From: Candidatus Methylomirabilis sp.
GTDB lineage: Bacteria; Methylomirabilota; Methylomirabilia; Methylomirabilales; Methylomirabilaceae
Length of the DNA: 33,765 bases
Assembly: GCF_028716865.1 (NCBI RefSeq)
Contig: NZ_JAQUOY010000026.1
Coordinates: 1 to 33,765 of the forward strand
Direction: 5' to 3'
Below are positions 1 through 33,765 of this stretch, piece after piece (position 1 is the first letter of the stretch; each line of letters starts with the position of its first letter). The translations under genes were made by a program, and so were the position numbers. The notes below the pieces were generated by a model. The model searched no databases, had not been told where the DNA came from, and saw nothing but the letters and a program-made list of their open reading frames with translations.

Positions 1-444
1 CGCAATCGCGATACGCTGATCAGCACGATCGCGGCGACGCTCGCCGGCGTGATTGTGATGCTGGCCCGGATAGCGATGTGGATGCCGGTCTTTGGCGGCG
101 GTGGCCGCGATGACGAGGATCGCGGAGGTGGCGCGATGGGATTTCTGTTCCTGGCTATTCTGGCCCCTATCGCAGCGACCCTGATCCAGTTGGCGATCTC
201 TCGGTCCCGGGAGTTTCAGGCCGACGAGACGGGCGCCCGACTGACTCATAAGCCGTATGCATTGGCCTCGGCCCTGCAAAAGCTTGAGATCGGAGCCAAC
301 CGTCTGCCCATGGAGGATGCCAACCCTGCCACCTCTCATCTCTTCATTGTGAACCCAATCCGTGGGAATGCGCTGTTTAAGCTCTTCTCCACCCATCCGC
401 CCATGGAGGAGCGCATTGCCCGCCTGCGAGCGCTTGTGGTCTGA
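1..444 (+). CDS. htpX: HtpX-type M48 membrane metalloprotease, C-terminal part (5' end outside window)
   Basis: The reading frame is open from base 1 and ends at a stop at 442-444, so only the last 147 codons are present. HtpX is a zinc protease of the inner membrane that helps degrade misfolded membrane proteins. The visible part starts [16 protein letters not shown], as in HtpX proteins just after the HExxH helix, and has a membrane segment around [17 protein letters not shown]. It then carries [11 protein letters not shown], the conserved block whose Glu is the third zinc ligand, and ends with the usual [14 protein letters not shown]. The HExxH motif itself lies upstream of the window. Family assignment is strong; the choice between htpX and another M48B paralogue is less certain. 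Confidence 0.93.
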
Positions 445-468
445 AGCGATTCGAACACACGGTAGCGC

Positions 469-1107
469 GTGAAACCTCTATTCCCAAACGGGCCTCTGGC
501 CCGTTTTTTTTCTCTCCTGATGGTGATATCGCTTGCCGCCTGCGCGTCAGGTCCGAGCGGCGAGATGATGCTTCGCCCAAGCCCGCAACGTCTGCCTGCT
601 TTGCGGGCCCAGGGTGACTTGATCATCGCCACCCTCGGCGGCGCAACCGTCACCGTTGAACCTTTGACGGAGAAAGGTCTTGACGCCTACTACACCCGGC
701 GACCAGCCCTACTGAACCCGTTTAAAATGCTCTCGAAGGGAACCACTAAGGGCCTTCTCGCCTTTATTCTCCGAATCCAGAACGTGGGCCGGGATCGCGT
801 CAACTTCGATCCGGGCCAGGCTTGGCTCACGGACCAACAGGACCACCGCTCGGCTGCGTTGTCGTACGATGAGTTGTACGGCCTCTTTTCCGACAAGGGC
901 GAGTCGGCAAAGGTCTTGCGAGCGCTGGAAGAGACCACATTGACCAACTTGCTCGTTGTGCCTCCAAAGCTTGACCGGGAGGGCTTGCTCATCTTTCCGG
1001 CGCCTGACCCAACAGCAAAAATGGTCATCCTCGAAGTGGGCTCCTTCTACGTCGGCTCGGCCGAGCAACTGCTGCTGTTCGAGTTTGAGATCAGGCGCGC
1101 GCCGTAG
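469..1107 (+). CDS. Putative lipoprotein of unknown function
   Basis: The product is 212 residues, read from a GTG. The N-terminus has a short charged stretch (MKPLF..LAR), a hydrophobic core and the lipobox LAAC with Cys25, so it should be lipid-modified and membrane-anchored. I do not recognise the mature domain. It has alternating strand-like segments (LIIATLGGATVTVEPLTE, FILRIQNVGRDRVNFDPG), a pattern seen in small beta-sandwich lipoproteins. The GTG was chosen because later starts would remove the signal peptide: the next ATG (520) leaves only about seven residues before the lipobox Cys. The codons for the signal peptide overlap a terminator-like hairpin at 486-511. No clear Shine-Dalgarno site is visible. 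The gene probably belongs with the downstream nucleotidyltransferase, 22 bases away. Confidence 0.7.
   Translation: MKPLFPNGPLARFFSLLMVISLAACASGPSGEMMLRPSPQRLPALRAQGDLIIATLGGATVTVEPLTEKGLDAYYTRRPALLNPFKMLSKGTTKGLLAFILRIQNVGRDRVNFDPGQAWLTDQQDHRSAALSYDELYGLFSDKGESAKVLRALEETTLTNLLVVPPKLDREGLLIFPAPDPTAKMVILEVGSFYVGSAEQLLLFEFEIRRAP
486..511 (+). terminator. Intrinsic terminator-like hairpin with T-tract
   Basis: A perfect 9-bp stem (AAACGGGCC at 486-494 and GGCCCGTTT at 498-506, loop TCT) runs straight into a tract of eight T. This is a textbook rho-independent terminator shape for the htpX transcript, 42 bases after its stop. It lies inside the predicted 5' coding part of the next gene, so it would also affect that gene's mRNA. 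Confidence 0.7.
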
Positions 1108-1129
1108 CCCGATATCCAAAGGATGGGGG

Positions 1130-1870
1130 GTGGATAAGATAATCCCGTCGGCCGGCTTGGGGGCAGAATTAGAGGGGCAACTCCAGGTGGTTGTTGATGC
1201 TCTCAGCCGGGTGTACCATCGGCAGCTCGTTTCGATCTTGCTCTATGGAAGCGCTGCCAGGGGCGATTTCATCTCCGGTCGATCCGATGTGAACCTGCTG
1301 GTCGTCCTGCAATCGGTCAGGCTGGAGGACCTGGCGGAAGCGGCAAAGCAGCTTCGCCGATGGCGGAAGTTCAAGATCACCCCCCTGTTTCTTACGGAAG
1401 GTGAACTCCGACTCGCCGCTCGCGCCTTCCCTCTTGAGGTGTCAGATATTCAGGAGTCCGGTTACCTATTGTTCGGCTCCAATCCGCTCTCCACTATCGT
1501 GGTTTCGCCCGAGGATGTTCGAGCCCAATCCCGGCGAGAGCTCCATGGCAGTTTAATCCGGCTGCGGCAAGGATACCTGGAGTTGCTGGATCACAGAGAG
1601 GCCCTTGGCGGCCTCCTTGCCGGTGCGATCACCTCCCTCCTGCCGGTCTTTCGCGCCATCATACGTCTGGACGGAACGCCTGTCCCCTCCACCGATATGG
1701 AGGTGGTTGAATCGGTGGCTTCAAGACATCATCTCGATCGAGACCTCTTGACCAGGCTGCTCGCCCACAAGCGTGGATCGATCCGACTGGCCACCGCCGA
1801 TGTGAGACAGATCCTTTCCCGCCTCGTTGAGGAGTGGGAACGGGTGATTGTACTTGTCGATGCTGCCTGA
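1130..1870 (+). CDS. Nucleotidyltransferase-fold (MNT-like) protein with altered metal motif
   Basis: The product is 246 residues. The frame stays open further upstream, but GTG 1130 is preferred: it follows an AAAGGA-like ribosome site and avoids overlap with the lipoprotein gene. Residues about 35-60 hold LYGSAARGDFISGRSDVNLL, the signature of minimal nucleotidyltransferases (GS then SDxD). The usual second Asp of the DxD pair is Asn here, which should weaken or abolish metal-dependent nucleotidyl transfer. The rest is largely helical, like the helical C-terminal half of stand-alone MNT proteins. Substrate is unknown. It overlaps the next gene by 11 bases if that gene starts at 1860, so the two are probably co-transcribed. 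Confidence 0.75.
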   Translation: MDKIIPSAGLGAELEGQLQVVVDALSRVYHRQLVSILLYGSAARGDFISGRSDVNLLVVLQSVRLEDLAEAAKQLRRWRKFKITPLFLTEGELRLAARAFPLEVSDIQESGYLLFGSNPLSTIVVSPEDVRAQSRRELHGSLIRLRQGYLELLDHREALGGLLAGAITSLLPVFRAIIRLDGTPVPSTDMEVVESVASRHHLDRDLLTRLLAHKRGSIRLATADVRQILSRLVEEWERVIVLVDAA

Positions 1871-2714
1871 CCGTCGCCTTTCTTCTCCCCCTCGCTTCCT
1901 CTATCGCTGCCTTCTACTCTATGGCTTGCTCGTTCTTTGCCTGTTCTCCAGGTCGGCATCTGCCGGCATCTCCCTCCCCAAACCCGACGGGTGGGTGAGC
2001 GATTACGCCGGCCTGCTCGATGCCGCTACGAAGAATCGGCTGGAGCAGTTCCTGACGGAGGTAAATCAAGAAGCGGGCGTCGAGATCGCTGTGGCTACTC
2101 TCCCCACCCTTGGTGGACAGTCGGTCGAAGAGGCTGCTGTCGAGCTGTTTGCTGCCTGGGGAATTGGAAAGAAGGGGAAGGACGAGGGCGTGCTGCTCCT
2201 GGTGGCCCCGAAAGAACGGAGGCTTCGGATCGAGGTGGGCTACGGCCTGGAGGGAACCATCCCTGATGGACTGGCCGGCGAGATCATTCGTGATACGATC
2301 ACGCCGCGCTTCCGAGAGGGCCGATTCGCCGAAGGAATCGAGGCAGGCATCACCCGGATCGTCGAGACCATTGCACGGCAAAAGCAGATTCAGATCCCGG
2401 TGCCAGAATCGCCCCGCCTGCGGACAACAGCCCCTGAGCAGGAGACCAGACGATGGCGCCTGAGCTCTCAGGCGACCCCGGTCTTGCTCTTTTTGCTCCT
2501 ACTGGTCGGACTGATCGCCATCAGCATGGCCGGCGAGCGGTCATTTCGCGACCGCCGCGGCCCGCGTCGATTCCGCAACCCCTTCATCTGGTTTCCGATC
2601 GGTCCCTACAGCGGGGGTTCGTCAGGTGGTGGCTTCGGTGGTGCCGACTTTGGCGGATTCGGCGGCTTCGGCGGCGGGTCCAGCGGAGGCGGCGGCGCCA
2701 GCGGAAGCTGGTGA
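1860..2714 (+). CDS. TPM-domain (YgcG/DUF1517-like) exported membrane protein
   Basis: The product is 284 residues. It starts with a Sec signal (LYRCLLLYGLLVLCLFSRSASA), followed by a TPM domain at about residues 40-165. The domain contains WVSDYAGLLDAATKNRLEQF, VEIAVATLPTL and the conserved GYGLEGTIPDGLAGEIIRD. A hydrophobic helix (PVLLFLLLLVGLIAI) at about 205-225 should anchor the C-terminal side. The protein ends in a Gly/Ser-rich tail with repeated GGFGG and a terminal SGSW, the classic ending of this family. The TPM domain faces the periplasm. Family members are linked to photosystem or membrane-protein maintenance and often lie beside lemA, but here lemA is about 10 kb away. ATG 1860 is used; TTG 1848 is an in-frame alternative. 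Confidence 0.88.
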   Translation: MLPDRRLSSPPRFLYRCLLLYGLLVLCLFSRSASAGISLPKPDGWVSDYAGLLDAATKNRLEQFLTEVNQEAGVEIAVATLPTLGGQSVEEAAVELFAAWGIGKKGKDEGVLLLVAPKERRLRIEVGYGLEGTIPDGLAGEIIRDTITPRFREGRFAEGIEAGITRIVETIARQKQIQIPVPESPRLRTTAPEQETRRWRLSSQATPVLLFLLLLVGLIAISMAGERSFRDRRGPRRFRNPFIWFPIGPYSGGSSGGGFGGADFGGFGGFGGGSSGGGGASGSW

Positions 2715-2749
2715 CCACAACCCGGAAGTTGTCAACTTGCAGCACCAGG

Positions 2750-2770
2750 CGTAAGGGGGCACCCCTCACG
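2750..2770 (+). terminator. Weak hairpin after the TPM gene
   Basis: CGTAAGGGG (2750-2758) can pair with CCCCTCACG (2762-2770) with one mismatch and a three-base loop. Only a poor pyrimidine stretch follows, so terminator function is uncertain. Confidence 0.3.
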
Positions 2771-2835
2771 TCCTTTCGGGGGCTGAATACTGATTACTAA
2801 ACGCTATGGTCTACGTCAGGTGTGGGTGAAATGGT

Positions 2836-2864
2836 TTGACAGGGGAAGGTCGTGGTGGTATTGA
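2836..2864 (+). promoter_or_regulatory. Candidate sigma-70 promoter for the cyclophilin gene
   Basis: TTGACA at 2836-2841 is a perfect -35 box. After 17 bases comes TATTGA (2859-2864), a 4-of-6 match to the -10 box. Transcription would start about 30 bases before the ATG at 2902, leaving room for the AAAGGAGG ribosome site. Confidence 0.45.
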
Positions 2865-2901
2865 ACACCGTTATAACTTCTAACCTTAAAGGAGGAATAC
2901 A

Positions 2902-3417
2902 ATGCGAAGCGCGATCGGGATGCTGGGAGTTGGACTGTTATTCATGAGTCTTCATAGTACGGCCGAGGCCGAGCCGACGAAGAGCCCTAGGGCCATCATC
3001 GAGATGGCGGCCGGTAAGATCGTCGTAGAGTTCTATGAGAAGGATGCGCCTGGGACCGTAGCGAATTTTATCAAGTTGGCTAAGCAGGGCTACTATAACG
3101 GTCTCAGTTTTCACCGGGTTGTGCCGGGCTTTGTCGCTCAGGGCGGTGATCCGAAGGGGGATGGGACCGGCGGCCCCGGTTACACCATCAAGGATGAAGT
3201 CAATTCGCGTAAACACACGACCGGAGCGGTGGCCATGGCGAAAACCGCTGCGCCCAACAGCGCCGGGAGTCAGTTCTACATCACTCTGGCGCCACAACCC
3301 GCACTGGATCGCGACTACACGGTATTTGGGCAGGTCGTGGAGGGGATGGATGTCGTCATGAAGATCAAGGTCGGGGACGTTATGAAGAAGGTGACCATTG
3401 TCGAGGCCACCCGCTGA
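2902..3417 (+). CDS. Periplasmic cyclophilin-type peptidyl-prolyl cis-trans isomerase
   Basis: The product is 171 residues and the start follows a full AAAGGAGG site, so strong translation is expected. Residues 1-23 form a Sec signal ending AEAE. The rest is one compact cyclophilin domain. It contains [15 protein letters not shown] with the catalytic Arg, the [19 protein letters not shown] block with the Gln/Phe substrate pocket, and the closing [18 protein letters not shown]. The enzyme isomerises X-Pro bonds during folding of exported proteins. It resembles PpiA-like short cyclophilins of diderms. The gene appears to be a single unit with its own promoter. Confidence 0.93.
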
Positions 3418-3482
3418 GACGATCCTGAACAACCTGTTTGGCAGAAAGGGCTAGCATGCTGTCCCAGTGAAGTCTTTACAGT

Positions 3483-3562
3483 CCGTTCGTGGTGAGCCTG
3501 TCGAACCACTGATGGGAGGCGTTGAGTACACATTGCCCTTCGACTGGCTCAGGGCGAACGGT
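3483..3562. repeat. Dispersed imperfect palindromic repeat, copy 1
   Basis: The left arm (CCGTTCGTGGTGAGCCTG, 3483-3500, continuing TCGAACC) is an imperfect inverted copy of the right arm (CCCTTCGACTGGCTCAGG from 3537, ending GCGAACGG near 3561). The same two arms occur in the opposite order at 10900-10979. It has the size and layout of a REP/MITE-like intergenic element, and it fills most of the gap between the cyclophilin gene and rpsU. Confidence 0.75.
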
Positions 3563-3619
3563 AAATGTAAAGAAGTGCCAGGAACGCTGCACTGGAGAAG
3601 CCCGGCGCTGGTAAAAACA

Positions 3620-3652
3620 TTGACATTTAGGTGCGAAGAGTGCAATTATAAA
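3620..3652 (+). promoter_or_regulatory. Possible promoter upstream of rpsU
   Basis: TTGACA at 3620-3625 is followed by an AT-rich stretch (AATTATAAATAAAAA from 3644). No -10 hexamer sits at the ideal 17-base spacing; AATTAT fits at 18 and TTATAA at 20. This is the only AT-rich, promoter-like patch in the 320-base gap before rpsU. Confidence 0.3.
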
Positions 3653-3751
3653 TAAAAAGTCGAAACTTGATGTGACCGCTTTCAAATTCCGCCGAGAAAA
3701 GGATCAACTCGTAGCTTATCTCATCGCTATTGATAAGGGGGTGTGAAGGGG

Positions 3752-3949
3752 ATGGCGAGCGTGACGGTCAAGGAGAACGAGTCGTTCGAGGTCGCTCTCC
3801 GCCGTTTCAAGAAGCAGTGCGAGAAAGCTGGAGTCCTGTCGGAGCTCCGCAAGCGCGAGCATTACGAGAAGCCCAGTGTCCGCCGCAAGAAAAAATCGAT
3901 GGCCGCCAGAAAGAAGGCCTTGAAGCGCGTCCACTTCGCTGTAGAGTAG
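3752..3949 (+). CDS. rpsU: Small ribosomal subunit protein bS21
   Basis: The product is 65 residues. It has the typical S21 layout: [20 protein letters not shown], then a very basic helix [18 protein letters not shown]. bS21 sits on the 30S platform near the anti-Shine-Dalgarno region and aids initiation. ATG 3752 is preferred over GTG 3743 because bS21 proteins begin two or three residues before the V-x-V strand, and a GGGGG tract lies at suitable distance. It is followed three bases later by yqeY, as in the widespread rpsU-yqeY-dnaG-rpoD cluster. Confidence 0.95.
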
Positions 3950-3952
3950 GAC

Positions 3953-4405
3953 GTGAGCGTCTTAAAGGCACGATTGGCCGACGACCTCAAGGTAGCCCTC
4001 AAGAGTGGGGATCGGCTGAGGACGTCAGTGCTTCGGCTTCTCCATGCGCTCATCAAGAACAGGGAAATAGAAAAGCGGGGAGAGTTAGACGACGCGGAAA
4101 TTATCCAGGCAGTGATCGCGTCCTGTAAGCTCAGAAAAGAGGCCATCGAGCAGTATGTAAAGGGGGGACGAGATGATCTGGCCGTGAAGGAGGAGGCCGA
4201 GCTCAAGCTCCTCGAGGCATACCTGCCTCCGCCGCTCTCACCGGAAGAGCTTCGAAAGAAGATAGAGGAAGCGCTTGCTGTGTCGCACGCGAGTTCCATT
4301 AAGGATATGGGGAAGGTCATGGCGCTCCTGATGCCGGAGATCTCTGGTCGAGCGGATGGGAAGGTAGCCAGTCAGATGGTCAAAGACGCGTTGTCGAAGC
4401 GCTGA
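3953..4405 (+). CDS. yqeY: YqeY/GatB-like domain protein
   Basis: The product is 150 residues from a GTG three bases after rpsU. The sequence (LKSGDRLRTSVLRLLHALIKN.., EEAELKLLEAYLPPPLSPEEL, DMGKVMALLMPEISGRADGK) matches YqeY along its whole length. YqeY resembles the helical tail of GatB, the amidotransferase subunit that corrects mischarged tRNA. Its exact job is unknown, but a role near tRNA is assumed. It is probably co-transcribed with rpsU. A strong hairpin follows at 4458. Confidence 0.92.
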   Translation: MSVLKARLADDLKVALKSGDRLRTSVLRLLHALIKNREIEKRGELDDAEIIQAVIASCKLRKEAIEQYVKGGRDDLAVKEEAELKLLEAYLPPPLSPEELRKKIEEALAVSHASSIKDMGKVMALLMPEISGRADGKVASQMVKDALSKR

Positions 4406-4457
4406 TGCCTGTGCAATTGCCTCATCGTAAGTATATCCCCATGTTGGGTGGATAGTT

Positions 4458-4490
4458 CAGGGGACTCGAAATCGAGTCCCCTGTGTATTT
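4458..4490 (+). terminator. Long perfect hairpin between yqeY and mutS2
   Basis: CAGGGGACTCGA (4458-4469) and TCGAGTCCCCTG (4472-4483) form a perfect 12-bp inverted repeat with two central As. TGTGTATTT follows, a weak T-rich tail. It most likely ends or attenuates the rpsU-yqeY transcript and separates it from mutS2-dnaG-rpoD. Confidence 0.6.
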
Positions 4491-4605
4491 CTAGTGTATC
4501 CGTGTGCTCGGGATATGCGCTCTTTGCGACTGAGGCCGCCCCCCAAGCACGGCAACAGACCGAGCTGATTCCGCGTTCTTTGGTATCCGGAGACCTTCGC
4601 ATCAC

Positions 4606-7026
4606 ATGAATCAGATCGACCAGCATACCCTCGAGATTCTGGAGTGGCCTGCCATCCAGGCGAGATTAGCCGCTGAGGCCGGATCGCCCATTGGAAGGGA
4701 GTTGACACAGGCGACCCAGCCTCTTCCCACACTGGAGGAGGCGAAGAAAGTCCAGAAAGAAGTTGAGGAGTTCCGGGCGCTGCTGTCCAGGGAAACCGCA
4801 CTTCCATTTGACCAACTGTGCGACATCAGGGAGTCGATCCGGCAGTCTCGACCGGAAGGCGCAATCCTCGCGGCGATAGATTTCGTCAGGGTCGCCGGAT
4901 CACTGGAAGCGGCGGCGGCGATCCGTCACGCGATCGCCCGATCCAGGAACCTGTGTCCGCAGCTTCATGCTATCGCCTCCCAATTCGCTGATCATACCGA
5001 CCTGGTAGACGCGATTCACGCGTCTGTCGAAGCCACCGGAGAGGTCAAAGACACCGCCAGCCGAAAGCTCAACCAACTTCGACTTCGAATCCATGAGCTT
5101 CGAAACCTGATCCACTCTCGCTTACAGTCCCTGCTGACGGATCCTCCCCTTCAACCCTATATCGCCGAACTGCTCGTGACGCTTCGAAACGAGCGCTACG
5201 TGATCCCTGTCAAGCCCAACTACCGGACCGCCCTGAAGGGTGTCGTCCAGGATCGATCCGTCAGTGGCGCCACCATCTTCCTGGAGCCCCAGGAGGTTGT
5301 AGAACTCAATAACCAGCTACGGTTGTTGCAGCGGTCCGAAGAGGAGGAGATCAGAAGAGTGCTGGCCGCGCTCACCGCGTCTCTCCGATCCAAGGCGGAA
5401 GCGGTGCTCTCGACGATGCTGCTCGCGGCTGAACTGGACTGTCGATGTGCCGCGGCACGATTGGCCGACACGCTTCACTGTACCCCTGTCTCCTTGAAGG
5501 ACACGGGTCCCCTGGTGCTGCGGGAGGCCCGACACCCACTCTTGCTGGAACAGACGGAAACAGCCGGGACGAACCAGACCATCCCGATCGACCTGCGTCT
5601 GGGCGATAGCTTTGATGCGCTACTCATCACCGGACCGAATACCGGCGGCAAAACGGTCGCCTTGAAGACGGCGGGTCTGCTCTCGCTGATGGCGCAGGCG
5701 GGGCTGCATCTGCCGACCTCGCCGGACTCCGAGGTCCCTTTTTTTAGCGGAGTGCTTGCCGACATTGGAGATGAGCAGAGTATCGAGCAAAGCCTGAGTA
5801 CCTTCTCCTCCCACATCGGTCAGATTCGCCGAATCCTGGATGCGGCGCGCCCACACACCCTGGTGTTGCTGGACGAACTCGGCGCCGGTACCGATCCTAT
5901 CGAGGGGGCCTGCCTGGGAATCGCGATCCTTGAGGCGCTTTTAGAGCGCGGCGCGATGGTCGTGGCGACCACGCATCTGGACGCCATCAAGGCCTATGCC
6001 TATTCGCACCCTCGAATCGAAAACGGCTGCGTCGAGTTCGACCTTGACACCCTGAGACCGCTGTATAAATTATTAATTGGGCTTTCCGGTCGCAGCCATG
6101 GTCTGGCGATCGCCTCTCGGATCGGATTACCTTCGAGCGTGATTCAGCGAGCCGAGGGGCTGCTAGGCGAAGGAGGCGATCCATTACGGCTGCTGCTGGA
6201 CCATCTGGAGGGTGAGCAGCGGCGTCTCGCTGTAGAGCGTGAGGCGCTGACTCGCGAAGCTGCCGAGACGGCCAAGGCGCGCGGTGAGGCCGAGGTACGA
6301 CTGGACGCGGCGAGGGCCGAGGCCGAGCAAATTTGCCGCCGGGCTTTCCAACAGGCCGAGGAGGCAGTCACCGACGCTCGATCGGAGATTGATCGCCTGC
6401 TTCTGGAGTTCAGGTCATCCCAGTCGCGCGGGCAGTCGGCGCAGGAGGTGCGCCGGCAACTCATCGATCTGGAGCGGCAGACTCAGGTGGCGCTCAGCGA
6501 CGTGACCGATTCGGATCGCGTCGCAAGCAGTATTGGAACCGCTTCGGTTCGCGAGGGGCAGGAGGTCTTCATTAAGGGACTCGGGCAGCGTGGGATCGTG
6601 ACAGGGAAGCCGTCGTCTGCCGGCATCGTGGAGATCCGGCTCCCCCTTGGAAAGGTGAGGGTCCCCCTGGAAGCGGTGATATCCCAAGGCGACTCTGGAC
6701 AGGGTGAGACGAGCAGGCCGATCCGGCTGTCCAGGATAAAGGACGAGGTGAGGGGCGAGCTGAACCTGATCGGATGTGATGCGACCGAAGCGGCTCGGCG
6801 CCTTGACCAGTATGTCGGAGATGCATTCTTAGTCGGACTGCCCACCGTACGAATTATCCATGGAAAGGGCTCAGGAATTCTCAGAAAGACCGTCACAGAG
6901 TTCCTTCAGGACCACCCATTGGTCGAAAGCTTCCGGGTAGCTGATTATCAGGAGGGGGGAATCGGCGCCACCATTGTGGAGCTGTGTCCTCGTACATTCT
7001 CCATACTTACGGACGGAGCGGCATGA
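4606..7026 (+). CDS. mutS2: MutS2 family ATPase/endonuclease
   Basis: The product is 806 residues, usual for MutS2 (about 780-800). The core and lever domains fill residues 1-330. The ATPase follows with Walker A GPNTGGKTV at about 342-350 and Walker B LVLLDELGAGTDP near 420. A long Ala/Glu/Arg-rich coiled coil covers 520-640. A C-terminal Smr domain at about 715-806 contains RIIHGKGSGILRK. The usual LDLRG of the Smr domain reads LNLIG here. MutS2 lacks the mismatch-reading N-domain of MutS; it suppresses recombination and, in Bacillus, splits collided ribosomes. The gene sits between yqeY and dnaG and ends 16 bases before dnaG, so the two are likely co-transcribed. Confidence 0.95.
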   Translation: MNQIDQHTLEILEWPAIQARLAAEAGSPIGRELTQATQPLPTLEEAKKVQKEVEEFRALLSRETALPFDQLCDIRESIRQSRPEGAILAAIDFVRVAGSLEAAAAIRHAIARSRNLCPQLHAIASQFADHTDLVDAIHASVEATGEVKDTASRKLNQLRLRIHELRNLIHSRLQSLLTDPPLQPYIAELLVTLRNERYVIPVKPNYRTALKGVVQDRSVSGATIFLEPQEVVELNNQLRLLQRSEEEEIRRVLAALTASLRSKAEAVLSTMLLAAELDCRCAAARLADTLHCTPVSLKDTGPLVLREARHPLLLEQTETAGTNQTIPIDLRLGDSFDALLITGPNTGGKTVALKTAGLLSLMAQAGLHLPTSPDSEVPFFSGVLADIGDEQSIEQSLSTFSSHIGQIRRILDAARPHTLVLLDELGAGTDPIEGACLGIAILEALLERGAMVVATTHLDAIKAYAYSHPRIENGCVEFDLDTLRPLYKLLIGLSGRSHGLAIASRIGLPSSVIQRAEGLLGEGGDPLRLLLDHLEGEQRRLAVEREALTREAAETAKARGEAEVRLDAARAEAEQICRRAFQQAEEAVTDARSEIDRLLLEFRSSQSRGQSAQEVRRQLIDLERQTQVALSDVTDSDRVASSIGTASVREGQEVFIKGLGQRGIVTGKPSSAGIVEIRLPLGKVRVPLEAVISQGDSGQGETSRPIRLSRIKDEVRGELNLIGCDATEAARRLDQYVGDAFLVGLPTVRIIHGKGSGILRKTVTEFLQDHPLVESFRVADYQEGGIGATIVELCPRTFSILTDGAA

Positions 7027-7042
7027 AGAGGATGAGCGGACA

Positions 7043-8830
7043 GTGATCTCGGAGGAGGCGGTTTCCCGAGTGCTGGCCAGCACCGACATTGTGCAGCTTA
7101 TTGGCAGATACCTCCCACTGAAACCTGCCGGACGTTACTATAAGGCCCTGTGCCCCTTCCATAGCGAAAAGACCCCTTCCTTCACGGTCAATCCTGAGCG
7201 TCAGATCTTTCACTGTTTTGGCTGCGGTGAAGGCGGGGATGCGGCCGGTTTCCTGATGAGGCAGGAACATCTCAACTTCCCTGAGGCAATCCGGTCGCTG
7301 GCCGACCGAGCCGGAATCAGCCTCCCGGCGCGCTCCCGCGCACATACCGGAAGCGGGCCAGGGCAGGACGAGCGCGCGCGCCTGGGGCTGCTGGAGATTC
7401 ACAAGACGGCGGCGGAATTCTTTCGTCAACAACTCCAGCATCAGACGATCGGGGCAACTGCGCGCGCGTATCTGAGGAGCCGGGGCATCCCGAATTCGGT
7501 CGTCGAGCAGTTCGGGCTTGGGTATGCGACAGCCTCCTGGGAGGAACTCCTTCGCCACCTGCTGCGCAGGGGATTCTCTAAGAAACAGGTGGAGGAGGCT
7601 GGGCTGGCGCTGCCGCGCAAAGACGGGAGCGGGGCGTATGATCGATTCCGGAACCGACTGATGATCCCAATCAGTGATTCGGTGGGTCAGGTGATTGCCT
7701 TTGGCGGTCGCGTCCTTGACGATTCCCTTCCGAAGTACCTGAACTCTCCGGAAACGCCCATTTACAAAAAGGGGTCCCACCTGTTCGGTCTGCACCTTGC
7801 GGCTTCCGCCATTCGCGATCGCGGGTCGGCTCTTGTGGTGGAAGGGTATTTCGACCTGATCGCGTTGCACGCGCATGGTGTGCAGCACACCGTAGCAGTC
7901 CTGGGCACTGCGCTGACAACTCAGCAGATTGCCCTGCTCCGCCGATACACGACGCGGGCGTTGCTGGTGTTCGATCCGGACGCGGCCGGGATCGCCGCGG
8001 CGAGACGTTGCGTCGAAAGCTTGCTCAACAGCGGGCTCGACTGGCGGGTAATGCTCCTTCCGGATGGAGAAGATCCTGATTGTTTTCTGCGGGAGCGTGG
8101 CTCCTCGGCCTTCGCCGACGCGCTCACGCAATCGAAGGACCTGATGGAGTTTCTGCTCGATCGGAAGGTCTCGGGATTCGATCTGACCAGCCCCGAAGGC
8201 CAGGCCGACGCGGTGAATGCCGTCCTGCCCCTCTTGGGCGCCGTCGGCAATGAGATCACGCGGCAACGCTACACGGAAAAGCTCGCGCGCCGGGTTTCAC
8301 TTCCCAATGATGCCATCATCCGCGAGCTCAATCTTCAGGTGAAAGGCCGCAAGCGGGACACCATGCCGCCAACGCTGCAACCCAGAGGGTTGCCGTCCAT
8401 AGAATGGAAGCTGATCCACCTGGCACTCCACCATCCCGGCGCGGCCTCTCGTGTGCGTGAAAGCGTACGGCCTGAGGAGCTGAAGGATCGGACGCTTCGC
8501 AGGATTTATCAGTCTGCGGTAATGGAACCTGGGACGGGCCGTAGCGCGGTATCGCTTGCCGCAGTGGACCCGGACACGCAGCGGGTGCTCACGCAGTTGT
8601 TGGCGACTGATCTTGGAGAGTACGATGGGGAGGAGGCGATCGAGCGCGCCCTCTCCGATTATCTTGCGCGCATCACAGTCAGGCGTGAGCGCGAGAAGGG
8701 TGATGAACTCCGGCGACAGATGGAAGCGGCCGAACGAGCGGGCGATCATGGAACGGTTGCGCGCCTGCAGGCTCAGTTTCTTGCGCTGAGCAGAGATCGA
8801 GTTCGGTCTCACGTCCCGGCATCGTCGTGA
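7043..8830 (+). CDS. dnaG: DNA primase DnaG
   Basis: The product is 595 residues from GTG 7043; the frame is open further upstream but that part overlaps mutS2. An AAGAGGATGAG stretch gives a modest ribosome site. The CHC2 zinc finger is complete (C37, H40, C58, C61 in CPFH..HCFGCGEGGD). The TOPRIM core shows VVEGYFDLIALH with the catalytic Glu, and LLVFDPDAAG with the acidic pair. The last about 150 residues correspond to the helicase-binding domain and are poorly conserved. DnaG makes RNA primers at the replication fork. The gene is 75 bases before rpoD in the macromolecular synthesis cluster. Confidence 0.96.
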   Translation: MISEEAVSRVLASTDIVQLIGRYLPLKPAGRYYKALCPFHSEKTPSFTVNPERQIFHCFGCGEGGDAAGFLMRQEHLNFPEAIRSLADRAGISLPARSRAHTGSGPGQDERARLGLLEIHKTAAEFFRQQLQHQTIGATARAYLRSRGIPNSVVEQFGLGYATASWEELLRHLLRRGFSKKQVEEAGLALPRKDGSGAYDRFRNRLMIPISDSVGQVIAFGGRVLDDSLPKYLNSPETPIYKKGSHLFGLHLAASAIRDRGSALVVEGYFDLIALHAHGVQHTVAVLGTALTTQQIALLRRYTTRALLVFDPDAAGIAAARRCVESLLNSGLDWRVMLLPDGEDPDCFLRERGSSAFADALTQSKDLMEFLLDRKVSGFDLTSPEGQADAVNAVLPLLGAVGNEITRQRYTEKLARRVSLPNDAIIRELNLQVKGRKRDTMPPTLQPRGLPSIEWKLIHLALHHPGAASRVRESVRPEELKDRTLRRIYQSAVMEPGTGRSAVSLAAVDPDTQRVLTQLLATDLGEYDGEEAIERALSDYLARITVRREREKGDELRRQMEAAERAGDHGTVARLQAQFLALSRDRVRSHVPASS

Positions 8831-8905
8831 AATCTGGACTGAGGCAGGAGCTTTTGAGAGCGGCTATGAGCTGTTAGCTGTCGGCTGTTTTTCAGGGGAG
8901 ACAGT

Positions 8906-10870
8906 ATGGCAAATACACACAAGCCAAGACGACCGTCGAAGACCACGCAGTGGAGAGCGCGCAGTCAGGCCACGCGGCCTCTTCATGTGGTTCGTAAGCG
9001 GGTTGCCTTGAGCCAACAGAATAAGACGGGGACGGTCCCGGTGGCCTCACCGGCCAAGGCCCCTCGGGGCAATGCACGTTCCAGAACCGCAAAAAAGCCG
9101 ATGACGATAGCGCCGGCCGCCGTCAAAGAGGGGATCAAGCCGCTGGTGTCGCTCGGGCGGAAAAAGGGTTACCTGACCTACGACGAGGTGAATAGCCTCC
9201 TGCCGGAAGAGGTCACCTCCGGCGACCAGATCGACAAGATCCTCAATCTCTTTGATGAGATGGATATCGAGGTTGTGGATGAGGCAGAGCGGCCTAAAGC
9301 GGTGGGAACGCCCGCGCCCCAGCAGGAAGAAGAGAGCGCCGAGACGGGACCCGAGCTTGTTCCGTCGGCCGCCGGCAGGACCGACGACCCGGTTCGGATG
9401 TATCTGCGAGAAATGGGAAAAACCCCCCTACTGACCCGGGACGGAGAGATTCAGATTGCGAAACGGATCGAAGAGGGCCACAAAGACGTGGCCGAGGCTG
9501 TCTGCCGGGCTGGAGTCGCGGTCCGGGAGATTACCGAAATCGGAGAGCGACTGTTACATGGCAAAGCTCGTATTTATGAGCTGCTCTCACTCAATGAGTT
9601 TGACGAGATCTCCGAACAGAAAGAGCGGGAGTTGCTCGCCGAAAATACCCCATCCTTAGAAGCCCTCCGAGAGGAGCAGGTGAAGATCGATGGCCTTCGA
9701 CGGCGTTACCAGCGCGGTGTTGGCCGTCTGAGCGAGCGATGGCAGCAGAGGATCCTGGATGAGATGGCGCGTCGCAAGGCGGCGCAGGCCACGCTGATTC
9801 GAGGGCTGCATATCAACCAGCGGGTGATCGAGCGGGTGGTCGCCAGGATCCGCAATCTCCTGGAGCGGATCGAGCAGGGCGAGCAGGAGCTTCGCGACGT
9901 GGGGCGGGCCCACCACTTGTCCATGGAGGATATCAGGATCATCTCCGGCAACGGCCGGGAGAAGACTGCCGCTATACGAGGGATTCTCCGTCGGACGGGG
10001 CTCGACCGGAAGGGGCTGGATGAATGTGAACACACCGTCACGGCTATCCAGCGAAAGATCCGAAGGGTTGAGGAGGAGGCCGATGCCTCCGCCAAGGAGT
10101 TACGATCCTGTCTTCATACTATCACCAACGGTGAGCGAAAGGCCCATCTGGCAAAGAAGGAGATGGTAGAGGCCAACCTCCGTCTGGTGATCAGTATCGC
10201 AAAGAAATACACCAATCGCGGCCTCCAGTTCCTCGACCTGATCCAGGAAGGGAACATCGGCCTGATGCGGGCGGTGGATAAGTTTGAATACCAGCGAGGA
10301 TATAAGTTCAGCACCTACGCCACCTGGTGGGTCCGCCAGGCCATCACGCGAGCCATTGCCGATCAGGCCCGCACCATCCGGATCCCCGTTCATATGATCG
10401 AGACCATCAACAAGTTGACTCGCGCCTCCCGGTACCTGGTTCAGGAATATGGCAGGGAGCCCACCCCGGAGGAGATCGCCCAGAAGATCGATCTGCCGGT
10501 TGATAAGGTCAGGAAGGTCCTCAAGATCGCGCAGGAACCGATCTCGCTGGAAACGCCCATCGGGGAGGAGGAAGGATCTCATCTTGGTGACTTCATCGAG
10601 GATAAAGCTGTGATCTCCCCGATCGAGGCCGTCATCGGCATGAACTTGAGCGGTCAGACCGAGCAGGTGCTTGGGACACTGACGGAACGGGAGCAAAAGA
10701 TATTAAAGCTCCGTTTCGGGCTTGGGGATGGACGCGATCACACCCTGGAGGAAGTGGGCCAGCAATTCGACGTCACCCGCGAGCGAATCAGACAGATCGA
10801 GGCCAAGGCGCTGCGGAAACTCCGACATCCTACTCGGAGCAGGAAGCTCAAGAGCTTTGTGGAATCTTAG
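8906..10870 (+). CDS. rpoD: Primary sigma factor RpoD (sigma-70)
   Basis: The product is 654 residues. A basic, low-complexity N-terminal extension of about 70 residues ([15 protein letters not shown]..) precedes region 1.1 ([20 protein letters not shown]). Region 1.2 is [18 protein letters not shown] non-conserved, helix-rich insert follows. Region 2 includes [20 protein letters not shown] and [18 protein letters not shown], and region 4 has the [23 protein letters not shown]. Complete regions 2-4 identify the housekeeping sigma factor, which directs RNA polymerase to -35/-10 promoters. Promoter-like boxes found elsewhere in the window (13590, 31739) fit its expected specificity. ATG 8906 follows GGGGAGACAGT. 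Confidence 0.96.
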
Positions 10871-10899
10871 GCAGCGTATCCAACGATTCGTTACGCCTT

Positions 10900-10979
10900 C
10901 CGTTCGCCCTGAGCCTGTCGAAGGGTGCAGTATGTCGAGAGGTTCCGTTCATGGATTCGACAGGCTCACCACGAACGGA
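10900..10979. repeat. Dispersed palindromic repeat, copy 2 (inverted relative to copy 1)
   Basis: CCGTTCGCCCTGAGCCTG (10900-10917, then TCGAAGGG) faces its imperfect complement GACAGGCTCACCACGAACGG, which ends at 10978. The two arms match those at 3483-3562 but in swapped order. The element lies 30 bases after the rpoD stop and may also act as a transcription barrier before the tRNA. Confidence 0.75.
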
Positions 10980-11027
10980 TTGTAAGGGTATTTGTGGGAC
11001 ACTACACTAGTTGCTGGTCTTCTGCTG

Positions 11028-11104
11028 GGGCCCATAGCTCAGTTGGTTAGAGCCCCCGGCTCATAACCGGGTCGTCCCTGGTTCGAGTCCAGGTGGGCCC
11101 ACCA
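11028..11104 (+). tRNA. tRNA with CAU anticodon (elongator Met or k2C-modified Ile2)
   Basis: A full cloverleaf can be drawn. The acceptor is GGGCCCA (11028-11034) pairing with TGGGCCC (11094-11100). The D arm is GCTC/GAGC. The anticodon stem is CCCGG/CCGGG around loop CTCATAA, with CAT at 11062-11064. The T arm is CCTGG-TTCGAGT-CCAGG. The discriminator is A, and CCA is encoded. The G1-C72 pair rules out the initiator tRNA, whose first pair is mismatched in bacteria. Elongator Met and lysidine-modified Ile2 cannot be told apart with confidence by eye. The GGGCCCAU start is common among Ile tRNAs. Confidence 0.95.
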
Positions 11105-11203
11105 CGTAAAAGCAGCCATCGGCTTTCAGTGGTCAGCTTGAGGCTGACACTGGGCTGATCGCTGATAGCTGAACGCTAATCGCTGATCATTGGGGAGCGC
11201 AAC
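11105..11203. other. Intergenic stretch of short CTGAT/AGCTGA reiterations
   Basis: This gap between the tRNA and the zinc-ribbon gene is made of related short words (GGTCAGCTTGAGGCTGACAC, GCTGATCGCTGATAGCTGAA). A shorter run of the same kind occurs before rpoD at 8860-8890 (GAGCTGTTAGCTGTCGGCTG). No gene is visible. Confidence 0.5.
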
Positions 11204-11908
11204 GTGTTTCAGGACTTAGAGCGGCTTGTCGAATTACAGGGGCTTGACGCCGAAATCGCCGAGCTCGATGCGGCGGCGGCGGCCATCCCCGTTCAGATCC
11301 GGATGATGGACCAGCAATTGGCTCAGGCCAAGGCGACTCTTGATGCGGCCACCGCGGAGGTGGAGAGGCTCCAGAAGCTTCGCCGTCAGAAAGAGCGCGA
11401 TTTGGATGAGACCAGCAGAGAGCTCAAAAAGCGACAAGGCCGCCTTTTTGAGATCAAGACCAACCTGGAATACACTGCAGTCCTGAAGGAGGTCGAGGGG
11501 CTGAAGCAGAAGATTTCGACGCTGGAGGAAGAGGTTCTCGCGTGCTTCGACGATATCGACAGCGCTGTAAAGATTCAAGATCAGGAAGAGAAGAAGATCC
11601 AGGTCACACAGGCGGAGTTTCTGAAGAACAAGCAGCAGCGGGAAGGCGAACTTCGGGAGTTGCAAGGCCGCCTCTCGATATTGCGGAAGACCAGGGAAGG
11701 CCGGTCAGTGGACGTGGAGGCATCCCTGCTGCAGTTATACCTGCGACTCCTGAAGAGCCGAGATGGCTTGGCGGTGGCCCAGGTAATCAACCGTTCTTGT
11801 GAGGGTTGTCACGTGACCATCACGCCTCAGTTGTACTTGGAGGTTCGACGAAACGCGGAACTTCACACCTGCGAAGGGTGTGGTCGGATCCTTTATTGGA
11901 AGGGATGA
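11204..11908 (+). CDS. Coiled-coil protein with C-terminal C4 zinc ribbon (CdsZ/DUF164-like)
   Basis: The product is 234 residues from a GTG with GGGGAG seven bases upstream. Residues 1-170 are a long charged coiled coil (LDAATAEVERLQKLRRQKER, LEEEVLACFDDIDSAVKIQD). The C-terminal about 45 residues form a four-cysteine zinc ribbon, CEGCHVTI..CEGCGRILYW. This architecture matches the widespread zf-RING_7/DUF164 proteins, whose molecular role is poorly known. The gene starts a run of closely spaced genes (RNase HI-like, lemA, dciA-like) that overlap or nearly overlap. Confidence 0.88.
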   Translation: MFQDLERLVELQGLDAEIAELDAAAAAIPVQIRMMDQQLAQAKATLDAATAEVERLQKLRRQKERDLDETSRELKKRQGRLFEIKTNLEYTAVLKEVEGLKQKISTLEEEVLACFDDIDSAVKIQDQEEKKIQVTQAEFLKNKQQREGELRELQGRLSILRKTREGRSVDVEASLLQLYLRLLKSRDGLAVAQVINRSCEGCHVTITPQLYLEVRRNAELHTCEGCGRILYWKG

Positions 11909-11952
11909 TGACAATGCGGGGTGCGGGGGAGCTGAACGCCGGCCCGGCCTCG

Positions 11953-11981
11953 CAGGCCTGTCCTGAGCCACGTCGAGGGGG
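11953..11981. repeat. Solitary arm related to the dispersed palindromic repeat
   Basis: GCCTGTCCTGAGCCACGTCG followed by AGGGGG resembles one arm (CGCCCTGAGCCTGTCGAAGGG-like) of the elements at 3483 and 10900. It lies in the overlap of possible N-terminal extensions of the RNase HI-like gene. Confidence 0.4.
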
Positions 11982-11991
11982 ATTACGATTG

Positions 11992-12414
11992 ATGATTCAC
12001 ATCGACGGCGCAGCTCGCGGGAACCCAGGCCCAGCCGGGATCGGCGTCATGCTGGAGACAGGGGACGGGCCGCTGCAGCGGGGCTTGTGCCGATACATCG
12101 GCGAGGCGACCAATAACGTGGCCGAATATGAAGCGCTCCTGCTTGCTCTGAGGGAGGCCAGGAAGCTTCAGGCGTCCGTTGTCGAGATTCGATCCGACTC
12201 CCAGTTGTTGGTGAGACAAATCCAGGGCAGCTATCGAGTTAAAAACCCGCGCCTCGCCGCGTTACATGCGCAGGCGCGCGACCTCATCAGCGCCCTCCCA
12301 TCATTTCGGATTGAGCATGTCGGTCGCGAACTGAACCGTCAGGCGGACGCGCTCGCCAATCGCGCCATCGATGAAGCCTTGTCCGGTGTCCCCCGAGAGG
12401 GAGGGCGATCGTGA
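11992..12414 (+). CDS. RNase HI-like protein
   Basis: Read from ATG 11992 the product is 140 residues, the normal length of a single RNase H domain. The four carboxylates are all visible: D5 in MIHIDGAARGNPGPAG, E45 in NNVAEYEAL, D69 in IRSDSQLL and D119 in NRQADALAN. The fold cuts RNA in RNA/DNA hybrids; the sequence is closer to the archaeal/YpdQ-like branch than to E. coli RnhA. A GAGGGGG tract ten bases upstream supports this start. Earlier in-frame starts (11905, 11908, 11914, the last with GGAAGGG nine bases upstream) would add up to 29 residues encoded partly by an intergenic-repeat fragment, so the true N-terminus is unsure. Confidence 0.88.
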   Translation: MIHIDGAARGNPGPAGIGVMLETGDGPLQRGLCRYIGEATNNVAEYEALLLALREARKLQASVVEIRSDSQLLVRQIQGSYRVKNPRLAALHAQARDLISALPSFRIEHVGRELNRQADALANRAIDEALSGVPREGGRS

Positions 12415-13001
12415 ACGGACAGCAGCGGGCCTTCTCGCCCCTGCTTGGGTTGTCGGCCATCCTGGTCGTTGTCCTCCTCTCCGGCAGCGTGTACCTCTGG
12501 AACGTCTACAATCAACTGGTCTCGATGGACGAGGGGATCAGATCGGCCTGGGCTCAAGTCGAGAATCAGTTACAGCGTCGGACAGACCTCATTCCGAATC
12601 TGGTTGCAACAGTGAAAGGGTATGCCGCCCACGAGCGAGAGGTGCTGGAGGGTATCGCCAATGCCAGGGCGAGGATGGCTGGGGCCAAAAGTCCTGAGGA
12701 AAAGATCACCACCAGCAACGCCCTGGACGTGGCGCTCGGACGCCTGCTGGTGGTCGTGGAGCGGTACCCGAACCTTAAAGCGGATCGGAGCTTTGCCCGC
12801 CTGATGGACGAGCTGGCGGGAACGGAAAACCGATTAGCCGTCGAACGGAAGCGATACAATGATCTGGTGCAGGGCTACAACAGCCGGATTCGTCGCTTTC
12901 CGGAAAGGACCGTCGCCGGATTGTTCCATTTTCAGCAGGCGAGCTACTTTCTGGTGGCTGAATCGGCAAAAGCGGCGCCGACAGTGGAGTTTGCCAGGTG
13001 A
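12411..13001 (+). CDS. lemA: LemA family membrane protein
   Basis: The product is 196 residues. GTG 12411 overlaps the previous stop by four bases (GTGA), so translation is probably coupled. An N-terminal membrane helix (LLGLSAILVVVLLSGSVYLW) is followed by the LemA helical bundle. The bundle carries the hallmark NQLVSMDEGIRSAWAQVENQ, QRRTDLIPNLVATVKGYA and the later RYNDLVQGYNSRIRRFPERT. LemA proteins are anchored with their C-terminal bundle outside the cytoplasm; their function is not settled. A TPM partner gene often adjoins lemA but is found at 1860 here. Confidence 0.94.
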   Translation: MNGQQRAFSPLLGLSAILVVVLLSGSVYLWNVYNQLVSMDEGIRSAWAQVENQLQRRTDLIPNLVATVKGYAAHEREVLEGIANARARMAGAKSPEEKITTSNALDVALGRLLVVVERYPNLKADRSFARLMDELAGTENRLAVERKRYNDLVQGYNSRIRRFPERTVAGLFHFQQASYFLVAESAKAAPTVEFAR

Positions 13002-13492
13002 AGGCCGGCTGGCCGGCACAGAGGGAAACGCAGACCGCCCCTGCCAGGTGCGCCGATATCCTCGAGGGTAGCCTGCAAGGGCTGGGTCTCGGTCGGGTGA
13101 TCCGCCACCTCGCGCTCCTTCGAGCCTGGGACCGGGTCGTAGCAGATCGCATCAAGGAGCGGGCGAGCGTGGAGGATTTCAGGGATAGACGCTTGTACCT
13201 CTGCGTCGAGGATCCCATCTGGCTGCATGAGCTTCACATGCTGCGGCACAAGTTGAAAACAATCCTGAACGAGGAGGTTGGCGAGCCGGTGGTGGACGAG
13301 ATCGCCTTAAGAATTGGCCGAACCCGTCGATCTGCCCCCACGACACGTCCCTATCGTAGTGGACGGAGGGCCCCGGCGGCTCCGCCTGCGGTTGAGGCGA
13401 GCATGACAACGCTCCTGAGCCCCCTCAGGGATCTGCCCTGTTGTGATGCCGTCCAACGGCTCTTTCAACGGTGGGTATCGAGGCCACAGTGA
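12998..13492 (+). CDS. DciA-like (DUF721) protein
   Basis: The product is 164 residues from GTG 12998, overlapping lemA by four bases. The central part, with AWDRVVADRIKERASVEDF, LYLCVEDPIWLHELHM and LRHKLKTILNEEV, fits the DUF721 pattern (WxxVVG..., a V-strand, then WxxEL...LN). DciA is the ancestral loader of the replicative helicase DnaB. DUF721 proteins vary and not all are proven loaders. The C-terminal 60 residues are basic and Pro/Arg-rich, probably disordered. No dnaC- or dnaI-type loader is visible in the window. Confidence 0.8.
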   Translation: MKAGWPAQRETQTAPARCADILEGSLQGLGLGRVIRHLALLRAWDRVVADRIKERASVEDFRDRRLYLCVEDPIWLHELHMLRHKLKTILNEEVGEPVVDEIALRIGRTRRSAPTTRPYRSGRRAPAAPPAVEASMTTLLSPLRDLPCCDAVQRLFQRWVSRPQ

Positions 13493-13517
13493 CACACGTG
13501 TTGCAACATATCCGCAT

Positions 13518-13570
13518 GAAATCCCCCCTCGGGTCCCCCCTTTTGATAAAGGGGAGTTGAGGGGATTTTC
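13518..13570. repeat. Intergenic palindrome of the AAATCCCCC/GGGGATTTT type
   Basis: GAAATCCCCCCTCGGGTCCC begins an arm that can fold on AAGGGGAGTTGAGGGGATTT across a short ATAA-containing loop. This is a common bacterial MITE-like hairpin. Placed between the dciA-like gene and lpxC, it may terminate the upstream transcript. Confidence 0.6.
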
Positions 13571-13589
13571 TAAGGAACTGGTACACGAC

Positions 13590-13618
13590 TTGCTATTTCC
13601 AGGACCTTCTAGTAAAAT
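13590..13618 (+). promoter_or_regulatory. Sigma-70 promoter for lpxC
   Basis: TTGCTA (13590-13595), a 17-base spacer and TAAAAT (13613-13618) form a good sigma-70 promoter. It would give a leader of about 60 bases before the ATG at 13684, which has CAGGAGATT just upstream. Confidence 0.55.
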
Positions 13619-13683
13619 ATGGCGCGGTTCGTATGAATTGAAGTGCGAATCGTCTTAGACAAAATAGATCTGATCAGGAGATT

Positions 13684-14610
13684 ATGGTGAGCCATCAGCG
13701 AACGCTTCAGACTATAGCCACCTGTAAAGGGATAGGGATTCACAGCGGCCAATCAGTCACGATGTCGCTCCGTCCCGCTCCGGCGAACTCCGGCGTCGTA
13801 TTTAAGCGCATCGATCTTCCCTCCGCCCCAACCATCGAGGCCAAGCCCGCACACATCGTCGATGTCCATCATGCAACCACCATCGGCAAGGATGGTATGA
13901 AAGTGCGGACCATCGAACACCTGATGGCAGCGTTTGCGGGGACGGGGCTGGATAATGTCCTGGTAGAACTCGACGGCGAAGAGGTTCCCGCCATGGATGG
14001 CAGCGCCGCGCCATTTGTCGAGTTAATCAGGAAAGTGGGTCTCAAACGACAGATGGTCGCCAGGACGTATCTCAAGATTAAAGAGCGTTTGGTTGTCGAA
14101 ACAGAGCGCTCGAGTATTCAGATCGTTCCTTCAAAGCGTCTTCAGGTTATCTATACGATGCGCTTTGACCACCCGCTCCTGGGAGAACAGTCAGCCGCCT
14201 TCGACATCACCAGGGAGATGTTCGCCAGGGAGATTGCGTCTTGCCGCACCTACGGGTTCCTGAAGGATATCGAAGAGCTTCGCCGTCGCAACCTGGGCCT
14301 GGGCGGGTCGTTTGACAACGCGATCGTGATCGGCGAGGGAGGGGTGGTGAACGGCGATCTCCGCTTCCGGGACGAGCTGGTCCGCCATAAGGTCCTTGAT
14401 CTCTTGGGAGACCTCTATCTCCTTGGCCGGCCTATCCTCGGGACCGTCATTGCTCACGGCGCCGGTCACTTCCTTCACACCAGGCTCGTACGAGAGATCC
14501 AGCGTCATCTGGACCTGGAGCATCCGGCTTCTGTCTGCAGTGGCGTGATTGAGCGTTGGGCGAGGCCGCTGCTTCAGCCGGAACGATCGCTTGAGGTTGT
14601 CCCTTCGTAA
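13684..14610 (+). CDS. lpxC: UDP-3-O-acyl-N-acetylglucosamine deacetylase LpxC
   Basis: The product is 308 residues, standard for LpxC. The enzyme makes the committed step of lipid A synthesis, so the organism has an LPS-type outer membrane. Key residues are in place: E78-H79 in RTIEHLMAAFAGTGLDN, zinc ligands H235 and D239 in RHKVLDLLGDLYLLG, and the catalytic H262 in HGAGHFLH. The N-terminal HGIGLHSG-like block reads CKGIGIHSGQSV, also as expected. The gene seems to be transcribed from its own promoter (13590). A hairpin follows at 14645. Confidence 0.97.
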   Translation: MVSHQRTLQTIATCKGIGIHSGQSVTMSLRPAPANSGVVFKRIDLPSAPTIEAKPAHIVDVHHATTIGKDGMKVRTIEHLMAAFAGTGLDNVLVELDGEEVPAMDGSAAPFVELIRKVGLKRQMVARTYLKIKERLVVETERSSIQIVPSKRLQVIYTMRFDHPLLGEQSAAFDITREMFAREIASCRTYGFLKDIEELRRRNLGLGGSFDNAIVIGEGGVVNGDLRFRDELVRHKVLDLLGDLYLLGRPILGTVIAHGAGHFLHTRLVREIQRHLDLEHPASVCSGVIERWARPLLQPERSLEVVPS

Positions 14611-14644
14611 TCGGATTCCCGCGTACGACCCTCCACACCACGCA

Positions 14645-14664
14645 CCCCGGATCGATATCCGGGG
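14645..14664 (+). terminator. Palindromic hairpin after lpxC
   Basis: CCCCGGAT and ATCCGGGG flank CGAT, making a perfect 8-bp stem. Only CAGTTT follows, so termination is possible but unproven. Confidence 0.45.
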
Positions 14665-14703
14665 CAGTTTCACACCTCGCACGCTGTATCATTCAGCGAC
14701 GCC

Positions 14704-16437
14704 ATGAGTAACCTCGAAATCGCCAAGCTGTTTCACGAGATCGCCGACCTGCTGGAGATCAAGGACGAAAACATCTTCAAGATCCGGGCCTACCGCCGGG
14801 CGGCTATGAACCTGGAATCCTTGCCGGAGGAAATCGAGGCGGTAGCGGCGCGCGGCGGTCTCGCCGAGATCGCGGGAATCGGCAAGGATCTGGCGGCCAA
14901 GATCCAACAGGCGCTCGAGACCGGGCGCATGGAATATCTGGAAGAACTGCGCACGGCGATCCCTCGTGGCGTGGTCGAGCTGATGGCGATCCCGGGTGTC
15001 GGGCCCAAGACCGCCAAGCTCCTCTTCCAACAGCTCCAGGTCGATTCGGTCGAGAGGCTGGAAGCGCTTGCCCTTCAAGGACAACTCCTCGGTCTGCCGG
15101 GGATCAAGCAGAAAACGGTCGAGAATATCCTGAAGGGAATTCAGGTCGTCAAGGCGGGGCGGGAGCGGATGCCGTTGGGGCGGGCCCTGCCGCTGGCCCA
15201 TGAGCTGGTCCGGATCCTGGAGACGCTTCCCGATGTCAAACAGATCAGCCTGGCTGGGAGCCTGCGGCGAATGCGCGAGACCGTCAAGGACCTCGACCTC
15301 CTGGTCACGTCAACGAAGCCGGCCAAGGTCATGGCGGTCTTCACGTCGCTTCCGCAGGTGGCGGAGGTGCTGCTCCAGGGCGAAACCAAGGCGACCATCC
15401 GCCACCGGGAGGGGATCCAGGTAGATCTCCGGGTGGTCGAGCCCGACTGCTTCGGCGCCGCGTTACAGTACTTCACCGGTTCCAAGGCCCACAACATCCG
15501 CGTGCGGGAGCTCGCGGTCCGTAAGGGGCTGAAGGTCAGCGAGTACGGCGTCTTCAACGAGGCCACCGGCACGCGAATCGCCGGCGCCACCGAGGAGGAG
15601 GTCTACAACGCGATCGGCCTGCCATACATTCCGCCCGAGCTCCGGGAAGATGCCGGCGAGGTCGAGGCGGCCCTCGAAGGGCGCATGCCGAAGCTGTTGA
15701 CGCTTGCCGACCTGCGCGGCGACCTGCACGCCCACACCAACTGGACCGACGGCCATCACCCCCTGGAGGCGCTCATCGAGGCGGCCCAGCAGAAGGGGTA
15801 CGAGTACATCGTCGTCTCCGACCACTCCCGGGCGGCCACCGTCGCCGGCGGTCTCTCCGAGGACAAGCTGCTCGAACAGATCAGCCGGGTCCGCGCCCTC
15901 AGCAGGAAGTATACGAAGATCCGAATCCTGGCTGGCAGCGAGTGCGACATCCTGGCCGACGGGTCGATGGACTTCCCAGACCGGGTGTTGGCCCAGCTTG
16001 ACATCGTAGTCTGCGCCATCCACTCGCGCTTCAAGCAGGACCGGGCCGGGATGACCGCCCGCATCGTCAGGGCGCTCAGCAACCCCTATGTCCACATCTT
16101 CGCCCATCCGACCGGGCGCCTGATCGGTGAGCGTGACCCCTACGACGTGGATCTGGAGGCGGTCTTCGCGGCGGCCAAGCAGTACGGCAAGGCGCTGGAG
16201 ATCAACGCTCAACCCTCGCGTCTTGATCTGAACGACCACCATGCGCGACGGGCCAAGGAGTTGGGGATCAAACTCGCCATCAGTACCGATACCCACGTCC
16301 TCGACCAGCTCGACAATATGTCCCTCGGCGTGGCCGTCGCGCGCCGCGCCTGGCTGGAGAAGTCCGACGTCATCAATGCCATGCCCCTGAACAGGCTGCT
16401 GACCTGGACCCACAAGACCCGCCCCAAGGTCGCCTAA
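14704..16437 (+). CDS. polX: DNA polymerase X family protein with PHP domain
   Basis: The product is 577 residues, the usual size of bacterial PolX. The N-terminal 8-kDa-type domain (EIADLLEIKDENIFKIRAYR) and helix-hairpin-helix elements (IPGVGPKTAKLL, LPGIKQKTVENI) bind DNA. The palm holds GSLRRMRETVKDLDLLV at about 185-201, with two of the catalytic aspartates. From about 339 a PHP domain begins GDLHAHTNWTDG and continues with VVSDHS, AGSECDI, FAHPTGRLIG and STDTH. All its metal-binding His/Asp blocks look present, so 3'-5' exonuclease or phosphoesterase activity is expected. The family acts in base-excision gap filling. Confidence 0.95.
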   Translation: MSNLEIAKLFHEIADLLEIKDENIFKIRAYRRAAMNLESLPEEIEAVAARGGLAEIAGIGKDLAAKIQQALETGRMEYLEELRTAIPRGVVELMAIPGVGPKTAKLLFQQLQVDSVERLEALALQGQLLGLPGIKQKTVENILKGIQVVKAGRERMPLGRALPLAHELVRILETLPDVKQISLAGSLRRMRETVKDLDLLVTSTKPAKVMAVFTSLPQVAEVLLQGETKATIRHREGIQVDLRVVEPDCFGAALQYFTGSKAHNIRVRELAVRKGLKVSEYGVFNEATGTRIAGATEEEVYNAIGLPYIPPELREDAGEVEAALEGRMPKLLTLADLRGDLHAHTNWTDGHHPLEALIEAAQQKGYEYIVVSDHSRAATVAGGLSEDKLLEQISRVRALSRKYTKIRILAGSECDILADGSMDFPDRVLAQLDIVVCAIHSRFKQDRAGMTARIVRALSNPYVHIFAHPTGRLIGERDPYDVDLEAVFAAAKQYGKALEINAQPSRLDLNDHHARRAKELGIKLAISTDTHVLDQLDNMSLGVAVARRAWLEKSDVINAMPLNRLLTWTHKTRPKVA

Positions 16438-16468
16438 GCCGCTCGCGCTCCCCCCTTGTCTTTGGTGG

Positions 16469-16488
16469 GGCGGCCCCTTGTGGCCGCC
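16469..16488 (+). terminator. GC-rich hairpin after polX
   Basis: GGCGGCC (16469-16475) pairs with GGCCGCC (16482-16488) around CCTTGT. There is no T-tract, so it is at best a weak or rho-aided stop. Confidence 0.35.
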
Positions 16489-16507
16489 AGATGGGAGAAA
16501 AATGATA

Positions 16508-16530
16508 CCAGATGTCACAAGCGCATGGTA
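16508..16530. promoter_or_regulatory. Candidate operator A of the WYL regulator
   Basis: CCAGATGTCACAAGC (16508-16522) followed by ATGGTA (16525-16530) lies 71-93 bases before the WYL gene. A near copy of the first part, CCGGATGTCACAGC, lies 38 bases after the gene and is also followed by ATGGTA. The shared sequence on both sides suggests a binding site; this is inference only. Confidence 0.35.
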
Positions 16531-16600
16531 CAGTAGCAACCTGGTCGCTCTCGGCTTGAAAACATGAAGCGTGCACCATGATAGCCATGCTGGAGGCATT

Positions 16601-17659
16601 GTGCCGCGAAACGATCAAGTCACTCGGCAGTGGCATCTTCTCCGAAAGTTAGAGGGCTCCAGAGGCGCAACGATCCAGGAGCTCGCCGAATCCCTGCCTG
16701 ACGGTCTGCCCAAACATCTCCGCACGATGCGACGCGACCTTGCCGCCCTGGAGGCCGCCGGCTTTCCCCTCCTCACCGAACGAATAGAGGGGCGGGTTCG
16801 CTGGAGACTCATGGATGGCTTCCGGCGCATCCCCGCCCTGGCGTTTTCCCCAACCGAACTCATGGCGTTGACCTTCAGCCGCGACCTGCTCCGGCCCCTG
16901 GAAGGAACCGCGATCAAAGGCGCCCTCGACTCCGCCCTGAATAAGGCGACCGCCGCCCTGCCCCCTCAGGGGCAGACCTACATCAGGCGGATGCAGGACA
17001 TCTTCTCAGTCGGGCTTGGCCCTCACAAGAACTATCGGCAACACCAGGACACGATCGATCGCGTCACGCAGGCGATCGCTCACCTGCGTACACTCCAGAT
17101 TCGATACTACTCCGCGTCCCGCAACGCCACGACGCGCAGAGAGGTTGATCCCTATCGCCTCTGGTATGTGGCCGGCGCTCTCTACCTGATTGCCTACTGC
17201 CACTGGCGCCGCGAGGTGCGCCTGTTTGCCGTGGACCGCATCCGCTCCCTTACCGTCACCGATCATCCCCATCAAATGCCGCTCGGCTTCGATCTGGAGG
17301 CGCATATGCAGGATGCCCTCGTGGTCATGCGGGGAAAACCGGTCACGGTTGAGTTCCTGTTCAGCAAAGCCGCCGCCCCGTGGGTGAAGGATCGGGTGTG
17401 GCACCGAAGCCAGACTCTGACGCCGCAGAGGGACGGGCGCCTGAAGATGATCCTCAGGGTTGCAGACACGCCTGAACTGGTCGGATGGATTCTGAGCTTC
17501 GGCGGTGAGGTGCAGGTGCGTAAGCCCGCAACCCTTGCCGAGAAGGTCCGCGAGCAGGCCCGGCGGATTCTGCAATCCGCAATGATTGAGGGACGGACAC
17601 GATCGGCGTTGCGTGGATCGAAGCGGACAGAGGCGAACGACGTATCGCAGAAACGCTGA
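16601..17659 (+). CDS. WYL-domain transcriptional regulator
   Basis: The product is 352 residues. GTG 16601 has GGAGG four bases upstream and gives the usual start of an N-terminal winged HTH (VTRQWHLLRKLEGSRGATIQ.., HLRTMRRDLAALEAAGFPL). The middle holds the WYL domain with IRYYSASRNATTRREVDPYR, LWYVAGALYLIAYCHWRREV and RLFAVDRIRSL. The C-terminal WCX extension contains VTVEFLFSKAAAPWVKDRVW. WYL proteins sense nucleic-acid or nucleotide ligands and often control defence loci, including CRISPR-cas operons. The cas operon begins 1.65 kb downstream, separated by gene debris, so a role in cas control is plausible but not shown. Confidence 0.92.
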   Translation: MPRNDQVTRQWHLLRKLEGSRGATIQELAESLPDGLPKHLRTMRRDLAALEAAGFPLLTERIEGRVRWRLMDGFRRIPALAFSPTELMALTFSRDLLRPLEGTAIKGALDSALNKATAALPPQGQTYIRRMQDIFSVGLGPHKNYRQHQDTIDRVTQAIAHLRTLQIRYYSASRNATTRREVDPYRLWYVAGALYLIAYCHWRREVRLFAVDRIRSLTVTDHPHQMPLGFDLEAHMQDALVVMRGKPVTVEFLFSKAAAPWVKDRVWHRSQTLTPQRDGRLKMILRVADTPELVGWILSFGGEVQVRKPATLAEKVREQARRILQSAMIEGRTRSALRGSKRTEANDVSQKR

Positions 17660-17697
17660 GCAAGGGAGATTCTCGATTCCCCCCCCAGGAAGTGACC

Positions 17698-17725
17698 CCG
17701 GATGTCACAGCAGGCTGTTATGGTA
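17698..17725. promoter_or_regulatory. Candidate operator B downstream of the WYL gene
   Basis: CCGGATGTCACAGC (17698-17711) then ATGGTA (17720-17725) repeats the motif found before the WYL gene. GTGAC at 17692-17696 and GTCAC at 17704-17708 also form an inverted pair here. Confidence 0.3.
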
Positions 17726-17856
17726 ATGGGTATTGGCAGGAGCGGCCTATGCCTTCTACAGACCTGGCGTCTCGGCTCGCAGAGATGAGACGTGTTGAGG
17801 GCTATGGCGGCAGCGGTTCGGACCCCGGATCAATGGGTGCGACGTCGGCGAGGCGG

Positions 17857-17976
17857 TTACCCGATCACGGTGAGACCTAAGGCCTTAAAGTCTTCATCGA
17901 AGGAGAGGCAAGGAATATTGTCCAGCAACGTGGTCACGATGACGAAGGAGATCGCATCGCAGAATGTCGCAAAAGA
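17857..17976 (-). pseudogene. Remnant of a PIN-domain (VapC-type) toxin, C-terminal 40 residues only
   Basis: Read on the - strand this stretch gives FCDAISFVIVTTLLDNIPC and then LSFDEDFKALGLTVIG before a TAA at 17857-17859. That is the closing part of a PIN domain: the (C/A)DAISF block with its Asp, then the F-D-x-D-F motif. There is no start, and roughly the first 80-90 residues of a normal PIN toxin are missing. The fragment follows the stop codon of the antitoxin pseudogene in the same frame, so a deletion has fused the end of the antitoxin gene to the tail of the toxin gene. Confidence 0.75.
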
Positions 17977-17991
17977 CACAGTCAGAAGGAA

Positions 17992-18264
17992 TCACCGGAC
18001 AATGCCCTTGGAGCCGTACAGATGTTCCTTGACGTGGCTGGAGACATCGCTCCGTCGGCCTGTGACACCCTTTCGAGCCAGTCTCCTCCGGAGTTCGAGA
18101 AGCCTTCTGGCAGCCACGCCCGGCTCAGGCTCAGCCTGGACTGCCCGAAGTTCCGCCACAACATCGTCATGTACCGTAATCTGGATGCGTGTCCCCGCAT
18201 CCTTTCGGACCTGGCGGATCAACTCAGGCAGTCACCATCGAGTCTCGCTGATCGAGATCTTCAT
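17992..18264 (-). pseudogene. Antitoxin gene with a nonsense codon (TGA at codon 11)
   Basis: From ATG at 18264 the - strand reads MKISISETRW, then TGA (18232-18234). The frame then stays open: LPELIRQVRKDAGTRIQITV, a charged stretch with ARRLLELRRRLARKG, and RRSDVSSHVKEHLYG, up to the TGA at 17992. The amino-acid pattern is that of a VapB/Phd-type antitoxin, ending with the VKEHLYG motif often seen in partners of PIN toxins. GGAGGTG stands five bases before the ATG, and a promoter and palindromic operator lie further up. The upstream signals are intact, but the protein cannot be made in full without readthrough. The lost toxin explains the relaxed selection. Confidence 0.75.
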
Positions 18265-18292
18265 ACGCACCTCCTCTGAGATCTTCGCTATA

Positions 18293-18321
18293 AATGTACG
18301 GACTTGTACACTATGAGTCAA
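18293..18321 (-). promoter_or_regulatory. Promoter and operator of the dead vapBC module
   Basis: On the - strand TTGACT (18316-18321), a 17-base spacer and TACATT (18293-18298) form a sigma-70 promoter. The spacer carries the inverted repeat TGTAC/GTACA (18295-18310), a plausible antitoxin operator of the kind used in autoregulation. Confidence 0.5.
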
Positions 18322-18328
18322 TAAAAAG

Positions 18329-18432
18329 CGGAGCCAGGCCAGGTTTCCGGATGATTTTGTCTTTCAACTGACATCAGAAGAAGACAAAGCTTTGACCTCG
18401 CAATTTGCGAGATCAAAGCCGGGTCTGGGAGG
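18329..18432 (+). pseudogene. Fragment of an ORF6N-type gene
   Basis: The + strand frame through 18341 reads RFPDDFVFQLTSEEDKALTS then QFARSKPGLGG. This corresponds to the RFPEDFMFRLT segment of the intact ORF6N gene just downstream, but it is clearly diverged. It has no start and the match ends after about 34 codons. It is thus the middle of a second, decayed paralogue. Its 5' side runs into the vapB promoter region. Confidence 0.65.
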
Positions 18433-18451
18433 CGGGACCAGCATATCGGAC

Positions 18452-18511
18452 GTGACGCCTGCGCCGCGCGCCGACGTGGTGATGGAGACTGACCGGGCGG
18501 GACTTCAGTCG
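18452..18511. repeat. Diverged direct repeat, copy 1 (after the ORF6N fragment)
   Basis: GTGACGCCTGCGCCGCGCGC and the next about 40 bases, ending GCGGGACTTCAGTCG, align with 19209-19269 (GTGGCGTCCGCACCGCGCGC through GCGGGACTTTGGTCG). The first 21 bases differ at four positions. Each copy lies shortly after an ORF6N sequence. Confidence 0.55.
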
Positions 18512-18571
18512 ATGGAAGAGGCACAAGTCAATACCGGCAACAACGTCCCCCCAATGTACGGAGGTTAGCCG

Positions 18572-19153
18572 ATGAGTTCACGGGGCACTCTGAGTCCGGC
18601 AGCAAGCATCGAGCAATCTATTCTTTTCATCCGCAGTCAGCGCGTCATGCTGGATGCTGATCTGGCAGTCCTCTACGGCGTATCGACGCGGGTCCTCAAC
18701 CAAGCGGTGAAACGGAACCGGGAACGATTCCCCGAAGATTTCATGTTCCGCCTGACCGTAGCGGAGAAAGCAGAGGTGATCACAAATTGTGATCACCTCC
18801 GATCACTCAGATTCTCTCCAGCACTCCCTCACGCGTTTACCGAGCATGGGGCAATCATGTTAGCGAGCGTCCTTAACACGCCAATCGCGGTTCAAGCCAG
18901 CGTACAAGTCGTCCGGGCCTTCGTTCGGCTTCGGGAAATGCTGACAACGAACAAGGCGCTGGCTGACAAGTTCGCAGAATTGGAGCGCAAGGTCGCCAGC
19001 CACGATGAACATATTCAATCGCTGTTTGAAGCGATTCGACACCTCATGGCACCAGCACAACACAAGCCACGGCGCACGATCGGTTTTCGGGTCGAGGAGG
19101 CAAGGCCGGGCTATCGTACGCGGCACTTACGCCGCGCATCGCTTTTATTCTAA
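18572..19153 (+). CDS. ORF6N (KilA-N-related) domain protein
   Basis: The product is 193 residues. Residues about 10-100 form the ORF6N DNA-binding domain: FIRSQRVMLDADLAVLYGVS, TRVLNQAVKRNRERFPEDFM, and ALPHAFTEHGAIMLASVLNT. A C-terminal helix-rich part (LREMLTTNKALADKFAELER) resembles a coiled coil. ORF6N proteins are common in phages and genomic islands; their role is thought to be DNA binding, often regulatory. ATG 18572 follows ACGGAGGTTAGCCG, a good ribosome site. A perfect 27-base palindrome lies inside the gene at 18773-18799. The last about 15 codons (PGYRTRHLRRASLLF) run up to an intergenic palindrome and may have been added by sequence wear. Confidence 0.88.
   Translation: MSSRGTLSPAASIEQSILFIRSQRVMLDADLAVLYGVSTRVLNQAVKRNRERFPEDFMFRLTVAEKAEVITNCDHLRSLRFSPALPHAFTEHGAIMLASVLNTPIAVQASVQVVRAFVRLREMLTTNKALADKFAELERKVASHDEHIQSLFEAIRHLMAPAQHKPRRTIGFRVEEARPGYRTRHLRRASLLF
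18773..18799. repeat. Perfect 27-base palindrome inside the ORF6N gene
   Basis: GAGGTGATCACAA and TTGTGATCACCTC are exact complements around a single A. The TGTGATCA core resembles catabolite-regulator-type half sites, but such a match is easily met by chance inside a palindrome. Confidence 0.8.
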
Positions 19154-19154
19154 T

Positions 19155-19181
19155 CCCCCTCTCCCCTGGAGGGAGAGGGGG
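19155..19181. repeat. CCCTCTCCC-type hairpin after the ORF6N gene
   Basis: CCCCCTCTCCC (19155-19165) and GGGAGAGGGGG (19171-19181) form a perfect 11-bp stem with loop CTGGA, two bases after the ORF6N stop. This type of hairpin is frequent between genes of GC-rich bacteria and could end transcription. Confidence 0.65.
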
Positions 19182-19208
19182 AGGGTGAGGGGGGATTGGT
19201 CGATTATG

Positions 19209-19269
19209 GTGGCGTCCGCACCGCGCGCCATCGCGGTGACGGGGGACTGATCGAGCGGGACTTTGGTCG
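19209..19269. repeat. Diverged direct repeat, copy 2 (before cas3)
   Basis: This is the partner of 18452-18511. It lies in the 155-base gap between the ORF6N gene and cas3, where I see no clear -35/-10 promoter for the cas operon. Confidence 0.55.
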
Positions 19270-19308
19270 GGGGCGGGAAGGTAAGGGTAGAGGTTAACGG
19301 GGGAAAAC

Positions 19309-21525
19309 GTGCCAACAACTTCTGACCACTGGCAACCGCTGGCCCATGTCGCCGAGGATGGAGGTCTCCATCTTCTGGATGATCACCTGAAGGAAACGGC
19401 CCAGCGAGCTGGCGAATTTGCAGGGGAGTTTGGTTGCTCAGGTTGGGGCTACCTGGCAGGTCTCTGGCACGACCTCGGGAAGTACTCGCCCGACTTCCAG
19501 CGTAAGATCCACGCGGCTGCTGGGCAGGATGCGCACTTGGAAACGAAGGCCCGACGGGTTGATCACTCCACGGCGGGAGCGTTACACGCAGTGGAGTGCT
19601 TCGGCCGTATCGGAAGAATTCTCGCCTACGTAGCCGCAGGGCATCACGCGGGGCTACCGGACTGGACGGCCGACGAAACGGGTGGTGCAGCCCTCGAGAG
19701 TCGATTACGACTGAACCGGCCCCTGCTGGATGCCGCCAAGGCGGGAGCAGTTCCACCGGCGATCCTGAACCGCGTATTACCGACCGAGAAGCCGCCGCTT
19801 GGGGCCGATCCAGCCCTCTGGATTCGGATGCTATTTTCCTGCGTAGTGGACGCCGACTTTCTGGATACCGAGGTTTTCTTCGATCCCGAGAAGGCGGCTC
19901 AACGGGGCCGATTTCGGGACCTGGAGGAACTTCTCAGTGATTTCACGGCGTACATGGAGGCAAAGATCGCCGGAGCGGAGCCCACGCCGGTGAACCGCAT
20001 CCGGACTGTAGTGCTTGACCAGTGCATCGCCCGAGCAACCGAAGATCCCGGCATCTTCACGCTGACGGTTCCGACCGGCGGCGGCAAGACTTTGTCGTCC
20101 ATGGCCTTCGCCCTGCACCACGCAGTGCAGCACGGCAAGCGCCGGGTGCTCTATGTCATCCCTTACACGAGTATTATTGAGCAGACCGCGGATCAGTTCC
20201 GCCGCATCTTCGGGGACGCCGTGGTCGAGCACCACAGCAACCTCGACGTGGCGGACGAAGCCAAAGAAACGCCCCGGTCGAGACTCGCGTGCGAAAACTG
20301 GGACGCCCCCATTGTGGTCACAACCTCGGTTCAGTTCTTTGAGTCGCTGTTCGCGAGCCGAACCAGCCGATGCCGAAAGCTTCACAGCATCGTGGGAAGT
20401 GTGGTAGTGCTGGACGAGGCCCAACTCCTACCCCCGGAGTTCCTGGAACCCATCCTGTCCGTTCTGAAAGAACTCGTGGCCCACTATGGCGTCACCCTTC
20501 TGTTATCTACTGCCACTCAGCCAGCACTGCGCGAGCACCGGACGCCCAGCTTCCACCTCGACGGGTTGTCCAACACCCGCGAGATCATCGAAGATCCCAT
20601 GCGATTGCACGAGACGCTCAAGCGCGTGGACATCATGGTACCGACGAGCCTAACGGAGCCTCGATCCTGGGAGGACATAGCTGGAGCGCTCCAGGAACAC
20701 GATTCAGTCCTCTGCATCGTGAATCGCCGCGACGATGCTCGAACGCTTTGGAGGCTCATGCCAGAGGGGGCGTTCCATCTCTCTGCGCTGATGTGTGGGG
20801 CGCACCGCTCGGCAGTAATCGCCAAGATCAAAGAACGACTCAAGGAAAGGCTCCCGACTCGCGTCGTAAGCACCCAGCTTGTGGAGGCGGGGGTGGATGT
20901 GGACTTCCCCGTGGTCTATCGGGCGCTTGCGGGCCTCGATTCCATCGCTCAGGCTGCCGGACGCTGCAACCGGGAGGGATTACGGGATCGAGGGACCGTG
21001 GTCGTCTTTGTGCCGCAGAGCAGGACGCCAGCGGGCATACTCCGCCAAGCCGAAGGGCTCGGTCGGCAGCTTCTGGCTGAACGGGTATCAGACCCCTTGT
21101 CCCCAATACGGTTCGAGCGGTTCTTTCGGGAATTCTACTGGATACAGGGAGACCGTCTCGACAAACACAGGATTCTCGAAGACCTTCGCGATTCGGAGTG
21201 CCGCTTCGCATTTCGGACAGTAGCCAGAAAGATGCGACTTATCGACGAAAGTGCCTATGCTCCCGTTGTCGTTCTCTATGGCGAGGGGGTAAAGCTAGTG
21301 GGAGTCTTGGAATCTCAGGGGCCGGGGCGCTGGATTCTTCGCCGGCTCCAGCGCTATACGGTGAACCTGCCTCGCCGCGTTCACCAGAAGCTGGTGGAGA
21401 TGGGGGCGATTCGCGAGGTCCACCCGGGTCTTTTTGTGCAGAGCCACGGCGCCCTCTACGACGAGCACTTGGGATTCTGCGCGGATCGATCCATCGTGTA
21501 TGAACCCGACGAACTCATATTCTAA
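19309..21525 (+). CDS. cas3: CRISPR-associated nuclease-helicase Cas3 (type I-C)
   Basis: The product is 738 residues from a GTG with GGGGGA upstream. The N-terminal HD nuclease domain shows H26, H54-D55 (GLWHDLGKYSPDFQ), D85-H86 (RVDHSTAG) and H112-H113 (AGHHAGLPDW). The helicase follows: Walker A PTGGGKT at 255-261, DEAQ at 369-372, the STATQPAL motif III, and motif VI AQAAGRCNREG near 545. All catalytic groups look intact. Cas3 is recruited by target-bound Cascade, unwinds DNA and degrades it. It is the first gene of the cas operon, 19 bases before cas5c. Confidence 0.96.
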   Translation: MPTTSDHWQPLAHVAEDGGLHLLDDHLKETAQRAGEFAGEFGCSGWGYLAGLWHDLGKYSPDFQRKIHAAAGQDAHLETKARRVDHSTAGALHAVECFGRIGRILAYVAAGHHAGLPDWTADETGGAALESRLRLNRPLLDAAKAGAVPPAILNRVLPTEKPPLGADPALWIRMLFSCVVDADFLDTEVFFDPEKAAQRGRFRDLEELLSDFTAYMEAKIAGAEPTPVNRIRTVVLDQCIARATEDPGIFTLTVPTGGGKTLSSMAFALHHAVQHGKRRVLYVIPYTSIIEQTADQFRRIFGDAVVEHHSNLDVADEAKETPRSRLACENWDAPIVVTTSVQFFESLFASRTSRCRKLHSIVGSVVVLDEAQLLPPEFLEPILSVLKELVAHYGVTLLLSTATQPALREHRTPSFHLDGLSNTREIIEDPMRLHETLKRVDIMVPTSLTEPRSWEDIAGALQEHDSVLCIVNRRDDARTLWRLMPEGAFHLSALMCGAHRSAVIAKIKERLKERLPTRVVSTQLVEAGVDVDFPVVYRALAGLDSIAQAAGRCNREGLRDRGTVVVFVPQSRTPAGILRQAEGLGRQLLAERVSDPLSPIRFERFFREFYWIQGDRLDKHRILEDLRDSECRFAFRTVARKMRLIDESAYAPVVVLYGEGVKLVGVLESQGPGRWILRRLQRYTVNLPRRVHQKLVEMGAIREVHPGLFVQSHGALYDEHLGFCADRSIVYEPDELIF

Positions 21526-21544
21526 GGGGGGGAAAGGAGGACAC

Positions 21545-22276
21545 ATGAGCGAACAGAAGGCTGCAAGCCGCCCCTTCCGCCTGCGCGTGTGGGGGCGAAA
21601 CGCCTGCTTCACCAGGCCCGAGATGAAGGTGGAGCGGGTGAGCTACGACGTGATGACACCTTCGGCGGCCCGTGGAGTTCTGGAGGCAATCCTTTGGAAA
21701 CCCGCTATCCGCTGGATAGTGGAGCGTATCGACATTTTGAACCCGATCCGGTGGGAATCGGTGCGGCGCAACGAGGTTGACATCAAAATGTCACCTAACA
21801 CGAACGGGTTCTGGATTGACGATATCGGGAACGACGGAAAACCCAAGCATCGCCAGCAACGGGCTGGGCTCTTTCTGCGGGACGTGGATTACGTCATCCA
21901 CGCACGCTTTGAAGCAACCGATCTGGCCGGACCAGATGACAATCCGACGAAGTTTCAGGAGATGTTCTTGCGTCGCGCCGAGAAGGGCCAGTGCTTCCAC
22001 CGCCCTTACCTAGGATGTCGAGAGTTCGCAGCCGACTTTGCGCCAATCACCAACGGCGAGCCGTTGCCGCAGCCCCTGGAACAGACTCCAGACCTGGGCT
22101 TTGCGCAGCCACGAGACCTAGGCTGGATGCTCTACGATGTTTTCCATGATCGCAGTGCAGACACAAGCCACGTCCATACCTGCACCGATGAATGTCGCCC
22201 CGGCTTCTTTACTGCTCGGCTGGACATGGGTCAACTGCGAGTACCGCCACCGGATAGCCCGGAGGTGCGACGATGA
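21545..22276 (+). CDS. cas5c: Cas5c (Cas5d), crRNA-processing Cascade subunit
   Basis: The product is 243 residues from ATG 21545, which has AAAGGAGG four bases upstream; the frame is open earlier but overlaps cas3. It has VWGRNACFTRPEMKVERVSY and TPSAARGVLEAILWKPAIRW, then KHRQQRAGLFLRDVDYVIHA and the Gly-rich PYLGCREFAADFAP. In type I-C systems Cas5 replaces Cas6 and cuts the repeat RNA. Y34 and the K101-H102 pair are the likely counterparts of the Tyr/Lys/His catalytic set described in Bacillus halodurans Cas5d; that mapping is by eye. The stop overlaps cas8c by four bases. Confidence 0.95.
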   Translation: MSEQKAASRPFRLRVWGRNACFTRPEMKVERVSYDVMTPSAARGVLEAILWKPAIRWIVERIDILNPIRWESVRRNEVDIKMSPNTNGFWIDDIGNDGKPKHRQQRAGLFLRDVDYVIHARFEATDLAGPDDNPTKFQEMFLRRAEKGQCFHRPYLGCREFAADFAPITNGEPLPQPLEQTPDLGFAQPRDLGWMLYDVFHDRSADTSHVHTCTDECRPGFFTARLDMGQLRVPPPDSPEVRR

Positions 22277-24036
22277 TCCTCCAAGCGCTTCACGGCTATT
22301 ACGAGCGCCTTCTGGACGAAAACCGGGTGGTGCCTCAGGGATTTCAGAAGAAAGAGATTCCCTTTGTGATCGTTCTCGATGCTGAAGGTAAGTTTGTCGA
22401 CCTGGAGGACACCCGCTCCGGCGAGGGTAGGAACCGACGGACAGGCCGCTTCGTGGTGCCGCAGAGTGTCGAACGGACTGGAGATAACGCATGGCAGAAG
22501 GCGAACCTCCTCTGGGACCATAAAGGGTATGTTGTTGGTCACTCCGACACTGACCACGCCACTGCAAAGAAGCAGCATGAAAGTTTCCTCGGACGCATCC
22601 GTGAGGTGCTTAAGGGCCTCCCAGACGAGGGGGTGAAAGCTGTCACCAGATTCCTTGAGATTGGTGACTTCCAGGGAATCCTTGCGCACCCAACATGGCG
22701 GGACGTTGTCGCAAAGGGAGGTAGCCTTTCCTTTCGCCTTTCGGACGAGACCCTCCTCGTGTGCGAGCGCCCTGCTGTACGTCAGCGAGTGGCAGCGGTC
22801 GCCACCTCGGTTGAAAGTGGGACACCACCGCAAGCGTGCCTGATCACCGGCGAGTCCGCGGTGCCGGCTCGAACACACTCTCCAATCAAAGGCGTGCGTC
22901 GTAAGAATAAGACTACGACAAGAGCCAAGATTGTTTCGTTCAAACTTCCGGCCTTCGGCTCCTATGGTAAGCAGCAGAGCTTGAATGCACCTATGGGCCG
23001 TCGGGCTGAATTCTCTTATACCACCGCTCTCAATACGCTTCTCGATCGCGACTCGCATCAGAAACTCATCGTGGGCGACTCCACGGTGATCTTTTGGACA
23101 GAGCGCAGGCATGAGATTGAGAGCGTGTTTGCCAACTTCTTTGGTGAGCAGGAAAAGGGGGTACCCGTGCAGGACCACAAGCAGATTTTGGCTCTGTACC
23201 GAGCACCGGAAAGCGGTGTAAGACCCGAACTCGATCCGACTATCCGGTTCTACATCTTGGGGTTGGTGGCTCCAAATGAAGCTCGCATCGCTGTACGCTT
23301 CTGGTACACCGGACCAGTGCGCGAGGTAGCTGAAAACATCGGAGCACATTTCGATGACCTTGAGATCGCGGCGCCGCCTAAGTGGTCCCCTTACCTATCG
23401 ATACGAACCCTGTTGCGAGCAATCGCCACACGAAACGACCTGGACACAGTCCCCCCAAACTTAGCGGGCGACACCATGAAAGCGATCCTGGTGGGTACAA
23501 GCTATCCAAGTCCGCTCTTGGCGGCTGCCATCCGAAGGATACGGGCGGAACAGTCCCAAAAGGACCCCAGAACGGGGACACTGACACCAAACGTTACCTA
23601 TGCGCGGGTCGCACTGATCAAAGCTATTCTGGTGCGAGATACGAGGATCGGGGGTCCATTCAGGCTCAACGCCGGAAAGGAGGTAGGCATGTCTCTTGAC
23701 ATAGGAAACACAAATGTGGGCTACCGATTGGGACGCCTGTTTGCGATTCTGGAAAAGACCCAGGAGGAGGCGAGCCCGGGGATCAACGCTACCATCCGCG
23801 ACCGCTTCTACGGGGCAGCCTCAGCGACACCCATAGCCGCTTTCCCGCATCTCATGAAGCTCAAGAACCATCACCTAACGAAGATCGAGAATCGGGGACG
23901 TGCCATAAATATTGAGAAGCTTATCGGGGAGATCATGGACGGCATTACCGACTTTCCCGTGCACTTGAGCCTTCAGGACCAAGGACGCTTTGCAGTCGGC
24001 TATTACCACCAGAGGCAGAGGCTGTTCGGAAACTGA
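22273..24036 (+). CDS. cas8c: Cas8c (Csd1), large subunit of type I-C Cascade
   Basis: The product is 587 residues, normal for Csd1. It starts MILQALHGYYERLL, as typical members do, and continues with IPFVIVLDAEGKFVDLEDTR, NLLWDHKGYVVG, ACLITGESAVPARTHSPIKG and the C-terminal NVGYRLGRLFAILEKTQEEA. The large subunit recognises the PAM and helps open target DNA; its C-terminal part can also yield a Cas11 small subunit by internal translation in type I-C. An AGGAGG-like site (GGAAAGGAGGTAGGC then ATG at 23689) precedes an internal in-frame Met near this region and could serve that purpose. The start overlaps cas5c (ATGA). Confidence 0.95.
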   Translation: MILQALHGYYERLLDENRVVPQGFQKKEIPFVIVLDAEGKFVDLEDTRSGEGRNRRTGRFVVPQSVERTGDNAWQKANLLWDHKGYVVGHSDTDHATAKKQHESFLGRIREVLKGLPDEGVKAVTRFLEIGDFQGILAHPTWRDVVAKGGSLSFRLSDETLLVCERPAVRQRVAAVATSVESGTPPQACLITGESAVPARTHSPIKGVRRKNKTTTRAKIVSFKLPAFGSYGKQQSLNAPMGRRAEFSYTTALNTLLDRDSHQKLIVGDSTVIFWTERRHEIESVFANFFGEQEKGVPVQDHKQILALYRAPESGVRPELDPTIRFYILGLVAPNEARIAVRFWYTGPVREVAENIGAHFDDLEIAAPPKWSPYLSIRTLLRAIATRNDLDTVPPNLAGDTMKAILVGTSYPSPLLAAAIRRIRAEQSQKDPRTGTLTPNVTYARVALIKAILVRDTRIGGPFRLNAGKEVGMSLDIGNTNVGYRLGRLFAILEKTQEEASPGINATIRDRFYGAASATPIAAFPHLMKLKNHHLTKIENRGRAINIEKLIGEIMDGITDFPVHLSLQDQGRFAVGYYHQRQRLFGN

Positions 24037-24072
24037 TCTGTAAGCCCTCATTCGGGCTAGAGAGGACTGGAC

Positions 24073-25173
24073 ATGAACGAAATGATTAAGAACCGGTACG
24101 ACTTCGTTCTTCTCTTTGATGTCAAGGACGGTAATCCCAACGGTGACCCAGACGCCGGCAATCTGCCTCGGGTCGATCCCGAGACCGGACAAGGTCTGGT
24201 GACCGATGTGTGTCTTAAGCGCAAGGTCCGCAATTACGTGGGACTCATGAAGGAGTTCAAGTCTTCCTATGACATCTATGTGAAAGAAAAAGCCGTTCTG
24301 GGCCGAGCACACGTCCAGGCATTCCAGGAGCTTGGCATCCAACTCGGAGAAGAGAATAGAGTGCCCGTGCCTGACGACGTGGCGGAGAGTTTGGCGGAAC
24401 TCACTCTGCCCGAGGGTCTCGCGATCGACAGCCTCCCTGACGAAGATATATCGGTGCTCGTTATGGCCGCCGACCTGGACAAAAAGGAAATCCAGCGGTG
24501 GCTCAAGGAGGAAAAACCAAAGAAAGCTGTGGCCGACTTCATCAAAGCGTCCCTCAGGAACTCCAAGGCCCGAAAACCGACTCAAGACGAAACTGAGCAG
24601 GGACGAGACAGAATGTGCCAGAGCTACTATGACATTCGCACGTTCGGAGCAGTAATGTCGCTGAGGTCAGCCCCGAATTGTGGCCAAGTCCGGGGTCCCG
24701 TGCAGCTCACCTTCGCTCGAAGCGTCGAGCCGGTAGTTCCTCTGGAACACAGCATCACTCGCATGGCAGTTGCCACCGAAGCCGAGGCTGAGAAACAGCA
24801 GGGCGACAACCGGACTATGGGGCGGAAGTTTACGATTCCCTATGCATTGTATCGTTGCCACGGGTTCGTTTCCGCACCGCTGGCGCAGCGGACTGGGTTT
24901 AACGAAGACGACCTAGGTCTCTTCTGGAAAGCACTCCAGGAGATGTTTGAGCACGACAGGTCAGCGGCCCGCGGGGAAATGACCACACGGAAGCTGATCG
25001 TCTTTAAGCACCAGAGTGCACTTGGGAACGAGCCAGCCCACAAGTTGTTCGATCGCGTCAAGGTCGAGCGCAACGGGAATGCCTCATCTCCGCCTAGGAG
25101 CTTTGCGGACTACAAAGTTACCGTAGATCGCACTTCCAAGCCAGATAGCATTGATGTCGATGAGAAGTTGTGA
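24073..25173 (+). CDS. cas7c: Cas7c (Csd2), backbone subunit of type I-C Cascade
   Basis: The product is 366 residues. The RRM-like core begins NRYDFVLLFDVKDGNPNGDP and DPETGQGLVTDVCLKRKVRN. It continues with CQSYYDIRTFGAVMSLRSAP, GPVQLTFARSVEPVVPLEHS and TIPYALYRCHGFVSAPLAQR. Several copies coat the crRNA spacer. The protein is longer than I expect for Csd2 (roughly 280-310). The extra length is mostly a charged segment at about residues 95-175 (VAESLAELTLPEGLAIDSLP, DLDKKEIQRWLKEEKPKKAV). AGAGAGGACTGGAC precedes the ATG. It overlaps cas4 by four bases. Confidence 0.95.
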   Translation: MNEMIKNRYDFVLLFDVKDGNPNGDPDAGNLPRVDPETGQGLVTDVCLKRKVRNYVGLMKEFKSSYDIYVKEKAVLGRAHVQAFQELGIQLGEENRVPVPDDVAESLAELTLPEGLAIDSLPDEDISVLVMAADLDKKEIQRWLKEEKPKKAVADFIKASLRNSKARKPTQDETEQGRDRMCQSYYDIRTFGAVMSLRSAPNCGQVRGPVQLTFARSVEPVVPLEHSITRMAVATEAEAEKQQGDNRTMGRKFTIPYALYRCHGFVSAPLAQRTGFNEDDLGLFWKALQEMFEHDRSAARGEMTTRKLIVFKHQSALGNEPAHKLFDRVKVERNGNASSPPRSFADYKVTVDRTSKPDSIDVDEKL

Positions 25174-25814
25174 ACGCCATGTATCCGGAAGCCGACCTTG
25201 TCCCGCTCTCGGCGCTTCGCCATTACTCTGTCTGCCCGCGGCAGTGTGCGCTGATCCACGTGGAGCAGATCTGGGAGGAGAGTCGGCTCACGGCTGAGGG
25301 GCGGATACTCCACGAGCGGGTGGATGAGGGCGGGGCGGAGAAGCGGCGGGATGTGAAGCGGGTGTTCGCGCTGCCGATCCGGTGTCTACGACTGGGGCTC
25401 GTGGGAAAGGCCGATGTGGTGGAGTTCCACCGACAGGCCGATGGCTGCTGGATACCCTACCCCGTGGAGCATAAGCGTGGCCGGAGGAAGGAAGAGGACT
25501 GGGACCGGGTGCAGCTTTGCGCCCAGGCGCTCTGCCTTGAGGAGATGCTTGGCGTCTCGGTACCGGAGGGTGCGCTCTTCTATGGGAAGGAGCAACGGCG
25601 CGAGGTCGTCGCGATCAATGACGAGTTGCGTCGGGAAACCGAGGAGATCGCTGCCGCCGTGCATCGGATGCTGGCAGACGGGCGTACGCCGCCGCCCGAG
25701 TACGCCCCCAAGTGCGATAGTTGCTCACTCGTGGATGTCTGCCTTCCGCAAGGTGTAGGGGGGCGAGGAAACCGAGTGGCCCGATATCTGACGAAGGTCC
25801 TGGAAGAGCCATGA
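25170..25814 (+). CDS. cas4: Cas4 exonuclease (type I-C)
   Basis: The product is 214 residues from GTG 25170. It has an iron-sulfur cluster set C22 (or C26) with C182, C185 and C191 (CDSCSLVDVC). A RecB-type nuclease core is present: H48, D82 in GKADVVEF, then E100 and K102 in YPVEHKRG. Cas4 trims prespacers and sets PAM-correct orientation together with Cas1-Cas2. Overlaps of four bases on both sides (GTGA with cas7c, ATGA with cas1) indicate translational coupling. Confidence 0.95.
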   Translation: MNAMYPEADLVPLSALRHYSVCPRQCALIHVEQIWEESRLTAEGRILHERVDEGGAEKRRDVKRVFALPIRCLRLGLVGKADVVEFHRQADGCWIPYPVEHKRGRRKEEDWDRVQLCAQALCLEEMLGVSVPEGALFYGKEQRREVVAINDELRRETEEIAAAVHRMLADGRTPPPEYAPKCDSCSLVDVCLPQGVGGRGNRVARYLTKVLEEP

Positions 25815-26845
25815 AGAAGCATCTGAACACGCTGTTTGTCACGACTCAGGGCACGTACCTCTCGAAAGAGGGCGAGTGCGTGCAGGTGCGGGTCGAGGGG
25901 ATTGACAAGGCCCACATCCCCATCCACACGTTGGGCGGTATCGTCTGCTTCGGTAACGTCCTGTGCAGCCCGTTCCTCCTCGGTCACTGCGCGGAGCATG
26001 GGGTGGCCGTATCGTTTCTGACCGAGAATGGCCGGTTCCTGGCCCGCGTCCAAGGTCCCGTGTCGGGCAATGTGCTGCTGCGGCGCGAGCAATATCGATG
26101 GGCCGATGATCCCGCGAGCAGCACACGGATGGCGCGATATGTCCTTACCGGCAAGCTCGCCAATTCTCGAAACGTCCTGCTGCGGGCCGCCCGCGACCAC
26201 GGGGATGACGGGAGGGATGAGCCTTTGCGTGCAGCCGCTCTGCGCCTGGCGGACTGCCTGCGTCGACTCGAGCGTCAGGATTTCTCGCTCGACGAGGTAA
26301 GAGGCATCGAGGGTGAGGCCGGGGCTGCCTACTTCGGCGCCTTCGACGCCCTGATCACATCGGACGACGAGGCCTTCCGGTTCAAGGGCCGCAATCGCCG
26401 GCCGCCCCTCGACCCGACCAACTGCCTGCTCTCATTCCTGTATACCCTGCTTCTGCACGACATCCGAGCGGCGTTGGAGTGCGTGGGCCTGGATCCGGCA
26501 GTCGGCTTTCTGCACCGGGATCGGCCCGGCAGACCTGGGCTTGCGCTGGATATCCTGGAAGAGTTCCGGCCCGTGATGGCGGACCGGCTGGCCCTGTCGC
26601 TCATCAATCTGGGTCAGGTGAAGGCGAAAGGATTCGAGACACTCGAGTCCGGTGCGGTGCTCATGACGGACGACACACGAAAGGAGGTGATCCTCGCCTA
26701 TCAAAAGCGGAAGCAGGAAGACGTGGAGCACCCGTTCCTCCAGGAGAAGATGGCCGTGGGTCTGCTCTGGCACGCCCAGGCCCTGCTGCTGGCGCGCCAC
26801 ATCCGTGGGGACCTGGACGGGTACCCGCCCTATATCAGGCGGTGA
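25811..26845 (+). CDS. cas1: Cas1 integrase (type I-C)
   Basis: The product is 344 residues from ATG 25811. The N-terminal beta domain starts LNTLFVTTQGTYLSKEGECV. The catalytic helical domain carries the Glu of GIEGEAGAAYFGAF, the His of VGFLHRDRPGRPGLALDILE, and the Asp/Glu of LDILEEFRP. All are present, so spacer integration should be possible. The tail has YQKRKQEDVEHPFL as in subtype I-C Cas1. It is followed eight bases later by cas2. Confidence 0.96.
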   Translation: MKKHLNTLFVTTQGTYLSKEGECVQVRVEGIDKAHIPIHTLGGIVCFGNVLCSPFLLGHCAEHGVAVSFLTENGRFLARVQGPVSGNVLLRREQYRWADDPASSTRMARYVLTGKLANSRNVLLRAARDHGDDGRDEPLRAAALRLADCLRRLERQDFSLDEVRGIEGEAGAAYFGAFDALITSDDEAFRFKGRNRRPPLDPTNCLLSFLYTLLLHDIRAALECVGLDPAVGFLHRDRPGRPGLALDILEEFRPVMADRLALSLINLGQVKAKGFETLESGAVLMTDDTRKEVILAYQKRKQEDVEHPFLQEKMAVGLLWHAQALLLARHIRGDLDGYPPYIRR

Positions 26846-26853
26846 GGTGCTGA

Positions 26854-27144
26854 ATGTTTGTACTGGTGAGCTACGACGTGAACACCCAGGACGCGGAAGG
26901 TCGGAGGCGTCTGCGAAACATCGCGAAGACGTGTCAGAACTGGGGGCAGCGGGTGCAGTTCTCGGTCTTTGAGTGCATTGTCGATCCGGGCCAATGGGCG
27001 GGATTGCGCGCGAAGCTCATCGCAATGATGAATCCGGAGAAGGACAGCCTGCGGTTCTATTTCCTCGGCTCGAACTGGAAGCATCGCGTAGAGCACGTGG
27101 GCGCCAAGCCTACGCTCGACCAGGAGGGTCCCCTTGTTTTCTAA
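26854..27144 (+). CDS. cas2: Cas2, adaptation complex subunit
   Basis: The product is 96 residues, a full ferredoxin-like Cas2 fold. It begins MFVLVSYDVNTQD with D8 at the metal position, then RLRNIAKTCQNWGQRVQFSV and DSLRFYFLGSNW. Cas2 bridges two Cas1 dimers. The coding region ends just before a CRISPR-repeat-like stretch (27146-27162) and the leader of the array. Confidence 0.96.
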   Translation: MFVLVSYDVNTQDAEGRRRLRNIAKTCQNWGQRVQFSVFECIVDPGQWAGLRAKLIAMMNPEKDSLRFYFLGSNWKHRVEHVGAKPTLDQEGPLVF

Positions 27145-27340
27145 GGCGGAGTGGATTGAAGCTTGCGCGAACCTCAAGCTGACAGAAACACCCAGGGGGA
27201 TTCGCGGTGCCAGATCTCCTTATGAATTCTACAGATTTTGGAAAACCGCCATCCTGCGCAAGGATAGGAGAAGCCGCGAAGCAGCGGTTCGCGTAAGCGC
27301 CCTGGATTTCGCAGGTGCGGCGCGGATTTAAAGAAGAACG
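27145..27340 (+). promoter_or_regulatory. CRISPR leader
   Basis: This is the 196-base stretch between the cas2 stop and the first repeat. It is less GC-rich than its surroundings in the middle (CTTATGAATTCTACAGATTT) and holds a small hairpin (CGCGAA/TTCGCG at 27275-27293). Next to the first repeat it reads GGATTTAAAGAAGAACG. It should contain the array promoter and the site for spacer entry; I cannot place a confident -35/-10 pair. Confidence 0.7.
27146..27162 (+). repeat. CRISPR-repeat-like remnant at the cas2 stop
   Basis: GCGGAGTGGATTGAAGC contains the ten bases GTGGATTGAA of the repeat end, with GCG before and C after. It stands 179 bases before the first true repeat, in the same direction. 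Confidence 0.4.
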
Positions 27341-30810
<3,470 letters not shown>

Positions 30811-30823
30811 TGGCGATCTGTCG

Positions 30824-30843
30824 GCGGGGGCGTGGATTGAAAC
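30824..30843 (+). repeat. Displaced 3' part of the last CRISPR repeat
   Basis: GCGGGGGCGTGGATTGAAAC matches the last 20 bases of the array repeat exactly. The following 34 bases (30844-30877) could be the old terminal spacer, but no repeat closes it. Confidence 0.9.
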
Positions 30844-30919
30844 GGTCAACGCTAGACCGGCCTGATCGGGGCAGCGGTGTGAGGCGATGATAAGCGACGA
30901 GCGAGGCGTGATAGGGCAG

Positions 30920-31327
30920 TTATCCGGCAAGCCAGCGGATCTTGATGAGATGCTCGACGGCCCGAAACTCCTGATCGCTGGTGAGGATGGTCGCATTGAC
31001 CCGCTGGGCCGTCGCCACACAGAAGGCATCGGCATACGAGACGGTGTACTCGCTTTTAATCTCGGCCGCTGCCCGTACCAGGGAAAGATCCAGGGCTACC
31101 AGTTCCAGCGGTAACTGCTCCAGCCGGCCCAGGGCCTCCTCCGCCTTGGCCGCTCCGACCCGGCGCTTGACGACGTAGAAGAATTCTCCCCAGTTGATCC
31201 AATTGAGGAATGCCCGCGAGTTGGCCTTCTCCTGTTCGTAGAGGGTCGCTTGCACGCGCTGCCAGCCCGGTTCTTTGTGAAACAGCGCGACGAGCGCAAA
31301 ACTATCGAGTACGAACTTTTCGCTCAC
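30920..31327 (-). CDS. vapC: PIN-domain ribonuclease toxin (VapC-type)
   Basis: The product is 135 residues on the - strand from GTG 31327, overlapping the end of the antitoxin gene by 26 bases. The acidic PIN residues are all there: D8 in FVLDSFALVALF, E48 in NWINWGEFFYV, D100 in YTVSYADAFCVATA, and D118 in ILTSDQEF. VapC toxins cut RNA, often tRNA or rRNA. No damage is visible, so the module may be active. It sits in the trailer region of the CRISPR array, between two repeat remnants. Confidence 0.92.
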   Translation of the reverse strand: MSEKFVLDSFALVALFHKEPGWQRVQATLYEQEKANSRAFLNWINWGEFFYVVKRRVGAAKAEEALGRLEQLPLELVALDLSLVRAAAEIKSEYTVSYADAFCVATAQRVNATILTSDQEFRAVEHLIKIRWLAG

Positions 31328-31553
31328 GGCGCATTTCTTCCTGATGGTCGCGGCGGAGATCGGCCGTCAGCGAAAATGTCCCTTCGAGAAAGCCCGTAGC
31401 GGCGGCGATTGGATCAGGTGGCACCGGCGAGAGGATCAGCCGCCCCGCTTCCTCGGCCAACTGGATCTTCGCGCCCGGCTTCAAACCGAACTTGCGACGA
31501 AGCGCCTTGGGAATGAGAACCTGCCCCTTTTCTGAAAGGTGGGTAATGGGCAT
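31302..31553 (-). CDS. vapB: AbrB/SpoVT-type antitoxin (VapB)
   Basis: The product is 83 residues from ATG 31553, which has GGAGG seven bases upstream; the frame is open further up but without a better start. Residues 1-45 form the swapped-hairpin AbrB fold: ITHLSEKGQVLIPKALRRKF and GLKPGAKIQLAEEAGRLIL. The rest (LEGTFSLTADLRRDHQEEMR) is a flexible helix of the kind that wraps the toxin. The DNA-binding end should repress the operon at the palindrome in the promoter. Confidence 0.92.
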   Translation of the reverse strand: MPITHLSEKGQVLIPKALRRKFGLKPGAKIQLAEEAGRLILSPVPPDPIAAATGFLEGTFSLTADLRRDHQEEMRRERKVRTR

Positions 31554-31576
31554 CGTAATTCCTCCATTTTCACGAA

Positions 31577-31605
31577 ATTCTAACATATTAAATATTCGTG
31601 TGCAA
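31577..31605 (-). promoter_or_regulatory. Promoter and operator of vapBC
   Basis: On the - strand TTGCAC (31600-31605), a 17-base spacer and TAGAAT (31577-31582) form a good sigma-70 promoter. The spacer includes the perfect palindrome ATATTAAATAT (31585-31595), a likely VapB site. Transcription would start about 17 bases before the GGAGG. Confidence 0.6.
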
Positions 31606-31690
31606 TTCCTACAGACCACCCACACATCGAAACTGACAGGACAGCCATTGAAGCGAGATCACCTCACCCGGCATTACCAAGTGAGGGATT

Positions 31691-31718
31691 TGTCCCCCGC
31701 GCTGGCGTGGGTTGAAAC
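31691..31718 (+). repeat. Degenerate CRISPR repeat beyond vapBC
   Basis: TGTCCCCCGCGCTGGCGTGG followed by GTTGAAAC keeps the order of the array repeat (C-run, GCGC, GGCGTGG, TTGAAAC) in the same direction. It has short deletions and an A-to-G change. It is about 1.5 kb past the last full repeat. Confidence 0.7.
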
Positions 31719-31738
31719 GCGCTTCGGATTCTCCACGT

Positions 31739-31768
31739 TTGACACCGCTACTTCAGTCCTCCTATACT
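31739..31768 (+). promoter_or_regulatory. Strong promoter for the ABC-F gene
   Basis: TTGACA (31739-31744), an 18-base spacer and TATACT (31763-31768) are a near-consensus sigma-70 promoter. The expected start of transcription (about 31775) is only one or two bases from the ATG at 31777, and there is no Shine-Dalgarno site. Confidence 0.7.
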
Positions 31769-31776
31769 GACACTAT

Positions 31777-33765
31777 ATGATCTCAATTCAACAGGTGTCA
31801 AAGCACTTCGGCAGCCGCGTGCTGTTCAAGGAGGTCTCCCTCCGAATCGGGCTTGAGGACCGGGTCGCGCTGGTCGGACCCAACGGCGCGGGAAAGACGA
31901 CGCTCCTGGAAATGATCGCGGGGAATATCACTCCCGACAGCGGAGTGATCGCGATCAACAACAAGGCCGTCATCGGCTACCTGACCCAGGAGCTGGAGGC
32001 CCATCAGGGCAAGTCCCTGCTTGAAGAGGTTCTGGTCGGCGGATCGGAGGCGTCGTCTATCGAGCGTCATCTCCGTCTTCTGGAAGAGGAGATCGCCACG
32101 GCCCCACCCGAGGCGGTGGACGAGCTGTTGTCTCATTACGGTGCGCTTCAGACCAAGTACGAACAGCTCGGCGGGTATTCCCTGGAGGCCAGGGCAAAGG
32201 AGATTCTCTTCGGCCTCGGTTTCAAGGAGAAGCACCTGTCCCGACCTCTGGAGAATTTCTCCGGGGGCCAGCGGATGCGCGCATCGTTGGCCCAGATCCT
32301 CCTCTCCTCTCCGGATGCGCTCCTGCTGGATGAGCCCACGAACCATCTGGATCTGGAGTCGGTCATCTGGTTGGAAAAGTTTCTATCCGGATATGCCGGC
32401 GCGATCCTGCTCATCTCCCACGATCGGAATTTCATGAATCGTCTGGCCAACCGGGTGGTGGAAGTGGAACAGCAACAATTGATCGCCTACACCGGAAACT
32501 ACGACCAGTTCGTGGCGGCCAAGGCTGAAGCCCGGCAGATATTAGAGGCCACCGCAAAGAACCAGCAGAAAAAGATTGAGGATACCCGGGCCTTCATCGA
32601 CCGCTTCCGGTATAAAGCCACCAAAGCCCGCCAGGTGCAGAGCCGGATCAAGTTACTGGAGAAGATGGATAAGGTGGAACTGACTCCTGAGGCGAAACGG
32701 GTCCGGTTCTCATTTCCGGAGCCTCCACGGAGCGGCGAGACGGTCATCCGGCTGATCGATCTCGACAAATCCTATGACGACAATCCGATCTACCGCGGGC
32801 TGAATGTCGAGCTTCGCAGGGGGGAACGGGTGGCCCTGACAGGCCCCAACGGGGCGGGGAAATCCACCCTGCTCAAGCTTCTGGCCGGCGTCCTGCCGTT
32901 CGAGAAGGGTGAACGGAGGCTGGGCCACAACGTGACAACAGCCTATTATGCCCAGCACCAGTTGGAACTCTTGAACCCCGCCAACACGCTCCTTGACGAG
33001 ATCACGTCTGCCGCTCCCATGGAAGAGTCGTCCTTCCTCCGGGCGATTCTGGGGCGGTTTCTCTTTTCCGGGGATGATGTGAAGAAGAGGGTCGCCGTCC
33101 TGTCCGGCGGAGAGAAAAGCCGACTGGCCCTGGCCAAGATGTTGATCCGTCCGGCTAACCTGCTTCTGTTGGATGAGCCGACGAACCACCTGGACATCCC
33201 CTCCCGCGATGTGCTGGAAGAGGCGTTGCGCGACTTTTCCGGGACGATCTGCTTCATCACCCATGACCGGCATTTTATCCGGGCCGTGGCCAACAGGATT
33301 ATCGATGTCCGGGACGGAGAGGCTACGCCGTATGCCGGGGATTACGATTACTACCTCTATAAAAAGCGACTGATGGCGGAAGAGGCCGCTAACGGCGGCC
33401 AGACCGAACCCACTTCTACGGGCCTGAATACTGGGGGTACAATCCGCTCCTCTTCCGATACCCCTGTCTCCCCGGCACAGGGGCCGGGGGTGAACGAGGC
33501 GCGGCCGAAGGAACGGAAGACGAAGGAGCAGAAACGGGCTGAGGCCGAGGCGCGCAACCGGATGCACCGGAAGTCCAGCCCTCTGCTCTCGTCGCTGTCC
33601 AAAATCGAGGCGGAGGTGGCCGAGGCCGAGAAGGTTCTCCAGGATCTCTCCCAGGCTCTTGCCGACCCGGAGATCTACCAGAATAAGGAACGATGCCTTG
33701 AAACGCTGGATGCGCATACTCAGGCCAAGCAAAGGGTGGTGGAATTGACGGCGGAATGGGATCGA
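31777..33765 (+). CDS. ABC-F family ATPase (3' end outside window)
   Basis: There are 663 codons in the window and no stop. ABC-F proteins have two ATPase domains in one chain and no membrane part; they act on the ribosome (translation factors or antibiotic protection). Domain 1 has [22 protein letters not shown] and [14 protein letters not shown]. The linker ([20 protein letters not shown]) is the charged helical arm that enters the ribosomal E site. Domain 2 has [22 protein letters not shown] and [14 protein letters not shown]. The C-terminal part (from about 545) is Pro/Ser-rich, then a charged coiled coil, as in Uup/YheS-type members. The exact subgroup is not clear. ATG 31777 gives the standard [12 protein letters not shown] start. 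Confidence 0.95.

Follow-up and report, generated by a model that had tools for sequence, protein, structure and literature searches.

Introduction

The decay of toxin–antitoxin loci is accepted, and the order in which their genes are lost is usually argued from logic. Mine and coworkers reportedly described, in 2009, the decay of ccdO157, a chromosomal type II module of Escherichia coli. The locus analyzed here, which lies in a genome of Candidatus Methylomirabilis, is likewise a chromosomal type II module undergoing degeneration. The two belong to unrelated families, however, and the series of decay stages in the present family spans genera and phyla of uncultured bacteria, and every deletion seen in it removes the beginning of the toxin gene. 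According to two reviews, chromosomal toxin–antitoxin modules decay by deletion and nonsense mutation, and inactive toxin mutants appear (PMC7167474; PMC2654758). Our locus is a further member of this known kind of decay, and the series to which it belongs is unusually clear.

In gene order and PIN toxin, the locus resembles VapBC systems with a Phd/YefM-fold antitoxin, among which VapB46 of M. tuberculosis is structurally nearest; Phd of P1 is of the same type. Common to these systems and the present family are a Phd-like N-terminal domain and an inverted-repeat operator over the promoter. In contrast to them, the antitoxin sequences of this family are sub-threshold to the Pfam and NCBIfam Phd models, and both genes of our locus are broken. 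A different comparison is offered by CreTA, RNA toxin–antitoxin guards of CRISPR-Cas that are reportedly repressed by Cascade (PMC9458426). Judged by its gene neighbourhood, our locus is, like CreTA, a toxin–antitoxin unit inside a CRISPR-Cas locus. Whereas CreTA consists of RNA, the unit described here encodes two proteins and carries an operator of its own.

Results and discussion

A disrupted vapBC operon with intact orthologues

The analyzed stretch of 33,765 nucleotides, hereafter the window, is contig C26 of a genome of 2.54 Mb in 53 contigs, whose near relatives also bear the name Candidatus Methylomirabilis. The dead Phd-fold VapB/PIN VapC locus occupies positions 17857–18321 on the minus strand. 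It is flanked by a WYL regulator gene on one side and a type I-C cas operon on the other (cas3, cas5, cas8, cas7, cas4, and cas1 are present in the window). The features are compiled in Table 1.

Table 1. Features of the disrupted operon and its surroundings (window positions).
Feature	Position	Strand	Remarks
PolX gene	14704–16437		reference for the module (17797–18264) at fourfold sites
WYL-domain regulator	16571–17659	+	WYL and WCX domains; convergent neighbour of the toxin
3' flank	17797–17856	−	homology retained with orthologous loci G014, G007, and G010 (from 17807)
Toxin 3' end remnant	17857–17964	−	codons 104–138 plus stop codon; frame differs from that of the toxin start
Deletion junction	17964/17965	−	278 nt missing; 2-nt CA microhomology
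Toxin start remnant	17965–17995	−	codons 1–10 and one base, 31 nt; GTG overlaps antitoxin stop
Antitoxin pseudogene	17992–18264	−	Phd/YefM-fold VapB, 90 codons; ATG 18264–18262; TGA at codon 11 (18234–18232)
76-codon frame past the stop	17992–18222	−	TTG start; possible restart product without the first 14 residues; no Pfam hit
Shine-Dalgarno AGGAGG of antitoxin	18270–18275	−	kept in G014/G007
Operator-like inverted repeat TGTACAagtcCGTACA	18295–18310	−	overlaps −10 of the dead operon
Promoter of dead operon	18293–18321	−	sigma-70-like, TTGACT-17-TACATT; −35 hexamer kept in G014/G007

The same gene pair lies beside the same PolX gene in three further species (G014, G007, and G010). The toxin has 138 codons in all of them and, in relatives, begins at a GTG overlapping the stop codon of the antitoxin gene. 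G014 and G007 have a whole antitoxin (positions 1224–1493 of G007:C2/NSJM01000057 in the latter); in G010 it is cut by a contig end. Its identity to the window antitoxin is 96% for G014 and 94% for G007, both without the stop, and 100% across residues 36–90 for G010. A sequence-only reading of the window had called the module dead, and the three same-place orthologues with a full toxin, two of them with a whole antitoxin, bear this out. The comparison with intact homologues that it had proposed also revealed the nature of the toxin lesion. Aligned with the intact orthologues, the window toxin has lost 278 nt internally, that is codons 11–103, which shifts the frame; the missing part includes glutamate 51, invariant in 24/24 toxins. 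With these codons gone and the remainder shifted into another frame, the locus can no longer produce a toxin. A Pfam search of the window's own toxin fragment gave no match.

The toxin had previously been described as cut to 40 residues and lying in frame after the antitoxin stop. A 40-codon open reading frame (17979–17857) does share the antitoxin frame, but only its last 35 residues are native; the start codon and the next four codons stem from the toxin start region read in another frame. Thus, the toxin is indeed broken, but by an internal deletion, and the shared frame is a by-product of the frame shift. We rejected the idea that the 40-codon frame is a natural short toxin, as the nearest orthologues are full length. 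Homologues that naturally lack the toxin N-terminus, named beforehand as an observation that would speak against decay, do occur (L071, L093, G082, G315, and others). They do not overturn it, because these short forms are scattered deletion derivatives and the nearest orthologues are full length.

The family assignment relies on the intact relatives. The toxin of the G014 orthologue matches Pfam PF01850 (PIN) at 7.9e-9, above the cut-off, and the closest solved chains to an intact toxin are VapC AF_1683 and VapC20. The intact orthologue antitoxin scored below the Phd/YefM cut-offs, with 18.6 versus 29.8 bits for PF02604 and 14.5 versus 20.8 bits for TIGR01552. Its AlphaFold model (mean pLDDT 77.6, pTM 0.42), however, has the β-α-α-β-β N-terminal fold of Phd/YefM antitoxins. 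The best Foldseek matches of the model were RelB1, PfiA, YefM, Phd, and VapB46, with a best E value of 2.4e-3 and none below 0.001; the N-terminal domain fits VapB46 (6jqy, TMt 0.77–0.81) and also Phd and YefM. Gene order is that of VapBC systems, with one promoter and a toxin GTG on the antitoxin stop, whereas the functional toxin and antitoxin of a type II VapBC module are replaced in the window by a pseudogene pair. Named family members are annotated as Rokuibacteriota, Nitrospirae/Nitrospira, Deltaproteobacteria, Tectomicrobia, and Elusimicrobia.

Changes found only in the window were scored against G010, G014, G007, G013, and G011, with G010 contributing no antitoxin codons 1–35. In the antitoxin, these are a missense change at codon 10, the stop at codon 11, and silent changes at codons 15, 31, 41, and 67; in the toxin remains, they are a missense change at codon 6 and silent changes at codons 105 and 116. 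Antitoxin and toxin remains together thus hold six silent, two missense, and one nonsense change. From this excess of silent changes, we infer that constraint acted along most of the branch and that the locus therefore died recently. The contig end of G010 removes antitoxin codons 1–35, and the date of the stop is therefore not bounded. Three of the antitoxin changes cluster within 16 nt, which a rough estimate made by hand suggests is not informative. Compared with G010, the module differs at 5/51 fourfold sites (antitoxin 4/35, toxin end 1/16) and PolX at 79/297. Given the fewer differences in the module, it may have been exchanged between species later than the core gene PolX.

We conclude, with a probability of roughly 0.9, that the locus is a type II toxin–antitoxin operon of the Phd-fold VapB/PIN VapC type that was recently inactivated in one Candidatus Methylomirabilis lineage. 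As relatives and known families suggest, the antitoxin of the living form would have repressed its own promoter via TGTACA-N4-TGTACA across the −10 region, and it would have neutralised a PIN ribonuclease whose gene begins on the antitoxin stop. The alignment shows that a 278-nt deletion removed toxin codons 11–103; the antitoxin stop, itself plainly visible, was presumably gained afterwards or at about that time. Lacking its repressor, the promoter is probably still active and derepressed. The locus is a young relic, and nothing suggests a present function.

Promoter and operator

The sequence-only reading had credited the antitoxin gene with good upstream signals, and both the ribosome site and the promoter are present (Table 1). 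The sigma-70-like pattern was found once, compared with a mean of 0.4 (sd 0.8) in shuffles. The operator repeat pattern likewise occurs a single time in the window, and it was found in 0/100 shuffles. The operator had been called intact: the inverted repeat is there, but it differs from the TGTACA-N4-TGTACA of near relatives by one base in the second half-site.

It had also been suggested that the operator could still bind a related antitoxin. This idea fares poorly in view of the changed half-site base, the lack of a second family antitoxin, and the lack of a second convincing site in the genome. A search of the source genome for operator sites with at most one mismatch returned 12 matches, two of them representing the window site; because a reversed control gave the same total of 12, none of the others is convincing. 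No second antitoxin of the family was found in this genome; the only other match had an E value of 0.23 and carries a stop. A scan of this genome with the toxin profile at E 1e-6 likewise gave no further match. The genome holds four other Phd/YefM-type genes above the cut-off.

Order of gene loss in the family

A scan of the named genomes with the antitoxin profile yielded 32 loci. Antitoxin and toxin profiles were run on 95 genomes of the source phylum, and eight further genomes were added by handle. Toxin profiles were also applied to 395 genomes from the phylum of a Nitrospirae genome and 395 from that of a deltaproteobacterial genome; at most 10 candidates per genome were scored in these two scans, and the results of the Nitrospirae scan refer to the matches listed. 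The loci examined were those fetched that had strong scores or were visible as fragments; weak matches of other PIN families to the N-terminus only were left out (G461, G256, G114 (twice), G833, G710, and G090). Removal of 14 duplicates gave 71 loci, and 65 remained after six had been set aside, namely five that encode other PIN proteins and lack an antitoxin of the family (L169, L170, L190, L191, and L213) and one locus at a contig edge (L126).

As far as seen, 53 of the 65 loci are intact, three of them being cut by contig ends (L044, L075, and L081). The broken loci number 12: the window, G019, G025, L071, L093, G082, G056, G178, G315, G135, G343, and one G636 copy. The toxin is broken or absent in every one of them (12/12); G025 has no toxin, and the lesion of G019 is a frameshift that is possibly a sequencing error. 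Six of the broken loci retain an open antitoxin frame (G019, G025, L071, L093, G135, and G343, where the final residues are altered). In four, this frame is broken (window, G178, G056, and the G636 copy), and two have no antitoxin (G082 and G315). Among the 65 family loci, no case of an intact toxin lacking its antitoxin was found. A sign test of 6 versus 0, calculated by hand and post hoc, gives p ~0.016. The broken loci are scattered over the antitoxin tree, which is weakly resolved, and the deletions of G135 and G178 differ from each other, their close relative G175 being intact at these sites. G636 holds both a dead copy, with a stop in the toxin and a lost antitoxin start, and an intact paralogue (L212 on G636:C101 and L214 on G636:C49). 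One family across several phyla thus presents graded stages, from intact loci through a dead toxin with an open antitoxin to the death of both genes, and the reverse state is missing.

Toxin-first loss is therefore supported as a trend of the family by these sequence comparisons. The sequence-only reading had proposed the same order for the window, a toxin deletion followed by antitoxin decay. The family comparison (12/12, 6/12, and 0/65) speaks for this order. An intermediate of the window's own lineage, with a deleted toxin and an intact antitoxin, was not found, and the proposal that the toxin died first at this locus is therefore one by analogy. Conversely, the antitoxin stop could have come first, with the toxin deletion then rescuing the cell. 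Both lesions are window-only, so that the sequence keeps no record of which came first, and this is compatible with such a course. However, with 0/65 loci in which an intact toxin stands next to an antitoxin that is broken or missing and six in the opposite state, we consider an antitoxin-first course very unlikely.

Remaining coding capacity of the antitoxin

The TGA at antitoxin codon 11, already pointed out from the sequence alone, is present. It is preceded by the missense change at codon 10, a position occupied by arginine in 9/9 aligned relatives though not invariant across a wider set of 24. From the TGA, the frame is open down to the natural stop at 17994–17992. This long open frame and the mostly silent changes are a counterpoint to the relic reading, as they also fit a partly used gene. 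The locus might be partly alive if an antitoxin fragment were made, either by a restart at TTG 18222 (76 codons) or through a leaky TGA, and served as an anti-addiction antidote to related plasmid or phage toxins. The retained promoter and ribosome site and the six other loci in which the antitoxin is still open and the toxin dead or absent would agree with such a role. On the other hand, the lost or changed part would correspond, according to the model, to the β-α beginning of the Phd fold, which is the domain that binds DNA in Phd proteins of known structure, and it includes the arginine conserved in 9/9 relatives; the silent changes, moreover, may predate the stop. No same-family locus was confirmed in viral contigs (73 pattern matches), and a plasmid blastn search with 17800–18620 gave no match. 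We therefore regard residual antidote activity as very unlikely and retain the relic reading.

Deletions that spare the toxin 3' end

All eight deletion loci (window, L071, L093, G082, G315, G135, G343, and G178) have lost the toxin start and kept its end, a pattern noticed post hoc that constitutes a testable mutational or selective bias. The right ends of the deletions lie at codons 104 (window), 100 (L071 and G082), 104–106 (L093 and G315), 79 (G135), 72 (G343), and 24 (G178). Compared with intact relatives, the junctions overlap by 11 nt in L093, 13 nt in G178, 1 nt in G135, and 2 nt in the window.

The catalytic FCD motif is coded twice in the PIN toxin, 288 nt apart, and the window deletion lies exactly between both copies. 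In L093 and G315, the first FCD motif is fused exactly and in frame to the second, and in-frame mini-PIN frames of 43 codons with an exact FCD join are present at L093 710–817 and L173 335–436. Of the 49 intact toxin genes measured, 12 have FCD/FCD as their longest direct repeat, a count that excludes three intact toxins without a recognised motif pair. We rejected FCD–FCD slippage in its simple form as the cause of the window deletion: the orthologues share only 5 nt at the motif pair, and the window retains both motifs and is joined at CA. Short repeats explain some of the deletions, but not all. It is a speculative and rather doubtful idea that the FCD repeat acts as a built-in self-disabling device, in which slippage would cut out the toxin core in frame and spare operator and antitoxin, with the window as a near-miss. 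If so, the toxin family would be prone to become antitoxin-only (antidote) loci wherever both FCD codings agree. An origin of the C-terminal fragments at att sites was dropped, as no inserted element was seen.

The common 3' remnant might instead be a selected form, a C-terminal PIN mini-protein of 35–45 residues that binds, for example, the antitoxin or another PIN monomer. Such a product would account for the uniform polarity of the eight deletions, five of which restart at codon 100–106, and for the exact FCD–FCD fusions of L093 and G315 with their usable start codon. Yet in the window the start and the fragment are in different frames, no antitoxin is left in G315 and G082, L093 is altered at conserved positions and its junction is explained by a short repeat, and the G135 fragment differs from that of its sister at two residues. 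A selected mini-protein is accordingly highly improbable.

Finally, an assembly or sequencing artefact, with an unreal junction and/or TGA, might be suspected in a 53-contig genome whose named relatives are metagenome assemblies, each species being represented by one genome, but the clean 2-nt microhomology junction, the unbroken flank homology, the two independent lesions in one locus, and the similar lesions in other genomes make it barely credible.

Genomic neighbourhood

For 59 family loci, 1 kb or more of downstream sequence was available; 12 of these have a WYL gene within 700 bp downstream, and it is convergent in 12/12. The loci with a convergent WYL/WCX neighbour are the window, L048, L064, L225, L069, L070, L071, L072, L075, L076, L078, and L223, and the arrangement spans several phyla. 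In G011, G093, L075, L078, and G091, the WYL gene and the module almost touch. In G091 and G093, cas4 and cas1 are present together with the WYL gene. The cas genes of G013 share the contig of the module, on which a WYL gene was not found, and in G007 the module lies on one contig and both the WYL gene and the cas genes on another. The repeated place beside a convergent WYL regulator, sometimes with cas genes, marks the family as a candidate accessory to defence loci, one that can be followed as it is lost. Our literature search, which covered papers in excerpts, found none on the pairing of a WYL regulator with a VapC-type toxin (related: PMC13373217; PMC2701414; PMC12737573); a further search, at the level of titles and the beginnings of abstracts, found none on toxin–antitoxin loci of Methylomirabilis.

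Upstream, homology to the orthologous loci ends at 18328, where an ORF6N gene fragment (18326–18568, plus strand) abuts the promoter, a few bases upstream of the −35 of the dead operon. Across 18326–18432 (107 nt), the fragment is 94% identical to part of G007:C45. It contains a 15-pair hairpin followed by T-rich sequence (18420–18388) and is adjoined by an intact ORF6N gene (18572–19153) that matches PADLOC PDC-S05 at 1.2e-54. Beyond the CRISPR array lies a second, apparently intact pair of a PIN toxin and a MazE/AbrB-type antitoxin (30920–31625, minus strand). The I-C locus hence has a PIN toxin–antitoxin pair on both sides, one dead and one open.
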